A stretch of DNA of 64,000 bases, from NCBI RefSeq assembly GCF_005490985.1, contig NZ_CP027869.1:1488001-1552000 (forward strand), given 5' to 3'. This DNA comes from Curtobacterium sp. SGAir0471. GTDB lineage: Bacteria; Actinomycetota; Actinomycetes; Actinomycetales; Microbacteriaceae. Shown one piece after another: positions 1 to 64,000 of the stretch. Under the pieces are notes generated by a model that saw only the letters and a program-made list of their open reading frames with translations, had not been told where the DNA came from and made no database searches. Made by a program: the position numbers and the translations under genes. The first letter of the stretch is position 1. Each line of letters starts with the position of its first letter.

Positions 1-1
1 G

Positions 2-598
2 ACCTCGCCCGTGGCGTCGTTCAACCACGTCGGCTCCACCCCGCGACCGGGCACCATCGGCACGCCGATCTGGGGCGTCGACATCGAGATCGCCGACCCC
101 GAGGTCGCCGACCGCACCGTGCTGCTGCCGCGCGGCGAGATCGGCGAGCTGGTGATCCGCGGGCACAACCTGATGAACGGGTACCTGAACCGACCGGAGG
201 CCACCGCCGAGGCGATCGTCGACGGGTGGTTCCGCACCGGCGACCTCGGCACGAAGGACGACGACGGCTACCTGACGATCGTCGACCGCACGAAGGACAT
301 GATCATCCGGAACGGCTACAACGTGTACCCGCGGCAGGTCGAGGAGGTCCTCGCCGCGCACCCGGACGTCACGATGGCCGCCGTCTTCGGGGTCCCGCAC
401 GAGGTGCACGGGCAGGAGGTCGCCGCGGCCGTCGTGCTCCGCCAGGGCGCCGAGGTGACCCCGGACGAGCTCGTGCGGTTCGTCGCGGACGAGATCGCGG
501 TGTACAAGTACCCGCGGGTCGTGCACGTCGTGGATGCGCTGCCGCTCGGGCCGAGCGGGAAGGTGCTGAAGCGGGAGCTCGTCGAGCGGTTCGGCTGA
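2..598 (+). CDS. AMP-binding (ANL family) acyl-CoA synthetase, C-terminal part, 5' truncated by window edge
   Basis: The reading frame is open from base 2; the first GTG (base 11) is most likely an internal valine, because the text before and after it reads like the adenylation core (TSPVASFNH). The visible 198 residues cover the end of the N-terminal domain and the whole mobile C-terminal domain: TGDLG (about residue 77), then GYLTIVDRTKDMI and NGYNVYPRQVEEVL (hinge, A8 region), and the catalytic-lysine motif GPSGKVLKREL near the C-terminus (A10). Known ANL enzymes activate a carboxylate with ATP and transfer it to CoA. The NGYNVYP hinge is typical of fatty-acyl/long-chain acid ligases, but the substrate cannot be read from this fragment. 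A tRNA gene follows 61 bases downstream. Confidence 0.9.
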   Translation, partial: TSPVASFNHVGSTPRPGTIGTPIWGVDIEIADPEVADRTVLLPRGEIGELVIRGHNLMNGYLNRPEATAEAIVDGWFRTGDLGTKDDDGYLTIVDRTKDMIIRNGYNVYPRQVEEVLAAHPDVTMAAVFGVPHEVHGQEVAAAVVLRQGAEVTPDELVRFVADEIAVYKYPRVVHVVDALPLGPSGKVLKRELVERFG

Positions 599-659
599 GG
601 GATCCGCGCGACGGCCGACGGTCCGGACGGCGCCGGTGAGCGTCTAGGATCGACGGCGG

Positions 660-732
660 GGGCCTTTAGCTCAGCTGGTAGAGCGCCACGTTTACACCGT
701 GGATGTCGTCGGTTCGATCCCGGCAGGGCCCA
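660..732 (+). tRNA. tRNA-Val (anticodon TAC)
   Basis: All four stems can be drawn. The acceptor GGGCCTT (660-666) pairs with AGGGCCC (725-731), with discriminator A732. The D stem is GCTC/GAGC. The anticodon stem CCACG/CGTGG encloses loop TTTACAC, giving anticodon TAC. The T stem GTCGG/CCGGC encloses TTCGATC. The 3' CCA is not encoded. An AraC gene fragment starts directly after the tRNA, which is a classic integration target. Confidence 0.95.
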
Positions 733-733
733 C

Positions 734-978
734 GCACTCCCGCTCGCCCGGACGACGATCCGCGTGATCTGGACCCAGCGGGTGCTCGGTGTCACGCCGA
801 TGCAGTACGTGCAGCAGCACCGGATGGAACGCGTCCGCGCGGACCTCCTCGAAGCCGACCCGGCGACGACGACCGTCGCCCAGGTCGCTCGACGATGGGG
901 TACCTGCACGTCGGCAGGTTCTCGGGCGCGTACCGCGCACGCTTCGACGAGTTCCCGAGGGACACGCTCCACCGGTGA
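734..978 (+). pseudogene. Truncated, frameshifted AraC-family C-terminal DNA-binding domain
   Basis: Only the second half of an AraC helix-turn-helix domain survives. In frame from 734 the text reads ARTTIRVIWTQRVLGVTPMQYV and on to VARRWG; it then shifts by one base near 898-901 and continues in another frame as YLHVGRFSGAYRARFDEF and PRDTLHR before the stop at 976-978. One missing base after TGGGG would restore a normal AraC C-terminus. The N-terminal effector domain and first helix are missing, and the remnant starts within two bases of the end of tRNA-Val. It is clearly not a working regulator. The neighbouring intact AraC gene (993-1961) is on the other strand and differs in sequence, so this is a remnant of a different paralogue. 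Confidence 0.8.
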
Positions 979-992
979 GCGGTCGGCGATCC

Positions 993-1961
993 TCAGCGCC
1001 GCGCGCGCAGCGTCTCGCTCGGCAGCTCGCCGAACCGCTTCGCGTACGCGGACGAGAACCGCCCGGCGTGCGCGAAGCCCCACCGCCGGGCGACCCCGGC
1101 GACCGTGGTCTCGCCGACCGAGTGGTACCGGAGCTCGGTCCGCACCCGGTCGAACCGGATCCCGCGGAGCATCGCGTTCGGTGACATCCCGACCTGGCGC
1201 TGGAAGCCCTGCTGCAGCCCGCGCACACTCAGCCCGACGTGTTCGGCGACGTCGGTGGTGGTGATCGGGGTGTCGGCGTTGGCGTGCATGTACTCGATCG
1301 CCTGCTGCACCCGCCCCCGGGCTCCGACCGGAACCGGTGCGGCCGGCGCGAGCGTCGCGTGCGGGAACGTCCGGAGCATCGCGACCGCGGTCCGCCTGGT
1401 GGCCTCGGCCATCGCGAGCGGGGTCAACGGGGTGCTGCCGAGCACGACCTGGGCGGTCTCCCGCAGTTCGGCGTTCCACGCTCGGACGTCCTGACGACGG
1501 GGGAGCGCGGCGTGGTCGAACACCAGCGGCGCCGGTTCCGTCCCGTGCAGCTCGGCCGCGGTGCGCTCGAGGGTCCGGCGGTCGAACTGCACCACGTTCT
1601 GCCGGACGTCGGCGAGGTCGAAGCGGTACGGGCGCTCGCTCGGGAACACCACCGGGCGCCCGGGGGCGAGCGCCACCTCGTCGCGGTCGATGTCCAGGAA
1701 GCCGCCGCCGTCGCTGACCCACGTCACGAAGTAGTGGCTCGTCGCGTCGACCTCGCCGGCCATCCGACCGTCGAAGCGCTTCGCGTCCAGCGACAGGGTG
1801 TCGTCACCGACGGACCGGAACCGGTAGCCGAAGTCCCGCTCCGTGCGCTCGGGGAGGAACCCGGACGCGCCGTACGCCGACTCGAACATCGCCCGCGCCG
1901 CGTCGAGGTCGTCACCGGAGGCTTCGACGACGTGACGGACGTCGGGCTCAGCGGTGCTCAT
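993..1961 (-). CDS. AraC-family transcriptional regulator
   Basis: 322 aa. The N-terminal half (about 1-210) is an AraC-binding-like cupin domain. The C-terminal ~100 residues hold two helix-turn-helix units: ITTTDVAEHVGLSVRGLQQ, and VAGVARRWGFAHAGRFS ending ELPSETLRARR. The start is ATG at 1961; the sequence just upstream has CAGCAT six bases before it, so the mRNA may be leaderless. It is close in length and motif order to three other regulators in this window (14612-15580, 16968-17936, 29715-30680). The effector is unknown. It is convergent with the AraC remnant at 734-978 and transcribed in the same direction as the HD-domain gene upstream. Confidence 0.9.
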   Translation of the reverse strand: MSTAEPDVRHVVEASGDDLDAARAMFESAYGASGFLPERTERDFGYRFRSVGDDTLSLDAKRFDGRMAGEVDATSHYFVTWVSDGGGFLDIDRDEVALAPGRPVVFPSERPYRFDLADVRQNVVQFDRRTLERTAAELHGTEPAPLVFDHAALPRRQDVRAWNAELRETAQVVLGSTPLTPLAMAEATRRTAVAMLRTFPHATLAPAAPVPVGARGRVQQAIEYMHANADTPITTTDVAEHVGLSVRGLQQGFQRQVGMSPNAMLRGIRFDRVRTELRYHSVGETTVAGVARRWGFAHAGRFSSAYAKRFGELPSETLRARR

Positions 1962-2007
1962 GACCCGATGCTGTCACGTCCGCCTGGGTACCGCGCGCGC
2001 GTCGTGG

Positions 2008-2613
2008 TCAGGAGAGCGTCTCGAGCGGGTTCCGCGCGAGCTTCCCGACGACACCGCCGTCGACCAGGCGTCGCGCCGCGGTGTCGGGCTTCCGTGCGGC
2101 CTGGTCGACGACGCACGCGCCGAACTCGGCGGCGAGCGAGCCACGGGGGTGCACCGCCAGCACCTCGCGCAGGAACGGCTCCGGCAGCAGGTCGGCCCCA
2201 GCTCCCGAGATGTCGAGCCCGGTCGCCCGTTCGAGCAGGTGCCCCTCGAGGTCGAGGCCCACGTCGACACTCGGCCAGTTGTGGCGGACGATGACGTCGA
2301 GCACACGCTGCTGCCGCTCCACCGCCCACCCGGCGCCGGTCGTCAGCGCGACGGCGACGTGCCCTCCGGCGTGTTCGTAGGACACCGTGTGTGCGTCGAA
2401 CTCGGTGGCGGTGCCGATGTCGTGCAGGAGTGCGGCGACCCAGAGCAGCTCGTGGTCGACGCCGGTCAGCCCGTCGAGCGCCGCGAAGCCGGTCGCCCAG
2501 TACCAGGACCGGACCGCGTGCGCGGTGATCGCGGGCGACTGGTAGCGCTCGGCGAGCGAGACGGCCGCGCGGGCGGCAGCGGTGTCCGGAGCGGGGAAGT
2601 CCTCGATGTGCAC
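2008..2613 (-). CDS. HD-domain metal-dependent hydrolase (cyanamide hydratase-like)
   Basis: 201 aa, GTG start at 2613. The HD signature LLWVAALLHDIGTATEFD (about residues 80-97) provides the metal-binding His-Asp pair, preceded by HAVRSWYWA and followed by VSYEHAGGHVAVAL and RHNWP, which are further histidine positions of the family. The overall pattern (HAxRSYxW, LLHDIG, FExxGA) resembles the cyanamide hydratase/HDIG branch rather than the nucleotide cyclases or GTPases. The substrate cannot be decided. It lies alone between an AraC gene and a palindromic repeat. Confidence 0.8.
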   Translation of the reverse strand: MHIEDFPAPDTAAARAAVSLAERYQSPAITAHAVRSWYWATGFAALDGLTGVDHELLWVAALLHDIGTATEFDAHTVSYEHAGGHVAVALTTGAGWAVERQQRVLDVIVRHNWPSVDVGLDLEGHLLERATGLDISGAGADLLPEPFLREVLAVHPRGSLAAEFGACVVDQAARKPDTAARRLVDGGVVGKLARNPLETLS

Positions 2614-2685
2614 ACCGGATCATGGCACGTGCACAGCGGCGTCACGTCGCCGACCCGGCCGCGCGTCGCCGACCCGGCCACAGGG

Positions 2686-2729
2686 CGGACGGGAGGCTCG
2701 TCGCCGGCCCGCCACGCGCCTCCCGTCCG
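2686..2729. repeat. Dispersed palindromic repeat, copy R1
   Basis: Arms CGGACGGGAGGC (2686-2697) and GCCTCCCGTCCG (2718-2729) flank a partly paired GC-rich centre. This is one of at least nine copies in the window sharing the outer arm GACGGGAGGC. It lies between the 3' end of the gene at 2787-3191 and the 5' end of the HD gene, so it could act as a terminator for the upstream operon, though no T-run follows. Confidence 0.75.
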
Positions 2730-2786
2730 GCACCTGCGTCCGTCGACGACGACGGGCCGGTCCCGCGGTGCGCCCGCGGAGACCGC

Positions 2787-3191
2787 TCACGGGTCCGGCT
2801 GGGCCGCGTCGGCCGGCCGTGGGGGCTCGTCGCCGTCGTCGACGGACGTCACCGGGTCCTCGACGAGGTGGACGGTCACGCTGACCAGGTCCGCCGTCGT
2901 GGTCGTGCCGCCGTCGAGCAGGTCGCGGACGCGCTCGCCGACCGCGCGGAGCGTGTCCGCGGCGGGTCGGTCGCCGTCGACGCTGATGCCCGTGACGACG
3001 TGCACCCGGCCGCCGTGCCGGTCGACGTCGACCAGGACGTCCGGGTCGTGCAGGCGGAGCGGCGCGGGTGTCACCGCGTCGACGACGGTCTCGGCGACGG
3101 CCGCGACGGGACGCGGCGGGTAGACGCCGGTGACGCCGGGGACGTGACGGATGCCGTCGGTCAGCGTGCGGGAGATCGCCTCGTCGTCCAT
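2787..3191 (-). CDS. Small Asp23-operon protein, possibly a divergent Asp23-like domain
   Basis: 134 aa, ATG at 3191 with GAGGA about nine bases upstream. I do not recognise a named family with certainty. The middle (GRVHVVTGISVDG, then a helix with ADTLRAVGERVRDLL, then DLVSVTVHLVED) follows the strand-helix-strand layout of Asp23/Gls24 proteins, and the gene is third in line after an ECF sigma factor and a clear Asp23 gene. The C-terminus is acidic and proline-rich. I infer a partner of the Asp23 protein in an envelope-stress module. It is separated from Asp23 by 171 bases that contain a heptamer tandem repeat. Confidence 0.65.
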   Translation of the reverse strand: MDDEAISRTLTDGIRHVPGVTGVYPPRPVAAVAETVVDAVTPAPLRLHDPDVLVDVDRHGGRVHVVTGISVDGDRPAADTLRAVGERVRDLLDGGTTTTADLVSVTVHLVEDPVTSVDDGDEPPRPADAAQPDP

Positions 3192-3265
3192 GTCGTGGTC
3201 CTCGCTCCCGTGGTGGTCTCGGCTGCTGGTCTCGTCGGTGGTCCGGCGGATGGTGGTCGGCGGAT

Positions 3266-3332
3266 GGTGGTCGGTGGTCGGTGGTCGGTGGTCGGTGGTC
3301 GGTGGTCGGTGGTCGCTGGTCGGTGGTCGGTC
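3266..3332. repeat. Heptanucleotide tandem repeat (GGTGGTC)n
   Basis: Seven perfect GGTGGTC units run from 3266 to 3314, followed by one variant unit (GCTGGTC), one more perfect unit and a partial unit; degenerate units flank both sides. It lies in the 171-base gap between two genes of the sigma/Asp23 operon. A seven-base unit changes length without preserving a reading frame, which is tolerable here because the tract is intergenic. Confidence 0.9.
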
Positions 3333-3362
3333 GTCGGCGGCTGGTGGTCGGGCGGATCGCGC

Positions 3363-3941
3363 TCAGGGCAGGTAGACGTCGTCGAAGTGGACGTCGACGG
3401 CCTCGACGCGCAGCTCGGTGTGTCGCTCGACGGCCTCGGCGACGGTCCGGCGGAGCCGCTCGGCGGTCTCGAGTGCCGATCCGCCGTAGACGAGGCCCGC
3501 GGTGACGTCGATGCTGACCGCGGCCCCCGGCTGCTCCACGTCGCCGCGGAGCACGCACCTGCCCATGACGACACCGCCCATCGTGTCCCCGGCGCGGCGG
3601 ACGAGCCCGCGGACGGCCGCCTCGGTGACCGCCAGGCGGAGGCGCGGGTCGGGGTGGGCGACCGGGACGTCGCGGCCGGGCCGGAGCTCTGCCCGGATCG
3701 CCTCGAGCAGTCGGTCGACCCATGCGGTCTCCCGGTCGGGCTCGGCGTCGGCACGCTGTTCGAGGGCGCCGAGGGACAGCTCGCGGAGGCGCTGCATGTT
3801 CGTCATCGCCAGACGGCAGGCGGCGGAGCCCTCGATGGACGGGTCGACGGGGGTGCGACCGCGGTCGAGGTAGTCCGCGAGCTCCTCGATCGTGTGGCCG
3901 TCGAGGTCGTCCTCGGGCAGGGGGAGGTCGTCGGTCGTCAT
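3363..3941 (-). CDS. Asp23/Gls24 family envelope stress response protein
   Basis: 192 aa. The start is chosen at 3941, where ATGA overlaps the stop of the sigma-factor gene; MAMTTDD at 3947 is an alternative. The N-terminal third is acidic and resembles an anti-sigma zinc-finger-like helix region (EELADYLDRGRTP, CRLAMTNMQRLRELSLGALEQ). The C-terminal part has the Asp23 pattern GAAVSIDVTAGLVYGG, ETAERLRRTVAEAVERHT and VEAVDVHFDDVYLP. Asp23 proteins of Gram-positives are membrane-associated and linked to cell-envelope stress. Coupling to an ECF sigma gene suggests that it either responds to or restrains that sigma factor; the latter is inference. Confidence 0.85.
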   Translation of the reverse strand: MTTDDLPLPEDDLDGHTIEELADYLDRGRTPVDPSIEGSAACRLAMTNMQRLRELSLGALEQRADAEPDRETAWVDRLLEAIRAELRPGRDVPVAHPDPRLRLAVTEAAVRGLVRRAGDTMGGVVMGRCVLRGDVEQPGAAVSIDVTAGLVYGGSALETAERLRRTVAEAVERHTELRVEAVDVHFDDVYLP

Positions 3942-4495
3942 CGCCATCCCTCCATCTCCGCGGAGAGGAACCGTCGTGCCCGGGCGAGCAGACCCCGGAC
4001 GGTCGAGGTCGGGAGCTCGAGTTCCTCGGCGATCTGCTGGTAGCTGTAGCCGGCGGTCTCGCGGAGGAGCCAGCACCGCCGCTGGTCGACCGGCATCCGG
4101 TCCAGCGCCGCCCACATCGCGTCGAGCTGCATCCGCGTCTCGACGGTACGCTCCGGCGCCTGCGACGGATCGGCCGCCCCGTCGAGGTCGTCCAGGTCGT
4201 CGTGGTGTCGTCGTCGTCGGAGCCGGTCGAGGGCGCGACGCGTGACGATCTGCATCATCCAGGGGCGGAAGCGCTCGGCGTCCTCGAGGTCGGCGAGCTT
4301 GCGCCAGCCGGTCAGGAAGGCCTCCTGCACGACGTCGTCGGACTCGACGTTCGAGCCGAGGACCTGCTCCGCGTACACGCGCATCAGCGGTCCGTGGCGT
4401 CGGGCGAGTACCTCGAACGCCAGGACGTCGCCGTCGGCCGCGCGGGCGACGAGCGTCGCGTCGGACGCGTGCTGCAGCGAGGTGCCGTCGCTCAT
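3938..4495 (-). CDS. ECF-type RNA polymerase sigma factor
   Basis: 185 aa, ATG at 4495 (MSDGTSLQHASDATL). Region 2 is visible as ARAADGDVLAFEVLARRHG, DDVVQEAFLTGWRKL and RPWMMQIVTRRALDRLR; region 4 as YSYQQIAEELELPTSTVRGLL. There is no region 3 or C-terminal extension, so it is a minimal ECF sigma. It heads a three-gene minus-strand run with the Asp23 gene (ATGA overlap) and the 2787-3191 gene. No transmembrane anti-sigma factor is adjacent, so the Asp23 protein or its partner may play that role. Confidence 0.9.
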   Translation of the reverse strand: MSDGTSLQHASDATLVARAADGDVLAFEVLARRHGPLMRVYAEQVLGSNVESDDVVQEAFLTGWRKLADLEDAERFRPWMMQIVTRRALDRLRRRRHHDDLDDLDGAADPSQAPERTVETRMQLDAMWAALDRMPVDQRRCWLLRETAGYSYQQIAEELELPTSTVRGLLARARRFLSAEMEGWR

Positions 4496-4633
4496 CCCCG
4501 CCTTCCGTCCGACCCGGGCCGGTCGCTCGACCGGTCCCCTCCGAGCATGCACCGCCCGCACACGGCGCGCCCGAGTGCCGTCCGGTCGGTCAGTTCGTGA
4601 CACATCGGGCCCTGGCGTCGTCCCACTGGTGAG

Positions 4634-4888
4634 ATGCACGACGACACCACGGCGACGCCCCTGCCCGAGACCGACCCCCCGACGGTACCGGAGGAGCTCG
4701 ACGACCCTGCGCCGCAGTCGCCGACCGTCGGCCCGGACCGTCCCGCGCGCGACCTCTGCATGAGCGTCTTCGACCGGTGGCGGTGCGGGTTGGAGGACGG
4801 CCACCGGGGGCTCCACACCGCGGTCGAGGTGGGCGCCACCACGTCCTGGAACGACGCCGTGTCCGGACGGATGCTCCGGGACCTCTGA
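4634..4888 (+). CDS. Small hypothetical protein with a C-x6-RxCGLxxGHxGLH motif
   Basis: 84 aa, ATG start, divergent from the ECF sigma gene. The N-terminal half is acidic and proline-rich. The C-terminal half contains CMSVFDRWRCGLEDGHRGLH, a Cys/His arrangement often seen in small actinobacterial proteins and possibly metal-binding. No function can be assigned. Codon usage is GC-rich at third positions like its neighbours, which supports real coding. Confidence 0.6.
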   Translation: MHDDTTATPLPETDPPTVPEELDDPAPQSPTVGPDRPARDLCMSVFDRWRCGLEDGHRGLHTAVEVGATTSWNDAVSGRMLRDL

Positions 4889-4907
4889 ACGGTGCTCGGC
4901 ACGACGG

Positions 4908-5063
4908 TCACTCAGCGCTGAAGAAGTCGCGGTAGGCGGGATCGGCCGGGACGTTCTCGAGCAGCCGGGTGTGCACGAGTGAGGCGATCTCGTCCGGGTG
5001 GCGCAGCCCGCGCTGGTGCCACTCCCGGGGTTCGTCGTGCAGGTCGGAGAGTCTCGGTCGCAC
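4908..5063 (-). CDS. Small hypothetical protein
   Basis: 51 aa if started at GTG 5063, which has GGAGAGG eight bases upstream; a longer in-frame start at 5213 is possible but its extra residues look like translated GC-rich spacer. The C-terminal part (REWHQRGLRHPDEIA, then HTRLLENVPADPAYRDFF) has a natural protein-like composition. I do not recognise it. It is convergent with the gene ending at 4888. Confidence 0.4.
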   Translation of the reverse strand: MRPRLSDLHDEPREWHQRGLRHPDEIASLVHTRLLENVPADPAYRDFFSAE

Positions 5064-5356
5064 TCGTCGCACCTCTCCGTCGTCCGCGTCGGCCGTCCAC
5101 GCTCGGTCTGCGAGCACGGGGTGCCGCCCGGTCGGACGACCCCGCCCACACTGCACGCGCCCGGGAGCGCCCGGCGGGTCCGGTCGCCTTCCGGACGCGG
5201 ACCGGCCGGTCATCCGGTTTGCGCGCGGCCCTGCCTGCTGAGCGAGCGGTCCGGTCCGCTGAGCACGCGCGACCGGGGTCTTCCGCCCGGCCGCGGCGGT
5301 CTGCGATCATCGTGCCGGAGCGGACGCCGGGGTCCGCGTGACCCGAAGGAGCGACC

Positions 5357-5773
5357 GTGTCCGTCCACCTCAACCCCTACATCGGCTTCCGCGACCAGGC
5401 CCGCGAGGCGCTCGGCTTCTGGCACGAGGTGCTCGGCGGCGAACTGAAGACCATGACCTTCGCCGAGGGCGGCATGGTCCGGGACCCGGCCGACGCCGAG
5501 AAGATCATGCACGGCCAGATCGAGACCCCCGGGGGCCTGCTGCTCATGGCGTCGGACTCGCCGGCGAGCATGCCGACACCGACCGAGAGCAACGTGTCCG
5601 TGTCGCTCAGCGGCGACGACGAGGACCTGCTCACGGGCTACTGGGAGGGACTGGCCGACGGGGCGACGGTCATCGAGCCGCTGACGAAGGCGCCCTGGGG
5701 CGACACCTTCGGCATGCTGACGGACCGCTTCGGCGTCACCTGGCTCGTGAACATCAGCGGCGCGGCGGCCTGA
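5357..5773 (+). CDS. PhnB-like VOC (glyoxalase/bleomycin-resistance fold) family protein
   Basis: 138 aa, GTG start with AAGGAGCGACC just upstream (a clear ribosome binding site). The sequence follows the PhnB-like pattern: NPYIGFRDQAREALGFWHEV at the start, GGELKTMTFAEGG, MHGQIETPGGLLLMASD, YWEGLADGATVIEPL, then PWGDTFGMLTDRFGVTWLVN. These proteins are dimers of beta-alpha-beta-beta-beta modules; most members have no known reaction, and the glyoxalase metal site is usually incomplete. It is an isolated gene with its own promoter region. Confidence 0.85.
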   Translation: MSVHLNPYIGFRDQAREALGFWHEVLGGELKTMTFAEGGMVRDPADAEKIMHGQIETPGGLLLMASDSPASMPTPTESNVSVSLSGDDEDLLTGYWEGLADGATVIEPLTKAPWGDTFGMLTDRFGVTWLVNISGAAA

Positions 5774-5830
5774 CCCGGGCTGGCCGCCGGCGGTGGGGGA
5801 CGCCGGCGTCAGCGCGGCACGCCCTCGTCC

Positions 5831-5866
5831 CCGCGAGACGCAGCCGGATGCGGCGGCGTCTCGCGG
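5831..5866. repeat. Inverted repeat of a second intergenic family (CGAGACGC arms)
   Basis: CCGCGAGACGC (5831-5841) and GCGTCTCGCGG (5856-5866) are exact reverse complements. A similar structure with CGAGACGCC/GGCGTCTCG arms occurs at 36771-36800. It lies downstream of the VOC gene. Confidence 0.7.
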
Positions 5867-5912
5867 ACGGGACGGCGTCTCGGCCGGCTCACGGCGCCCG
5901 GCGCGAGCACGC

Positions 5913-5958
5913 ACGGACGGGAGGCGCGGTGCCAGCTGGCACCGCGCCTCCCGTCCGT
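5913..5958. repeat. Dispersed palindromic repeat, copy R2 (perfect 46-bp palindrome)
   Basis: Two 23-base arms meet with no loop around AG|CT. The 46 bases are identical to the core of copy R10 at 62299-62344, about 56 kb away. It sits between the convergent VOC gene and the 46-aa gene and could work as a bidirectional terminator; no T-run follows. Confidence 0.9.
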
Positions 5959-5962
5959 CGAT

Positions 5963-6030
5963 CAGTGCTGACGCTCGATCAGTGCTGACCGGTGATCAGC
6001 GCTGTCCGTCGATCAGCGCTGACCGTTGAT
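5963..6030. repeat. Four tandem 17-bp repeats overlapping a gene's stop codon
   Basis: Units lie at 5963-5979, 5980-5996, 5997-6013 and 6014-6030. Read on the minus strand they are variants of ATCnnCGGnCAGCnCTG. The gene-proximal unit encodes the last residues (INGQR) and part of the stop of the 46-aa gene; the other units are downstream of the stop. Confidence 0.85.
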
Positions 6031-6153
6031 CTGGCCGAGCCAGCGGCCGAACGACTGCTCCTGCTGGTCGTCGTGCAGGGCGCGCAGGGTGCTGGTGGGC
6101 AGGCAGCGACGCTCGGTGTCGACGCTGTTCCCCTTGTGGAGGTCGAGGGTCAT
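6013..6153 (-). CDS. 46-residue peptide of unknown function
   Basis: The ATG at 6153 has AAGGAG seven bases upstream, the strongest ribosome binding site in this part of the window. The peptide begins MTLDLHKGNSVDTERR, contains CLPTSTLRALHDD and ends GRWLGQINGQR. It has one cysteine and no signal peptide or membrane segment. I do not recognise it. Its stop codon lies inside a 17-bp tandem repeat array. The SDR gene lies 113 bases upstream on the same strand, so the peptide could also be the last cistron of the ADH-SDR operon. Confidence 0.65.
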   Translation of the reverse strand: MTLDLHKGNSVDTERRCLPTSTLRALHDDQQEQSFGRWLGQINGQR

Positions 6154-6266
6154 GATGTGCTCCTTCGCGTGGTGTGTGGATGGTTCGACACCGCCGGTGG
6201 CACGGGCATTCCCGCTCGGGGGAGCGGACTGTCCGGTTCGCGAGCCGGTGGGTGATGACAGCGGGG

Positions 6267-7190
6267 TCAGGGCGTGACCATGCCTCCGTTGACGTTGAGC
6301 GTCTCGCCGACGACGTAGCTCGACTCCTGCGAGGCGAGGAACACGTACGCGGGCGCCTGTTCCGCCGGCTGCGCGGCACGACCCATGGGCGACTCGCTGC
6401 TGCCGAACTCGGGCAGCGACTCGGGGTCGACCCCGCCGCTCGGCTGCAGGACGCTCCAGGTCGGACCCGGCGCGACGACGTTGACACGGATCCCGCGCTC
6501 GACGAGCAGCTGTGACAGCCCCTTCGAGAAGTTGTTGATCGCGCCCTTCGAGGCCGCGTAGTCCAGGCGGTCCGGGGCCGGCTTGTACGCCTCCATCGAC
6601 GCGGTCGTGGTGATCGTCGACCCCGGCTGCAGGTGGGGCAGGGCGGCCTTCACGAGACGGAACAGCCCGAAGACGTTGACGTCGAACGTCGCCTCGAACT
6701 GGTCGTCGGTGATGTCGAGCAGGTCCGGCTGCCACCGCTGCTTGCCGGCGACGCTGACGAGCGCGTCGATCCCGCCGAGCTCGGCGACGGCCCGCTCGAC
6801 GAGCTGCCCCGCGTACGCCTTGTCGCGGAGGTCACCGGGGACCGCGACGGCCTTCCGACCGGCGGCCTCGACCTGCTCGATCACGTGGTCGGCGTCCGAC
6901 TGCTCCTCGGGCAGGTACGCCAGGACGACGTCGGCGCCCTCGCGGGCGAAGGCTATCGCGACGGCGGCCCCGATGCCGGAGTCGGCACCGGTGATCACCG
7001 CCTTGCGGCCCTCGAGTCGCCCGCTGCCGCGGTAGCTCGACTCGCCCAGGTCGGGGACGGGGGACATCTGCGACTGGAGGCCCGGCTCCTCCTGGGTCTG
7101 GGGCTCGGGGGAGACGTCGGGGTACCGGCTGCGCGGGTCGCCGAACGCGTACTGGTCGGCGGGAGCTGCCTGGTCGGACGAGGTGCTCAT
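6267..7190 (-). CDS. SDR-family oxidoreductase (YhdF/YghA-like, general stress type)
   Basis: 307 aa. An unstructured N-terminus of about 55 residues (PDVSPEPQTQEEPG) precedes the Rossmann domain. The nucleotide-binding motif is TGADSGIGAAVA; the catalytic set is N (VNVFGLF), S (TTTASMEAY), and Y-x3-K (LDYAASKGA). VAPGPTWSVLQPSGG and the C-terminal NVNGGMVTP match the glucose dehydrogenase-like 'SDR with PQ-rich leader' group (YhdF, YghA). These reduce or oxidise small carbonyls with NAD(P). Its ATG overlaps the stop of the upstream alcohol dehydrogenase (ATGA), so the two are translated together. The leader peptide is typical of the family and not a secretion signal. Confidence 0.88.
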   Translation of the reverse strand: MSTSSDQAAPADQYAFGDPRSRYPDVSPEPQTQEEPGLQSQMSPVPDLGESSYRGSGRLEGRKAVITGADSGIGAAVAIAFAREGADVVLAYLPEEQSDADHVIEQVEAAGRKAVAVPGDLRDKAYAGQLVERAVAELGGIDALVSVAGKQRWQPDLLDITDDQFEATFDVNVFGLFRLVKAALPHLQPGSTITTTASMEAYKPAPDRLDYAASKGAINNFSKGLSQLLVERGIRVNVVAPGPTWSVLQPSGGVDPESLPEFGSSESPMGRAAQPAEQAPAYVFLASQESSYVVGETLNVNGGMVTP

Positions 7191-8410
7191 CGGGTTGCCT
7201 CCAGCTCGACCTTGATCCAGCCGGGCTCGCGCCGGTCGAAGGCCTCGTACGCGGCGATGGCGTCGCCGATCGGCTCGTGCTCGGTGATGAGTGCGGTCGG
7301 GTCGAACTGACCCGACGCGACCAGGTCGATGAGCGGCGGCGTGACCGAGTGGTGGTCGCAGTTGCCCATGCGGATCGTCAGGTTCTTGTTCATCGCCTGA
7401 CCGATCGGGTAGCGCTCGGCGGTGGGGCCGTAGACGCCGATGATGCCGATGCGGCCGTACTTCGCGACCGACGCGACCGCCCACTGCGCGACCTGCGACG
7501 GGCCGTCGCCGGGCTTCCACTGCTCGAGGTCGCCGAAGCCGTCCGGCGAGGCGTCGGGCGCGACCTGCTGGACCTCGGCGTCGAACGCTGCGGCGTCCTC
7601 GTCGGACACCGCCGCAGGGCCGCGCTTCGGGCGCTCGGCGTCCACACCGACGGCGTCGATCACGGCGTCCGCGCCGATGCCGTTCGTCAGGTCCTTGATC
7701 GCCTGCACGGGGTCCTCGCGGTTGTAGTCGACGACCTCGCAGTGCTGCGCGAGCGCGGCGGCGAGTCGGGTCTCGTCGCCGTCGACGACGATCACGCGTG
7801 CCGCGCCGAGCTTGTACGCCGACGCGGCGGCGAACTGCCCGACGATGCCGGCACCGAACACCACGACGACGTCGCCGCGGGTGACGCCGGCGAGCTCGGC
7901 GCCGAACCAGCCGGTGGGGAAGATGTCGGAGAGCAGGATCGCCTGCTCGTCGCTGACGTTCTCGGGCAGCGGGTGCATGGTGTTGCGGGCGTACGGCACC
8001 CGGACGTACTCGGCCTGCAGGCCGTTCACCGGACCGGTCGACTGCGGGCCGCCGAAGAAGCTCGTGCCGGCGTCGGGTCCGTTCGGGTTCGCGACGTCGC
8101 ACTGGGCGGTCTTGCCCATCCGGCAGTACCGGCACGCGCCGCACGAGATCGTGGAGTTGATGACGACGCGGTCACCGGCGCTGAACCCGCGGACGGCGTC
8201 GCCGACCTCGGTGACGACGCCGACGGCCTCGTGCCCGAGGATCGTGCCTTCCTCCATCGGCGCCATGGTGCCGCGGACGAAGTGCAGGTCGGTGCCGCAG
8301 ATCGCACTGCGGGTGATCCGGACGATCGCGTCCTCCGGGTGCTGGATGGTGGGCTCCGGGACCTCGTCGAGACGGATGTCCCCGATGCCGTGCCAGACCA
8401 CTGCGCGCAT
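7187..8410 (-). CDS. Zinc-dependent alcohol/formaldehyde dehydrogenase family (MDR superfamily)
   Basis: 407 aa, ATG at 8410. Catalytic zinc ligands are visible in SAICGTDLH and GHEAVGVV. The structural zinc loop is CGACRYCRMGKTAQCD. The NAD-binding motif is VVVFGAGIVGQFAA, and VIDAVGVD follows. A 40-residue insertion (AERPKRGPAA to FGDLEQWKPGDG) and the GGPQ motif are typical of the glutathione-independent formaldehyde dehydrogenase-like branch. It is the first gene of a two- or three-gene operon with the SDR gene (ATGA overlap). Its promoter region (8411-8559) is shared with the divergent DUF3140 gene and holds a repeated GGGGGACACACA. Confidence 0.88.
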   Translation of the reverse strand: MRAVVWHGIGDIRLDEVPEPTIQHPEDAIVRITRSAICGTDLHFVRGTMAPMEEGTILGHEAVGVVTEVGDAVRGFSAGDRVVINSTISCGACRYCRMGKTAQCDVANPNGPDAGTSFFGGPQSTGPVNGLQAEYVRVPYARNTMHPLPENVSDEQAILLSDIFPTGWFGAELAGVTRGDVVVVFGAGIVGQFAAASAYKLGAARVIVVDGDETRLAAALAQHCEVVDYNREDPVQAIKDLTNGIGADAVIDAVGVDAERPKRGPAAVSDEDAAAFDAEVQQVAPDASPDGFGDLEQWKPGDGPSQVAQWAVASVAKYGRIGIIGVYGPTAERYPIGQAMNKNLTIRMGNCDHHSVTPPLIDLVASGQFDPTALITEHEPIGDAIAAYEAFDRREPGWIKVELEATR

Positions 8411-8559
8411 GTCGCTCTCGCTTCCTGTCGTGGGGTGTTCGGGGGACACACAACCCGGGACGGCCTGGACGGAAGCGGAGCGGCGTCCGATCAGCGCACG
8501 GGAACGGGGGACACACAGCGCTGCGTGGACACCCAGGCCGGACGCGTTCGCTGGCGCCC

Positions 8560-8901
8560 ATGAGCGACGACCAGCACGACGAGAAGCAGACCCGTGACGA
8601 CTTCGCCGGTGCGGTGAACATGACCGCGTCCGAACTGAAGAAGTGGCTCGAGACGGACGAGTCGAAGGAGGTCGGGCAGAAGTCCGACGGCGGCGGCGAG
8701 TCGACCGGGCACGAGAGCGGGCGGCACATCGTCCGCATCCTCGAGAAGAAGCAGGGCGACTACACCGACGACGACTACGCGCACATGCGCAAGGTGGTCG
8801 GCTACGTGGCACGCCACTCGAAGCAGGAGCCGAAGGGCGACTCGCACGACTCGAAGTGGCGGTACTCGCTCATGAACTGGGGCCACGACCCGGAGAAGTA
8901 G
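8560..8901 (+). CDS. DUF3140 domain-containing protein
   Basis: 113 aa, ATG start. The motifs FAGAVNMTASELKKWLETDES, GHESGRHIVRILEKK and MRKVVGYVARHSKQEP with the C-terminal YSLMNWGHDPEK are the hallmark of DUF3140, a small charged protein family of unknown function that is often called DNA-binding without direct proof. It is highly charged, with no membrane segment, and is divergent from the ADH-SDR operon. Confidence 0.88.
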   Translation: MSDDQHDEKQTRDDFAGAVNMTASELKKWLETDESKEVGQKSDGGGESTGHESGRHIVRILEKKQGDYTDDDYAHMRKVVGYVARHSKQEPKGDSHDSKWRYSLMNWGHDPEK

Positions 8902-8932
8902 ACCGTCCGACGGCATCGGGCAGAATGGGGTC

Positions 8933-9142
8933 GTGGACGACTCCGGCATGCCCCGCTTCCGCCGCATCTGGTCGACGATCCAGGTCGGCGTGCTCGCCGC
9001 TGCCGTGGTGTTCTGCGTCGTGATGCTCGTGATCGGGCAGGGGAAGCTCGACCGCGTCTACGCGGTCGCCGCCGTGTTCTTCGGCCTGGCGCTGGTCGGC
9101 CACGCGACGTACCTCTGGCTGCTGGCTCGCGCCCGGCGCTGA
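8933..9142 (+). CDS. Small two-helix membrane protein
   Basis: 69 aa, GTG start. CAGAAT lies six bases before the start, so the message may be leaderless. Two hydrophobic segments are evident, about residues 15-34 (TIQVGVLAAAVVFCVVMLVI) and 41-63 (VYAVAAVFFGLALVGHATYLW), with a basic N-terminus and a basic C-terminus (RARR). No named family is recognised. Confidence 0.75.
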   Translation: MDDSGMPRFRRIWSTIQVGVLAAAVVFCVVMLVIGQGKLDRVYAVAAVFFGLALVGHATYLWLLARARR

Positions 9143-9152
9143 GCGGCGGACG

Positions 9153-9196
9153 GACGGGAGGCGCGTGGCGGGTCCGCCACGCGCCTCCTGGCCGTC
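9153..9196. repeat. Dispersed palindromic repeat, copy R3
   Basis: The core arms AGGCGCGTGGCGG (9159-9171) and CCGCCACGCGCCT (9174-9186) are exact reverse complements with a two-base loop; the outer GACGG/CCGTC extends the stem imperfectly. It lies between the converging 3' ends of the small membrane protein gene and the GH16 pseudogene. Confidence 0.85.
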
Positions 9197-9197
9197 G

Positions 9198-10076
9198 TCA
9201 GGACTGCTGCCAGACGCGCACCCAGTCGACCAGCATCTGCTGCGGGAACCGCGTGGTCGCGTCCGGCGACCCCGGCCACGTGCCGCCGACCGCGACGTTG
9301 AGCAGCACGAAGAACGGCTTGTCGAACACCCACGGCGACGACCCGACGTCGGCGCGGGTGACGGTGCGCTGCGCGACCCCGTCGACCGTCCAGGTGACGG
9401 ACCCGGGCCGCCAGTCCACGCCGAACACGTGGAATGCGTCCGCCCAGGCCGCGCCGCCCGGGAGCGTCGCCGCGGCGGACAGCCCGTTCGCCCCGGAGTA
9501 GCCGGGGCCGTGCACCGTGCCGTGGACGGTGCCGGGCTCGTACCCGACGTTCTCCATCACGTCGATCTCGCCGCAGGCGGGCTAGCCGACCTGCCCGATG
9601 TCCGCGCCGAGCATCCAGAACGCGGGCCAGATGCCCTGCCCGCGCGGGATGCGGATGCGGGCCTCGATCCGGCCGTACTGCGCCGTGAAGGTGCCCTCGG
9701 TCTTCAGCCGGGCAGAGGTGTACGAGCCGTCGGCCTCCCGTCGCGCGGTGATGACGAGGTTGCCGGCGCCGTCCAGCGCGCTGTTGCGGCGCGAGTCGGT
9801 GTAGGTCTGCAGTTCGGCGTTCCCCCACCCGCCGGCACCGGTGTCGAACCGCCAGATGCCGGGATTGGGGGCGGTGCCGGCTGCGCCGTCGAACTCGTCG
9901 GCGGCGAGCAGCACGTCGCCCGAGGTCGTCGTGGTCGCTGCCTCGGCGTGCCCGTCGGCAGTCAGCGCCGCGGTGGCGGTGGCCGTCGCGACGGCCGCGC
10001 CGCCCAGGCCGAGCGTCAGGAAGCGTCGCCGGTCGACGACGTGGTCGGTGTCGGTCGGCTGGTGGTCGTGCGGCAT
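9198..10076 (-). pseudogene. GH16 family beta-glucanase gene interrupted by one in-frame TAG stop
   Basis: Both halves are in one frame: codons 1-164, a TAG at 9582-9584 (codon 165), then codons 166-292. The N-terminus has a twin-arginine signal (DRRRFLTLGLGGAAVA), so the product would be exported folded. The second half carries the GH16 catalytic motif CGEIDVMENVG right after the stop; family members have Trp just before it (GWPxCGEIDVME), so the stop looks like a TGG to TAG change. Later motifs FHVFGVDWRPGSVTW and LLNVAVGGTWPG are intact. GH16 enzymes of this type cut beta-1,3/1,4-glucans (laminarin, lichenan). No other damage is visible, which suggests a very recent mutation or a sequencing error. 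Confidence 0.88.
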
Positions 10077-10186
10077 GTCGTGGTCCCTGTCCTCGCGCCC
10101 GTCGACGGACGGGACGCACGATCATCACCCGTGATCGGGCCGACGACCAGTCCGCACTTCGAGGGACAACTGCGCGGGGCGAGTCG

Positions 10187-11497
10187 TCAGGGGCGGTAGC
10201 CGACGCAGAGCACGGTGACGTCGTCGGGGTGGTCGCCAGCGTGGGCGAGCTCGGCGATGCCATCGACCAGCTGCTGCGGGTGGTCGCGCTCGGCGACCCA
10301 CGCCTCGAACCGCTCGAGCGAGTCGAGGTCGCCGCCGAACAGGTCCAGCACGCCGTCGCTCACCGTGACGATGACGTCGCCCGACTCGAGGAAGGTGTCC
10401 TCGGCGGTCCATGCCGTGCCGACACCGATCGGCAGGTGGCCGGAGCGCAGGGCGCGGACCGTGCCGTCGGCGCTCCGGAGCACGGTCAGGCCGTGCCCGG
10501 CGTCGACCCACCGGGCGTGGCCGTCGCGGTCCACCCGGACGTGGAAGCACGTGGTGAACTGCCCGCTCGTCAGGTCGGACGTGCCGGTGGCGAGCCCGGT
10601 CGCGGCGCGGCGGACGGCGACCGCAGGGTCGTCCTCGTCGACCGAGCTGCGGACGAGCGAGCGGACGGCCGCGGCGATCATGCCGGCACCGACTCCCTTG
10701 CCCATGACGTCGCCGAGCGTGAACGCGGCTCCACCGGGCGTCGGGAACCAGTCGTAGAAGTCACCGCCGACGGTGCGGGCCGGGATGCAGACGCCCACGG
10801 CGCGGAGCTCCTCGGGCAGGCCGGCGGTGGTGGTCGGCAGGAGGGACTGCTGCACGAGGGCCGCCCGGTCGATCTCGCCCTCGGCCACGCGACGGCGACG
10901 CTGCACCGCGGCGAGCTGCAGGCCGGCCTGGCGGGCGAGCTCGTTCGTGACGGCCGCCGTGGCGCCGAACACGAACACCACGATGAACAGCCGCACGAGC
11001 TCACTCGGTCGGGGTTCCGTCGGCGAGATGGCGTACGAGAGCAGCAGCGTGCCGGTCGTCCCGAGCACCGGCCACACCACGTGCCGTCTGCCCGGGTTCG
11101 CGGCGACCCAGACCACGGGCAGCACCACGATCGCGGTGAAGACCGAGGCGGCATCGCCGGTCCCGTACCGCAGGAACCCGACGGCGAAGAAGTCGACCGC
11201 GGGCACGAGCAGCTCGACCCGCATCGCCCACGACCACCGTGCGGCGACCGCGGCGAACACCAGGCCCGCGAGCGCGATCGCGACGCCGCTCCACATCACC
11301 GGCGCGTCGGTGACGTCGAGCCAGGGCGAGAACGTGCTCCCGACCGCGGCCCCGACGATCAGCGCGGCGATGATGGTCTGCTTCGCGAGCGGTGCCCAGG
11401 ACGTGCGGAGGCCGGCGAGCACGATCGGACCGGTGTCGTCGCGCACGCTGGTCGTCCACGTCGCCGCCGACGACGGGCGGTCAGCGGTGCTCGTCAC
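10187..11497 (-). CDS. Membrane-anchored PP2C/SpoIIE-type serine phosphatase
   Basis: 436 aa, GTG start at 11497. The first ~190 residues contain about six hydrophobic segments (for example TIIAALIVGAAVG, VAIALAGLVFAAVAA, LFIVVFVFGATAA). A short coiled-coil linker follows (AVQRRRRVAEGEIDRAALVQQ). The SpoIIE/RsbU phosphatase domain then begins at LLPTTTAGLPEELRAVGV, with RTVGGDFYDWF, TLGDVMGKGVGAGMIAA, VTVSDGVLDLF and HPDDVTVLCVGY. These aspartates bind the Mn/Mg pair. Such enzymes dephosphorylate STAS anti-anti-sigma proteins; the STAS/kinase pair at 28841-29589 is a possible but unlinked partner. No classical sensory domain is seen beyond the membrane region. Confidence 0.88.
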   Translation of the reverse strand: MTSTADRPSSAATWTTSVRDDTGPIVLAGLRTSWAPLAKQTIIAALIVGAAVGSTFSPWLDVTDAPVMWSGVAIALAGLVFAAVAARWSWAMRVELLVPAVDFFAVGFLRYGTGDAASVFTAIVVLPVVWVAANPGRRHVVWPVLGTTGTLLLSYAISPTEPRPSELVRLFIVVFVFGATAAVTNELARQAGLQLAAVQRRRRVAEGEIDRAALVQQSLLPTTTAGLPEELRAVGVCIPARTVGGDFYDWFPTPGGAAFTLGDVMGKGVGAGMIAAAVRSLVRSSVDEDDPAVAVRRAATGLATGTSDLTSGQFTTCFHVRVDRDGHARWVDAGHGLTVLRSADGTVRALRSGHLPIGVGTAWTAEDTFLESGDVIVTVSDGVLDLFGGDLDSLERFEAWVAERDHPQQLVDGIAELAHAGDHPDDVTVLCVGYRP

Positions 11498-11590
11498 GCC
11501 GTCGAGTCAACCCCGGCGGGGGCGGACAGGCAACCTGTGGACCATCTCCGGGCGTGTTGAGCCACGCTCATCGGATGGACGGTCGCGGGC

Positions 11591-11854
11591 TCAGAGCCCG
11601 AGTCGGAACGCCAGCGGGACGAGCAGCCCGGCGACCCAGACGAGCACCATCACGAGGGCACCGGCCGCGAGCCACCGACGGCGCCGCCGGAGCTTCGGAC
11701 TCCGGTCCTCGCCCCACATCTGCGCCCGGACCAGGGTGCGGTTCGCCTGCTCGACGACCCTGCGGACCTCGGGGTCGTCCAGTGGCAGCGACCCGGACCG
11801 GGCGTGCTCGGCGATCGCCGTCGCTTCCTCGACGGTCAGCTCGTCCTTCGGCAT
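11591..11854 (-). CDS. Small membrane protein with one C-terminal transmembrane helix
   Basis: 87 aa, ATG at 11854. The N-terminal ~55 residues are soluble and helical (LTVEEATAIAEHARSG, VRRVVEQANRTLVRAQ). They are followed by a basic cluster (KLRRRRRW) and one membrane helix (AAGALVMVLVWVAGLLVPLA). No family is recognised. It is divergent from the SDR gene at 11950. Confidence 0.65.
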   Translation of the reverse strand: MPKDELTVEEATAIAEHARSGSLPLDDPEVRRVVEQANRTLVRAQMWGEDRSPKLRRRRRWLAAGALVMVLVWVAGLLVPLAFRLGL

Positions 11855-11949
11855 GCGCCCATCGTCGCACCCCGTGGTCGCGGGCGGGAAGAGTCGATCG
11901 TCCCCCGGCCTGGACACCACCGCAGCAGCCTCCGGGTACCAACGCAGAC

Positions 11950-12912
11950 ATGACCAAACGGTTCCGCGGGAAGATCGTCGTCGTCACGGGTGCCTCGAGC
12001 GGCATCGGGAGGGCCGCAGCCCACGAGTTCGCCCGACAGGGCGCCACGCTCGTGCTCGCGGCCCGGGGGGAGCAGTCCCTCGAGGCCGCCGCCGCCGAGT
12101 GCCGTGCTCTCGGCGTCGAGGCCGTCGCAATCCCCACCGACGTCGCCGACGAGCACGCCGTGCAGACCCTGGTCACCACCACGACCGCCCGCTTCGGTCG
12201 GATCGACGTGTTCGTCGGCAACGCCGCGCTGTTCGTCTACGCGCTGTTCGAGCAGACCCCGACGAAGGCCTTCAAGCGCGTCGTCGACACGAACCTCTAC
12301 GGACACCTGCACGCGATCACCGCCCTGCTGCCGCACTGGAAGCAGCGTGGGAAGGGGACCTACGTCCTGGTCGGCTCCATCCAGTCGCTGCTGTCCGCGC
12401 CGTACCAGTCGGCGTACGTCACCAGCAAGCACGCCGCCCTCGGCCTGGTCGACGTGCTCGGCGACGAGTACGCCGGTACCGGCATCCGGTTCACCGCCCT
12501 GCTGCCCTCGACGATCGACACCCCGATCTACCAGAACGGCGCCAACTACACCGGGAAGACCTCGCACCCGCTGCCGCCCACCGTCTCGGTCCAGCGGGCC
12601 GGAAGGGCCGTCGTGCAGGCCGCGCTGCACCCGAAGCGCTACCGGTTCGTCGGGCGGGTCCAGGCGTCGCTCGTCCCGCTGCAGTACGTCTTCCCGGGCC
12701 TGTTCCACCGGATCACCAAGCCGATGGTCGAGACGTTCGCGCTGCGCGGCAGGGGCGTGCCCAGCGACGGGAACCTCTACGCCCCGGCCGACGCCCACAA
12801 CGCCACCGACGGCGGCTGGGTCGCGAAGCGCCGTCGCGTCACCCGTCCGCTCGTCTGGGCGGGCATCGCCGCCGTGATCGGCACGGCGCTGCTCGGCCGC
12901 CCACGCCGCTGA
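11950..12912 (+). CDS. SDR-family oxidoreductase with C-terminal membrane-associated tail
   Basis: 320 aa, ATG start. The Rossmann motif is VVVTGASSGIGRAAAHEF; the catalytic residues are in VGSIQSLLS and YQSAYVTSKHA. The N-terminal ~200 residues are a classical short-chain dehydrogenase. The C-terminal ~60 residues (RRRVTRPLVWAGIAAVIGTALLG) end in a hydrophobic stretch flanked by arginines, a likely tail anchor that is common in the SDR group annotated near lipid metabolism. The substrate is unknown. TACCAA lies seven bases before ATG. Confidence 0.85.
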   Translation: MTKRFRGKIVVVTGASSGIGRAAAHEFARQGATLVLAARGEQSLEAAAAECRALGVEAVAIPTDVADEHAVQTLVTTTTARFGRIDVFVGNAALFVYALFEQTPTKAFKRVVDTNLYGHLHAITALLPHWKQRGKGTYVLVGSIQSLLSAPYQSAYVTSKHAALGLVDVLGDEYAGTGIRFTALLPSTIDTPIYQNGANYTGKTSHPLPPTVSVQRAGRAVVQAALHPKRYRFVGRVQASLVPLQYVFPGLFHRITKPMVETFALRGRGVPSDGNLYAPADAHNATDGGWVAKRRRVTRPLVWAGIAAVIGTALLGRPRR

Positions 12913-12984
12913 CGCACCGGGGCCACCGCCGGACGGGAGGCACGTGGGGACCCGGTCCGACCGCGCGCCGACCGGGCCACCGCC

Positions 12985-13026
12985 GGACGGGAGGCGCGGG
13001 ACCGTCCGGTGCCGTGCCTCCCGTCC
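12985..13026. repeat. Dispersed palindromic repeat, copy R4, with a duplicated left arm upstream
   Basis: GGACGGGAGGC (12985-12995) pairs with GCCTCCCGTCC (13016-13026). The left arm and its flank (GGCCACCGCCGGACGGGAGG) are repeated at about 12921-12940. A small hairpin CCCGGTC/GACCGGG (12951-12976) lies between the two left arms. The whole block fills the gap between the SDR gene and the reverse transcriptase gene. Confidence 0.8.
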
Positions 13027-13053
13027 GTCGCCTGCTCGCCGTACGCTGAACGG

Positions 13054-14538
13054 GTGGAGTTCCCGGGGGAGGCGGCCGACGCGCGCGACGCGTCGACCTC
13101 TCCGGGGTCACCCCGGGACACGCAGGACCAGCACGACGACACGCCCCGAGCGGGAGAGCGCGCTCCGCGCGCCACGCCGCACGGAGGCACCGACGGGTCC
13201 CCCGGGAACCCCACGCCCCTGTCCGTCGTCGCGTCGGCGCTCGCCGACGCGTTCCTGACCGCCGACCGCTGGGCCGTCGACGAACTGACCGCGGCCGGGT
13301 ACGCCGTCGTCGGCGTGGAGCGCGCCTACGTCGGACGAGCCGTGTCGGCGGCGCTCGACGCGTACCCGCGACCGCCCGCCGACGCGCCCCGCCAGCTCGC
13401 CGGGGTGCTCGCCGCGAACCCACGGCTCGCCGCCCTGCACCGCTCCCGCGAGGCCCGGCGTCCGGTCCGCGTCCTCGCCCGACGAGCGACCGCCGTCCGG
13501 GCGCGCCCCGTCACCGACAGCCCCCTGCTCGTCGACACGCTCCCGGAGCTCGCGCGGGCGCTCGACGTGACCGTCGGCCGGCTGCTCTGGCTCGCCGACA
13601 CCCGGGCGTGGAACCGGCACGCCCCGGCGGGCAGTCCCCTCCACCACCTCCGGCACGAGTGGGTCGTCCGCCCCGGGCGGGTCCCGCGGCTGCTCGAGAA
13701 GCCGATGGACCTGCTCCGCCGGACCCAGCGGACGGTGCTGGACGGACTGCTCACCCGACTGCCGGTGCACGACGCCGCACACGGCTTCGTGCCCGGCCGC
13801 AGCGTCGTCACCGGTGCCGCCGTGCACACGGGCCAGCAGGTCGTGCTCACCGCCGACCTCACCACGTTCTTCGCCACCGTCAGCGCCCCGACGGTCTACG
13901 GCGTATTCCGGTCCGCCGGTTTCGCCGAACCGCTCGCGCACGTGCTCACCGGCCTCTGCACCCACCGTGTCCCGCCGCACGTCCTCGCCAGGATGCCCGC
14001 CGGTGGGACGCCCGAGGAACGGGCCGCCCTGCGCGAGGCGCTCGCCGTCGCCCACCTGCCGCAGGGTGCGCCCACGTCGCCGGCGCTCGCCAACACGGCG
14101 CTCCGGCACCTCGACGCGCGGCTCGCCGGCTGGGCGTCGGCGGCCGGCGGTCGCTACACGCGGTACGCCGACGACCTGACCTTCAGCGGTGACGACCGGC
14201 TGGCCGCCCGGTCCGAGGCCTTCCTGCGCGGGGTCGAGCGGATCGTCGCGGACCAGGGCCACCGGCTCAACCCGCACAAGACCCGCGTCCGCCGGAGGGG
14301 CACCAGGCAGTCGGTGACGGGTGTCGTGGTCAACGACCTCCCGTCGCCCGGGCGGCGCGAGGTCGACCGCCTGCACGCGGTCCTGCACAACTGCGTCGTG
14401 CACGGCCCGGCGTCCCAGGACCGCACCGGCCACCCGGACTTCCGCGCGCACCTGCTCGGTCGGATCGGCTGGGTCGAGCAGGTGCACCCCGGTCGTGCCC
14501 GCCGGCTGCGCGAGGAGTTCGCACGCATCCGCTGGTGA
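13054..14538 (+). CDS. Retron-type RNA-directed DNA polymerase (reverse transcriptase)
   Basis: 494 aa from GTG 13054, placed six bases after TACGCT; an earlier start at 13009 would lie inside a palindrome. Residues 1-65 are low-complexity. A roughly 110-residue N-terminal region follows, then LPELARALDVTVGRLLWLAD. The RT core follows: DLLRRTQRTVLDG, VHDAAHGFVPGRSVVTGA, ADLTTFFATV (Asp268), LPQGAPTSPALAN (335-347), YTRYADDLTFSG (YADD 371-374), NPHKTRVRRRGTRQSVTG and VTGVVVN (421-427). The palm has all three catalytic aspartates. PVHDAAHGF, YTRYADDLTFS and VTGVVVN are typical of retron RTs, especially the myxobacterial Mx162 type. No fused effector domain is seen and no msr-msd RNA is recognised. 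Known retrons use RT plus ncRNA in phage defence; that role here is inference. Confidence 0.88.
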   Translation: MEFPGEAADARDASTSPGSPRDTQDQHDDTPRAGERAPRATPHGGTDGSPGNPTPLSVVASALADAFLTADRWAVDELTAAGYAVVGVERAYVGRAVSAALDAYPRPPADAPRQLAGVLAANPRLAALHRSREARRPVRVLARRATAVRARPVTDSPLLVDTLPELARALDVTVGRLLWLADTRAWNRHAPAGSPLHHLRHEWVVRPGRVPRLLEKPMDLLRRTQRTVLDGLLTRLPVHDAAHGFVPGRSVVTGAAVHTGQQVVLTADLTTFFATVSAPTVYGVFRSAGFAEPLAHVLTGLCTHRVPPHVLARMPAGGTPEERAALREALAVAHLPQGAPTSPALANTALRHLDARLAGWASAAGGRYTRYADDLTFSGDDRLAARSEAFLRGVERIVADQGHRLNPHKTRVRRRGTRQSVTGVVVNDLPSPGRREVDRLHAVLHNCVVHGPASQDRTGHPDFRAHLLGRIGWVEQVHPGRARRLREEFARIRW

Positions 14539-14611
14539 CCGGTCGGCCAGCGGTGCGGTCGGGCCTGTCCGGAAAGCGAACGTGATCCGCCGGTCCTGAG
14601 ACGATGCGAGC

Positions 14612-15580
14612 GTGACTGTGCAGGCAGCGGGGTCCGACCGCCCCACGTTCCGCCGGTTCCGGGTGGAGGCCGCCAGCGAGGACCGGGGCGACGAACTCGA
14701 CACGATCTACGGGACGGCCGGCGGGATCGACAGCGCCCTCGACACCTTCCGCTACCTCGGCGCCGGCGACACCGAGGTCTCGGTCCGACGTGCCGAGGTC
14801 GAGGGGACGCGCGCCGGCACCATGCGGCCCCGCGACGAGCACATCGTCTTCTGGGTCGGGGACGGCAGCGCGACCATCGAGGACCTCGCGACCGGCGACG
14901 CACTCGACGTGCAGCCGGGCGTGCCGGTCCTGCTCTCCGGCTCCCGCTCCTACGCCTTCACCGCGGACGTGCGCACGGTGACGATGGTGCACCTGTCCGA
15001 CCGTGTGCTCCGCCGGGCGCTCGTGCGCCGGGGGCACGTCCCGACGGGTCCGGTCGTCCTCGCGCTCGAGTCGGCGGACGAGTCCGCCCGGCGGACCCTG
15101 CGCGACGTGATCCGTGCTCACGGCGGTCCGGTGATGGACGCGGCGCTCGCCGACGCCGCCCGCCAGGCCGTCAACGCCGAGATCGCTGACGCCGTCGTGG
15201 CCGCCTTCCCGGTGATCCCGAACGTGGCGCCGACCGCGCGTGGCTCCGCGGCGCGCGCGGTGGAGTGGATCCGCACGCACGCCGACCAGCCCGTGACGCT
15301 CCGGGACATCGCGGACGCCGTCGGGATCAGCGAGCGCGGGCTGCAGAACGCGATGCACCGGCGGTTCGGGGAGTCGCCGATGGCGCGGCTGCGCGCCGAG
15401 CGGCTCGACGGCGCTCGACGCGACCTCGAGGGCTCCGGCGGTGAGCTCCTGGTGGCCGACGTCGCGCGGCGGTGGCAGTGGGCGCACCTCGGCCGGTTCG
15501 CGGCCGCCTACGCCGAGCGGTTCGGCGAGCACCCGAGCGACACCCTCCAGCGGAGTCGGCGGGACGACGCGCTGCGGTGA
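14612..15580 (+). CDS. AraC-family transcriptional regulator
   Basis: 322 aa, GTG start. The N-terminal cupin-like domain runs to about residue 200 (HIVFWVGDGSATIEDLATGD, VPVLLSGSRSYAFTADVRTV). The C-terminal AraC domain has WIRTHADQPVTLRDIADAVG, ISERGLQNAMHRRFGESPMARL and VADVARRWQWAHLGRFAAAY, ending FGEHPSDTLQRSRR. It has the same length as the regulators at 993-1961 and 16968-17936. It is transcribed in the same direction as the RT gene 73 bases upstream, but its own spacer makes an independent promoter likely. Confidence 0.9.
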   Translation: MTVQAAGSDRPTFRRFRVEAASEDRGDELDTIYGTAGGIDSALDTFRYLGAGDTEVSVRRAEVEGTRAGTMRPRDEHIVFWVGDGSATIEDLATGDALDVQPGVPVLLSGSRSYAFTADVRTVTMVHLSDRVLRRALVRRGHVPTGPVVLALESADESARRTLRDVIRAHGGPVMDAALADAARQAVNAEIADAVVAAFPVIPNVAPTARGSAARAVEWIRTHADQPVTLRDIADAVGISERGLQNAMHRRFGESPMARLRAERLDGARRDLEGSGGELLVADVARRWQWAHLGRFAAAYAERFGEHPSDTLQRSRRDDALR

Positions 15581-15637
15581 CGCTCGGACGCCGCTCGACG
15601 GTGGCGCCGGGACGCCACCCCGGCTAACCTCACCGCC

Positions 15638-15889
15638 GTGACGACACACCGTGTGACCGCTCCCGAGCCGCCGGCCGACGGCTCGGAGCCGAAGGGCCCG
15701 GTCTCGTACTTCCCGAGCATCGAGAAGACGTACGGGCGTCCGGTCCAGGACTGGCTCGACCTCGTCGCGGAGCAGCTCGACGGACACCGGCACATGGAGG
15801 TCGTGGCCTGGCTCAAGAACGAGCACGGGTTCGGGCACGGACACGCGAACGCCCTGGTCGGGTACGTCCGGAACGCGCTCGACGCCTGA
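15638..15889 (+). CDS. DUF4287 domain-containing protein
   Basis: 83 aa, GTG start seven bases after TAACCT (leaderless type). The motif SYFPSIEKTYGRPVQDWLD, followed by HMEVVAWLKNEHGFGHGHANALVGY, is the DUF4287 signature, a helical domain of unknown function, found alone or fused to DUF5655 modules. It is soluble, with no signal peptide. Confidence 0.88.
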   Translation: MTTHRVTAPEPPADGSEPKGPVSYFPSIEKTYGRPVQDWLDLVAEQLDGHRHMEVVAWLKNEHGFGHGHANALVGYVRNALDA

Positions 15890-15969
15890 CACGCGGCACC
15901 GGTCCCGACCCGCGGCGCCTGGTCCCCCGCACGGGTGCGGGTGTCGGAGGTGCTCCCTACGGTGGCACC

Positions 15970-16980
15970 GTGGTCGAACCGGTGGACGCGTGGTGGCGGC
16001 GGCGACAGTGGTCGCGCGGGGTCGCCGTGCCGTACGCCGTCGGCGAGTTCCGGGCGGCGTGGGCGTCCTGGCCGGTCCTCGTGCGGCAGTACCACCCGGA
16101 GTGGAACCACGGCGTGGTGCTCACGCAGGTCCCGCCCGCGGCGGAGGTCCTGTTGACCTGGGAGTGCGACGTCGGACACGTCTTCGTCGCGACTCCGGCC
16201 GAGCAGCGTTCCCGCCCCGGTCGGGAACGCCGCAGGTCGGTCTGGTGCCCCGAGTGCCACCTGCAGGCGACCCCGCAGCGGTGGCCGGTGCTCCCCGCGG
16301 ACTGGCCGGCGGCGGTCCCGCCCCCGCAGCGGGCCGAGCGGGTCCGCGGTCGGCAGACGCTCCCCGCCGCCCCGGCTCGCGGTCCCGTGCCGGCACCGAG
16401 TGCGGTACCGACGCAGCTGCCGAGCGGCGCGGTCGCGTCGTCCCGGTCCGGTCCACGGTCCCCGGGTCGCCCGGGCCGGACCGGTGGCATGCGCTCGGCA
16501 CGACCGGTCCCGCGGTCGGTCTGCCCGAAGACGCCGCGGCTGCCGTCCGGTGACTCCTTCACGAGCGTGTGTGCCCCTGCTCCGGCCTCGGCGGTCGAGG
16601 CCGACCTCCGACAGGCACTGCGGGACCGCTTCGCCTTCACGTTCGACCACACCGCGATCCGGCTCGACCGCCCGTTCTTCGACCACGTCGAGGCATGGCC
16701 GGACATCGTGCTCCCCGAGCTCCGCGTCGCGATCGAGTACGACAGCACCGGACGCCACGGACTCGAGCACGTCGGGCCGCGGCAGGAGACGGACCGTCGG
16801 AAGGACCGGGCCGTCCGCGCGGTGGGGTGGGAGGTCGTGCGGATCCGTACCGGTCGCCTGCCCGCGCTCGGACCGTACGACCTCGAGGTGTCCGGCATCT
16901 CCGGTCGGACCGTCGAGCGGCTCGTCGACACGCTGCGGGACCTCCGCGGGCCGCTGTTCGTCGACGCCTACGCGCGCTGA
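15970..16980 (+). CDS. Zinc-ribbon plus VSR/DUF559-like PD-(D/E)XK nuclease protein
   Basis: 336 aa, GTG start six bases after TACGGT. The N-terminal part holds a zinc-binding unit with C66, H70, C93 and C96 (TWECDVGHVFVATP, then SVWCPECH), like the treble-clef repeats of DUF4379-type proteins. A disordered Pro/Arg linker covers about 105-205. The C-terminal domain has EAWPDIVLPELRVAIEYD (Asp245, Glu256, Asp258), HGLEHVGPRQETDRRKDRA and GWEVVRIRTGRLP, which match the VSR-like endonuclease fold. Nuclease activity on DNA is inferred from the fold. It is convergent with the AraC gene at 16968-17936, overlapping by 13 bases. A defence or repair role is possible. Confidence 0.8.
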   Translation: MVEPVDAWWRRRQWSRGVAVPYAVGEFRAAWASWPVLVRQYHPEWNHGVVLTQVPPAAEVLLTWECDVGHVFVATPAEQRSRPGRERRRSVWCPECHLQATPQRWPVLPADWPAAVPPPQRAERVRGRQTLPAAPARGPVPAPSAVPTQLPSGAVASSRSGPRSPGRPGRTGGMRSARPVPRSVCPKTPRLPSGDSFTSVCAPAPASAVEADLRQALRDRFAFTFDHTAIRLDRPFFDHVEAWPDIVLPELRVAIEYDSTGRHGLEHVGPRQETDRRKDRAVRAVGWEVVRIRTGRLPALGPYDLEVSGISGRTVERLVDTLRDLRGPLFVDAYAR

Positions 16981-17936
16981 CGGCCGGACCGGCGCAGGGT
17001 CTCCCGCGGGTACTCCCCGTGGCGCTGCTGGTACGTCGCGGAGAACCGGCCCGCGTGCGCGAAGCCCCACTCGCGCGCGACGTCGGCGATGTTCGTCGTG
17101 GCGGGGTCGCCGGCGAGCAGCGCGTCCCGGACCCGGTCGAGCCGGACCTGCCGGATGTAGGCGTTCGGCGACAGCTCGAAGGTCCGTTGGAAGGCGGTCT
17201 GCAGGGCACGGAGGCTGAGCGAGGCGACACGCGCCAGGTCGGTGCTCGTGATCGGGAGGTGCGCGTGCTCGTGCACGTACTCGACGGCCCGACGGACGTG
17301 CGCGTTGCGGGGGAGCAGGAGCTCGTCGGGGAGCGACGAGCTCACGACCGGGTAGAGCTCCAGCAGCGCGAGCGCCCCGAGCCGCCCCATCTCGGCCTGC
17401 AGCAGCGGGGAGGCACGGCGGTCGAGGACCGTGTGCGAGATCAGCTGCACGCTGCTGCGCCACACCGTGAGTGCGCGGTCGTCGGGACGGACGGTGTGGT
17501 CCAGCACGAGCTGACCGGGGGCCGTGCCGCGTTCGCCGGCGACCTCCTCGAGCGCAGCGCGGTTCACCTGGACGATGCGCTGCTCGTAGTCGTCGTACGA
17601 GAAGGCGGCACCCTGCTGCGGCCAGAGCTGGGGGCGACCGGGCTCCATGACGATCCGGTCGTCGCCGGCGCCGACCGTCGCCGATCCGCGCTTCGTCCAC
17701 TGGACGACGAAGTCCTCGGACGGGGTCATCACGCCCTCGAGGTGGCCGTCGAACCGGATCGCGCGGATCGACATCGCGGCGTCCCCCACCGCGGAGTAGC
17801 GGAAGGCGAACGGCTGCCCGGTCGCGTCGGCGCTCCACTCGTTCCCGGCGTAGGCGGTGGCGAGGAAGTCGCGGGCTTCGTCGAGGTCGGTGCTCTGCGT
17901 CTCGACGTCGATGCGGGGCGGCGGTGTCGGGTTCAT
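16968..17936 (-). CDS. AraC-family transcriptional regulator
   Basis: 322 aa, ATG at 17936. The N-terminal effector-binding domain contains FRYSAVGDAAMSIRAIRFDG and HLEGVMTPSEDFVVQWTKRG, the same block order as its paralogues in this window. The C-terminal double HTH is in YVHEHAHLPITSTDLARVA, SLRALQTAFQRTFELSPNAY and VAREWGFAHAGRFSATYQQR, ending GEYPRETLRRSG. It is divergent from the small genes at 18177. Confidence 0.9.
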   Translation of the reverse strand: MNPTPPPRIDVETQSTDLDEARDFLATAYAGNEWSADATGQPFAFRYSAVGDAAMSIRAIRFDGHLEGVMTPSEDFVVQWTKRGSATVGAGDDRIVMEPGRPQLWPQQGAAFSYDDYEQRIVQVNRAALEEVAGERGTAPGQLVLDHTVRPDDRALTVWRSSVQLISHTVLDRRASPLLQAEMGRLGALALLELYPVVSSSLPDELLLPRNAHVRRAVEYVHEHAHLPITSTDLARVASLSLRALQTAFQRTFELSPNAYIRQVRLDRVRDALLAGDPATTNIADVAREWGFAHAGRFSATYQQRHGEYPRETLRRSGRQRA

Positions 17937-18176
17937 GGGTCCCGTGCATTCTGTCCGTGCGACGCGGTGTTGTCCGGACAGGCGTGTCCCCGGTCCGGGG
18001 GGTGGACGGCCCGTTCCGCGCGGAGCGGATGTCCACCGATCGTCGCCCGGACCGGCGTGGACGTCCGCGAATCGTCGTCGTCCGCCGATCGGCGTCCAGG
18101 GCGCCTCGCCGTCTCCTAGCGTCCTGGGTGGAGGAGTGCCGGAACCGCCGGCCCCGCAGACCCGAGGACGAGGACC

Positions 18177-18401
18177 GTGACCATCACCGCCGCCGAAGTG
18201 CACACCGGACCGAGGACCGCCCGCGACGCCGTCTCGTCGGCCGCGCGACGACGAGCAGCCGGAGCGGGCGCCGACCCGGTGTTCTCCGAGGTCCGCGGAG
18301 CCCGTCGTCTGCACGGCCTGCAGGTCGCCGCGGTGACGACCGGGCTGGTGTCGGTCACCGTCGCCGTCTCCGCCGCGATCGTGCTCGGACTCTCCGCATG
18401 A
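18177..18401 (+). CDS. Small single-pass membrane protein
   Basis: 74 aa, GTG start after GAGGACGAGGACC. The first 45 residues are basic and alanine-rich. A membrane helix follows at about 48-71 (LQVAAVTTGLVSVTVAVSAA). The stop overlaps the ATG of the next small gene (ATGA), so the two are coupled. No family is recognised. Confidence 0.6.
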   Translation: MTITAAEVHTGPRTARDAVSSAARRRAAGAGADPVFSEVRGARRLHGLQVAAVTTGLVSVTVAVSAAIVLGLSA

Positions 18402-18601
18402 GCATCCCGCGCAACGAGCTCGGCATCCGCGGCTCCCGGCTGTCGCGCGGGACCCGCGCGCTGCCCGGTGCGGACCGCTCCGTGGCCGACACCCTGCTGC
18501 CGGTGCGCCGGTCAGCCGCGGCGGATGCCCCGACCCAGCCGATCGACATGCGCGCCCTGCTCGCGGAGGCGCTCGACGCGCCGAGCGTCTCCGCTCGCTA
18601 G
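18398..18601 (+). CDS. Small hypothetical protein coupled to the preceding membrane protein
   Basis: 67 aa, ATG overlapping the upstream stop. It is basic and polar, without a membrane segment (NELGIRGSRLSRGTRALPGA, IDMRALLAEALDAPS). I do not recognise it; its case rests on the exact ATGA overlap and uniform codon usage. Confidence 0.55.
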   Translation: MSIPRNELGIRGSRLSRGTRALPGADRSVADTLLPVRRSAAADAPTQPIDMRALLAEALDAPSVSAR

Positions 18602-18629
18602 GCTCGCGGAACCGACCACCGGGAAGCCC

Positions 18630-19226
18630 ATGACCCTCCTCACCCTCACCCCCTCCACCCGCGAGACCGCCGCGCAGCGCAGGGCGTCGACCGCCGCGGA
18701 CACGCTCTTCACCCGGCACGGCGTGACACCCGTGACGATGGACGACATCGCGGTCGAGGCCGGGCTCGCCCTCGACGAGCTCACCGCGGCCTACCCGTCG
18801 AAGCGTGCGCTCGTGGTCGCCGTGCTGCAGCGGTGGCACGGCGCCTGGCGTCGGGCACTCGACGGCATCGCCCGCGCATCCGACGACCCGCGGGACGAGG
18901 TCCTCGGTGTCTTCGGGTACCTCGAGCAGTGCTTCGCGGACGAGGGGTGGCGCGGCTGCGCGTTCATCAACGGCCACGCCGAGCTCGGGCGGACCGACCC
19001 GGCGATCGCCGAGCTCGCGCAGGCGCACTTCGCCGACGTCGAGGCGCACCTGACGCAGCTGTGCGCGCGCGCCGGGGTGCCGTCGCACGTGGCGCAGGCG
19101 CTGTCGTTGCTCGTCGAGGGAGCCCGGGTCGAGTCGGCCGTGCAACGGTCAGCGCAGCCCGCTCGTGCCGCCCGCCTCGGCGCGGCGATGCTGCTGTCCG
19201 TCTACGAGGCGCACCCCGCTGCCTGA
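18630..19226 (+). CDS. TetR-family transcriptional regulator
   Basis: 198 aa, ATG start. The N-terminal HTH reads RRASTAADTLFTRHGVTPVT, then MDDIAVEAGLALDELTAAYPSKRALV. The ligand domain is helical, with GCAFINGHAELGRTDPA, a pattern of the AcrR-like group in which a Cys/Asn pair follows the fourth helix. TAGGCT at about 18599 may be its -10 box. It probably controls the hydrolase/GMC pair that starts 74 bases downstream. Confidence 0.88.
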   Translation: MTLLTLTPSTRETAAQRRASTAADTLFTRHGVTPVTMDDIAVEAGLALDELTAAYPSKRALVVAVLQRWHGAWRRALDGIARASDDPRDEVLGVFGYLEQCFADEGWRGCAFINGHAELGRTDPAIAELAQAHFADVEAHLTQLCARAGVPSHVAQALSLLVEGARVESAVQRSAQPARAARLGAAMLLSVYEAHPAA

Positions 19227-19299
19227 CGCCGTCCGGAGGGGTACGAGCCCGGGGTACAGGAGCCTGTGTCCAGCGCGATCCGGACGGTAGGAACGAAGG

Positions 19300-20637
19300 A
19301 TGACAGCGACCGCCTTCTGCCTGCACGCGCTGGGCTCGAGCGCCGAGGAGTTCGCCCTCCTCCGCTCCGAGCTCGCCGGCACCCTCGACCTCGTCGGGAT
19401 CGACCTGCCCGGGTTCGGCCGGAGCCCGGCGTCCGGCGGCACGACGGTCGAGGAGATGGCCGTGCTGGTCGAGCGGGCGATCGGCGCGAGCGGTGCCACC
19501 GAGTGGGCGATCGTCGGCCACTCGATGGGCGGCAAGGTCGCGACCGTCGTCGCCGACCGCACCGTCTCCGGCGCGAACGGCCTGTTCGGACTGCGCGCCG
19601 TCGTGCTCCTGGCCGCCTCGCCCCTGGCGCCCGAGCCGATGGACGAGAGCCGTCGTGCGTCGATGCTCTCCTGGGCTGCGGACGGTCCGATCGAGCCGCA
19701 CCACGCGGCAGCGTTCGTCGACGCGAACACCGCAGCCGTCCTGCCGCCCGCCCGCCACGAGCAGGCCGTGCAGGACGTGCAGCGCACCGACCCGCGGGCC
19801 TGGCGTGACTGGCTGCTCCGCGGCAGCCGCGAGGACTGGTCGACGACGGCCGAGCCGAACCCGGTCCCGACGCTCGTGCTCGCCGGTGCCGAGGACGGCG
19901 ACCTGGCCGCGGACGCGCAGCGTCGCCTGACCATGCCGCACTGGCCGGCCGCCGAACTGCACGAGGTCGCCGGCGCCGCGCACCTGCTGCCGTGGGAGCG
20001 CCCGGTGGAGGTCGCCGCGCTCGTCGGGGACTTCTGGACCCGCCGGATCGCACACGGCCCGGTGGTCCCCGCCGACCAGGCGCGGGTCATCGCCTCGCCG
20101 CGCGTGAGCGCCAGGACCCGCGGGGTGCTGGCCGTCCGCGCGCTGCCCGACGACCCCGCCGCGACCCCGGACGCCCTGACGCCGCGACAGCTCGACGTGC
20201 TCCGGGCCGTCGCGCGCATCGTCGTGCCGCAGCCGGGCGAGGGCGAGGTGGACCTCGCGCTCCGGACGGACCGCCAGCTCGCGGCGGGGCAGGGTGACGG
20301 GTGGCGGCCGGACGGCATGCCGACCGACGTCGACGCCTACCGCGGCGCACTCGACGTGCTCGCGGCGGTGTCCGCCGACGACCTGGCCGCAGCGCTCGAG
20401 GACGTCGCAGCCGGCCGGTACCGGTCGGACGGCGCGCTCGACGCCGAGCAGCTCCGCATCTGGTTCGAGGACGCGAGCGTGGACCTGGTGAAGCAGTGGC
20501 TCGCCCACCCCGCGACCATGTCCGAGATCGACTACGACGGCTTCGCCAACGGCGGCGACGGCGTCCGGAAGCAGGGCTTCCAGCTGCTCGGAGCCGGGCA
20601 GCGGGAAGCGTGGGAACCCGAGGGAGCAGGACGATGA
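19300..20637 (+). CDS. Fusion of alpha/beta hydrolase and gluconate 2-dehydrogenase subunit 3-like domain
   Basis: 445 aa. Residues 1-255 are an alpha/beta hydrolase: HALGSSAEEF (oxyanion region), nucleophile elbow VGHSMGGKV (Ser75), acid in LVLAGAEDGDLA and His in GAAHLLPWERP. A short linker leads to residues ~270-445: LTPRQLDVLRAVARIVVPQPG, VDAYRGALDVLAAVSADDL, WFEDASVDLVKQWLAHP, YDGFANGGDGVRKQGFQLLG. That second part is the small-subunit fold of membrane gluconate/2-keto acid dehydrogenases, the usual partner of GMC flavoproteins. The Tat signal normally present on this subunit is missing. The stop overlaps the ATG of the GMC gene. I infer a cytoplasmic complex that couples ester or lactone hydrolysis to oxidation. 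Confidence 0.85.
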   Translation: MTATAFCLHALGSSAEEFALLRSELAGTLDLVGIDLPGFGRSPASGGTTVEEMAVLVERAIGASGATEWAIVGHSMGGKVATVVADRTVSGANGLFGLRAVVLLAASPLAPEPMDESRRASMLSWAADGPIEPHHAAAFVDANTAAVLPPARHEQAVQDVQRTDPRAWRDWLLRGSREDWSTTAEPNPVPTLVLAGAEDGDLAADAQRRLTMPHWPAAELHEVAGAAHLLPWERPVEVAALVGDFWTRRIAHGPVVPADQARVIASPRVSARTRGVLAVRALPDDPAATPDALTPRQLDVLRAVARIVVPQPGEGEVDLALRTDRQLAAGQGDGWRPDGMPTDVDAYRGALDVLAAVSADDLAAALEDVAAGRYRSDGALDAEQLRIWFEDASVDLVKQWLAHPATMSEIDYDGFANGGDGVRKQGFQLLGAGQREAWEPEGAGR

Positions 20638-22223
20638 GACTCGACGCACAGCGCCACCACCAGGACGACGAGGTCGTCGACGTCGTCGTCGTCGGGACGG
20701 GCGCGGGCGGCGCACCGCTGACCGCCCGGCTCGCCCGCGAGGGCCTGACCGTGGTCGCCTTCGAGGCCGGCCGGAACACCGAGCCCGGCGACCACACCCC
20801 GGACGAGGTCGAGGCACCGGCGGACATCAACTGGATGGACGAGCGGATCAGCGGGGGAGCCGCGCCGACGGCCTTCGGTCCGAACAACAGCGGCACGGGC
20901 GTCGGCGGGTCGACCCTGCACTGGGGCGCGTTCACCCCGCGTCCGAGCACGCACGACCTGCGCCTGCGCACCGAGAGCGGACAGGGCGAGGACTGGCCGG
21001 TCGACCACGCCGAGCTCACCGCGTACATCGAGCGCGTCGAGCACGAGGTGGGCGTCGCGGGCCCGGAGCACTACCCGTGGGACCCGGACCGCCGCTACCG
21101 GATGGGACCGCCGGCGCGGAACGCCTCGTCGGACATGATGATGCGCGGGACCGCGGCGCTCGGGATCACGGCGACGGACGCTCCGGTCGCGCTGACGACC
21201 GAGGACCGGGTGCAGGAGCACCACGGTCTGCGCCAGGCCTGCGTGTCCTGCGGTTCGTGCCACCAGGGCTGCCGCAACGGCTCGAAGGTGTCGATGGACA
21301 CCACGTACCTGCCCGCAGCCGTCGCGTTCGGTGCCGAGATCCGTCCGGACTCCTTCGTGCACGGCATCGAGCTCGACGCCGACGGCCGGGTGTGCGCCGT
21401 GCTCTACACGCGCGACGGCCGGGAGCGTCGGCAGCGGTGCCGCTCCCTCGTGCTGGCCGCCGGCGGGGTGGAGACGCCGCGCCTGCTCCTGCACACCGGC
21501 CTGGCGAACAGCAGCGGCCAGGTCGGTCGCAACTTCACCGCGCACGGAGCGACCCAGGTGTGGGCGACCTTCGACGAGTCGATGCGCTCGTACCGCGGCT
21601 ACCCGTCGTCGATCATCACCGAGGACTTCGTCCGACCGACCGACGCGGACTTCGCGGGCGGCTACCTGATCCAGAGCCTCGGCGTCCAGCCGCTGACCTT
21701 CGCGACCACGCTGGTGCGGGGCGGGGGGCTCCGGGGCGCCGAGCTCGTGAAGGCGATGCGGGACTACCCGCGGATGGCCGGGGTCGGCATCAACGCCGAG
21801 TGCCTGCCGTACGACGACAACCGGCTGGTGCTCTCCGACGACCTCGACGAGCACGGGGTGCCCCGTGCCCGCGTGACCTTCTCGCCGGGGTCGAACGAGG
21901 ACGCCATCCGCGCCCACGCGGTCCGCACGATGACGGCGATCGTCGAGGCGGCCGGCGGCACCGACGTGCGGGTCCTCGAGCGGACCGCGCACACGATCGG
22001 CACCGCCCGGATGGGCTCCGACGCCGGGTCGTCGGTCGTCGACCCCGCGGGTCGGTCGTGGGACGTGCCGAACCTGTGGGTGTGCGACAACTCGGTGTTC
22101 CCGAGCGCCGTCATCGCGAACCCCGCGCTCACGATCATGGCGCTGTCGCTGCGCACCGCCGACCGGTTCCTGCGCGACGACCCGGCGGCAGACCGGCAGC
22201 GCGCCACCGCGGCGGCGGCCTGA
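20634..22223 (+). CDS. GMC-family flavoprotein oxidoreductase (gluconate dehydrogenase large-subunit type)
   Basis: 529 aa, ATG overlapping the upstream stop. FAD motif VVVVGTGAGGAPLTARLARE (about residues 17-36); GVGGSTLHWGAF is the second flavin loop; CVSCGSCHQGCRNGSKVSMD is the cysteine-rich segment common to the gluconate 2-dehydrogenase/sorbitol branch; the C-terminal block LWVCDNSVFPSAVIANPALT carries the catalytic Asn/His region. There is no signal peptide. The expected small subunit is fused to the hydrolase encoded just upstream. No cytochrome c gene is next door, so the electron acceptor is unclear. Confidence 0.88.
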   Translation: MRLDAQRHHQDDEVVDVVVVGTGAGGAPLTARLAREGLTVVAFEAGRNTEPGDHTPDEVEAPADINWMDERISGGAAPTAFGPNNSGTGVGGSTLHWGAFTPRPSTHDLRLRTESGQGEDWPVDHAELTAYIERVEHEVGVAGPEHYPWDPDRRYRMGPPARNASSDMMMRGTAALGITATDAPVALTTEDRVQEHHGLRQACVSCGSCHQGCRNGSKVSMDTTYLPAAVAFGAEIRPDSFVHGIELDADGRVCAVLYTRDGRERRQRCRSLVLAAGGVETPRLLLHTGLANSSGQVGRNFTAHGATQVWATFDESMRSYRGYPSSIITEDFVRPTDADFAGGYLIQSLGVQPLTFATTLVRGGGLRGAELVKAMRDYPRMAGVGINAECLPYDDNRLVLSDDLDEHGVPRARVTFSPGSNEDAIRAHAVRTMTAIVEAAGGTDVRVLERTAHTIGTARMGSDAGSSVVDPAGRSWDVPNLWVCDNSVFPSAVIANPALTIMALSLRTADRFLRDDPAADRQRATAAAA

Positions 22224-22329
22224 CGACCACCGTGGCGCCCTGACGTGCACCATCGCGGTCTGAGGGGAGCGGTGCTGCGCGCACCCCGCACCCGTGCTGC
22301 GCCAGCGTCTCGCCGGCGCGGCACGGCCC

Positions 22330-22935
22330 TCACCCGCGGAGCGCCAGTGCCTCGCTCGTCCACCGGGCGTGCAGCGTCCAGGGGTCGCCCACCCCGGCCG
22401 CGACCCGCGCGACGTGGTCGAGCAGCGCGGGCGTCGTCCGGAACCACTCCGTCCCGGGGAACCGGTCGTCGGCGAACGCCGTGTGCCGCCGTCGCTCGAG
22501 GTGCCGGTCGCCGCGCTCGAGCGCCAGGAGCTCCTGGTGCGGCACCGCCGCGAGGCGCTGCCGCGGGTTCGCGGTCGTCCCGATCTTCACCCGGTCACCG
22601 AAGTCGTCCCGCTGCCGCAGGTAGTAGACGACGTCGACGCGCGGCGGGGGCAGCTCGCCGTCCGGGACGTCGCCCCACGGCCACTCGCACGTGCCGCAGA
22701 GCACGGCGCTCGGCCAGCGCACGCCGACCCGCGAGCCGCACACCGGGCAGGGCCCCGGCAGGGCGTCCTCGGTGCCGACGTGCTCGGCCGCCGCGTCGGC
22801 GACCAGGGTCACGTGTCCGCCGCAGAGCGGCAGGACGGCGGCGAAGCCGTCGGCGCACGGCGCGTCGCAACCGGGGACGCAGCACGTGGGGACGGCGGGA
22901 GGGGTGACCACCCGTCGGACGCTAGCGCGCGCCAC
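22330..22935 (-). CDS. GIY-YIG (T5orf172/MUG113-type) nuclease-domain protein with zinc-binding N-terminus
   Basis: 201 aa, ATG at 22935. The N-terminal half has CCVPGCDAPC, LCGGH, CPVCGSRVGV and CGTCEWPWGD, probably two zinc sites. The C-terminal half is the GIY-YIG-like domain: VDVVYYLRQRDDFGDRVKIG, TTANPRQRLAAVP, LERRRHTAFADDRFPGTEWF. The RR-H-F and E-W-F positions match the T5orf172 family. Such domains occur in phage and accessory genes. DNA cleavage is inferred only. Confidence 0.82.
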   Translation of the reverse strand: MARASVRRVVTPPAVPTCCVPGCDAPCADGFAAVLPLCGGHVTLVADAAAEHVGTEDALPGPCPVCGSRVGVRWPSAVLCGTCEWPWGDVPDGELPPPRVDVVYYLRQRDDFGDRVKIGTTANPRQRLAAVPHQELLALERGDRHLERRRHTAFADDRFPGTEWFRTTPALLDHVARVAAGVGDPWTLHARWTSEALALRG

Positions 22936-22998
22936 CGACGTGCCCCGGGCCTCCAGGCCGAGCCGCGGACCACGCCGCCACGGACCGGGCCCTGTCGC

Positions 22999-23838
22999 TC
23001 AGTCCGCGAAGATCACGCCGACGGGCTCGCGCTTCTCCTCCTGGAACCGGTCCTCGGCGCGGCCGAGCGCCCAGTAGGCCGACAGCGACATCTCCGCCTT
23101 CTCGAGGCCCCACTCGTCCTGCAGCAGCCGGCGGAGCGCCTTGACCGCGGTCCGCTCGCCGTGCGCGAAGACCTGCACCGGCCGGGAGGCACGGGGCAGT
23201 CCGCGAGCGGCCTCCACCAGCAGCGTGCCCGGCTCGGCGCCGGTGGCGTCGCGGTGCAGCCACCGCAGGTCGACACCGACCGGGTGGTCGAGCGGCTGCT
23301 CGTCGGCCGCGCCGCCGACCTCGACGAGCGCGACGCCGCGGGCGTCGGTCGGCATCGCGGCGAGGGCGGCGCCGATCGCGGGGAGCGCGCTGTCGTCGCC
23401 CAGCAGCACGTGCGTGATCGCCGGGTCCTGCGACGGGACGTACCCGCCACCGGGACCGGACAGCGCGAGCAGGTCACCGGGCTGCGCGGCGGCGGCCCAC
23501 GGTCCGGCGAGGCCCTGGTCGCCGTGGACGACGAAGTCGATCGCGATCGTGCCGGCGGCGTGGTCGACCGAGCGCACCGTGTAGGTGCGGCGCGCGGGTC
23601 GCTCGTGCTTCGGCAGGGTCTCGCGCAGTGCCTCGAGGTCGTAGGGCGGGGTCAGGCCGCTCGACGGCGGCGCGAGCAGGAGCTTCACGTACTTGTCGGT
23701 GGCGGCGAGCCGGTCCGGGTCGGCGCCGTCGACGAAGCCCCGGAAGGCCGGACCACCCAGGTGCACGCGCACCATGTGCGGGGTCAGGCGCTCCGTCCGC
23801 TCGACGACGAAGACGTGCTGGGTGCGCTTGGGGCTCAT
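22999..23838 (-). CDS. Siderophore-interacting protein (FAD-binding ferric-siderophore reductase family)
   Basis: 279 aa, ATG at 23838 with GAGGAAT just upstream. The FAD-binding barrel carries RTYTVRSVD and FVVHGDQGLAGPWAAAAQPG; LLLGDDSALPAIGAALAAMP is the nucleotide-binding loop; the C-terminus has VFAHGERTAVKALRR and LSAYWALGRAEDRFQEEKRE. These are typical ViuB/SIP features, an enzyme that reduces ferric siderophores to release iron. The gene is divergent from the heme-oxygenase homologue and shares the iron box at 23878-23896. Confidence 0.92.
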   Translation of the reverse strand: MSPKRTQHVFVVERTERLTPHMVRVHLGGPAFRGFVDGADPDRLAATDKYVKLLLAPPSSGLTPPYDLEALRETLPKHERPARRTYTVRSVDHAAGTIAIDFVVHGDQGLAGPWAAAAQPGDLLALSGPGGGYVPSQDPAITHVLLGDDSALPAIGAALAAMPTDARGVALVEVGGAADEQPLDHPVGVDLRWLHRDATGAEPGTLLVEAARGLPRASRPVQVFAHGERTAVKALRRLLQDEWGLEKAEMSLSAYWALGRAEDRFQEEKREPVGVIFAD

Positions 23839-23877
23839 CCTGGGATTCCTCTTCCGGTGCTCGACCTTGTCAGCTAC

Positions 23878-23896
23878 TGAGGTTAGCCTCACCTCA
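23878..23896. promoter_or_regulatory. Iron box (DtxR/IdeR-type operator) overlapping a leaderless start
   Basis: TGAGGTTAGCCTCACCTCA matches the known consensus TTAGGTTAGSCTAACCTAA at the central and inner positions and is nearly palindromic. It contains TAGCCT, the apparent -10 box of the rightward gene, six bases before its ATG (A23896 is the last operator base). Binding of Fe-loaded repressor would block both divergent iron genes. Confidence 0.85.
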
Positions 23897-24573
23897 TGAG
23901 TCCGACCGTGACGCCGTTCTCCGAGCTCCTGCGCCGGCGCTCCCGCAGCGCTGCGGCCCCGGCCGTGTGGACCGGCGGTGCGCACGACCTGCTCGCGGGG
24001 GAGTGCGACGTCGCGGACTACGCCGACCTGCTCGGACAGTACGCCGTCGTGTACGACGCCCTCGAGCGTGCGGCCGAGCGGATGGCGGACCACCCCGTCG
24101 CCGCGCCGTTCGTCACGACGCAGCTCACCCGGATGCCCGCCATCCGCGCCGACCTCGAGTACCTGGTCGGTCCGGACTGGTCCGAGCTCTGCTGCCCGAC
24201 ACCCGCGACCACCGCCTACGTCCGCCGCCTGTGCGCCGTCGCGGCGACCTCGCCCGGGGCGTTCGTGGCGCACCACTACACGCGCTACCTCGGCGACCTG
24301 ACGGGCGGCCCCACCCTGGCGCGGCTGCTCGAGGACCGGTTCGGCTTCGACACCAACGGAGTGCTCTTCACGATCTTCGACCAGGTCGCCGACCCCGCGG
24401 CGTTCGAGGACACCTACCGGGCCCAGCTCGACGCCGCGCCGTGGTCGGACGCGGAGCGCGAGGCCGTGCTCGCCGAGGTCGACCTGGCTGCGAGCCTGGA
24501 CCGGGCGCTCGTGGCGTCGGTGCGTCGCCCCGGGGCCGGGGGCGACCGGACCGCGGCGCTGCTCCCCGCCTGA
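23896..24573 (+). CDS. Heme oxygenase (HmuO-like) homologue lacking the proximal histidine
   Basis: 225 aa, ATG start overlapping the iron box. The distal helix motif AHHYTRYLGDLTGGPTLARL is intact and diagnostic. YADLLGQYAVVYDALERA matches the family N-terminal helices. An ungapped alignment by eye from DLLAG back to the start puts Ala20 at the place of the proximal heme ligand (His20 in C. diphtheriae HmuO, context AQAHEKAE); here the text is RSRSAAAPAVW. No other histidine is near. Known enzymes open heme to biliverdin, CO and Fe. Whether this one binds heme normally is doubtful. Confidence 0.85.
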   Translation: MSPTVTPFSELLRRRSRSAAAPAVWTGGAHDLLAGECDVADYADLLGQYAVVYDALERAAERMADHPVAAPFVTTQLTRMPAIRADLEYLVGPDWSELCCPTPATTAYVRRLCAVAATSPGAFVAHHYTRYLGDLTGGPTLARLLEDRFGFDTNGVLFTIFDQVADPAAFEDTYRAQLDAAPWSDAEREAVLAEVDLAASLDRALVASVRRPGAGGDRTAALLPA

Positions 24574-24713
24574 CCGCGCCCGCGGCACGGTCGCTGCGAG
24601 CCGATCTCCCGCAGCATGGCGGTCCGTCCGGACGGTCGTCGTCACGGGTGTGCGTGCGCCGGTACAGTGCTGGAGACCCGGGACGTGCTCCCGGCGCAAC
24701 GTGAGAGGAACCC

Positions 24714-27365
24714 ATGACGGCGATCGACGGATCGACGCGCCACGGGCGCGCACGGGACGACGTCAGCGGCGCGGTCGACAGCGACCTGCGCGCGGACGTC
24801 CGGTACCTCGGCAACCTGCTCGGACGGGTGCTGCGGGAGACCGGGGGCGACGAGCTGCTGCACGACGTCGAGAGCCTGCGCGCCGCGGTCATCGACGCGT
24901 ACGAGGGCTCCGACAGCGAGGGCGCCGCCCGCGCCGAGGCGATCGTCGCCGGCATGTCCGCCGAGCGGGCCGAGGCCGTCGCCCAGGCGTTCACGACCTA
25001 CTTCCACCTGACGAACCTGGCCGAGGAGCACCACCGCGTCCGTGTCCTCCGTGCCCGCGGTGACGACGGGGGACTGCCGGGCGACTCGTTCCCCGCCACC
25101 TACGCCTCGCTCGTCGAGCAGGTCGGTGCCGACGAGGCCGCCGCACGCCTGGCCGACCTCCGGTTCCACCCGGTGCTCACGGCCCACCCGACCGAGGCCC
25201 GCCGCCGCGCGGTCACCACGGCCGTCCGGCGCATCACGGACCTGATCGACGAGCGCGACCGCTCCCGGAACGCCACCGCGCGCGCCGAGAACGAGCGTCG
25301 ACTGCTCGAGGAGATCACGACGCTGCTGCGCACCTCGCCGCTCCGCACGACCCGTCCGACCCCGCTCGACGAGGTCCGCACGGCGATGAGCGTGTTCGAC
25401 CAGACCCTGTTCGAGATCGTGCCGCAGGTCTACCGCCTGCTCGACGACCGGCTGCTCGGCGACGACGCCGGCCGGGTCCCGGTGACCGCCCCGGCCTTCG
25501 TGCGCTTCGGCACCTGGATCGGTGGAGACCGCGACGGCAACCCGCACGTGACCGCCGCCGTCACCAAGCAGGCCGCCGACATCGCCGCCGAGCACATCCT
25601 GCTCGGCCTCGCCCGCGCCGCGACCCGCATCGGCTCGGCGCTGACGCTCGACGCCGCCGAGACCCCCGCGGACGCCGGGCTGCAGGCCCTCGTGGCCGCC
25701 CAGGAGCAGCTCGACCCGGGCATCGCCGAGCGCATCGGCGTCCGCGCCCCGAACGAGACCCACCGCCGCGCACTGCTCTTCGTCGCCGCCCGCATCCGTG
25801 CGACCCGCCGCGGACAGGACGGCCTGGCGTACGGCGGCCCCGAGGAGCTCCTCGCCGACCTCCGGGTCATCCAGGCGTCGCTCGTGGCCGCCGGTGCCGT
25901 CCGGACGGCGAACGGTGAACTGCAGAACCTGGTGTGGCAGGTCGAGACGTTCGGGTTCCACCTCGCCGAGCTCGAGGTGCGCCAGCACTCCCAGGTGCAC
26001 CGCAACGCGCTGGCGGAGATCCGTGCCGGCGGCGAGCTGAGCGACACGACCGAAGAGGTCCTCTCGGTGTTCCGCACGGTGGCCGACCTGCAGCAGCGCT
26101 ACGGCGTCCGTGCCGCGCACCGCTACATCGTCTCCTTCACGCAGTCGGCCGCCGACCTGGCGAACGTGCACGAGCTCGCCCGTGCCGCCTGCGGTGACGG
26201 CGCGCCCGTGCTCGACGTCATCCCGCTGTTCGAGACCTTCGCCGACCTGCACGCGAGCGTCGACATCCTCGACGAGGCCGTGCGCACCGAGCCCTTCCAG
26301 CGGCGGCTCGCGGCGACCGGGCGTCGGCTCGAGGTCATGCTCGGCTACTCGGACTCGTCGAAGGACGTCGGCCCGGTGTCGGCGAACCTGGCGCTCTACG
26401 ACGCACAGGCCCGGATCGCCGACTGGGCTCGCGACAACGACGTCGAGCTGACGCTGTTCCACGGCCGCGGCGGATCGCTCGGCCGCGGCGGTGGACCGGC
26501 GAACGAGGCCGTCCTCGCACAGCCGCCGGGCTCGATCGACGGGCGGCTCAAGCTCACCGAGCAGGGCGAGGTCATCTTCGCCCAGTACGGCGACCAGGAC
26601 ATCGCGGCCCGACACCTCGAGCAGATGGCCTCGGCCACGCTGTTCGCGTCGTCGCCGTCGAACGAGGAGCGCACGGCTGCAGCGGCGACCCGCTTCGCCG
26701 GCCTCGCGCAGCAGCTCGACGACGTCTCGCGCGGCGCCTTCTACGACCTGGTCAAGGCCGACGGGTTCGCGCCCTGGTTCGCCCGCGTCACCCCGATGGA
26801 GGAGATCGGCCTCCTGCCGCTCGGCTCCCGACCGGCCCGACGCGGCCTGAGCGTCGAGTCGCTCGAGGACCTCCGGGCGATCCCGTGGGTGTTCTCGTGG
26901 ACGCAGGCCCGTATCAACCTCGCCGGCTGGTACGGCCTGGGCTCCGCACTCGAGGCCGTCGGCGACGTCGACGCCCTCCGCGCCGCCTACGCCGAGTGGC
27001 CGCTGTTCGGCGCGATGATCAAGAACGTCGAGATGTCGCTCGCGAAGACCGACGAGCAGATCGCCCGTCGCTACCTCGAGCTCGCCGACCGCGACGACCT
27101 CGCCGCGAAGGTGCTCGACGAGATGCTCCGCACCCGCGAGTGGGTGCTGCGGGTGTCCGGTGGCAGCGACGTGCTCGAGGACCGCCCGGTGCTCGCGCGG
27201 GCCGTGCGCCTGCGCAGCCCGTACGTCGACGCGCTCTCGCACCTGCAGCTCCGCGCCCTGCGGGCGATCCGCACCTCCGGCAGCACAGACCCGACGGACA
27301 GTGACCACCGGCTGCTCCTGCTCACCGTCAACGGGGTGGCGGCCGGCCTGCAGAACACGGGCTGA
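24714..27365 (+). CDS. ppc: Phosphoenolpyruvate carboxylase
   Basis: 883 aa, ATG preceded by GAGAGGAA. It catalyses PEP plus bicarbonate to oxaloacetate, refilling the TCA cycle. Catalytic His158 lies in VLTAHPTEARRR; the second signature GYSDSSKDVG is near residue 543; the glycine-rich loop FHGRGGSLGRGGGP starts at 582; the C-terminus ends with the conserved QNTG. The length is normal for bacteria. It is a single gene followed by palindromic copy R5, which probably ends transcription. Confidence 0.97.
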   Translation: MTAIDGSTRHGRARDDVSGAVDSDLRADVRYLGNLLGRVLRETGGDELLHDVESLRAAVIDAYEGSDSEGAARAEAIVAGMSAERAEAVAQAFTTYFHLTNLAEEHHRVRVLRARGDDGGLPGDSFPATYASLVEQVGADEAAARLADLRFHPVLTAHPTEARRRAVTTAVRRITDLIDERDRSRNATARAENERRLLEEITTLLRTSPLRTTRPTPLDEVRTAMSVFDQTLFEIVPQVYRLLDDRLLGDDAGRVPVTAPAFVRFGTWIGGDRDGNPHVTAAVTKQAADIAAEHILLGLARAATRIGSALTLDAAETPADAGLQALVAAQEQLDPGIAERIGVRAPNETHRRALLFVAARIRATRRGQDGLAYGGPEELLADLRVIQASLVAAGAVRTANGELQNLVWQVETFGFHLAELEVRQHSQVHRNALAEIRAGGELSDTTEEVLSVFRTVADLQQRYGVRAAHRYIVSFTQSAADLANVHELARAACGDGAPVLDVIPLFETFADLHASVDILDEAVRTEPFQRRLAATGRRLEVMLGYSDSSKDVGPVSANLALYDAQARIADWARDNDVELTLFHGRGGSLGRGGGPANEAVLAQPPGSIDGRLKLTEQGEVIFAQYGDQDIAARHLEQMASATLFASSPSNEERTAAAATRFAGLAQQLDDVSRGAFYDLVKADGFAPWFARVTPMEEIGLLPLGSRPARRGLSVESLEDLRAIPWVFSWTQARINLAGWYGLGSALEAVGDVDALRAAYAEWPLFGAMIKNVEMSLAKTDEQIARRYLELADRDDLAAKVLDEMLRTREWVLRVSGGSDVLEDRPVLARAVRLRSPYVDALSHLQLRALRAIRTSGSTDPTDSDHRLLLLTVNGVAAGLQNTG

Positions 27366-27382
27366 GCCCGGCGCGACCCGGT

Positions 27383-27430
27383 GACGGACTGGAGGCGCGG
27401 TGCCGGCTGGCACCGCGCCTCCAGTCCGTC
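27383..27430. terminator. Dispersed palindromic repeat, copy R5, likely ppc terminator
   Basis: Perfect 22-base arms (27383-27404 and 27409-27430) enclose the loop GGCT. The arm contains GGAGGCGCGGTGCC, as in other copies, but reads ACTGG where others have ACGGG, with the compensating change in the other arm, so the stem is conserved. It starts 18 bases after the ppc stop. Confidence 0.85.
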
Positions 27431-27527
27431 GTCGATCCGCCCGGCGCGCCGGCTCTCGCGACAGGTCCGCTGTCGTCCGACGACGGACGCGTCGCGGGAG
27501 TCGCACGCGTCTCGTCGCCGCGGACCC

Positions 27528-27557
27528 TTGTCGAATCGATTCGTGCGGGCGTAGCGT
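27528..27557 (+). promoter_or_regulatory. Promoter with embedded 12-bp palindrome upstream of the MFS gene
   Basis: -35 TTGTCG (27528-27533), 18-base spacer, -10 TAGCGT (27552-27557), then seven bases to the chosen GTG start. The spacer region contains CGAATCGATTCG (27532-27543), a perfect palindrome that overlaps the -35 end and resembles LacI-family half-site symmetry. A repressor site is inferred. Confidence 0.6.
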
Positions 27558-27564
27558 GGCGTCG

Positions 27565-28782
27565 GTGACGACGGAGCGCGCGAGGACCGGACCGACGGCC
27601 ACGACGAGCGGGGTCCTGCCGCCGATCGTCCCGCTGGCGCTCATCGTCGGGGTCTCGCCCTTCGCCACGGACATGTACATCCCCGCGCTGCCGACCATCG
27701 CCCGCGAGCTCGGTACGACCCCGGGCGTCGTGCAGCTCTCCCTCACGGCGTTCCTCGTCGCGTTCGCCGTCGGGCAGCTCCTCGCCGGACCCGTGAGCGA
27801 CGGCATCGGGCGCCGACCGCTGCTGCTCGTCGGGACCGCCGGCTTCGCGGTGGCGTCGGTCGGGTGCGCGCTCGCGCCCGACGTCGGCACCCTCGTCGCC
27901 GCCCGCGTGCTGCAGGGGCTCGCCGGAGCGGCGGGTGCGGTCGCCGGACGCGCGATGGTCTCCGACACGACGACGGGACCGCGCACCGCCAAGGTGTTCG
28001 GCACCCTCGCCGCGATCAACGCCATCGGCCCGGTCGTCGCACCCCTGGCCGGAGGTGCCGTGCTCACGGTCGGGTCGTGGCGCCTGATGTTCGTCGTGCT
28101 CGCGGTGCTCGGCGCGGCCTTCACCGTCGCGGTCGTCCTGCGCTTCGGGGAGACCCTGCCGCCGGCTGCTCGGGGCGGCACCGGCTTCCGGGCGAACGGA
28201 CGGCGCATCCGGGACCTGCTCGCCATCGGGCGCTTCCGGGCGTACGTGCTCACGGGGGTGCTCTCCACCATCGGCTTCTTCGCGTACATCGCGACGAGCT
28301 CGTTCGTGTTCCAGCAGCAGTACGGCTTCTCGGAGCAGCTGTACACGCTCGTGTTCGCCACGAACGCCTCGATGATGGTCGTCACGACGCTCGTGTTCCG
28401 CCGGGTCGTCGGCCGGTTCTCCGAGGACACCCTGCTGACCGTGGGGCTCGCCACGGGCACGCTCGGCAGCGCGGTGGTGCTGGTCGCCGCCCTCGCCGGA
28501 CTGGGGCCCGTCCCGGTGTGGTGCGCGCTCGCGGTGGTCACCGGGGCGTGGGGCTTCGTGCTCCCCGCGGCGATGACCCGGACGCAGCACGTCGGCGCCG
28601 CGCACCCCGGCACCGCCGCCGCGCTGCAGGGCGGCCTGACGTTCGGACTCGGCGGACTGGGCACCCCGCTCGCGGGCGCGCTCGGCGGGACCGCGACCGC
28701 GATGGGGGCCGTGATGGCGTCGCTCATGGCCGCCGCCGTCGTGGTCCAGGTGCTCGCGACGCGGCGAGGCCGTACCGCTTGA
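27565..28782 (+). CDS. Bcr/CflA-type multidrug efflux MFS transporter
   Basis: 405 aa from GTG 27565, which fits a leaderless message; earlier in-frame codons lie inside the promoter. Twelve hydrophobic segments are evident. Family motifs: SPFATDMYIPALPTIARELG (TM1 and loop), VGQLLAGPVSDGIGRRPLLL (motif A), and ARVLQGLAGAAGAVAGRAMV. DHA1 drug:proton antiporters of this type export drugs or small metabolites. Likely substrates cannot be named. Confidence 0.9.
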   Translation: MTTERARTGPTATTSGVLPPIVPLALIVGVSPFATDMYIPALPTIARELGTTPGVVQLSLTAFLVAFAVGQLLAGPVSDGIGRRPLLLVGTAGFAVASVGCALAPDVGTLVAARVLQGLAGAAGAVAGRAMVSDTTTGPRTAKVFGTLAAINAIGPVVAPLAGGAVLTVGSWRLMFVVLAVLGAAFTVAVVLRFGETLPPAARGGTGFRANGRRIRDLLAIGRFRAYVLTGVLSTIGFFAYIATSSFVFQQQYGFSEQLYTLVFATNASMMVVTTLVFRRVVGRFSEDTLLTVGLATGTLGSAVVLVAALAGLGPVPVWCALAVVTGAWGFVLPAAMTRTQHVGAAHPGTAAALQGGLTFGLGGLGTPLAGALGGTATAMGAVMASLMAAAVVVQVLATRRGRTA

Positions 28783-28840
28783 CGGCTCGCACCCGGTAGG
28801 TTGCAGGGTGCACCCCGCACCCAACCGAGGAGGCCCCTGC

Positions 28841-29179
28841 ATGGACATCGTCGTACACGAGGCAACGGACGACACCGCCGTGCTCGAGTGCAGCGGACGG
28901 CTGAACATGGTGAGCGCGGGAGCCTTCCGCGAGACCGTGGCGAAGGTCGTCGAGGGCGGACGTGCGCGTCTGGTCGTCGAGCTCTCGGGTGTCGAGTTCA
29001 TGGACTCGTCCGGGCTGGGGGCCCTGGTGGGCTGCCTGAAGACCGCTCGCCAGGCCGGGGGAGACCTCCGGCTCGCCGCACCCTCCGAGCAGGTGCAGAT
29101 GGTGCTCAAGCTCTCCAACATCGACAAGATCCTGCGGACGTACCCGGACGGGGACGCCGCGGTGACGAACTGGGCATGA
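28841..29179 (+). CDS. STAS-domain anti-anti-sigma factor (RsbV-like)
   Basis: 112 aa, ATG with CGAGGAGG upstream. The STAS signature ELSGVEFMDSSGLGALVG holds the serine that a kinase phosphorylates (Ser56 or Ser57). In known systems the unphosphorylated form captures the anti-sigma kinase and frees the sigma factor. It is coupled by ATGA to the kinase gene. No sigma-B-like gene is adjacent. Confidence 0.9.
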   Translation: MDIVVHEATDDTAVLECSGRLNMVSAGAFRETVAKVVEGGRARLVVELSGVEFMDSSGLGALVGCLKTARQAGGDLRLAAPSEQVQMVLKLSNIDKILRTYPDGDAAVTNWA

Positions 29180-29589
29180 CCGTCGCCATGGGCGAGCACG
29201 TCCTCGACCTCGCCTGCCCGCCCGAGGACGTCACGGCGGTGCACACGTTCCTGTCCTCGGTGTGGGACAGCGAACCCGACCTGTCCCTCGAGGACCGCAT
29301 GGCGCTCGAGCTCGCCCTCGTCGAGCTCGCCTCGAACGTCATCGAGCACGGCTCCGGCGGCGGCCGGGTCTCCTGCTCGCTCCGGATGGACGTCGGACCG
29401 GACGACGTCACCGTGTCGCTGTCGGACGACGGTGTCCCGGTGCTCGTCGACCCGTCCGCGGCGCACCTGCCCGACGCGCTGGCCGAGGGCGGCCGTGGCC
29501 TCGCGCTCGTGCAGATGGTCGTCGACGACCTGCGGTACGAGCGGGTCGCCGACCGCAACCGGTGGACCGTCCGCCGCGGGCGGCACTGA
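29176..29589 (+). CDS. Anti-sigma serine kinase, RsbW-like GHKL ATPase
   Basis: 137 aa, ATG overlapping the STAS stop. The N box is ELALVELASNVIEHG, G1 is LSDDGVPV and G2 is EGGRGLALVQM, all in the right order for the HATPase_c RsbW family. It should phosphorylate the upstream STAS protein and bind a sigma factor. A matching SpoIIE phosphatase is encoded 18 kb away (10187-11497); pairing is speculative. Confidence 0.88.
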   Translation: MTVAMGEHVLDLACPPEDVTAVHTFLSSVWDSEPDLSLEDRMALELALVELASNVIEHGSGGGRVSCSLRMDVGPDDVTVSLSDDGVPVLVDPSAAHLPDALAEGGRGLALVQMVVDDLRYERVADRNRWTVRRGRH

Positions 29590-29714
29590 CGCCCGACCAT
29601 CCGGTCTGCGCGCCGAGCCGGCCGGTCATCCGGTTCCCGCACGGCGGGAGCCGGTCCGCGCACGTCCGGCCGACGCGCGGACCGACGTGTCGTCGCCGTG
29701 ACACGCTCGGTCCG

Positions 29715-30680
29715 GTGACGACCGAGACGCGCGCAGACCCCCGCATGCGCTACGAAGCCGTGGGCTCCGACCTGGGTGCTGCGCTGCAGCTGTTCTCGGA
29801 CGCGTACGACGGCGCGCACTTCGCGGGCCGCAACACGTCGCGGTCGTTCGGGTACCGCTTCAAGATGATCGGCGACGCCTCGATGTCGTTCCGGTCGACG
29901 CACTTCGACGCACACGCCACGGGAGAGGCGTCGTCCGGTGACGACTACGCCGTCATGTGGACGACGGACGGCGGGGGCACGGTCGACGTCGGGCGGGACG
30001 AGGCACCGTTCGCCCCGGGGCACGCGCTCGTGTTCCCGGCCGGACGCCCGTTCGTGTTCGAGGTCGAGGACGTCCGCCAGAACCTCGTGCACTTCGACCG
30101 GCGGTTCCTCGAGGGCATCGCGGCAGAGGAACACGGCGGGGCCGCAGGCGCCATCGTCTTCGACCACACCGCCCGGCCCGGCACCGAGGACCTGCGCCGT
30201 TGGAACACCCAGGTGCGGCGGGCCGCGCAGGTCGTCCTCGGCGGGACGGCGCCGTCGCCGCTCGTGATGGCCGAGACCGCGCGCGAGACCGCCCTGGCGA
30301 TGCTCCGCGCCTTCCCGCACGAGCAGCTCGCACCCGAGGTCCCGGTGCCGCAGGGTGCGACGAGCCGCGTCCGTGAGGCGATCGAGTACATGCACGCCTA
30401 CGCGCACACCCCGATCACCACGACCGACGTGGCCGAGCACGTCGGACTCAGCGTGCGGGGACTGCAGCAGGCGTTCCAGCGGCAGGTCGGGACCGCGCCG
30501 AACGCGATGCTCCGGGGCATCCGGATGGACCGTGTGCGCGAGGAGCTCCGTCGAGGCGGCCCCGGCGAGCTGACGGTCGCCGCCGTGGCCGTCCGGTGGG
30601 GTTTCGCACACCTCGGTCGCTTCTCGGCCGCGTACGCGCAGCGCTTCGGCGAGTACCCGCGCGAGACCCTGCACGCCTGA
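29715..30680 (+). CDS. AraC-family transcriptional regulator
   Basis: 321 aa, GTG start. The N-terminal blocks RSFGYRFKMIGDASMSFRST and FVFEVEDVRQNLVHFDRRFL match those of the 993-1961 protein closely (FGYRFRSVGDDTLSLDAKRF; LADVRQNVVQFDRR). The HTH parts are ITTTDVAEHVGLSVRGLQQA, GIRMDRVREELRRG and VRWGFAHLGRFSAAYAQRFG. This is the nearest paralogue of 993-1961, so one is probably a duplicate of the other. Upstream, at 29620-29635, lies a 16-base sequence also found upstream of the VOC gene. Confidence 0.9.
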   Translation: MTTETRADPRMRYEAVGSDLGAALQLFSDAYDGAHFAGRNTSRSFGYRFKMIGDASMSFRSTHFDAHATGEASSGDDYAVMWTTDGGGTVDVGRDEAPFAPGHALVFPAGRPFVFEVEDVRQNLVHFDRRFLEGIAAEEHGGAAGAIVFDHTARPGTEDLRRWNTQVRRAAQVVLGGTAPSPLVMAETARETALAMLRAFPHEQLAPEVPVPQGATSRVREAIEYMHAYAHTPITTTDVAEHVGLSVRGLQQAFQRQVGTAPNAMLRGIRMDRVREELRRGGPGELTVAAVAVRWGFAHLGRFSAAYAQRFGEYPRETLHA

Positions 30681-30718
30681 GGTCCGTGGTCGTCCGGCGC
30701 GCCCGCTACGCTGCCCGG

Positions 30719-31303
30719 ATGAACGAGCACGAGCGCCCCGCCGACCGGTACCCGTGGGTGGTCGTCCCCGGGATCTGGGGATCGGACGCCGAGCACTGGC
30801 AGTCCCGCTGGCAGGAGACGCGGGGCGAGCGAGCCGTGCGCATCGAACCCGCGTCCTGGTCGGAGCCAGAGCCGGCGGACTGGGCCCGGGCGATCGCCGA
30901 GGCCGTCGACCGCTGCGCGACGCCGCCGCTGCTCGTCGCGCACAGCCTCGGAGTGCTGGCGGTCGCCGAGTGGCTGACTGGGGGCCCGGGCCAACGGGCC
31001 GCCGAGCGGGTCGCCGGCGCGTTCCTGGTGGCACCACCGGACCCCGATGCGTCGGTGTTCCCCGCCGCGGCCGCCGCCTTCCGTGCGCCGCAGGGAGCAG
31101 CGACCGTGCCGACCGTGCTCGTGGTGAGCGACGACGACCCGTACTGCTCCGTCGACCGTGCCCTGGCGTTCGCCGACGAGCTCGGGGCGCGGGTGCTCCG
31201 GGTGGGGGACCGACAGCACGTGAACGTGGCCAGCGGTGTCGGTGCCTGGCCTGAGGGACGGCGCATGCTCGACAGCTTCGCGGAGTCCCTGCCGGGAGCG
31301 TGA
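30719..31303 (+). CDS. RBBP9/YdeN-type alpha/beta hydrolase
   Basis: 194 aa, ATG six bases after TACGCT. The motifs WVVVPGIWGSDAEHWQSRW, nucleophile elbow LLVAHSLGVLAVAEW, FLVAPPDPD, VVSDDDPYCSVDRA (acid) and GDRQHVNVASGVGAWPEG (His) are characteristic of the RBBP9/YdeN serine hydrolase family (DUF1234-like). The substrate is unknown. It is probably monocistronic. Confidence 0.9.
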   Translation: MNEHERPADRYPWVVVPGIWGSDAEHWQSRWQETRGERAVRIEPASWSEPEPADWARAIAEAVDRCATPPLLVAHSLGVLAVAEWLTGGPGQRAAERVAGAFLVAPPDPDASVFPAAAAAFRAPQGAATVPTVLVVSDDDPYCSVDRALAFADELGARVLRVGDRQHVNVASGVGAWPEGRRMLDSFAESLPGA

Positions 31304-31409
31304 CACGCCGCTCACGTCCGGACCGGTACGTGACGTCCGGGGGCTCGGGATGCGCGACACACCGCGGATCTCCCGAGCATCGGCGGGTGTGATATCTATC
31401 CTGCGTCAC

Positions 31410-32582
31410 ATGGAGACCCAGCCCGGTGCACGCACCCCCCTCGTCGACCCGTTCGGTCGCGAGCTCGAGGAGTGGCTCCGCGACGTCCCGGCCACCCGCA
31501 CGCCGTACCTGGCGGACCTCGTGGTGCCGCCGGTCACGGGTCCCGTGCAGCGCCCGGTGACGACGGATGCCGTCCCCGCGCAGGAGACCGTCGAGGCCGC
31601 CGAGACCGTCGCCGCGGACGCCCCGGCCTCGCAGCGACCGGACGCGCAGGACGCCGTCGACGCTGCGAGCACCGCGCAGCCCGCCGTCGACGCGCTCACC
31701 CTCGTCGACGCGCGGACCCCGGCCGATGCACCGACCGCGTTCCGCCGCCGTGACCGCGCCCGCCACGTCGCCGCCTGCGCTCCGTCGTTCCCCGAACCCC
31801 CGGCCCGCATCGCGCTGCGGATCGAGGACCTCGCGGTCGAGGTCGCCGCCACGAGCGGTCGCAGCACGATCGAGCGCATCGTCCTGCTCGAGGACGAGGT
31901 CGCTCGTCGCGACGAGGACCTCGCTCGCCTCGCTGCGTGGGAGGCCACCGTCGCGCACCTCGACGACGCCGAGGTGGAAGCCGCCCGCGCCTTCGCCCGT
32001 GCCGTGTTCGCCGACCTGCTCGCCGACGCGGCGGACGAGGCCGCGCGACGCGAGCGCTCCGCGGCCCGCCGTGCCGCCACGGCACCGGTGCCGACGCCCG
32101 TGCGCGCTGCCGTGGCGCCGCGCACCGCCGGTTCCCGCGCCGACGTGGCGACGCCCACGCGGCCGGTGCAGCGCGCCACGACGCCGTCGAGCGACGACCT
32201 CGTCCAGGCGGAACCGACCACGCGCACCGACGGCACCGCTGCCCGGGCGACCACCTCGGGACGTGAGGCGCCCGTCCGTCCGGCCCTGGGCCTCCCGGTC
32301 GGGTCGCCGCTGTCGGCCGCGACCCGTCCCACCCCGCTGGTGCAGCCCGCCACGGGTCCCACCGTGATCGACCGGGCCGCCTTCGCGGCGGCACTGACCG
32401 CGCACAAGGGTGTCACGGCCGGCACCCCGGTGGTGCTGCCCGACGCCGTGTCGCTGCCCACGGGCGCGAGCGTGACGGACCAGGACCACGACCGCGTGAC
32501 CACGGTGACGACGGCCGGTGCCGACGGTGGCTGGTGGGCGCGACTCGTCGCCCGCCTGCGCTCCCTGTTCGGCCGCCGCTGA
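31410..32582 (+). CDS. Large Ala/Thr/Pro-rich protein of unknown function
   Basis: 390 aa, ATG seven bases after TATCCT. It begins GARTPLVDPFGRELEEWLRD, then a low-complexity Ala/Thr/Val-rich region, a helical core around residues 130-230 (RIALRIEDLAVEVA, IERIVLLEDEVARRDEDLAR, EVEAARAFARAVFADLLAD) likely to form a coiled coil, another low-complexity segment, and a basic tail (WWARLVARLRSLFGRR). No signal peptide or membrane helix is evident, though the tail could be amphipathic. I do not recognise a family. TGTGA/TCACA half sites (about 31387-31409) flank the -10 box. Confidence 0.7.
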   Translation: METQPGARTPLVDPFGRELEEWLRDVPATRTPYLADLVVPPVTGPVQRPVTTDAVPAQETVEAAETVAADAPASQRPDAQDAVDAASTAQPAVDALTLVDARTPADAPTAFRRRDRARHVAACAPSFPEPPARIALRIEDLAVEVAATSGRSTIERIVLLEDEVARRDEDLARLAAWEATVAHLDDAEVEAARAFARAVFADLLADAADEAARRERSAARRAATAPVPTPVRAAVAPRTAGSRADVATPTRPVQRATTPSSDDLVQAEPTTRTDGTAARATTSGREAPVRPALGLPVGSPLSAATRPTPLVQPATGPTVIDRAAFAAALTAHKGVTAGTPVVLPDAVSLPTGASVTDQDHDRVTTVTTAGADGGWWARLVARLRSLFGRR

Positions 32583-32639
32583 GCGTGCCGGTCCTGCGCG
32601 GGCGCCCTCGCCGCGTCCGCGCCTCGGTAGACTGACGGG

Positions 32640-33596
32640 ATGCCGACGCTCCGCGAACTCCAGGCCGTCATCGAGGACCTGTGGCCCGCCGCCGGCGCCG
32701 AGTCCTGGGACGCCGTCGGGCTCGTCTCCGGTCACCCGGACCAGGTGGTCGAACACGTGCACCTCGCCGTGGACGCCGTACCCGCCACCGCGGACGAGGC
32801 CGTCGCCCTCGGTGCCGACCTGCTCCTCACCCACCACCCGCTGCTGCTGCGCGGTGTCACCACGATCGACGAGACGACCGCCAAGGGCCGGGTCCTCGCG
32901 ACGCTCGTGCGGGGCGGGACGGCGCTGCTCGCGGCGCACACGAACGCCGACGTCGTGACGACCGGCACCTCCGCCGTGCTCGCCGACCGGCTCGGGCTCG
33001 TCGACCAGCGGCCGCTCGAGCCCGGAGCGGACCCCTCGACCGGCATCGGTCGCGTCGGGACCCTGCCGGAGGGCACCACCCTCGGCGCGCTCGCCCGCCA
33101 GCTCGTCGACCTGCTGCCGCCGACGGCGACGGGTGTCCGCGCCTCGGGCGACTTCGACCGGCCCGTGCGCACCGTCGCGCTCTGCGCCGGAGCCGGTGAC
33201 AGCCTGCTCGGCGATCCGGCCGTCCGGGCCGCCGACGTCTACGTCACGAGCGACCTGCGGCACCACCCTGCCTCGGAGTTCCGCGAGCAGGCGATGCTCG
33301 CCGACGGCCCCGCGCTGGTCGACACCTCGCACTGGGCGACCGAGTGGCTCTGGCTCGACGTCGCGGCCGAGCAGCTCCGCCGGTTCGCCGGAGTCCGGGT
33401 GACCGTGAGCGACCTCCGCACCGACCCCTGGGACTTCGCGGTCCTTCCCGCAGCCGAGCCCGCGGCTGCCACCGGACCCGCAGCCGCCGCCGAGCCCGCA
33501 GCAGCCGCCGGGCCCGGACCTGCAGCCGCCGCCGCGCCCGCGGTGGCCCCCGGCACCCCCGCCCCCGCACCCGCCCACGAAGGAGACCGACCGTGA
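32640..33596 (+). CDS. Nif3-like dinuclear metal-centre hexameric protein with Ala/Pro-rich tail
   Basis: 318 aa, ATG six bases after TAGACT. Metal-site motifs: ADLLLTHHPLLLRG, AAHTNADVV, VYVTSDLRHH, and ALVDTSHWATEWLW. The Nif3/YbgI family forms hexameric rings with two metals per subunit; its reaction is not settled. After about residue 270 the protein has an unusual Ala/Pro/Gly tail of some 45 residues that is not part of the fold. The stop overlaps the GTG of the DUF164 gene, a common pairing in actinobacteria. Confidence 0.92.
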   Translation: MPTLRELQAVIEDLWPAAGAESWDAVGLVSGHPDQVVEHVHLAVDAVPATADEAVALGADLLLTHHPLLLRGVTTIDETTAKGRVLATLVRGGTALLAAHTNADVVTTGTSAVLADRLGLVDQRPLEPGADPSTGIGRVGTLPEGTTLGALARQLVDLLPPTATGVRASGDFDRPVRTVALCAGAGDSLLGDPAVRAADVYVTSDLRHHPASEFREQAMLADGPALVDTSHWATEWLWLDVAAEQLRRFAGVRVTVSDLRTDPWDFAVLPAAEPAAATGPAAAAEPAAAAGPGPAAAAAPAVAPGTPAPAPAHEGDRP

Positions 33597-34327
33597 AGGC
33601 AGCACCCGAGGACCAGGTCGTCCTCCTCGACCTCCAGCGCCTCGACAACGACGTCACCCGTCTGTCGCACCGCATCACCGCCCTGCAGAAGGGCGACCGG
33701 CTCACCGAACTCGGGACGACGGCCGCCTCGCTGCGCGCCGAGCTCGCCGCCGCGACCGGTCAGGTCGAGGACGCCGAGCGGGAGCTCGCCCGCCTGGAGT
33801 CCGACACCGCCACCGCGCAGGCCCGCATCGAGCGCGACACCACGATGCTGCAGAACGTCGCGAGCGCGAAGGACGCCGCGGGCCTCGAGAGCGAGCTGGC
33901 GTCGCTCCGCCGTCGCATCGGCGACCTGGAGACCGCCGAGCTCGAGGTCATGGAGCAGCTCGACGTGCACCGCGCCCGCGTCGGGGACGTCGAGGGGAAG
34001 CTCGCCCAGGTCGAGGCCGACCGCGCCACGCTGGTCGCCGAGCGCGACACCGAGATCGCCCGCGTCGAGGCCGATCGTGAGTCCGCCGCGCAGAGCCGTG
34101 CGGCCGTCGCCGCGAAGGTGCCCGCGGACCTGCTGGCGCTGTACGACCGGCAGCGGGCGCGCTACGGCTTCGGCGCGTCCCTGCTGCAGGGCGGAGTGTC
34201 GACCGCTTCCGGCGTGACGCTCACGAACTCGGACCTGCAGGACATCCGACGGGCTGCGCCCGACGACGTCGTGCTCTGCCCGGACAGCGACGCGATCCTG
34301 GTGCGCACGGCCGAGTCCGGCCTGTAG
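33593..34327 (+). CDS. DUF164/CdsZ-type coiled-coil protein with degenerate zinc ribbon
   Basis: 244 aa, GTG start with AAGGAG eight bases upstream. Residues ~5-185 are a long antiparallel coiled coil (VVLLDLQRLDNDVTRLSHRI, MLQNVASAKDAAGLESELAS). The C-terminal knob keeps the family skeleton (YDRQRARYGFGASLLQGG, VTLTNSDLQDIRRAAPDDVV), but the zinc cysteines are mostly gone: family CGGC is STAS here, and the second pair is reduced to one Cys (LCPDSDAILV). The family acts near ribosomes or RNA in a way that is not well understood. It is coupled to the Nif3 gene. Confidence 0.88.
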   Translation: MKAAPEDQVVLLDLQRLDNDVTRLSHRITALQKGDRLTELGTTAASLRAELAAATGQVEDAERELARLESDTATAQARIERDTTMLQNVASAKDAAGLESELASLRRRIGDLETAELEVMEQLDVHRARVGDVEGKLAQVEADRATLVAERDTEIARVEADRESAAQSRAAVAAKVPADLLALYDRQRARYGFGASLLQGGVSTASGVTLTNSDLQDIRRAAPDDVVLCPDSDAILVRTAESGL

Positions 34328-34338
34328 ACGCGGGTCCC

Positions 34339-34386
34339 GACGGACGGGAGGCTCGTGGCGGCACCGCCACGCGCCTCCCGTCCGTC
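34339..34386. repeat. Dispersed palindromic repeat, copy R6
   Basis: GACGGACGGGAGGC (34339-34352) pairs with 34373-34386, there is one T/C mismatch, then CGTGGCGG (34354-34361) pairs with 34364-34371 over a two-base loop. It lies between the 3' ends of the DUF164 gene and the RNase P RNA gene. Confidence 0.88.
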
Positions 34387-34419
34387 GTCGGTCGGTGGGC
34401 GCGCACGTGGTGCGTGGGT

Positions 34420-34780
34420 GCGAACGGGCCGGCCGTACGCCGGGTTCTGTCCCGCTCTCGCGGTGACGGCCATCTCTCTCGGACCGACGTTGCCGCCGGC
34501 CTCCAGCGGTCCACCCGAGGACTCAGCGAGCAGCCTCGTCGTCCTCTGTCTGACCTTGCTCCGGGCGAGGTTTACCGAGCGGATCCGGTCACCCGGACCC
34601 CTGGTGGTCTCTTACACCACCGTTTCACCCTTACCGACGTCACCGCCGGCGGTCTGCTTTCTGTGGCACTGTCTCGCGGATTGCTCCGGGTGGGTGTTAC
34701 CCACCGCCCTGCTCTGTGGAGCCCGGACGTTCCTCGGCACTCCCGGAGGAGTGACGCGACCGTCTCACCGACCCGTTCGC
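34420..34780 (-). ncRNA. rnpB: RNase P RNA (bacterial type A)
   Basis: Read on the minus strand, the region has the conserved RNase P blocks: GAGGAACGTCCGGGCTCC near the 5' end, GCCACAGAAA, GTAAGGGTGAAACGGTG, GTAAGAGACCACC and the 3' GACAGAACCCGGC. The terminal helix P1 forms between GCGAACGGG at 34780-34772 and CCCGTTCGC at 34428-34420, which sets the approximate ends. It is the catalytic RNA that trims 5' leaders from tRNA precursors. Exact ends may differ by a few bases. Confidence 0.95.
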
Positions 34781-34863
34781 AGGACTGAGTCTACCGCTGC
34801 CCGCGCCGCCCGGCGCCCCGCGGCTGCCGCCTCGTCGTCGCCGTCCCGACTTTCGCCGCTTCC

Positions 34864-34918
34864 GGTCGCAGGACATGCCGCTCACCTTCAGGTCGAACGG
34901 CGAGTCCTGCGACCTGAA
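34864..34918. terminator. Two overlapping, mutually exclusive hairpins between ppgK and rnpB
   Basis: GGTCGCAGGAC (34864-34874) pairs with GTCCTGCGACC (34904-34914). TTCAGGTCG (34887-34895) pairs with CGACCTGAA (34910-34918). The right arms overlap at 34910-34914, so only one stem can form at a time. It lies downstream of ppgK on the minus strand and upstream of rnpB. Confidence 0.7.
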
Positions 34919-34969
34919 CGGAGCCGGACGGGGTGTCGTGCGACGAGGACCACCGCCGAGGCCGCACCC

Positions 34970-35719
34970 CTACTTGCTGCGCGAGGCCAGGGTCGCCGCC
35001 CCGATGATGCCGGCGTTGTTGCGGAGCGTCGCGGGGATGATGTCCGCCTGCAGGTCGAGCAGCGGCAGGAACTCCTCGTGGTGCTTCGACACACCGCCGC
35101 CGACGACGAAGAGCTCGGGGGAGAGCAGGGCCTCGAGCGTCGAGTAGTACTTCTGCAGGCGCTTGGCCCAGTGCTTCCAGGAGAGCTCGTCGCGCTCCTT
35201 CGCCGCGAACGAGGCCTTCGTCTCGGCGTCGTGCCCGTCGATCTCCAGGTGGCCGAGCTCGGAGTTGACGATGAGCACACCGTCGTTGATCAGCGCGGTG
35301 CCGATGCCGGTGCCCAGGGTCGTGACGACGACCAGTCCGTCCTTGCCCTTCGCCGCACCGAACTGCTGCTCGGCGAACCCGGCGGCGTCGGCGTCGTTGA
35401 CGAAGTGGATGGAGCGGCCGAGCTCCTTCTCGAACAGTGCCTCGGCCTCGAAGCCGATCCACTTCTTCGACACGTTCGCGGCCGACATCGTCTTGCCGTC
35501 GCGGACGATCGCGGGGAAGCAGACCCCGACCGGCACGTCCGCCGCCGGGGCGAGCTCGTCGAGGATCGACTTCGCCACAGCGACGATGTCGTGCGGCTTG
35601 CCGCCCTCGGGGGTGGCCTTCTTGATCCGGTCGGTCGTCAGCTCGCCGGTGGCGACGTCGACGATCGCGCCCTTGATGCCCGTTCCGCCGATGTCGACGC
35701 CGACTGCGAGGGAGGTCAT
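34970..35719 (-). CDS. ppgK: Polyphosphate glucokinase (ROK family)
   Basis: 249 aa, ATG at 35719. ATP/polyP-binding motif AVGVDIGGTGIKGAIVDV at the N-terminus; catalytic FVNDADAAGFAEQQFG; phosphate loop TTLGTGIGTALI; GHLEIDGHDAET; VVGGGVSKHHEEFLPLL. The enzyme phosphorylates glucose using polyphosphate or ATP and is typical of actinobacteria. Start spacing and family length agree. The gene lies 28 bases downstream of map, transcribed in the same direction, so a two-gene operon is likely. Confidence 0.95.
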   Translation of the reverse strand: MTSLAVGVDIGGTGIKGAIVDVATGELTTDRIKKATPEGGKPHDIVAVAKSILDELAPAADVPVGVCFPAIVRDGKTMSAANVSKKWIGFEAEALFEKELGRSIHFVNDADAAGFAEQQFGAAKGKDGLVVVTTLGTGIGTALINDGVLIVNSELGHLEIDGHDAETKASFAAKERDELSWKHWAKRLQKYYSTLEALLSPELFVVGGGVSKHHEEFLPLLDLQADIIPATLRNNAGIIGAATLASRSK

Positions 35720-35747
35720 GAGAAGCGGTGCCTTTCGTGGGTGTCCG

Positions 35748-36611
35748 TCAGGAGACGGTGAGGAGTTCCGCGCCGCGCTCGGTGACGACGAGGGTGTGTT
35801 CGAACTGTGCGGTCCAGGACTTGTCGCGGGTGCTGACGGTCCAGTCGTCCGACCAGATGTCGGCCTCGATCCCGCCGAGCGTGAGCATGGGCTCGATGGT
35901 GAACACCATGCCGGGCTCCATGACGTCGTCGAAGCGCGGTGCGTCGTAGTGCGGGATGATCAGCCCGGAGTGGAACGCCCGACCGACGCCGTGGCCGGTG
36001 TAGTCGCGGACGACGCCGTACCCGAAGCGCTTGGCGTAGGCCTCGATCGCCCGCCCGATGACGTTGACCTGGCGCCCGGGAGCGACGGCCTTGATCCCGC
36101 GTTCGAGCGCGGTGCGCGTGCGGTCGACCAGGTCCTGGACCTCCTGCGAGGCCTGCCCGACGACGAACGTGCGGTTCGTGTCGCCGTGCATCCCGTCCTT
36201 GTAGGCGGTGATGTCGATGTTGACGAGGTCGCCCTCCTGCAGCACGGTGTCGTCCGGGATCCCGTGGCAGATGACCTCGTTGAGGCTCGAGCACAGCGAC
36301 TTCGGGTACCCGCGGTAGCCGAGCGTCGAGGGGTAGGCGCCGTGCGACACGACGAACTCGTGGCCGATCCGGTCGAGCTCGTCGGTGGTGATCCCGGGGC
36401 GGATGGCCTCGCCGACGGCGTCGATCGCCTGCGAGGCGATGCGCCCGGCGGCCCGGATGCGCTCGACCTCGTCGGGCGTGTAGGTGTCGCCGAGGCCGTG
36501 CTCGTGCGGCTCGGCACGCCCGACGTACTCGGGGCGCTCGATGTCCTTCGGCACGGGGCGCTGGGGGGAGATCCGGCCGGCGGTCAGGTGTCCGTGTGCG
36601 TCCCGGGGCAT
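35748..36611 (-). CDS. map: Methionine aminopeptidase, type I
   Basis: 287 aa, ATG at 36611 located seven bases after TAGAGT (leaderless). Removes N-terminal Met from new proteins. An N-terminal extension of about 45 residues precedes the pita-bread core, as in other actinobacterial MapB-type enzymes. Motifs: SLNEVICHGIPDD, LVNIDITAYKDGMHGDTNRT (metal Asp pair), YTGHGVGRAFHSG (metal His), GMVFTIEPMLTLG and FEHTLVVTERGAE (metal Glu pair). Confidence 0.95.
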   Translation of the reverse strand: MPRDAHGHLTAGRISPQRPVPKDIERPEYVGRAEPHEHGLGDTYTPDEVERIRAAGRIASQAIDAVGEAIRPGITTDELDRIGHEFVVSHGAYPSTLGYRGYPKSLCSSLNEVICHGIPDDTVLQEGDLVNIDITAYKDGMHGDTNRTFVVGQASQEVQDLVDRTRTALERGIKAVAPGRQVNVIGRAIEAYAKRFGYGVVRDYTGHGVGRAFHSGLIIPHYDAPRFDDVMEPGMVFTIEPMLTLGGIEADIWSDDWTVSTRDKSWTAQFEHTLVVTERGAELLTVS

Positions 36612-37157
36612 GCCGACCACTCTAACCGGGTGCGCGGCGCCCGCGGCGCGGGCGCTCGCGCGGCCGGCGCGTCCGTCGCGCCGGGCGGCGAGACGCCGCC
36701 GCCGGTGTGCGACACCGTGCAGCTCCACGTCGCGAGACCCCGGCGTCGGCGCGTGACACCGCGCGCGCGTCGAGACGCCGCCGGTTCCGGAGGCGTCTCG
36801 CACGCCCGAGGGCGTCCGGCGCGGACGCCGGCGTCCCGCGCCGGGCCGGACGCGAGCCAACGGGACCGGCACAGGAGGGTGCCCACTCCACGCGCCGCGC
36901 CCGAGGTGACGGTCTGGAGGCGCGGTGCCGGTCCGTCCGACCGGCACCGCGCCTCCCGACCGGTCGCCACCACCGCCGGGCCGGCCCCCACCTCCCCGTC
37001 CCCCGGTCCGCCCCGCGGACCGATCCGCGAGAGCGACAGGATCCCGTCGACCGTCGGCGGCGATCTGTCGCCTTCGCGTCACTGACCGGTCGCCAGCACG
37101 GCCGACGGCGGCAGGCGCGCGCGGGCGCAGCCCGGACCCCGTGGGTACGGTGGCGCC
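36612..37157. other. Intergenic region between map and the 59-aa gene, with repeats only
   Basis: No convincing gene is visible in these 546 bases. The contents are a -10 box for map (36619-36624, minus strand), two inverted repeats of the CGAGACGCC family (36684-36700; 36771-36800), palindromic copy R7 (36910-36962), and the promoter of the 37158 gene (TACGGT at 37146-37151). Open frames crossing the region have low-complexity Arg/Pro/Ala translations. Confidence 0.7.
36910..36962. repeat. Dispersed palindromic repeat, copy R7
   Basis: An 18-base perfect inner stem (36916-36933 with 39-56 of the same hundred) is extended by CGGTC/GACCG at 36910-36914 and 36958-36962, with one T/C mismatch. 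The loop is CGTCC. Unlike other copies it lies between divergently transcribed genes. Confidence 0.85.
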
Positions 37158-37337
37158 ATGAGTGACGAACGCATCGAGTCCCAGTGGTGGTTCAACGAGA
37201 AGACGCACGAGGTGGAGCAGGGCCCGCAGTCGCCGCAGCGCGACCGCATCGGCCCGTTCGACACGCGTGAGGAGGCGCAACACGCCCTGGACCGCATCAA
37301 GGCGAACAACGAGCGCTGGGACGACGAGGACCAATAG
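37158..37337 (+). CDS. SPOR-like small protein
   Basis: 59 aa, ATG six bases after TACGGT. QWWFNEKTHEVEQGPQSPQR and RIGPFDTREEAQHALDRIK match the small actinobacterial proteins commonly labelled SPOR-domain-containing: a single beta-alpha unit that ends in an acidic tail (RWDDEDQ). It has no membrane segment. It stops 36 bases before glnA2, in the same direction, so it may share its transcript. Confidence 0.8.
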   Translation: MSDERIESQWWFNEKTHEVEQGPQSPQRDRIGPFDTREEAQHALDRIKANNERWDDEDQ

Positions 37338-37373
37338 GCTGGAGGCCCCAGCAGCACCACGGAAAGGGCGTCC

Positions 37374-38711
37374 ATGGACAAGCAGACGGACTTCGTGCTC
37401 CGCACCATCGAGGAGCGGGGCATCAAGTTCATCCGACTCTGGTTCACCGACGTCATCGGCACGCTGAAGTCCGTCGCGATCGCCCCGGCCGAGGTCGAGG
37501 GTGCCTTCGCCGAGGGCATCGGGTTCGACGGTTCCGCGATCGAGGGCCTCACCCGCTCGTACGAGGCCGACGTCCTGGCACACCCGGACCCCTCGACGTT
37601 CCAGATCCTGCCGTGGCGGGGCGAGGTCGACCCGACCGCGCGCATGTTCTGCGACATCACGACGCCGGACGGCCAGCCCGCCGTCGCCGACCCCCGCAAC
37701 GTGCTGAAGCGGACCCTGGCGAAGGCGAGCGAGCGCGGGTTCACGTTCTACACGCACCCCGAGATCGAGTTCTACCTCCTGAAGAGCCGCGACTGGGCGG
37801 ACGGCGGCCCGCAGCCCGTCGACCAGGCCGGCTACTTCGACAACGTCCCCGGCGGCAGCGCGCACGACTTCCGCCGCCGCTCGGTGCGGATGCTCGAGGA
37901 CCTCGGCATCTCGGTGGAGTTCTCCCACCACGAGGCCGGTCCCGGACAGAACGAGATCGACCTCCGCTACGCCGACGCGCTGACGATGGCCGACAACATC
38001 ATGACCTTCCGCACCGTGGTGAAGGAGGTCGCCATCGAGCAGGGCGTCTACGCGACGTTCATGCCGAAGCCGCTGTCGGGCCAGCCGGGCTCGGGCATGC
38101 ACACGCACGTCTCGCTCTTCGAGGGCGACCAGAACGCCTTCTACGAGGCCGGCGGCGAGTACCAGCTGTCGCAGACCGCGAAGCACTTCATCGCGGGTGT
38201 GCTCCGTCACGCTCCCGAGATCACCGCGGTGACGAACCAGTTCGTCAACTCCTACAAGCGGCTGTGGGGCGGCGACGAGGCCCCGTCCTTCGTCACCTGG
38301 GGCCACAACAACCGCTCGGCGCTCGTGCGCGTGCCGCTGTACAAGCCGAACAAGGGCCAGTCCGCCCGCGTCGAGTACCGCGGCATCGACTCGGCGGCGA
38401 ACCCGTACCTGGCGTACTCGCTGCTCCTCGCGGCGGGCCTGAAGGGCATCGACGAGGGCTACGAGCTCCCGCCGGAGGCCGAGGACAACGTCTGGAGCCT
38501 GTCCGACGCCGAGCGCAAGGCCCTCGGCTACAAGCAGCTCCCCGCGAGCCTCGACCACGCCCTCGGCCTGATGGAGGACTCGGAGCTCGTCGCCGAGACC
38601 CTGGGCGAGCAGGTCTTCAACTTCGTGCTGCTCAACAAGCGGCAGGAGTGGAAGGCCTACCGCGACCAGGTCACGCCGTTCGAGCTCCGCACCAACCTCG
38701 GCGCGCTCTAG
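37374..38711 (+). CDS. glnA2: Type I glutamine synthetase, GlnA2 group
   Basis: 445 aa, ATG after GGAAAGG. Glutamine synthetase motifs: IGFDGSAIEG, THPEIEFYLL, FSHHEAGPGQNEIDLRY, KPLSGQPGSGMHTHVSLF, and NRSALVRVP. It is shorter than the main GlnA at 47359-48783 (474 aa). The glnA2-glnE arrangement is conserved in actinobacteria. In other genera GlnA2 contributes less to ammonium assimilation or uses other amines; activity here is not shown. glnE starts 21 bases downstream. Confidence 0.93.
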   Translation: MDKQTDFVLRTIEERGIKFIRLWFTDVIGTLKSVAIAPAEVEGAFAEGIGFDGSAIEGLTRSYEADVLAHPDPSTFQILPWRGEVDPTARMFCDITTPDGQPAVADPRNVLKRTLAKASERGFTFYTHPEIEFYLLKSRDWADGGPQPVDQAGYFDNVPGGSAHDFRRRSVRMLEDLGISVEFSHHEAGPGQNEIDLRYADALTMADNIMTFRTVVKEVAIEQGVYATFMPKPLSGQPGSGMHTHVSLFEGDQNAFYEAGGEYQLSQTAKHFIAGVLRHAPEITAVTNQFVNSYKRLWGGDEAPSFVTWGHNNRSALVRVPLYKPNKGQSARVEYRGIDSAANPYLAYSLLLAAGLKGIDEGYELPPEAEDNVWSLSDAERKALGYKQLPASLDHALGLMEDSELVAETLGEQVFNFVLLNKRQEWKAYRDQVTPFELRTNLGAL

Positions 38712-38732
38712 CAGCCGCCCGGAGCACCACGC

Positions 38733-41705
38733 ATGACCGGTCGGACGAGGACGTCCCGTTCCGAGATGGCCCGCCTGGGCTTCGCGGAGCTGTCGGAGAG
38801 CCTGGAACGGATCGCCGGCCTGGAGGCCCGGTTCGGCCCCGACGTGCGGGTGCCGGTCACCGACGCCCCGGCGCTCTGGGAGTCCACGGCCGATCCCGAC
38901 GGCGCGCTCCGGCTGCTCGAGCGGCTCCTCGAGCGCGCGCCGGACGCGGTCCGGCCGGTCCTGGCGGACCCGGCGGCCACGGAACGACTCGTCCGGCTGC
39001 TCGGCGCGTCGACGGGCCTCGGTGAGTTCCTGCACCGCCGTCCGGCCGAGATCGCGCTGCTCCTCGACCCGGTGACCCCGCCGTGGTCGCAGGAGGCGTA
39101 CACGGCGTCGCTGTCCGAGGCGGTCGCCGAGACGACCGGCGAGGACGCCCGGCTCCGGCTCCGGGTGCGCTACCGACGGCACCTCGCGCAGATCGCCCTG
39201 TTCGACGTGCTGCACCCCGTCCCGACCGAGGCGTTCCCGGCGGTCGCCGCGGGGCTCGCCGACCTGGCGGGCGCGGCGCTCGAGGCGGCGGTCGCCGTCG
39301 CCCGGCGCGAGGTCCCGTTCCCCGCCGCCGACGTGGCGGCGACCCCGCTCGCGGTGATCGGCATGGGGAAGGCCGGTGCCCGCGAGCTCAACTACGTCAG
39401 CGACGTCGACGTCATCTTCGTCACCGAGTCGACCCGCGACGACGAGGCCGACACCGGCGTCGGCACCGACCGGGCGGTCCTCATCGCGACGCGCCTGGCC
39501 ATCGCGGCGACGCACGCGATCACCGACCTCGCGGCCGAGCCCGCGCTGTGGGAGGTCGACGCGAACCTGCGGCCGGAGGGCAAGGACGGTGCGCTCGTCC
39601 GGACGCTCGACTCGCACGTGGCGTACTACGAGCGCTGGGCGAAGGGGTGGGAGTTCCAGGCGCTGCTCAAGGCGCGGCCGATCGCCGGCAGCCGTGACCT
39701 GGGGGAGCGCTACGCGGCCGCGGTCGCCCCGTTCGTCTGGAGCTCCGCGGGTCGGCCCGGCTTCGTGGAGTCGGTGCAGCGGATGCGGGAGCGTGTCACC
39801 GAGCACATCCCCGACGACGAGGTCGACCGGCAGATCAAGCTCGGGCCGGGCGGTCTGCGCGACGTCGAGTTCACCGTGCAGCTGCTGCAGCTCGTGCACG
39901 GCCGCGACGACGAGTCCGTCCGGGTCCGTTCGACGCTCGAGGCGATGGACGCCCTGGCCGCCGCCGGGTACGTCGGCCGGCCCGAGGCCGCGCGCTTCGG
40001 CCCCGACTACGCCCTGCTGCGTCTCCTCGAGCACCGGATCCAGCTGCGCCGGCTGCAGCGCACCCACCTCATGCCGAGCGACGAGGACGAGCTGCGGGTC
40101 CTCGCACGCTCCACCGGGCTCGCGACGTCGGCAGCCGCACTCGAACAGCGCTGGCGCGGCGTGAAGCTCGAGGTCCGCGGACTGCACGAGCGACTCTTCT
40201 ACCGCCCGCTGCTGTCGGCGGTGGCGGCCACGGACGGCGACATCGTCCTCACGAGCGACCAGGCGGCCGACCGGCTCGGCGCGATCGGCTTCGCGGACCC
40301 GGCGGGCGCGCTCGGGCACATCCGTGCGCTCACCCAGGGCACGAGCCGTCGTGCGGCGATCCAGCGGAACCTGCTGCCGGTGCTCCTGCGGTGGATGGCG
40401 GAGGGACCGGCTCCGGACCGGGCACTCCTGGCCTTCCGTCGCCTCAGCGACACCCTGGGGGAGTCGAGCTGGTTCCTCCGGATGCTCCGCGACTCGTCGG
40501 GCGCCGCGCACTCCCTCACGACCGTGCTGTCCGAGTCGGCGTTCCTCGCCGGTCTGCTCGAACGCTTCCCGGAGGCGGTGGCGTGGCTCGACGAGCCGGA
40601 CGCGCTGCTCCGACCGCGGCCGCTCGCGTCGCTCCTCGCCGAGCACGCCGCCACGACCGCCCGACACGGGGACGACGTCGACGGCGCCGCCGCGCTCGTC
40701 CGGTCCGCCCGTCGCCGGGAGACCCTGCGCCTCGGCATGGCCGCGGTGCTCGGCCATCTGGACGTCGACGCCCTCGGCCCGGCACTGTCCGACGTCACCG
40801 AGGCCACCCTCACGGGCGCGCTCGCCCTGGCCCGCCGCGATGCCCCACCCGGGCTCGCGTTCGGCATCGTCGCGATGGGCCGGTTCGGCGGGCGCGAGCT
40901 CGGCTTCGGGTCCGACGCCGACGTCCTCTACGTGTACCGGGCGTCGGAGGACCTCGCACCGGAGCAGGCGTCACGGGCTGCCCAGACGATCGTGCGCGAA
41001 CTCTCGCGGCTGACGGACGACGCGATCCACCCGTTCGAGCTCGACACCGACCTGCGGCCGGAGGGCAAGAACGGCCCGGTCGTCCGGACCCTCGAGTCGT
41101 ACGGCGCGTACTACGCCCGGTGGTCGCTGACGTGGGAGGCGCAGGCGCTCCTCCGGGCCCGCGGCGCGGTCGGCGACGACGCGTTGCTCCGCGACTTCGA
41201 GCACCTCGCCGACGGCACGCGGTACCCGGCGCGCATCGACGAGCAGGCGGTCCGCGAGGTCCGGCGGATCAAGGCCCGCGTCGAGTCGGAGCGGCTGCCC
41301 CGAGGCGCCGACCCGGCACGGCACCTCAAGCTCGGACGCGGGTCGCTCAGCGACGTGGAGTGGTTCGTGCAGCTGCTGCAGCTGCAGCACGCCACGACGG
41401 TGCCCGGGCTGCGGACGACCTCGACGCTCGAGGCCCTCGACGCCGCGACGGTGGCCGGGCTCGTCGCGCCGGAGGACGCCGAACGTCTCGGCGCCGCCTG
41501 GCGCTTCGCGTCCCGCACCCGGAGCGCGCTCGTGCTCTGGTCGGGGAAGACCACCGACGTGCTGCCCGTCGACCGCGTGCAGCTCGAGGGCATCGCGCGC
41601 CTGATGGAGTACCCGCCGGGGTCGGCATCGCGGCTCGAGGACGACTACCTCGGGGTCACGCGGCGCGCTCGCCAGGTGTTCGAGCGGGAGTTCTACGGGG
41701 CCTGA
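38733..41705 (+). CDS. glnE: Bifunctional glutamine synthetase adenylyltransferase/adenylyl-removing enzyme
   Basis: 990 aa, ATG start. Two nucleotidyltransferase domains are visible, each followed by a GlnD-type helical domain: VIGMGKAGARELNYVSDVDV near residues 208-227, and VAMGRFGGRELGFGSDADVL near 713-732, with the paired ANLRPEGKDG and TDLRPEGKNG. The N-terminal domain removes and the C-terminal domain adds AMP to a tyrosine of GlnA. The target is likely the glnA product (Tyr402 in DLYELPPEE). The length is normal. Confidence 0.96.
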   Translation: MTGRTRTSRSEMARLGFAELSESLERIAGLEARFGPDVRVPVTDAPALWESTADPDGALRLLERLLERAPDAVRPVLADPAATERLVRLLGASTGLGEFLHRRPAEIALLLDPVTPPWSQEAYTASLSEAVAETTGEDARLRLRVRYRRHLAQIALFDVLHPVPTEAFPAVAAGLADLAGAALEAAVAVARREVPFPAADVAATPLAVIGMGKAGARELNYVSDVDVIFVTESTRDDEADTGVGTDRAVLIATRLAIAATHAITDLAAEPALWEVDANLRPEGKDGALVRTLDSHVAYYERWAKGWEFQALLKARPIAGSRDLGERYAAAVAPFVWSSAGRPGFVESVQRMRERVTEHIPDDEVDRQIKLGPGGLRDVEFTVQLLQLVHGRDDESVRVRSTLEAMDALAAAGYVGRPEAARFGPDYALLRLLEHRIQLRRLQRTHLMPSDEDELRVLARSTGLATSAAALEQRWRGVKLEVRGLHERLFYRPLLSAVAATDGDIVLTSDQAADRLGAIGFADPAGALGHIRALTQGTSRRAAIQRNLLPVLLRWMAEGPAPDRALLAFRRLSDTLGESSWFLRMLRDSSGAAHSLTTVLSESAFLAGLLERFPEAVAWLDEPDALLRPRPLASLLAEHAATTARHGDDVDGAAALVRSARRRETLRLGMAAVLGHLDVDALGPALSDVTEATLTGALALARRDAPPGLAFGIVAMGRFGGRELGFGSDADVLYVYRASEDLAPEQASRAAQTIVRELSRLTDDAIHPFELDTDLRPEGKNGPVVRTLESYGAYYARWSLTWEAQALLRARGAVGDDALLRDFEHLADGTRYPARIDEQAVREVRRIKARVESERLPRGADPARHLKLGRGSLSDVEWFVQLLQLQHATTVPGLRTTSTLEALDAATVAGLVAPEDAERLGAAWRFASRTRSALVLWSGKTTDVLPVDRVQLEGIARLMEYPPGSASRLEDDYLGVTRRARQVFEREFYGA

Positions 41706-42207
41706 GCGGCTCGCGACACGCCCGGGGCGACGTGCCGCCGAGAACGTGACAGGTCGTCGATGGTGAATTCTGGGCGTCGCTGGGTGTCCCCCTGCCCCGC
41801 TCGTGACGTACCCCGCTCGGTACGGTCGCGCCCGCCTCGATCCGGCTGTGACCGGCCGCCGATGAGGCGGACGAGCGCGGTCCTGTGGAGACGCCCCCAG
41901 AACGGGGGGATGCGAGCGTCAACAGGGCTTTCCTGTCGACGTGAGCGGTGCCTCTCGGCTGTGCCGCACGCCGTGTTGCGCTCTGCACGATGGTGGACCG
42001 GTCCACCATCCTGCTGACAGCAGCAGTGCGGACAGGTGTGAGGTGCCCCGAGGGGGACCGACTTGTACCCCGTAACCTGCCGGTAACACCCCCGCTCGGG
42101 GGACGCGTTGCGACGACGTCCAGGTTCTGCATCAATTGGCTCACCCGAACCGTCCACGGTTCCTCGACGATGCGGAATCCCCACCTCGAACGTTGAAGCA
42201 GGGATCG
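41706..42207 (+). promoter_or_regulatory. Long regulatory region upstream of the exopolysaccharide cassette
   Basis: 502 bases without a convincing gene. Features: a perfect 22-bp palindrome at 41989-42010 (arm GATGGTGGACC); CTGCTG/CAGCAG stem at 42011-42026; direct repeats GTAAC-6-GTAAC at 42072-42087; hairpin CCCCCG/CGGGGG at 42089-42102; hairpin GAACCGT/ACGGTTC near 42149-42164; AGGG ribosome binding site before ATG 42208. Spaced GTAAC direct repeats recall response-regulator sites such as those reported for MtrA, but the match is not proof. Confidence 0.6.
41989..42010. promoter_or_regulatory. Perfect 22-bp palindrome, candidate operator
   Basis: Arms GATGGTGGACC and GGTCCACCATC meet with no spacer. 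The length and symmetry suit a dimeric repressor such as a GntR, TetR or LacI-type protein. No other copy was noticed in the window. Confidence 0.55.
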
Positions 42208-43857
42208 ATGTTCACCTTCATTCTGCAGATCCGGCAGATGGTCGAAGGGCACCCCGAGTTCTACCTCTTCGCCGTGTACTCCGCGGTGATCTGGTTGCTC
42301 TGGCTGCTCAAGGTCGTCCTGTCCGCCCGCTACCGCCCCTTCACCGGCACCTACTCCGGCACCACCAGCGTGGTCGTCCCCGTCGTGGACGAGCCGCTCG
42401 ACCTCTTCCGCGACGTGATCGGCCGCATGGTCGAGCAGGGTCCCGGCGAGATCATCGTCGTCATCAACGGCGCCCGCAACGAAGCGCTCGAGGAGGTCTG
42501 CGAGGAGTTCGCCCCGCTCGTGCGCTGGACCCACACGCCCATCCCGGGCAAGCGCAACGCGGTCAAGGTCGGCACCGAGATGTCCACCGGTGACATCACG
42601 ATCCTCGTCGACTCGGACACCGTGTGGACGCCCGGGACGCTCTCCGAGCTGCTGCGGCCCTTCGCCGACGAGTCGGTCGGCGGCGTCACCACCCGCCAGC
42701 GCATCCTCGAGCCGACGCGCTCGTGGATCACCCGCTGGGCCGACTGGCTGGAGAACTCGCGGGCGCTCTACTCGATGCCCGCGCAGAGCGTCCTCGGCCA
42801 GATCGGGTGCCTGCCGGGTCGAACGATCGCGTTCCGCCGCAACATCCTCGTCCGCGTCATGGACCGGTTCATGCACGAGAAGTTCATGGGCGTGTTCCTC
42901 GAGGTGTCCGACGACCGGACCCTGACGAACCTGACCCTCAAGGAGGGCTACCGGACCGTCTACCAGTACACGTCGCTCGTCTACACCGACGCTCCGCTGC
43001 AGGTGAAGAAGCTGTTCAAGCAGCAGCTGCGCTGGGCGCGCGGCTCGCAGTACAACACCCTGCGGATGCTCCCGTGGATGCTCGGGCACGCGCCGATCCT
43101 GGCGGTGTTCTTCCTCACCGACATCATCCTGCCGTTCATGCTCTTCGGCGTGATCGCCGGCTGGATCTACCGTGCCGTCACCGGGCAGGGCGAGAACCTG
43201 TACCAGGGGATCCTGCAGCCGTACGGCTTCTCGACGGGCTTCGTCTACGTCGCCGGCCTGATGGTGGTCTCGAGCGTGCTGAGCATGGCGATCCGCCAGA
43301 TGCGACACCTGGCCGAGAAGCCGAGTGATTTCTTCCGGCTGCCGATGTTCATCATCGTGTCGACGTTCTTCCTCATGCCGATCCGGCTCATCGGCTTCTT
43401 CCGCCTGGCGCACGCGTCCGGCTGGGGGACCCGGGCCGGGGCGTACGCTGGCGGTCCGGTGGAGGAGGACCCCTCGGACACCGTCCAGCCGACCGCACTC
43501 GGCACGCCGCCGGTCGCCCTCGGTACTCCGCCGGTGGCCCTCGGTACTCCGCCGGTCAGTCCGGTGGACGTCGGTCTGCCGTCCGTGGACCGCACCGACG
43601 TGCTCCGTTCCCGGGTCGACGCGGACGACCAGGCAGCGGCCGACCGGGCGTTCGACGAGCTCTTCGGCGCCGACGCCACCACGAACTCGACCGCGACGGT
43701 GCTCGCCACGCGGCGGTCGGCAGCGGTGGCCGCGGCAGCTGCTCCCGCTCCCGCTCGCCCGGCGCCCGCCAAGGCCCGTCGTGTCAACCCCTACGCGGCG
43801 ATCCCGTACCTGATCGGGTTCGCGGTCTTCGCACTGGAGGCGTTCCTCATTGTCTGA
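42208..43857 (+). CDS. Processive family 2 glycosyltransferase (hyaluronan/chitin/cellulose synthase-like)
   Basis: 549 aa from ATG 42208 (AGGG upstream); an in-frame TTG at 42136 is less likely. A membrane helix at ~18-35 (FAVYSAVIWLLWLLKVVL) precedes the GT-A domain: TSVVVPVVDEP, PIPGKRNAVKVG, ILVDSDTVW (UDP/metal Asp), and the processive-synthase motif QQLRWARGSQYN. Four or five membrane helices follow (PILAVFFLTDIILPFMLFGV onward). Residues ~420-530 are cytosolic and contain three copies of ALGTPPV, and a last membrane helix closes the protein. The architecture fits a synthase that makes and extrudes a beta-linked polymer. The product is not predictable. It overlaps the GH26 gene by eight bases. 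Confidence 0.88.
   Translation: MFTFILQIRQMVEGHPEFYLFAVYSAVIWLLWLLKVVLSARYRPFTGTYSGTTSVVVPVVDEPLDLFRDVIGRMVEQGPGEIIVVINGARNEALEEVCEEFAPLVRWTHTPIPGKRNAVKVGTEMSTGDITILVDSDTVWTPGTLSELLRPFADESVGGVTTRQRILEPTRSWITRWADWLENSRALYSMPAQSVLGQIGCLPGRTIAFRRNILVRVMDRFMHEKFMGVFLEVSDDRTLTNLTLKEGYRTVYQYTSLVYTDAPLQVKKLFKQQLRWARGSQYNTLRMLPWMLGHAPILAVFFLTDIILPFMLFGVIAGWIYRAVTGQGENLYQGILQPYGFSTGFVYVAGLMVVSSVLSMAIRQMRHLAEKPSDFFRLPMFIIVSTFFLMPIRLIGFFRLAHASGWGTRAGAYAGGPVEEDPSDTVQPTALGTPPVALGTPPVALGTPPVSPVDVGLPSVDRTDVLRSRVDADDQAAADRAFDELFGADATTNSTATVLATRRSAAVAAAAAPAPARPAPAKARRVNPYAAIPYLIGFAVFALEAFLIV
43495..43557 (+). repeat. Three 21-bp tandem repeats inside the GT2 gene
   Basis: Units 43495-43515, 43516-43536 and 43537-43557 each encode ALGTPPV (two read A-L-G-T-P-P-V from near-identical DNA, the first with synonymous differences). 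They lie in the cytosolic low-complexity loop and change its length in whole codons. Confidence 0.9.
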
Positions 43858-45427
43858 CCTCATCCGTTCCACCAGCACGTGGTGGGCACAGTCCAGCAAG
43901 CACGCCCGTCGCACCGCGATCGGCACGGTCGCGATCGTCCTGGTGCTCGGCCTGATCACCTGGACAGTCTGGGTGTCGCCGGCCGGCCCCGTGTCGAGCG
44001 CCGTGCAGACCGCCCTCGGCGTCACCCCGCCGAAGGCGAAGCAGCCCAGCGCCGCCGAGCTGAGCGCGAAGCTCGAGGCCGCGCAGCAGACCATCTGGAA
44101 GCTCGAGGGCAAGCTCGACTCCTCGGGTGCGCAGGCCGGGTCGCGGGCCGAGGAGATCACCCGGCTCAAGGCGCAGATCGCCGCGCTGCAGTCCGACCTC
44201 GGTGCTGCGACGAGCGGCGGGAAGGCCTCGGCCGCGGGATCGCAGGCCGGCTCCGGCTCCGGCTCCGGCTCTGGCGCTGCCGGCTCGTCCTCCGGCGGGT
44301 CGGGCTCGGGCGGGAGTGCCGGCGGGTCCGCCGCCGGCAGCTCCGGCGGCGGCTCGGGCACCGGCTCGGGATCAGGGTCGTCCGGTGGGACCGGCGGCAA
44401 CGCCGGACCGTCGAAGGACCCGGTCGCGTCCGAGCCGATCACGACCCCGTCGAAGGCGCAGATCCTCGGTCAGCAGTCCCGCTGGTACGGGCTCTACACG
44501 ACGCAGTCGCCCTTCAACTGGGCCGAGTACGACCGGGTCACGCAGGAGGTCGGCCGGGCCACGAACATGGTCGGCTTCTTCCAGGGGTTCGACCAGGACT
44601 TCAACGCCAGCGCCGTCCAGCGGTCGTGGGCGAACGGCCGCCTGCCGCTGATGACGTGGGAGACCGTGCCCGCGAAGACCGGCAACGATCAGCCCTACGT
44701 CCCGGGCTACACGAACCAGGACATCGTCTCCGGGAAGTTCGACGACTACCTGGCGAACTACGCGAAGGCCCTGAAGGCGAACGGCATGCCCGTCGTCATC
44801 CGTCTCGACCACGAGATGAACGGCCAGTGGTACAACTGGTCCGAGGCCTCGAAGCAGCAGAACGCGCCGGGGTCGTACGTCGCGATGTGGAAGCACGTGC
44901 ACGACGTCTTCCAGGCCAACGGGGCGAACGACTACGTCATCTGGAACTGGTCGCCGTCGCGCATCGACAAGCTCGGCAACCCGAAGTACCAGACGCTCGA
45001 CTACATGCGGCAGTACTACCCGGGCGCCGACTACGTCGACTGGGTCGGCATGAGCGGCTACTACCGCACCGCCACCGAGCAGCCCACGTTCCAGACCACC
45101 TTCGGCGCCACCCTCGCGCAACTCCGGCAGGTGGCACCGGGGAAGCACATCCTGCTGAACGAGATCGGCGCCACCGAGACCGGCGGCACCGTCTCGAACA
45201 GTCAGAAGTCCCAGTGGATCGCTTCGCTCTTCGACGCCCTCGCCGATCCCGCGAACAGTGACGTCATCGGCTTCGCGTACTTCAGCCAGGTGGCCACCAC
45301 CATCGTCGACGGCGCCCGCACCACGAACGACTGGCGCCTCGACTCCCGCGCCGACAGCCTGGCGACCTTCGCCGAGGGCATCGCCCGCACCGACACCGAC
45401 TACGACCTGCAGGAGGTCAAGCAGTGA
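43850..45427 (+). CDS. Membrane-anchored glycoside hydrolase family 26 protein
   Basis: 525 aa, TTG start eight bases inside the end of the GT2 gene. A signal anchor at ~22-42 (TAIGTVAIVLVLGLITWTVW) places the rest outside. A coiled coil follows (SAKLEAAQQTIWKLEGKL, RAEEITRLKAQIAALQSDL), then a Gly/Ser-rich linker of about 70 residues and the GH26 domain from ~205. The acid/base Glu is in VIRLDHEMNGQWYNW and the nucleophile Glu in ILLNEIGATE; the aromatic VDWVGMSGYY is also conserved. GH26 enzymes cut beta-mannan, lichenan or beta-1,3-xylan. In this operon it probably trims or releases the polymer made by the GT2 enzyme. Confidence 0.88.
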   Translation: MSDLIRSTSTWWAQSSKHARRTAIGTVAIVLVLGLITWTVWVSPAGPVSSAVQTALGVTPPKAKQPSAAELSAKLEAAQQTIWKLEGKLDSSGAQAGSRAEEITRLKAQIAALQSDLGAATSGGKASAAGSQAGSGSGSGSGAAGSSSGGSGSGGSAGGSAAGSSGGGSGTGSGSGSSGGTGGNAGPSKDPVASEPITTPSKAQILGQQSRWYGLYTTQSPFNWAEYDRVTQEVGRATNMVGFFQGFDQDFNASAVQRSWANGRLPLMTWETVPAKTGNDQPYVPGYTNQDIVSGKFDDYLANYAKALKANGMPVVIRLDHEMNGQWYNWSEASKQQNAPGSYVAMWKHVHDVFQANGANDYVIWNWSPSRIDKLGNPKYQTLDYMRQYYPGADYVDWVGMSGYYRTATEQPTFQTTFGATLAQLRQVAPGKHILLNEIGATETGGTVSNSQKSQWIASLFDALADPANSDVIGFAYFSQVATTIVDGARTTNDWRLDSRADSLATFAEGIARTDTDYDLQEVKQ

Positions 45428-46848
45428 CCGCTCAGAAGAAGACCGACGCCGCCGACGTGCGGCCGGCCCCCGTCATCAGCGTCATCGGCACCGGCTACCT
45501 CGGTGCCACCCACGCGGCCGCCATGGCCGAGATGGGCTTCGAGACCATCGGGGTGGACGTCGACCCCGCGAAGCTCGCCGCCCTGTCCGCCGGCGAGGTG
45601 CCGTTCTTCGAGCCCGGTCTGCCGGAGCTCATCACGAAGCACGTCGCCACCGGGAAGCTCCGCTTCACGGCCGACCTCGCCGAGGCCGTCGCCGCCGCGG
45701 ACGTCCACTTCGTGTGCGTCGGCACGCCGCAGAAGGCCGGGTCGCACGCCGCGAACCTGACCTACGTCGAGGCCGCCACCCGGGGCGTCGCCGAACACCT
45801 GACCCACCCGGGGCTCATCGTCGGGAAGTCCACGGTGCCGGTCGGGACCGCCGAGCGGCTCCGCGGCATCGTCCGCGAGTTCAGCCCGGCCGGCATCCAG
45901 GCCGAGCTCGTCTGGAACCCGGAGTTCCTCCGCGAGGGCAAGGCCGTCGACGACACCCTGCACCCGGACCGCCTGGTCTGGGGCGGCGCCTCGGCCGCGG
46001 CGGACGCCGTCATCCGCGAGGTCTACGCCGCACCGATCGCCGAGGGCACCCCGGTCATCACGACCGACCTCGCGACCGCCGAGCTCGTCAAGGTCAGCGC
46101 GAACGCGTTCCTCGCCACGAAGATCTCGTTCATCAACGCGATCTCCGAGATGTGCGCGATCACCGGCGCCGACGTCACGACGCTCGCCGACGCCCTCGGT
46201 CACGACGTCCGCATCGGCCGGAAGTTCCTCAACGCCGGCCTCGGCTTCGGCGGTGGCTGCCTGCCGAAGGACATCCGCGCCCTGATGCACCGCGCGAACG
46301 AGATCGGCGCCGGTCGGGTCGTCGGGCTCATGCAGCAGGTCGACGAGATCAACATGGGGCAGCGCGAGCGCGTCATCGACATGACGATCGAGGCCCTCGG
46401 GGGGTCGGTGCTCAACCGTCGCGTGGCCGTCGTCGGAGCCGCGTTCAAGCCGCTCACCGACGACGTCCGCGACTCGCCGGCGCTCAACGTCGCAGCCGCG
46501 CTGCACCTCCGCGGTGCCCAGGTGACGCTGTGGGACCCGGAGGCCAACGAGACCGCCCGGCGCTCCTTCCCGACGCTGTCGTACGCCGCCACGAAGGAGG
46601 ACGCCGTCGAGGCCGCCGACGTCGTGCTCGTCCTGACCGAGTGGGACGAGGTCGTGCAGGCGTCGCCCGTGGCGCTCGGGGCGATCGTCGGTCGTCGCGT
46701 CGTCATCGACGCGCGGAACTGCCTCCCGGTCGCCGACTGGGTGGAGGCGGGGTGGTCCGTCCGTTCCCTGGGGCGGCCCACGCCGGTCACGGGTGCACCC
46801 GTGAGCGTGGCGGCGGGGACGAACGACGTGCTGGCCACGGCGCGCTAG
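45424..46848 (+). CDS. UDP-glucose/GDP-mannose dehydrogenase family protein
   Basis: 474 aa, GTG overlapping the stop of the GH26 gene (GTGA). NAD motif VIGTGYLGATHAAAMAEMGF; VDVDPAKLAAL; GTPQKAGSHAAN; STVPVGTAERLR; catalytic Cys in GFGGGCLPKDIRAL; C-terminal nucleotide domain VVGAAFKPLTDDVRDSPAL. These enzymes oxidise UDP-glucose (or GDP-mannose, UDP-GlcNAc derivatives) to the uronic acid with two NAD. It likely supplies an acidic sugar nucleotide to the GT2 enzyme encoded two genes upstream. The first ~15 residues are a disordered extension. Confidence 0.93.
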   Translation: MTAQKKTDAADVRPAPVISVIGTGYLGATHAAAMAEMGFETIGVDVDPAKLAALSAGEVPFFEPGLPELITKHVATGKLRFTADLAEAVAAADVHFVCVGTPQKAGSHAANLTYVEAATRGVAEHLTHPGLIVGKSTVPVGTAERLRGIVREFSPAGIQAELVWNPEFLREGKAVDDTLHPDRLVWGGASAAADAVIREVYAAPIAEGTPVITTDLATAELVKVSANAFLATKISFINAISEMCAITGADVTTLADALGHDVRIGRKFLNAGLGFGGGCLPKDIRALMHRANEIGAGRVVGLMQQVDEINMGQRERVIDMTIEALGGSVLNRRVAVVGAAFKPLTDDVRDSPALNVAAALHLRGAQVTLWDPEANETARRSFPTLSYAATKEDAVEAADVVLVLTEWDEVVQASPVALGAIVGRRVVIDARNCLPVADWVEAGWSVRSLGRPTPVTGAPVSVAAGTNDVLATAR

Positions 46849-47060
46849 TCGTCACCGCCAGGAGCGGGGTCCGTGCCGGGGCGGCGCGGGCCCCGCTCTC
46901 GCGTGTCCGGGTGCTCCGCTTGGCCCGGGCGCGCGGTGGTCGTCCCTGGTCAGTCCGGGCACACCTGGTGATCCCGGGCGTACCTGGTGGTCCGTCCCGA
47001 CCAGGTACGCCCGTTCTTCCTTGCCATCGCGACCGTGATGGGAAGGAACGGGCGAGCGAA

Positions 47061-47123
47061 GGCGACGGCCTGGAGGCGCGGCGCCCGCCCGCCGGGCCGG
47101 CACCGGTCCTCCAGGCCGTCGCC
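47061..47123. repeat. Dispersed palindromic repeat, copy R8
   Basis: GGCGACGGCCTGGAGG (47061-47076) pairs with CCTCCAGGCCGTCGCC (47108-47123). The centre (GCGCGGCGCC...) is less regular than in other copies. Confidence 0.8.
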
Positions 47124-47288
47124 CTCCAGTGCCCCGCCCGCCTCCCGCATGCGTGCCGCGTGCCCAGCGCGCCGCGTGCCCAGCGCGCCGCCGGATCCTG
47201 GCGCGGAAGCGACAGCGCACCGCGAACGGTTCGCCGAACACTGTCGCTCCCGCGGTCGACTCACCCGCCCAGCGCGCCGTGCACGCGG

Positions 47289-47320
47289 AAGGGCCCCGCA
47301 CCTGACGGTGCGGGGCCCTT
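47289..47320. terminator. Bidirectional terminator hairpin between convergent genes
   Basis: AAGGGCCCCGCACC (47289-47302), loop TGAC, GGTGCGGGGCCCTT (47307-47320). It has a perfect 14-bp stem with AA/TT ends on both strands and lies 39 bases from the glnA stop. Confidence 0.9.
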
Positions 47321-47358
47321 CGTGGTGACCCGAGGGGATCAGCCGTTCGTGCGGAGGA

Positions 47359-48783
47359 TCAGACGCCGAAGTACAGCTCGTACTCGAACGGGTGCGGACG
47401 CTGCGCGAGCGGGAGGATCTCGTTCTCACGCTTGTAGTCGATCCACGTCTGGATGAGGTCCTCGGTGAAGACGTTGCCCTTCGTGAGGAACTCGTGGTCC
47501 GCCTCGAGCGCCTCGAGCGCCTCGTCGAGCGAGCCCGGCACCTGCGGGATGCCCTTGGCCTCCTCCGGGGGGAGCTCGTAGAGGTCCTTGTCGACCGGCT
47601 CGTGCGGCTCGATGCGGTTCTGGATGCCGTCGAGGCCCGCCATCAGCTGCGCGGCGAACGCGAGGTACGGGTTGCCCGAGGCGTCCGGCGCGCGGAACTC
47701 GATGCGCTTCGCCTTCGGGTTCGTGCCCGTGATCGGGATGCGGATCGCAGCGGAGCGGTTGCCGGCCGAGTAGACCAGGTTGACCGGCGCCTCGAAGCCC
47801 TTGACCAGGCGGTGGTACGAGTTGATCGACGGGTTCGTGAAGGCGAGCAGCGCCGGGGCGTGCTTCAGGATGCCGCCGATGTACCAGCGCGCGGTGTCGG
47901 AGAGACCGCCGTAGCCGTTCTCGTCGTAGAAGAGCGGCTTGCCGTCGTTCCAGAGCGACTGGTGGGTGTGCATGCCCGAGCCGTTGTCGCCGAAGAGCGG
48001 CTTCGGCATGAACGTGGCGACCTTGCCCCACTGGTCGGCCGTGTTCTTGACGATGTACTTGAACTTCAGGATGTCGTCCGCGGCGTGGACCATCGTGTCG
48101 AACTTGTAGTTGATCTCCTGCTGGCCGCCGGTGCCCACCTCGTGGTGCGAGCGCTCGAGGACGAAACCTGCCTCGATCAGCTTGAGGGTGATGTCGTCGC
48201 GCAGGTCCGCTGTCTTGTCGACGGGGGAGACCGGGAAGTAGCCGCCCTTGTACGGGGTCTTGTTGGCGAGGTTGCCGCCCTCTTCCTCGCGACCGGTGTT
48301 CCAGGCGCCCTCTTCCGAGTCGACCGAGTAGAACGACTTGTTCTGGGTGACCGAGTAGCGGACGTCGTCGAAGATGTAGAACTCGGCCTCGGGGGCGAAG
48401 AACGCGGTGTCCGCGATGCCCGTCGACGCGAGGTACTTCTCCGCCTTCTTCGCCACCTGACGCGGGTCGCGGCCGTAGATCTCGCCGTTCCGCGGGTTGT
48501 AGATGTCGAAGATCATGATCAGCGTGCGCTCGGCACGGAACTGGTCGATGTACGCCGTCGTCACGTCCGGGATGAGCTGCATGTCCGACTCGTGGATCGA
48601 CGCGAAACCGCGGATCGACGAACCGTCGAAGAGCTGACCGACCGAGAAGAAGTCCTCGTCGACCGTCGACGCCGGGATGTTGAAGTGCTGCTGGACACCG
48701 GGCAGGTCCGTGAAGCGGATGTCGAGGAACTTGACGTCCGTGTCCTTGATGAAGGCGAGCACCTCGGAGGAATCGCTGAACAT
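47359..48783 (-). CDS. glnA: Glutamine synthetase type I (main GlnA)
   Basis: 474 aa, ATG at 48783 with AGGAG upstream. It assimilates ammonium into glutamine. Motifs: [69 protein letters not shown] and [21 protein letters not shown] holds Tyr402, the expected AMP attachment site acted on by GlnE (38733-41705). A normal beta-type length of ~474 residues separates it from GlnA2 (445). Monocistronic; a terminator follows. Confidence 0.97.
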
Positions 48784-48926
48784 GTGTGTCGATCTCCTGG
48801 GGGGTAGGTGATGGCGAGAGGTGCCGCGGGTGCACCCTCCGACGAGGCTATTGACACCGGGTTTCCCGGACATGACTGCATTGTTTCGTGCGTGTTACGG
48901 GGTCGCCGGTCGCCTACCCTTGGAGC

Positions 48927-49397
48927 ATGGCCCGCAGCACCACCCCGCCCTCGGCGTCCTCCGCACACCCCGGTGGGGAGCACCCGGACGGCTGGCCCGG
49001 CAAGGACCTCGGCCTCCCCGAGGACGGTCCGCGCAGCGTCGGCCGCATCGGCCGCCGCGTGGTCGGACTGCTCATCGACGGGATCCTGGCCAACCTCGTC
49101 GCCTACGTCACGGGAGTGTGGTCGCCGCTCGAGGGCTCCGGTGACATCGCCCACACGTGGATCCAGCTCGCGATCTTCGCCGTGCTCCAGGTGCTGTTCA
49201 TCTGCACGTTCTCGGGGTCGTTCGGCCACCTGTGCGTCGGGCTCCGCGTCGTCCCGATCCGCGGCGGCTACGTCGGGGTGTGGCGGCCGATCGTCCGCAC
49301 GGTGCTGCTCTGCCTGGTCGTGCCGGCGCTCATCATCGACCGAGACAGCCGTGGCGCGCACGACCGCATCGCCGGGACGGTGCTCGTCCGGCGCTGA
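48927..49397 (+). CDS. RDD family membrane protein
   Basis: 156 aa, ATG six bases after TACCCT. A 35-residue polar N-terminus precedes the RDD domain: VGRIGRRVVGLLIDGILANL, then two more hydrophobic segments (IQLAIFAVLQVLFICTFSGS; IVRTVLLCLVVPALIIDRDS), and the tail GAHDRIAGTVLVRR. The family's function is not settled. It is divergent from glnA, a neighbourhood seen in other actinobacteria. Confidence 0.9.
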   Translation: MARSTTPPSASSAHPGGEHPDGWPGKDLGLPEDGPRSVGRIGRRVVGLLIDGILANLVAYVTGVWSPLEGSGDIAHTWIQLAIFAVLQVLFICTFSGSFGHLCVGLRVVPIRGGYVGVWRPIVRTVLLCLVVPALIIDRDSRGAHDRIAGTVLVRR

Positions 49398-49600
49398 CCG
49401 GCGGGAGCGCGCGGCGGCGCCGGGCGCGGCGCGCGCTTCGCTCGGCCGTGGCGGCTGCCGGGCGTGGTGGGCGCGGCGGCTCGGGTGTGCTGGGCGTCGT
49501 CTCGCCCGGTGCAGCACGCGGCGTGGAGTTCGACATCGCGCTGGTCGATCGACGCGCGCGATGTCGAACGATGCGTGGACATCTTGTGCGTGTGCATCAT

Positions 49601-49638
49601 CCGACGTTGCACGCGTCGATCGACGCGTGCAACGTCGG
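49601..49638. repeat. Perfect 38-bp palindrome
   Basis: Arms of 19 bases (49601-49619 and 49620-49638) meet around CGA|TCG with no loop. The arm begins CCGACGTTGCACGCG. It differs in sequence from the R family. Confidence 0.9.
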
Positions 49639-49702
49639 CCAGGCGGGCGGACGGTCACGCGCGAGACGCCGGTGCCCGGGACGCCGGGCTCCCCGGAACG
49701 GG

Positions 49703-49736
49703 CGACGCCCCCGACCTGGCACGGTCGGGGGCGTCG
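49703..49736. terminator. Terminator hairpin between RDD and DUF4191 genes
   Basis: CGACGCCCCCGACC (49703-49716), loop TGGCAC, GGTCGGGGGCGTCG (49723-49736). It is a perfect 14-bp GC stem, 21 bases from the DUF4191 stop. Confidence 0.85.
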
Positions 49737-49756
49737 GCGATCAGGGGGTCGGTCGA

Positions 49757-50470
49757 TCAGCGCGGTCGGCCGGCACGCGCCCGCATCGGGTCCATGCCCT
49801 TCGGGATCGCCGCGGCCGGGCTGTGCGTCAGGGAGTCGAGACGGTTCGCGACCGCCAGGACCTCGTTCCGGTTGAGCGCCTTCTTGTACTTGTTCATCGC
49901 CCGGGGCAGCTTGTGCAGCGTCACGCCGTCCTCGTCGTCGTCCACGTGGACCACGTGCACCGGGACGTTCGGGACGATCCGCTGGACCTTGCGGCGCTCC
50001 TCGTCCACCTGGCGCTTCAGGTTGCCGCGCTGCCCCTCGGTGATGAGCACGACGCCGGGGGTGCCCACCGCACGGTAGACGGCGGCCTGCGACCGACCGT
50101 GCACCGCGACGGGCATCTCGCTCGAACGCCACTGACGACGCAAGGAGTTCGACAGGACCGCTCCCACGGCACCGGGCTGCCCGGCGATCTGCGAGTACGC
50201 GGCACGCTCGGCCAGGCGGCCGAGGACGATGAGGAAGAGCAGCACACCGAGCAGCACGCCGGCAACGATCCACAGCGTGATCGCCAGCCAGTTCTGCCCC
50301 GGCAGGAGCAGCGCGAGCAGCACGCCCGCCACGACGGGGCCGACGAACGCCAGCAGGAACCACCAGACGGACTTCGGGTCGGCCCGACGGGTCATCGTGA
50401 AGACCTGGTACATCTGCTTGAGACGACCCGGCTCCTTCGCCGTCGTTGCTTGGGGAGTGCTGCGTGCCAT
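49757..50470 (-). CDS. DUF4191 domain-containing membrane protein
   Basis: 237 aa, ATG at 50470. It starts with a basic segment (EPGRLKQMYQVFTMTRRADP). Two adjacent membrane helices follow, about 40-62 and 66-86 (VWWFLLAFVGPVVAGVLLAL; LWIVAGVLLGVLLFLIVLG), then a cytosolic domain with QIAGQPGAVGAVL, RAVGTPGVVLITEGQRGNLK and VHVVHVDDDEDG. This is the DUF4191 layout, found widely in actinobacteria, often near lipoate genes; its function is unknown. Here lipoate-using sucB and lpdA lie nearby. Confidence 0.9.
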   Translation of the reverse strand: MARSTPQATTAKEPGRLKQMYQVFTMTRRADPKSVWWFLLAFVGPVVAGVLLALLLPGQNWLAITLWIVAGVLLGVLLFLIVLGRLAERAAYSQIAGQPGAVGAVLSNSLRRQWRSSEMPVAVHGRSQAAVYRAVGTPGVVLITEGQRGNLKRQVDEERRKVQRIVPNVPVHVVHVDDDEDGVTLHKLPRAMNKYKKALNRNEVLAVANRLDSLTHSPAAAIPKGMDPMRARAGRPR

Positions 50471-50597
50471 GCGACCAGGATACGGCCTCGACCATCGCTC
50501 GCAGACCGCCGACCACCAGGCTGTGGGCGAACACCGTCCTCCACAGATCCCGCCTTCCGGCCTGGAGGCTCCCCCCACCTCGGCGAGGCTCCTCACC

Positions 50598-51548
50598 ATG
50601 GACACGACGGCAGCCAGCAGACGGTGGTGCGGCGCACGGGATCCGGTCGCGTTCTCGAGGTGGGTCGCGGACCGCGCGGCGGGCGTCGGCCCGCACCTCG
50701 CGCCCGTGACCCGCGTCGGCAGGTGTCCGCAGGGGCACCTCGCGGCCGAGGTGCTGCACCCGGCGACCCGTTCACTCGAGGACACCCTGGACGTGCTCGG
50801 GGTCCCGACCGAGGGCGTCGCCGTCACCCTCACGGTGCCCCTGCTCGAGCTCGCTGCGCGGGCACGATCGGGTGCCGTCGAGCTCGGTGTCGTGGCCCTG
50901 GGCGCCGTCGGGGTCGACGAGACCGGAGCGATCGTCGTGGCCGATCGCCCTCCCGGGGCGGTCGATGCCTGCGCCGACGGGCCGCCCGCGGCTCCCGGCG
51001 CCGAGAGCGGTGCGGAGCCAGGTCCGAGCGCCCGCGCGCAAGCCGGTTCCGACACCCGCGCGCAAGCCGGTTCGAGCACTCGCGAGCAGGCCGGTTCGAG
51101 CGCCCACGCGGGAGCCGGTCTGCCGCACCCTCGCGACCTCGACGGTGCCCGACAGCTGGTGACGGCCGCCCGGATGGTCTGGGACCGTGTCGACTCCCGG
51201 TCGGAGGCGCGGCACACCCTCGACCCGGCCCTCGACACTGCCCGTGACGGGGATGCCGACGCGGTCACCGGGGCGCTCGGCCTCGTCGTCGGCGCCGCTC
51301 CTCCCAGACCGGTGCGCTGGGACGTGCCGGCCCCGACGTTCCCGGACGAGGAACCCGCCGGAGCAGGAGCCTGGTCGGTCGACTCGATCGTGCCGACCGG
51401 CGTCGTCGGGATGCTGACCCGGGCGGTGCTCGACGTCCTCGAGCGAGGGGTCCCGGTGGGCCACCGGCACCGGGTGCCGGTGCGGCACGCCGTGGTCGGC
51501 GCGGTGGTCGCCGGCGGCCTCGTCACCGCGGCGACCAACCTCCGCTGA
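50598..51548 (+). CDS. Hypothetical protein with internal octapeptide repeats
   Basis: 316 aa, ATG start. No known domain is recognised. The N-terminal part has RCPQGHLAAEVLHPATRS and VAVTLTVPLLELAARAR. Residues ~135-175 are low-complexity with an eight-residue repeat (RAQAGSDT, RAQAGSST, REQAGSSA). The C-terminal part is more regular and ends in a weakly hydrophobic helix (HAVVGAVVAGGLVTAATNLR). It is convergent with sucB, with a terminator between them. Confidence 0.6.
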   Translation: MDTTAASRRWCGARDPVAFSRWVADRAAGVGPHLAPVTRVGRCPQGHLAAEVLHPATRSLEDTLDVLGVPTEGVAVTLTVPLLELAARARSGAVELGVVALGAVGVDETGAIVVADRPPGAVDACADGPPAAPGAESGAEPGPSARAQAGSDTRAQAGSSTREQAGSSAHAGAGLPHPRDLDGARQLVTAARMVWDRVDSRSEARHTLDPALDTARDGDADAVTGALGLVVGAAPPRPVRWDVPAPTFPDEEPAGAGAWSVDSIVPTGVVGMLTRAVLDVLERGVPVGHRHRVPVRHAVVGAVVAGGLVTAATNLR

Positions 51549-51634
51549 CCGGCGCCGGACACCGGACGCCGACCGGAACGCCGGACGGTGCCCGGAACGC
51601 CGGACGGCCCCGAGCCGCCGGACGGTGCCCGGAA

Positions 51635-51679
51635 CGCCGGACGGCCCCGGTCCCACGAGGGGAACGGGGCCGTCCGGCG
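51635..51679. terminator. Terminator hairpin between 50598-51548 and sucB
   Basis: CGCCGGACGGCCCCG (51635-51649), 15-base loop, CGGGGCCGTCCGGCG (51665-51679). The left side lies in a block where a ~33-base unit (GACGGTGCCCGGAACGCCGG...) is directly repeated between 51580 and 51650. Confidence 0.85.
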
Positions 51680-51696
51680 CGGATCGGACCGTCGGA

Positions 51697-53211
51697 TCAG
51701 TACCCGAGGTTCGGGCCGAAGTTGCCCTCCTCGAGGCGGTTCTTCACCGCGACGAGGTACCGCGACGCATCCGCACCGTCGATGATCCGGTGGTCGTACG
51801 ACAGGGCCAGATAGACGAACGAACGGACCGCGATCGCCTCCTGCCCGTCGACCTTGACGACCGCCGGGCGCTTCGTCACGATGCCCGTGCCGAGGATCGC
51901 CGACTGCGGCAGGAACACGACGGGGGTGTCGAACAGCGCGCCACGCGAACCGGTGTTGGTCAGCGTGAAGGTGCCGCCGGCGAGCTCGTCCGGCTTGAGC
52001 TGGTTGTTCCGAGTGCGCTCGGCGAGGTCCGCGATCGCCTTCGAGAAGTCGGCGAGCGACAGGCCCGAGGCGTCCTTGATGACCGGCGTCAGCAGACCGC
52101 GCTCGGTGTCGACCGCGATCGAGACGTTCTCGTGGTCCGGGTAGACGATCTCGTCGCCCTCGACCGTGGAGTTGATCTTCGGGTGCGCCTTGAGCGCCTC
52201 GGACGCCGCGAGGGCGAAGAACGGCATGAAGCTGAGCTTCGAACCGGTCTTCTCGAGGAACTCCGCCTTGTTCGCGTCACGGAACTGCGCGACCTTCGTC
52301 ACGTCGACCTCGACGACACTGGTGAGCTGCGCGGTCGAGGTCATCGACTGCACGGCTCGCTCGGCGACGACCTTGCGGAGGCGCGACATCTTCTCGCGGG
52401 TTCCGCGGAGCGGCGAGGTCTCGGCCACGAACGGACCGGCGGCAGCGGCGGCCGGAGCCGACGAACCGGCGGACGACGCCTTCGCGGCGGCGGCGAGCAC
52501 GTCCTCCTTGCGGATGCGGCCACCGACACCGGAGCCGGTGACGGTCGACAGGTCGACACCCTGCTCGTTGGCGAGCTTGCGGACGAGCGGCGTGACGTAG
52601 CCGGAGGCCGAGGCGTCCTGGTTCGGGTTGGGCACCGACGCCGAGGCGGTCGCACCCGAGGCGGCCGGAGCAGCGGCCGGGGCCGGTGCGGCGGCCGGGG
52701 CCGGCGCGGCAGCCGGAGCCGGGACCGCGGCCGGGACGGCGGCGGGCGGCGGGACCGGAGCAGCCTGCGGGACCGGGGGAGCCGACGGTGCCTGCGGTGC
52801 GGCCGGCTGGGTCTGACCGTCCGGGGTCGGGTCGGCGCGCTGCGGCTCCGGAGCCTTCTGCTCCTCGCCCTGCTCGGTGCTCGGAGCCGTCTCCGGCTCG
52901 CTCTGCTCGGCGGCAGCGGCGTCCTGGTCCGCACCCTGCTCGTCGGAGGAACCGCCGTCGGAACCCGAGCCGGAACCGTCGCCGATCTTCACCAGCGCGG
53001 TGCCGACCTCGACGGTCTCGTCCTCCTGGACGAGGATCTCCTCGACGACGCCGGCGATCGGCGACGGGATCTCGGTGTCGACCTTGTCGGTCGAGACCTC
53101 GAGCAGCGGCTCGTCGACCTCGACCCGGTCACCGACGTTCTTCAGCCATCGGGTGACCGTGCCCTCGGTGACGCTCTCGCCGAGCGCCGGGAGGTTGACG
53201 GATTCGCTCAT
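51697..53211 (-). CDS. sucB: 2-oxoglutarate dehydrogenase E2 component (dihydrolipoamide succinyltransferase)
   Basis: 504 aa, ATG at 53211. One lipoyl domain at 1-80 with lysine 43 in [17 protein letters not shown] linker of ~125 residues very rich in Ala/Pro/Glu follows, then the E3/E1-binding domain ([33 protein letters not shown]). The catalytic acyltransferase domain has [20 protein letters not shown] and [16 protein letters not shown] (catalytic His/Asp). It transfers succinyl from lipoate to CoA. In some actinobacteria the same protein serves pyruvate dehydrogenase, which cannot be excluded. It follows lpdA in the same direction with a 73-base gap. Confidence 0.93.
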
Positions 53212-53284
53212 CGGGTGGGCTCCTGTTCGCGGGTTGCTGTGGTGGTGGATGTCATTGTCTCGGTGCGCACGGTGGACGTGGTCG

Positions 53285-54658
53285 TCACAGCGCGTGCAGC
53301 GGCTTGCCCGCGAGGTGGAGGAAGGCCTCGCCCAGCGCCTCGTTCTGCGTCGGGTGGGCGTGGACGAGCGGTGCGACGTCCTCCGGGTGCGCCTCCCAGT
53401 TCACCGCGAGCTGCGCCTCACCGATGAGCTCGCCGACGCGCGCGCCGATCATCGAGACACCGACGACCGGGCCGTCGACGACGCGGACGACCTTGACGGC
53501 ACCCGAGGTCCCGATGATGTGGCTGCGGCCGTTGCCCGCGAGGTTGTACTCGTAGAAGTCGACCTTGTCCTTGCCGTACTGCTCCTCGGCCTTGGCCTGG
53601 GAGAGACCGACCGACGCGACCTCGGGGTCGGAGTAGGTGACCTTCGGGATGTTCGTGTCCGAGATCACGACGGGGTTCAGGCCCGCGATCTCCTCGGCGA
53701 CGAAGATGCCCTGCTGGAAGCCGCGGTGCGCGAGCTGCAGGCCGGGGACGATGTCGCCGACGGCGTAGACGTTCGGCAGGTTGGTGGCGAGGCGCTCGTT
53801 CGTGGTGACGAACCCGCGGTCCATCGCGACGCCGACCTCGTCGAAGCCCATGTTCTGCGTCAGCGGGCCACGGCCGACCGCGACGAGGAGCACGTCGCCC
53901 TCGTAGGTCTTGCCGTCCTCGAGCGTGACGACCACGCCGTTCTCGTGCTGGTCGACGTGGTCGAAGCGGACACCGAGCGAGAACTCGATGCCGCGCTTGC
54001 GGAACGCGCGCTCGAGCTGCTTCGACATCGACTCGTCCTCGGCGGGGATGAGGTGGGGGAGGCCCTCGACGATGGTCACCTCGGCGCCGAAGGACTTCCA
54101 GACGCTGGCGAACTCGACACCGATGACGCCACCACCGAGGATGACGACCTTGTTCGGCACGTAGTCCATCTTCAATGCGGTCTCGGACGTGATCACGCGG
54201 CCGCCGATCTCGAGGCCCGGCAGTGACTTCGAGTAGGAACCCGTGGCGAGCACGACGTTCTTGCCGGTCACGGTCTGGTCGCCGACCTGCACGGTGTTCT
54301 GCGAGGTCAGGCGGCCCCAGCCCTCGACGACGGTGATGCCGCGGGCCTTCACGAGCCCCTGCAGGCCCTTGTACTTCGAGCTGATGACGCCCTGCTGGTA
54401 GTCGATGACCTTCGGCACCTCGACGCCGGCGAACTCGGCGACGACGCCGTACTTCTCCGCGTCGCGGGTTGCGTCGGCGACCTCGGCGGCGTGGAGCAGC
54501 GCCTTGGTGGGGATGCAGCCGCGGTGCAGGCAGGTCCCTCCGAGCTTGTCTCCCTCGATGAGCGCGACGCTCATGCCGAGCTCAGCGGCTCGGAGCGCAG
54601 CGGCGTAGCCACCACTGCCGCCACCGAGGACCACGACGTCGTAAGTCTGTTCCGTCAC
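53285..54658 (-). CDS. lpdA: Dihydrolipoyl dehydrogenase (E3)
   Basis: 457 aa from GTG 54658, where GGGAG lies nine bases upstream; an in-frame TTG three codons earlier is possible. FAD motif [20 protein letters not shown]; redox disulfide [19 protein letters not shown] motif [28 protein letters not shown]-terminal catalytic His-Glu in [12 protein letters not shown]. It re-oxidises dihydrolipoamide for the 2-oxo acid dehydrogenase complexes and sits directly upstream of sucB. Confidence 0.95.
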
Positions 54659-54811
54659 CTGGTGCAACTCCCTCGTGCGTGTCGGGATCCCGGTCGGACC
54701 CCACTGGACACCGCGGCGGCGGCGTCCGACGGTCGGACCGCATGGTTCCGGTCCCGTCCCGCTGGTTCCGGCGGACGCGCGTCGGTGCGCAGCCCGCCGG
54801 ACACCAACCTA

Positions 54812-56293
54812 CTACCTGGACTGGAGCTCTTCTGCGAGCCCGATGAGCGTCCGGACCATGACGCCGGTCGCTCCCTTGCCGAGCCAGCCGTACCCGCCGC
54901 CCTTGTGCTCGGAGGGCCCGGCGATGTCGAGGTGCGCCCACGGGATGCCCTCGCCGACGAAGCGCTCGAGGAACTTGCCGGCGAGGAGCATGCCGCCTGC
55001 CGGGTTGCCGACCGTCGCGTTGACCATGTCGGCCACGTCGCTGGCGAGTCGCGCGTCGAGCTCCTCGGGCAGCGGCATCGGCCAGATCGGCTCGGCCACG
55101 GCGTCGGCGACCGCACGGACACGGGCGACCAGGTCGTCGCTGCCCATCAGGCCGGTGGTGCGGTCGCCGAGTGCGACGACCTGCGCACCGGTGAGCGTCG
55201 CGACGTCGACGATCGCGTCGGGCTGCTCGAGCGAGGCGGCGGCCATGCCGTCACCGAGGACGAGTCGACCCTCGGCGTCGGTGTTGGTGACCTCGACGGT
55301 CTTGCCGTTCTTGAGCGTGAGCACGTCGCCGGGGCGCGTCGCGGAGCCGGACGGCATGTTCTCGGCGAGGCAGAGCCAGGCGGTGACCCTGGTGTCGAGC
55401 CCGAGGCGCGCGGCGGCGATCGTCGCGGCGAGCACGGTCGCGGCGCCGGTCATGTCGGTCTTCATGCCGAGCATCGACGCGGCGGGCTTCAGCGAGAGGC
55501 CGCCGGAGTCGAAGGTGATGCCCTTGCCGACGAGGGCGAGGTGCTTCGCGGCCGACGCCGGTTCGTAGCGGACGACGACCAGGCGCGGCGGTCGCTCCGA
55601 CCCGCGCCCGACGCCGAGGATGCCGCCGAAGCCCTGCTCCTCGAGCTGCTGCTCGTCGAGGACCTCGACGGTGAGCGGCAGGCCCTCCGCCTGGGCGACC
55701 GCGACGTCGGCGACGTCCGCCGGACCGAGGTCACCGGCGGCCGTGTTCACGAGGTCGCGGACGAGCGCTGCCGCGTCCGCGACGATCGCCGGGCGGACGG
55801 TGGTGTCGGCGGCGGTGTCGGCCGGTGCGACGACCTCGATGCGCTGGTCGCCCCGCGTCGGGGCGGTCGTGCCCGTGCCCTTGTGGCGGGTGAAGGCGTA
55901 GGAACCGAGTGCCGCGCCCTCGAGGGCGGCGTCGACGAGCTCGGCGCTGTCGGTGGGGAGTGCGAGCGCGATCGACGACACCTGGGGCAGCTGTCGGACG
56001 GCGCTGCCGGCGGCGGCCCGGACGGACGCCGCGTCGACCGTCGAGCCCAGGCCGACGAGTGCGATGCCGGTGGCGGCGACGCCGGTCCCGGGCAGGCGGA
56101 CGAGCTGGTCCTTCGCGCCGGTGACGCCGATGGACCCGAGGTCGAGGTCGGCGAGGGCGTCGAGCGCCCCGGTGGCCGAGGGGACGATCGCGGGGGAGCC
56201 GCCGTCGGTGCCCGCGCGGACGCCGAGCACGAGGACGTCGGCGGCGACGTCGGAGGGGGTCGAGGTGGTGGTGGAGAGCGTCGGTCGGACCAT
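54812..56293 (-). CDS. pepA: Leucyl aminopeptidase (M17 family)
   Basis: 493 aa, ATG at 56293 located six bases after TAGGCT. The C-terminal catalytic half has GKGITFDSGGLSLKPA (metal Lys/Asp), MKTDMTGAATVLA, and the signature NTDAEGRLVLGDG, followed by DVATLTGAQVVALG. The N-terminal half is the less conserved macro-like domain. It is a cytosolic two-metal hexameric peptidase, transcribed in the same direction as lpdA and sucB but with its own promoter. Confidence 0.95.
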   Translation of the reverse strand: MVRPTLSTTTSTPSDVAADVLVLGVRAGTDGGSPAIVPSATGALDALADLDLGSIGVTGAKDQLVRLPGTGVAATGIALVGLGSTVDAASVRAAAGSAVRQLPQVSSIALALPTDSAELVDAALEGAALGSYAFTRHKGTGTTAPTRGDQRIEVVAPADTAADTTVRPAIVADAAALVRDLVNTAAGDLGPADVADVAVAQAEGLPLTVEVLDEQQLEEQGFGGILGVGRGSERPPRLVVVRYEPASAAKHLALVGKGITFDSGGLSLKPAASMLGMKTDMTGAATVLAATIAAARLGLDTRVTAWLCLAENMPSGSATRPGDVLTLKNGKTVEVTNTDAEGRLVLGDGMAAASLEQPDAIVDVATLTGAQVVALGDRTTGLMGSDDLVARVRAVADAVAEPIWPMPLPEELDARLASDVADMVNATVGNPAGGMLLAGKFLERFVGEGIPWAHLDIAGPSEHKGGGYGWLGKGATGVMVRTLIGLAEELQSR

Positions 56294-56378
56294 GCGCCAA
56301 GCCTAGCCAGCACGTGTTCGCCGAGAGCGTCGGGTCAGTGCGCGGGACCGGTCGGGGGTGCCGCCTAGCATGGGGACG

Positions 56379-57302
56379 GTGAACCACCCCGAGGACCTGT
56401 ACTCCGCTCCCGACGGCGCGCCGACCGTCCCGGCCGGGCTGCACCTGGTCGCGGGCCTGACCGGCTTCGTTGACGCGGGCGGTGCCGTCGCGCAGGTCGC
56501 GGCGTCGATCCTCGACGGCCTCGAGCACGAGCTGGTCGCTGAGTTCGACCCGGACGTCCTGCTCGACTGGCGTGCCCGCCGTCCGGTCATCACGTTCGAG
56601 CACGACCACATCACCGCCGTCGAGCCGCCGCGTCTGGCCCTCCACCTGGTGCGCGACGAGCTCGGGCAGCCGTTCCTCTTCCTCACCGGGTACGAGCCCG
56701 ACTTCCAGTGGAACCGCTTCGTCGACGCGGTCACGGGGCTCGCCGAGCGCCTGCACGTGGCCGACACCACCTGGCTGCAGGCCATCCCGATGCCCGTCCC
56801 GCACACGCGCCCGATCAGCCTGACGGTGTCGGGGACGCGTGCCGACCTCATCGAGCAGATGAGCGTCTGGAAGCCGGAGACCCAGGCACCCGCGAACGTC
56901 CTGCACCTGGTCGAGCACCGGCTGACGCAGCTGGGCGAGCAGGTCACCGGGCTCGTCCTGCTCGTCCCGCACTACCTCGGCGACACCGAGTTCCCCGACG
57001 CCGCGGTCACCGCGCTGTCCAGCATCTCGGCGGCGACCGGCCTGATCTTCCCGACCGACGCCCTGCGTGAGTCGGACCGCGAGTTCCGTACCCGCGTCGA
57101 CGAGCAGGTCGCGGGCAACCCCGAGCTGCAGCGCCTGGTCGGCGTGCTCGAGGAGCGGCACGACACCTACATGGAGGGCAACCCGGTCGCGTCGCCCCTC
57201 ACGAACGTCGACGGCGAGGTCCCGACCGCCGACGCCATCGCGGCCGAGCTCGAGCGCTTCCTGGCCGACCGTCGGTCCGACGGCGACGCACCGACCGACT
57301 GA
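56379..57302 (+). CDS. PAC2 family protein (proteasome-assembly chaperone-like)
   Basis: 307 aa from GTG 56379, seven bases after TAGCAT; an ATG at 56370 overlaps that box. The PAC2 pattern is clear: LHLVAGLTGFVDAGGAVAQV, VITFEHDHITAVEPPRLAL, FLTGYEPDFQWNRFVDAV, IPMPVPHTRPISLTVSGT, and LVPHYLGDTEFPDAA. The family resembles archaeal/eukaryotic proteasome chaperones; its bacterial role is unknown. It is divergent from pepA across an 85-base spacer that holds both -10 boxes. Confidence 0.9.
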   Translation: MNHPEDLYSAPDGAPTVPAGLHLVAGLTGFVDAGGAVAQVAASILDGLEHELVAEFDPDVLLDWRARRPVITFEHDHITAVEPPRLALHLVRDELGQPFLFLTGYEPDFQWNRFVDAVTGLAERLHVADTTWLQAIPMPVPHTRPISLTVSGTRADLIEQMSVWKPETQAPANVLHLVEHRLTQLGEQVTGLVLLVPHYLGDTEFPDAAVTALSSISAATGLIFPTDALRESDREFRTRVDEQVAGNPELQRLVGVLEERHDTYMEGNPVASPLTNVDGEVPTADAIAAELERFLADRRSDGDAPTD

Positions 57303-57326
57303 CGGCGGGCTGACCGGCACCGCGTC

Positions 57327-57375
57327 CGGCCTGGAGGCTCCTCCACAGCCCGCACCGAGCCTCCCGTCCTCCACA
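57327..57375. repeat. Degenerate copy of the dispersed palindromic repeat, R9
   Basis: CCGGCCTGGAGGCTCC and later GAGCCTCCCGTCC keep the outer arms, but the centre (CTCCACAGCCCGCACC) no longer pairs well. It follows the PAC2 gene. Confidence 0.5.
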
Positions 57376-57416
57376 GCGTGGGTCGGGCGCGGGGCGCGCG
57401 TCGGTAGCCTTGTCGG

Positions 57417-58742
57417 GTGAACTCCCGCCGTGCCTTCCTCGTCTGGGGCGTCGCGGTGCTCGCCTACGTCCTCGCCGTCGTCCAGCGCTCGTCGCTCGGT
57501 GTCTCCGGGGTCGACGCGCAGGACCGCTTCGCGGTCTCGGCGGCGGTCCTGTCCACGCTCGCGGTGGTGCAGATCGCCGTGTACGCCGGCCTGCAGATCC
57601 CGGTCGGCATCGCGCTCGACCGGGTCGGCCCGCGGAAGCTCGTCCTGCTCGGCGCCGCGCTGCTCGTGGTCGGGCAGGCCGTCGTCGCGTTCTCGCCGAC
57701 CATCGGTCCGGCCATCGCGGGCCGAGTGCTCGTCGGGGCGGGCGACGCGATGACGTTCATCTCGGTGATCCGCCTCGTCCCGATGTGGTTCACCGGGCGG
57801 ATCCTGCCGCAGATCTCGCAGTGGACGGGCAACCTCGGTCAGATCGGGCAGGTGCTGTCGGCCTTCCCGTTCGCCGTGCTGCTGCACACCGCGGGGTGGA
57901 CCCCGGCGTTCGGGGTCGCCGCGGCTGCGAGCCTGGTCGGTCTCGTGCTGGCGGTCGTCTTCGTCCGCAACGGACCCGTCGCGGTGCGCACGGACACCAT
58001 CCCGCTGCCCCTGCCGCACTCGTGGCGCGGGGCCTTCCGCACGTTCGGGCACGCGCTCCGTCGCCCCGGCACGCAGCTCGGGTTCTGGTCCCACTACGTC
58101 ACGCAGTCGTCCGGCACGGTGTTCTCGCTGCTCTGGGGCGTCCCGATGCTGCGCGGCCTCGGCTACACCCCGTCCGAGGCCGCGGGCTTCCTCGCCGTGA
58201 TCGTCGTCACGGGCTTCGTCGTGGGGCCGGTGCTCGGCGTGCTGTGCGCCCGGTTCCCGCTCCGCCGGTCGAACCTGGTGCTCGGCATCGTCCTGGCGCT
58301 CGGCGTGGTCTGGACGGCAGTGCTGCTCTGGCCGGGCCACCCGCCGACGTGGCTGCTCGTGCTGCTCGTGCTCGCGATGGGCGTCGGTGGCCCCGGGTCC
58401 CTGATCGGCTTCGACTTCGCCCGCAGCTTCAATCCCGTCGGCTCGCTCGGTTCCGCGAACGGGGTCGTGAACGTCGGGGGGTTCCTGGCCGCCTTCGTGA
58501 TGATGTTCCTCATCGGGACGCTGCTCGACGCCGTGTCGGGCGTGACGGGTCGCACGGTGTTCGCCTGGGAGAACTTCCGCGTCGCGCTCACCGTGCAGTA
58601 CGTCGTGGTCGGGTTCGGCGTCGTCATGCTGCTGCTCGCCCGCAGACGGACCCGGCGGGAGATGCACGCACAGGACGGAATACGGGTGGGCCCGCTCTGG
58701 GTTGCACTCGTTGCGCGCCTGCGGAAGAAGGCCGTGCAATAA
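57417..58742 (+). CDS. MFS transporter
   Basis: 441 aa, GTG six bases after TAGCCT. Twelve membrane segments; motif A-like sequence YAGLQIPVGIALDRVGPRKL after TM2; WTGNLGQIGQVLSAFPFAVL in TM5; VGGPGSLIGFDFARSFNPVG in the second half, a motif shared with NarK/hexuronate-type and OFA-like carriers. The substrate is not predictable. The last 30 residues are cytosolic and basic. Confidence 0.88.
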   Translation: MNSRRAFLVWGVAVLAYVLAVVQRSSLGVSGVDAQDRFAVSAAVLSTLAVVQIAVYAGLQIPVGIALDRVGPRKLVLLGAALLVVGQAVVAFSPTIGPAIAGRVLVGAGDAMTFISVIRLVPMWFTGRILPQISQWTGNLGQIGQVLSAFPFAVLLHTAGWTPAFGVAAAASLVGLVLAVVFVRNGPVAVRTDTIPLPLPHSWRGAFRTFGHALRRPGTQLGFWSHYVTQSSGTVFSLLWGVPMLRGLGYTPSEAAGFLAVIVVTGFVVGPVLGVLCARFPLRRSNLVLGIVLALGVVWTAVLLWPGHPPTWLLVLLVLAMGVGGPGSLIGFDFARSFNPVGSLGSANGVVNVGGFLAAFVMMFLIGTLLDAVSGVTGRTVFAWENFRVALTVQYVVVGFGVVMLLLARRRTRREMHAQDGIRVGPLWVALVARLRKKAVQ

Positions 58743-58934
58743 TGGAGGACGGACCCGTTCGGGCCCCCCGTGTCCACGTCGCCTCGTCGCGCCGCGGAAA
58801 CCGGGGGACTTGACATGGGTCCTCATGCTGCCCGGAACGGTAGGACCTGACGACGCGGGGGACCGCGGCCCAGGCCCTGGGCGGCGAGGGAGGCCACGAC
58901 CCCACGAACGTGGCACGACGAGAGAGGTGATCGC

Positions 58935-60233
58935 ATGGCTGCCCGGAGCACGACGATCGATCCCACGAAGGACACCGAGCCCGAGGCCGTCGCGGCGGAC
59001 GACGCCGACGCGGCCGAGGGGAAGGCTGCGCCGAAGAAGCGCGCCACCAAGACCACCGCCACGAAGAAGACCGCCGCGAAGGCCGCGCCGAAGAAGACCA
59101 GCACGCGCGCCAAGAAGCAGGCCGACGACGAGGACGAGGACGACGAGGCCGTCGAGCCCGCGGACGAGGCCGTCGACGCGACGGACGACGCCGAGGACAC
59201 CGAGTCCGAGTCCGAGGAGAAGGACGCCAAGCCGGACGCCGCCGCAGCGGTCGCCGCGGGTGCGCTCGTCATCTCGCAGTCGGACGACGACGAGGCCCCG
59301 GTCTACTCGACGACCATCACCGGCGCCACCGCCGACCCGGTCAAGGACTACCTCAAGCAGATCGGCAAGGTCGCGCTCCTCAACGCCGAGCAGGAGGTCG
59401 AGCTCGCGATGCGGATCGAGGCCGGCCTGTTCGCCGAGGACAAGCTGCAGCACTCGACGGGCCTGTCGAAGCCCGAGGAGCGCGAGCTCCGCTGGGTCGC
59501 CCGCGACGGCCAGCGCGCGAAGTCGCACCTGCTCGGCGCGAACCTCCGCCTCGTCGTCTCGCTCGCGAAGCGCTACACCGGTCGCGGCATGCAGTTCCTG
59601 GACCTCATCCAGGAGGGCAACCTCGGTCTGATCCGTGCGGTCGAGAAGTTCGACTACACGAAGGGCTTCAAGTTCTCGACGTACGCCACCTGGTGGATCC
59701 GTCAGGCGATCACCCGCGCCATGGCCGACCAGGCCCGCACGATCCGCATCCCGGTGCACATGGTCGAGGTCATCAACAAGCTCGCCCGCGTGCAGCGCCA
59801 GATGCTGCAGGACCTCGGTCGCGAGCCCACTCCGGAAGAGCTCGCCCGCGAGCTCGACATGACCCCGGAGAAGGTCGTCGAGGTCCAGAAGTACGGCCGC
59901 GAGCCCATCTCGCTCCACACCCCGCTGGGTGAGGACGGCGACTCGGAGTTCGGCGACCTGATCGAGGACACCGAGGCGGTCGTGCCGGCCGACGCGGTGG
60001 GCTTCACGATGCTGCAGAAGCAGCTCGAGAGCCTGCTCGACTCCCTGTCCGAGCGCGAGGCGGGCGTGATCCGCATGCGCTTCGGCCTCGGTGACGGCCA
60101 GCCGAAGACCCTCGACCAGATCGGTGACACGTTCGGCGTGACGCGCGAGCGCATCCGTCAGATCGAGTCGAAGACGATGGCGAAGCTCCGCCACCCGTCC
60201 CGGTCGCAGTCGCTCCGCGACTACCTCGAGTAG
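58935..60233 (+). CDS. sigA: Primary RNA polymerase sigma factor (SigA/RpoD)
   Basis: 432 aa, ATG preceded by GAGAGGTGATCGC. The first ~125 residues are a Lys/Ala-rich then acidic region typical of actinobacterial SigA. Region 1.2: [20 protein letters not shown]. Region 2: [37 protein letters not shown] and [20 protein letters not shown] (-10 recognition). Region 3: [13 protein letters not shown]. Region 4.2: [20 protein letters not shown] (-35 recognition). It binds -10 boxes of the TAnnnT kind seen across this window. murT starts four bases after its stop. Confidence 0.97.
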
Positions 60234-60237
60234 GCCG

Positions 60238-61497
60238 ATGCGCTTCCTCATCCCGATCCTGGTCGGGCGGATCCTCCGCGCCCTCGCCCGTGCGCGGGGC
60301 GGCGGGTCCGCCTACCCGGGGTACATCGTCCTGAAGCTCGTGCCGGACTTCCTGCAGCACGTGACGAAGCAGTTCCCGAACGGCGTCGTCTTCGTGCTCG
60401 GCTCGAACGGCAAGTCGACGACGACGCACATGATCTCGGACATCGTCCGCGCGCACGGCCTCCGCGTGTTCACGAACCCGTCGGGCGCGAACCTGCCGCA
60501 GGGCATCGCCTCGGCGCTGCTGTCCGAGGTGTCGCTGACCGGCAGGCTCAAGGCCGACATCGGCATCCTCGAGGTGGACGAGGCCTTCGCGGTCGAGCTC
60601 GCCGGCATCTTGTCGCCCTCGACGGTGACGATGCTCAACGTGCAGGTCGACCAGCTCTACCGGTTCTTCGAGACCGAGCGCGTCGCGACGATGATGCTCG
60701 ACACCGCGGCGCTGTCGACGGCGAACGTCATCACGAACCGCGACGACCAGTTCCTCGACGCCTACGACGCCCGCTCCGGGCAGCGCGTGCTCCGCTTCGG
60801 TGCGAGCACCGAGGTCGTGGCGGCGGCGCCGAACGGCCTGCAGAACGCCGACGACTTCGACCGGACCGCCGGCGAGCCGAACCCGGCGGAGTCGGAGGTC
60901 GTCGCGAACACGGGTGACGGTGCGACGATCCGCTTCGACGGCGTGGACATCCCCGTCCGCCTGCCGGCGCGCGGTCTGCACTACGCGGTGGACGCAGCTG
61001 CTGCGACCGCGACCGCGAGTGCCGCGCTCGGCGCGCAGTTCCGCGCCGACGCCGTGACGAAGGCCTTCGGCACGATGAAGCCGGCGTACGGCCGCGGTGA
61101 GCGGCTGCCCATCGCCGGCGAGGCCGCCGAGTTCACGATGTTCAAGAACGCGGCCAGCCTGCAGCTCAACCTCGACGCCCTGCCGGACCGTCCGGAGCAG
61201 GTCCTCATGGCGATCGACGAGGGCACGCCGGACATCTCGTGGATCTACGACATCGACTTCTCGAAGCTCGACCACGTGGACGTCGTCTCCGGTGACAAGG
61301 CGTGGCAGATCGCGATCGCGCTCGAGCACGCCGGTGTCCGCATCGGCCGTGTCGAGCCCGACGTCGAGGCCGCGATCCGGCACATGGAGCAGCTCGGCTC
61401 GACGACGTCGGGCACGAAGAACTTCATCGTCAACTACGAGATCATGATGATCGCCCGCAAGGCCCTGGGCCACGGCGACATGGAGAAGACCGCATGA
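60238..61497 (+). CDS. murT: MurT-like Mur ligase family protein without the zinc ribbon
   Basis: 419 aa, ATG four bases after the sigA stop. ATP-binding loop FVLGSNGKSTTTHMISDIVR; ILEVDEAFAVELAGILSPST; TMLNVQVDQLYRFFETERVA; C-terminal MurT-specific DISWIYDIDFSKLDHVDVVSG with the catalytic Asp region. In characterised MurT (Staphylococcus, Streptococcus) a four-cysteine zinc ribbon lies in the central domain; here the matching stretch (about 185-235) and the whole protein contain no Cys. Known MurT phosphorylates the D-Glu alpha-carboxyl of lipid II so GatD can amidate it. It is coupled by ATGA to gatD. Confidence 0.9.
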   Translation: MRFLIPILVGRILRALARARGGGSAYPGYIVLKLVPDFLQHVTKQFPNGVVFVLGSNGKSTTTHMISDIVRAHGLRVFTNPSGANLPQGIASALLSEVSLTGRLKADIGILEVDEAFAVELAGILSPSTVTMLNVQVDQLYRFFETERVATMMLDTAALSTANVITNRDDQFLDAYDARSGQRVLRFGASTEVVAAAPNGLQNADDFDRTAGEPNPAESEVVANTGDGATIRFDGVDIPVRLPARGLHYAVDAAAATATASAALGAQFRADAVTKAFGTMKPAYGRGERLPIAGEAAEFTMFKNAASLQLNLDALPDRPEQVLMAIDEGTPDISWIYDIDFSKLDHVDVVSGDKAWQIAIALEHAGVRIGRVEPDVEAAIRHMEQLGSTTSGTKNFIVNYEIMMIARKALGHGDMEKTA

Positions 61498-62267
61498 CGG
61501 CCGACCGGCTGACCATCCTGCACGTCTACCCGCGTCAGATGGGTGTCTCGGGCGACCGCGGCAACGTCGTCGCCCTGCGGCGCCGTGCCGAGGCCGCGGA
61601 CATCACGACCGAGGTCGTCGAGTACGCGCCCGGTGACGACCTGCCGACCGCGGCCGACGTCGTGGTGGTGGGCAACGGTCCGCTCAGTGCGATGCGCTCG
61701 CTCGGTGCCGACGTCGCGCGCATCGGGGCGCCGCTCCGCGAGTTCGCCGCGTCCGGTGTGCCGGTCGTCGCGGTCGGCGGTGGCTTCGACCTCGCGACGA
61801 ACGAGGTCGTCCCCACCGAGGGCTCGCCGGTCGCGGGCTTCGGTGTGTTCGACGCGCGGGCCGTCCGCGGTGCCGAGCGCCGCGTGAACTACTTCGTGCT
61901 CGACACGCGCTACCCGGTGCTGCCGGGAGCGCCGAAGCGTCTCGCGGGGTTCGAGGACCACGCGACCCGGATCGAGCTCGGCGCGGGCGTGGAGCCCTTC
62001 GCCGACGTCGTCTCCGGCGGCGGCAACCAGGCCGGGTCCGCCGTCGAGGGCGCGTTCGCGGGCGCGTCCTTCGGGACGCACACGCAGGGCCCGATCCTGC
62101 CGCTCAACCCGCAGCTGACCGATGCGGTGCTGTCCGCGGCGACCACCCGCCTCGGGCGCGAGTACGTCGCGGACCCGGAGCGCACGGCGACGATCGACCG
62201 GTACGCGCGCGAGGCGCGCGCGACCATCGACCGCTACGTCGACAAGGCGTTCAAGCGGATCGCCTGA
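61494..62267 (+). CDS. gatD: GatD-like class I glutamine amidotransferase lacking the nucleophilic cysteine
   Basis: 257 aa, ATG overlapping the murT stop. The GatD skeleton is complete: LTILHVYPRQMGVSGDRGNV, GFGVFDARAVRG, RLAGFEDHATRIELG, VSGGGNQAGSAVEGAFAG and SFGTHTQGPILPLNP (His196). The nucleophile elbow, CGGYQ in typical GatD, reads GGGFD (Gly95-Asp99), and there is no cysteine anywhere. So it should not hydrolyse glutamine in the usual way. As a conserved partner of MurT it may have a scaffolding or different acceptor-delivering role. Confidence 0.88.
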   Translation: MTADRLTILHVYPRQMGVSGDRGNVVALRRRAEAADITTEVVEYAPGDDLPTAADVVVVGNGPLSAMRSLGADVARIGAPLREFAASGVPVVAVGGGFDLATNEVVPTEGSPVAGFGVFDARAVRGAERRVNYFVLDTRYPVLPGAPKRLAGFEDHATRIELGAGVEPFADVVSGGGNQAGSAVEGAFAGASFGTHTQGPILPLNPQLTDAVLSAATTRLGREYVADPERTATIDRYAREARATIDRYVDKAFKRIA

Positions 62268-62294
62268 CGCGACCCACCCACACCCACGCGACCC

Positions 62295-62348
62295 ACGAAC
62301 GGACGGGAGGCGCGGTGCCAGCTGGCACCGCGCCTCCCGTCCGTTCGT
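62295..62348. repeat. Dispersed palindromic repeat, copy R10 (perfect 54-bp palindrome)
   Basis: Two 27-base arms meet at AG|CT with no loop. The inner 46 bases are identical to copy R2 at 5913-5958. It lies between the converging 3' ends of gatD and the DUF7455 gene. Confidence 0.92.
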
Positions 62349-62358
62349 CTGGTGACGA

Positions 62359-62583
62359 CTACTTCGACTCGTGGAGTCGGCTGCTCTCGTCGTGCCACTC
62401 GAGCGCGGTCGCCGCGAGCTTGTCCTTGAACTCGGCGCCGTGGTGGGCGCAGAAGTAGAGCTCGCCACTGGCCATGGTGGCGCGGATGTACGCCTGCGCT
62501 CCGCAGCTGTCGCAGCGGTCAGCGGCGGTGAGCTGGTGGCTGCTGGCTTCGTCGATGGAGAGGTCGTGCACGGTCTGGGTCAT
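62359..62583 (-). CDS. Small zinc-ribbon protein, DUF7455-type
   Basis: 74 aa, ATG at 62583 with GAGGAG nine bases upstream. LTAADRCDSCGAQAYIRATM and GELYFCAHHGAEFKDKLAAT place a CxxC and a CxxH pair, which suggests one zinc site. The C-terminus is acidic. Such proteins are found next to sigA/parE in many actinobacteria; the function is unknown. Confidence 0.88.
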   Translation of the reverse strand: MTQTVHDLSIDEASSHQLTAADRCDSCGAQAYIRATMASGELYFCAHHGAEFKDKLAATALEWHDESSRLHESK

Positions 62584-62761
62584 TGCTGTGCTCCTCACGG
62601 ATCGCAGGTGGTGCGGGGTGGACCCCCATTTGAACACGTGGTGGCTGGGAGACGTGCATCGCGGACGGCCTGTTTCGCTGAGCGCGGACCGGATGTCCCC
62701 ACTCCGAGGCGCGCCGCTCTCCGGAGCCGTGGCTGTCGGAGCCCGTCGGTACGATCGGGAG

Positions 62762-64000
62762 GTGAGCTCCGACTACTCTGCACGCCACCTCTCCGTCCTC
62801 GAGGGACTCGAGGCCGTTCGGAAGCGTCCCGGCATGTACATCGGTTCGACGGACTCCCGTGGGCTCATGCACTGCCTGTGGGAGATCATCGACAACTCCG
62901 TCGACGAAGCACTCGCCGGGCACGGTGACGAGATCGGGGTCGTGCTGCACGCCGACGGGTCGGTCGAGGTCCGTGACACCGCCCGCGGCATCCCCGTCGA
63001 CGTCGAGCCGAAGACCGGGCTGACGGGTGTCGAGGTCGTGTTCACCAAGCTGCACGCCGGCGGCAAGTTCGGATCCGGGTCGTACGCGGCTTCGGGCGGG
63101 CTGCACGGCGTCGGGGCCTCCGTCGTGAACGCGCTGTCGGAGCGCCTCGACGTCGAGGTCGACCGCGGCGGCAAGACGTACGCGATGTCGTTCCACCGCG
63201 GCGAACCGGGGACCTTCGCCGGTGACGGACCCGACGCCCCCTTCACACCGTTCACCTCGGGCAGCGAGCTGCGTGTCGTCGGCAAGGTGAAGAAGGGCGT
63301 GACCGGGTCGCGCATCCGGTACTGGGCGGACCGGCAGATCTTCACCCAGGACGCCCGCTTCAGCACGGGTGACCTGGTCAACCGTGCACGCCAGACGGCC
63401 TTCCTGGTGCCCGGGCTCGGCATCACCATCACGGACGAGCGCCCGGCGTCGATCGAGGCCGCCGCGCAGCGCGCCGAGGCGACCGGCACCACGGTCACGC
63501 CCGGTCCGGTCATCGAGCGCTTCCGGTACGAGGGCGGCATCAGCGAGTTCGTCGAGCACCTCGCCGTCGACTCCGCGGTCACCGACGTCTGGCGCATCCA
63601 GGGCACCGGGACGTTCACCGAGACCGTGCCGATGCTCGACGACAAGGGACACATGGTGTCCACCTCGGTCGAGCGCACGTGCGAGGTCGACATCGCGCTG
63701 CGGTGGGGGAGCGGGTACGAGACCGTCGAGCGGAGCTTCGTCAACATCATCGCGACGCCCAAGGGCGGCACGCACCTGACCGGCTTCGAGGCCGGCATCG
63801 TCAAGGCCGTGCGCACCCAGGTCGAGGCGAACGCCCGCAAGCTCAAGGTCGGGCAGGACAAGCTCGAGAAGGACGACGTGCTCGCCGGCCTCACCGCCGT
63901 GCTGACCGTGCGCCTGCCGGAGCCGCAGTTCGAGGGGCAGACCAAGGAGGTCCTCGGCACCCCCGCGGTCCGCAAGATCGTCGACCAGGTCGTGTCGAAG
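62762..64000 (+). CDS. parE: DNA topoisomerase IV subunit B (ParE/GyrB family), 3' truncated by window edge
   Basis: 413 codons, open to the end of the window, GTG start six bases after TACGAT. GHKL ATPase motifs: SVLEGLEAVRKRPGMYIGST, WEIIDNSVDEALAG (Mg-binding Asn), VRDTARGIPVD, and KLHAGGKFGSGSYAASGGLHGVGASV. The transducer domain has the catalytic-lysine loop (IATPKGGTHLTGF; QTKEVLG). It is one half of a type II topoisomerase that separates or supercoils DNA. The sigA neighbourhood and divergence from canonical GyrB favour ParE; the gyrB assignment cannot be fully excluded without the C-terminus. Confidence 0.9.
   Translation, partial: MSSDYSARHLSVLEGLEAVRKRPGMYIGSTDSRGLMHCLWEIIDNSVDEALAGHGDEIGVVLHADGSVEVRDTARGIPVDVEPKTGLTGVEVVFTKLHAGGKFGSGSYAASGGLHGVGASVVNALSERLDVEVDRGGKTYAMSFHRGEPGTFAGDGPDAPFTPFTSGSELRVVGKVKKGVTGSRIRYWADRQIFTQDARFSTGDLVNRARQTAFLVPGLGITITDERPASIEAAAQRAEATGTTVTPGPVIERFRYEGGISEFVEHLAVDSAVTDVWRIQGTGTFTETVPMLDDKGHMVSTSVERTCEVDIALRWGSGYETVERSFVNIIATPKGGTHLTGFEAGIVKAVRTQVEANARKLKVGQDKLEKDDVLAGLTAVLTVRLPEPQFEGQTKEVLGTPAVRKIVDQVVSK

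Follow-up and report, generated by a model that had tools for sequence, protein, structure and literature searches.

The MurT-GatD gene pair of Curtobacterium sp. SGAir0471 combines a ligase half with an intact ATP site and a glutaminase half without its catalytic Cys and His. On sequence evidence, we consider it probable that this Cys-less pair is a ligase joining the cross-bridge amino acid to the α-carboxyl of D-Glu in B-type peptidoglycan, and that it is isofunctional with a CofE-like enzyme of other Microbacteriaceae. The basis that we found directly consists of a dead triad, a kept ATP site, purifying selection, a preserved fold, a shared chromosomal locus, exclusion between the two modules, and wall-bridge genes in the alternative cassette. 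A preliminary description of this DNA had proposed that the pair may have been repurposed, the acyl phosphate made by MurT being passed to an amino acid and not to ammonia. Our findings give this idea strong indirect support without proving it: the dead glutaminase, the kept ATP site, and the shared locus and exclusion speak for it, and its zinc-ribbon and His arguments did not hold.

The window analyzed here, a stretch of 64,000 nucleotides, contains both genes on the plus strand. murT (60238..61497) encodes a Mur-ligase-type synthetase of 419 amino acids that lacks the Cys4 zinc ribbon and was assigned from Pfam and PDB sequence matches. gatD (61494..62267) encodes a protein of 257 amino acids with a class I glutamine amidotransferase fold and a dead active site, for which we used an AlphaFold model. 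The two ORFs overlap in an ATGA and neither contains a cysteine codon, confirming the preliminary observation that both proteins are free of Cys. The bordering genes, named by reading, are sigA for an RpoD-type sigma factor upstream (58935..60233, plus strand) and a parE/gyrB-type topoisomerase subunit gene downstream (62768..64000, plus strand), which runs off the window. A small ORF between gatD and parE (62359..62637, minus strand), presumably encoding a DUF7455 protein, also belongs to the downstream border.

The pair matched the MurT_C, Mur_ligase_M, and GATase_3 families of Pfam, and a PDB sequence search matched it to solved MurT and GatD chains at E values of 2e-14 to 4e-25. No PF01996 (CofE) domain was found in either protein by Pfam search. 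The gene order, the folds, the P-loop Lys, and the E108 equivalent are those of the MurT-GatD lipid II isoglutaminyl synthase of Staphylococcus aureus and Streptococcus pneumoniae. The GatD fold is likewise kept, as had been claimed: the AlphaFold model reached a pLDDT of 91.3 and its best PDB match was 5n9m (S. aureus GatD; TM score, 0.82). In contrast, the Curtobacterium GatD carries Gly95 and Gln198 in its active site, and the pair scored 64 to 91 bits against NCBIfam isoglutaminyl synthase equivalog cut-offs of 400 to 800 bits (90.9 and 89.9 of 800, 79.6 of 450, and 64.3 of 400). On these comparisons, the Cys-less pair fails the tests that define an isoglutaminyl synthase but probably works like the MurT half of one. 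MurT also has weak sequence similarity to the Mur ligases MurC to MurF, which perform ATP-dependent amino acid ligation; it differs from them in acting on the α-carboxyl of residue 2. In the sections of PMC6113224 that we drew on, the MurT N-terminal domain is described as truncated relative to those of MurC to MurF. A MurT-like ligase of archaeal (pseudomurein) systems is reported in PMC11915815 from species without a GatD homolog; these archaea have no GatD at all, whereas Curtobacterium keeps a GatD without an active site under selection.

We ruled out gene decay of the Cys-less pair because dN/dS in 12 pairs of loci did not exceed 0.25, ranging from 0.04 to 0.21 for MurT and from 0.05 to 0.25 for GatD. 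A second intact MurT/GatD pair, which the preliminary description had raised as a counterargument, was also ruled out: we found no other MurT_C match in the Curtobacterium genome, and its two other GATase_3 matches read as PdxT and PurQ.

Alignment with S. aureus GatD placed the nucleophile Cys94 at Gly95 of the Curtobacterium protein (codon 61776..61778, plus strand), as had been noted. The claim that the catalytic His is retained as His196 proved incorrect, as S. aureus His189 (GTYLHGP) aligned with Gln198 (GTHTQGP; codon 62085..62087, plus strand) and His196 lies two residues away. The reported preservation of the MurT ATP loop and WIYDIDF motif was borne out by alignment: the P-loop GSNGKS occupies residues 55 to 60 (60400..60417, plus strand), Glu112 corresponds to the Mg-binding E108 of S. 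aureus, and Asp338 within WIYDIDF (61249..61251, plus strand) corresponds to Asp349, the third residue of the putative triad. Across Microbacteriaceae, the C94 equivalent was lost in 148 of 178 GatD loci and the H189 equivalent in 64 of these 148, counts to which certain genomes contribute two loci and certain loci enter twice. Gly occupied the C94 position in 97 of the 148 loci, followed by Ala (24), His (12), Ser (7), Asn (5), and Thr (3). The Asp349 equivalent is kept in the window, but 77 of the 131 Cys-less MurT rows without a ribbon have lost it. Because residues at C94, H189, and D349 were lost while the P-loop Lys and E108 were invariant in all 146 Cys-less MurT rows, we conclude that the ligase half has been kept and the glutaminase half has not.

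S. aureus MurT-GatD complexes with C94G or C94S did not amidate lipid II in vitro, as described in the portion of PMC6113224 consulted. The Gly at this position in Curtobacterium is the same change as C94G, and from the behavior of these mutants, glutaminase-driven amidation by the Curtobacterium pair is very unlikely. We also think it quite improbable that the pair still amidates the D-Glu α-carboxyl by drawing on dissolved ammonia and not on glutamine, a reading to which the intact MurT ATP site and the ability of many amidotransferase synthetase subunits to use ammonia lend some credit. The S. aureus mutant complexes lost amidation, an amidated carboxyl would block the B-type link, and it would be left unexplained why ligase, racemase, and EctB genes share the locus.

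The absence of a Cys4 zinc ribbon from MurT, noted in the preliminary description, was confirmed, and its significance as a sign of repurposing was not: two CxxC motifs were missing in 18 of 20 MurT proteins of other families in the order. Only 2 of these 20 and 4 of 23 Cys-type Microbacteriaceae MurT rows contained two CxxC motifs, as did 12 of 15 rows of one Cys-less lineage. Consistent with this, PMC6113224, in the part considered here, reports the ribbon from only a subset of bacterial MurT proteins.

We scored MurT at an E value of ≤1e-20 in 199 Microbacteriaceae genomes and found it in 163. GatD was Cys-less in 143 genomes and of the Cys type in 22, including 4 with both forms, and was unreadable in 2 further genomes with MurT; the rest had only a strong CofE-like match (27 genomes) or none of the three modules (9 genomes). 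The MurT searches scored 8 to 11 candidates per genome, and a GatD profile search was repeated on 70 genomes with at most 39 candidates per genome; this profile found no GatD in any of the 36 genomes without MurT. Only the normal Cys/His pair was present in 18 of the 199 genomes, such as those of Leucobacter and Lysinibacter. Next to MurT, the profile did not find GatD at four loci. Two of these (L070 and L298) belong to one genus, g81, with genomes of ~1.1 Mb, and retain MurT along with a short, eroded GatD-like ORF of ~190 amino acids without Cys; the other two (L254 and L319) lie at or near contig ends or have little flank.

Outside the family, a MurT query across the order matched 59 of 159 genomes and left 100 without a match. 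Both Cys and His were kept in all 20 GatD proteins that we read from other families, chosen to represent 19 genera and 8 families from 52 matched other-family genomes. Among the 120 GatD matches listed for named relatives, Cys was absent from all, and all 120 matches listed for a Leucobacter GatD query kept both Cys and His. The check suggested in the preliminary description, whether Cys loss coincides with B-type peptidoglycan, gave a mixed outcome: none of the 20 other-family loci was Cys-less and no second pair was found in the Curtobacterium genome, yet Microbacteriaceae, most of whose tabulated genera are B type, do not all have the Cys-less form (27 CofE-like, 18 normal-only, and 9 module-free genomes).

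A FastTree phylogeny of 189 MurT rows, in which several long branches leave the exact joins unsure, resolved the Cys-less state as two changes. One clade comprised 131 ribbonless rows (support, 100) and the other 15 rows, 12 of which had two CxxC motifs (support, 99). By this tree, the GatD Cys is lost twice in Microbacteriaceae, with both lines residing between sigA and parE. The Cys-less types also replace each other within genera, including g37, g42, and g48.

The position of the Cys-less pairs further distinguished them from normal pairs. sigA or parE adjoined 138 of 147 tabulated Cys-less loci. Three of the nine exceptions lie away from this region (L039, L052, and L056), and the other six are L101, L104, L288, L314, L320, and L322; several of the nine are short flanked. 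By comparison, normal pairs with judgeable flanks occupied other genomic places: none of the 12 Cys-type Microbacteriaceae loci whose flanks were long enough lay at sigA-parE, nor did any of the 20 from other families, and a further 18 Cys-type loci had flanks too short for their position to be judged. The three displaced loci are second Cys-less pairs in genomes (G122, G159, and G113, respectively) that contain another Cys-less pair. Since these wide-flanked pairs are off the locus, the function of Cys-less pairs need not be the same everywhere, and a role in ligating an amino acid or amine elsewhere than the cross-bridge, on another wall polymer or at a nonbridging site, gains some plausibility. 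We regard such a role as unlikely for the pair at sigA-parE, given that the alternative cassette at this locus can carry genes for diaminobutyrate synthesis, a racemase, and a lipid II flippase, which point to the cross-bridge.

The alternative cassette emerged from the genomes without MurT and GatD. We obtained the sigA-parE region for 32 of these 36 genomes, and among the 31 that were readable, 24 contained a CofE-like gene and 7 did not. In the canonical-only genomes, the interval was empty in five of six read, and the sixth had a 1.6-kb gap in which nothing passed the ORF filter. At one locus of the genus Leucobacter (L141), sigA is followed directly by the small gene and parE; the normal pairs of Leucobacter and Lysinibacter were read at four other loci (L057, L063, L079, and L080). 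In genus g49 (L134 to L136), the interval reads as an amino acid ABC transporter (binding protein, permease, and ATPase) without a ligase, and we found neither MurT/GatD nor a CofE-like protein in these genomes.

A CofE-like match at 1e-15 was present in 30 of 199 Microbacteriaceae genomes. It was strong in 27, at 1.6e-111 or better, and weak in the other 3, at 1e-38 to 1e-47. The strong gene lay inside the sigA-parE interval in 24 of 27 genomes; as read, the remaining three were outside it, with two on other contigs (G094 and G156) and one at a contig end (G044). These 24 intervals usually contained an ATPgrasp_ST protein and often Alr-type racemase parts, with EctB in two and MurJ in two. 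Both EctB proteins and the one MurJ protein that we tested passed the NCBIfam cut-offs. Two tested CofE-like proteins scored 47.6 and 28.8 bits against PF01996 (cut-off, 25 bits), placing the module in the same family as CofE, the F420-0:L-glutamate ligase. Unlike a true CofE, the cassette protein scored only 30.1 bits against the CofE equivalog model, whose cut-off is 180.65 bits, and the family is not homologous to MurT.

A profile search with the CofE-like alignment yielded at least 540 relatives, of which we kept the best 80. sigA was in the stretch at 78 of these best 80 loci, the exceptions being one short contig and one Erysipelothrix locus. Neighbors at the best 80 of the at least 540 loci included ATP-grasp (77), Alr-type racemase (55), EctB (5), and MurJ (4) genes, and no stretch among these 80 had a match to the window MurT or GatD at an E value of ≤1e-15. 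EctB, a diaminobutyrate aminotransferase, occurred in five cassettes (L145, L149, L152, L208, and L224), which are candidates for producing diaminobutyrate cross-bridges; one of these, the Humibacter locus L145, combines the CofE-like gene, both racemase parts, EctB, and ATP-grasp in a single cassette. Six cassettes contained a gene for a MurJ-type lipid II flippase (L128, L130, L157, L181, L192, and L207), the four named ones being from Microbacterium. A B2-type cross-bridge would be expected to call for diaminobutyrate synthesis, an amino acid racemase, and a lipid II flippase. Outside Microbacteriaceae, three families of the order (f12, f18, and f6) together contained 27 genomes with weaker CofE-like matches (1e-42 to 1e-61). 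These lie in open frames of 496 to 1,016 amino acids, 26 of 27 being over 800, and perhaps represent an enzyme that makes cross-bridges in a different kind of wall.

The two modules excluded each other across genomes. We found neither MurT nor GatD in any of the 27 strong CofE-like genomes, nor a MurT match in 50 named CofE-type genomes drawn from the best 80 loci, which we searched with the query that had matched 59 of 159 genomes of the order. All three genomes with a weak CofE-like match also had the Cys-less pair, adjoining it in two (G053 and G123) and on another contig in one (G147). Fisher's exact test gave a P value of 1.1e-18 for exclusion in the 27 genomes, which overstates the evidence because the genomes are related; the alternation within 10 genera is a more reliable measure. 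Species in these 10 genera (g7, g9, g13, g57, g58, g74, g76, g79, g84, and g85) alternated between 16 Cys-less and 12 CofE-type genomes, and none had both in strong form. We considered whether the interval is merely an insertion hot spot, with position and exclusion arising without shared function, as the transporter of genus g49 and the empty intervals of canonical-only genomes might suggest. We consider this quite improbable, since the exclusion is genome-wide and the cassette genes are wall related.

Relatives of the CofE-like protein also occur in another phylum. Erysipelothrix tonsillarum has one that is 64% identical, and other Erysipelothrix also have one. A table in PMC4062643 assigns B1δ to Erysipelothrix rhusiopathiae and Holdemania filiformis. 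Of 145 genomes from the Erysipelothrix family, only 20 had the protein, and 17 of 19 further loci from this family had no match to the cassette queries. At one locus (L328:5037-7192), the CofE-like gene lies directly behind murE with an overlap of a few bases (murE, 458.8 bits; cut-off, 257.3 bits), and at another (L329), it is followed by an ATP-grasp gene.

For decades, B-type peptidoglycan has served as a chemotaxonomic marker, and we take Curtobacterium to be B2β with D-Orn. Leucobacter counts as B type, and if the wall of this genus, which has only the normal pair, is of this type, a third route is needed; this is the main point left unexplained. The excerpted table of PMC7033078 gives Frigoribacterium and Parafrigoribacterium as B2β with D-Lys or Lys, Homoserinimonas as B2β with D-Orn, Salinibacterium as B, Cryobacterium as B2γ with diaminobutyrate, and the Lysinibacter structure as unknown. 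Subtercola and Agreia are B2γ and Frondihabitans is B2β in the corresponding part of PMC5945732. Cys-less GatD was found in named Frigoribacterium and Parafrigoribacterium, both B2β genera by that excerpt, and CofE-like loci were found in Salinibacterium and in Homoserinimonas and Cryobacterium metagenome-assembled genomes (MAGs). The split by genus name is not clean, because Frigoribacterium sp. CG_9.8 (L154) has a CofE-like locus. Microbacterium has both modules, with Cys-less GatD in M. cremeum and M. esteraromaticum and the CofE-like module in M. testaceum and others. A simple ornithine/lysine rule for module choice is not supported, given that both modules occur in B2β genera and in Microbacterium. 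Lysinibacter sp. HNR carries a normal Cys pair, which fits the proposed B-type ligase role of the Cys-less form. Against our main reading, we count the 18 normal-only and 9 module-free genomes, the 4 genomes with both pairs, the 3 weak co-occurrences, and the spread of CofE-like proteins beyond known B-type bacteria. Among the open PMC papers listed by our searches, we saw none that names an enzyme for joining the cross-bridge to D-Glu.

For the substrate, the acceptor, the role of GatD, and the equivalence of the modules, we infer the following scheme for the Cys-less pair as a cross-bridge ligase. Like its canonical counterpart, MurT would use ATP to form an acyl phosphate at the α-carboxyl of D-Glu, or 3-hydroxy-Glu, in a wall precursor. 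The acyl phosphate would then be attacked by the amine of the amino acid that forms the cross-bridge, presumably D-Orn in Curtobacterium, and not by ammonia. GatD would no longer hydrolyze glutamine and may instead be an obligatory partner, serving as a scaffold or acceptor channel in which the former glutamine pocket or tunnel shapes the acceptor path. CofE-family enzymes join an amine to a carboxylate, so two modules with different folds could perform the same step; the CofE-like enzyme would then be the isofunctional occupant of the sigA-parE interval in other Microbacteriaceae, with the ATP-grasp and racemase genes possibly supplying or extending the bridge.

The residues at the C94 and H189 positions of GatD vary by lineage, being Gly/Gln in Curtobacterium, Gly/Lys in Frigoribacterium-like loci, Gly/Gly in Parafrigoribacterium, and, for most members of the ribbon lineage, His/Ile or His/Leu. 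More speculatively, and with less confidence than in the ligase role itself, sigA-parE may be a wall chemotype locus into which unrelated ligase modules are swapped, with GatD as the subunit for the acceptor amino acid and its clade-specific pocket residues setting the bridging diamino acid.

These findings provide two candidate ligases for the cross-bridge step of B-type peptidoglycan, together with their gene neighbors and named genera. If our main reading is true, a glutamine amidotransferase complex would have become an amino acid ligase by loss of its glutaminase twice within Microbacteriaceae, and an enzyme of unrelated fold would be its isofunctional replacement at one chromosomal place.
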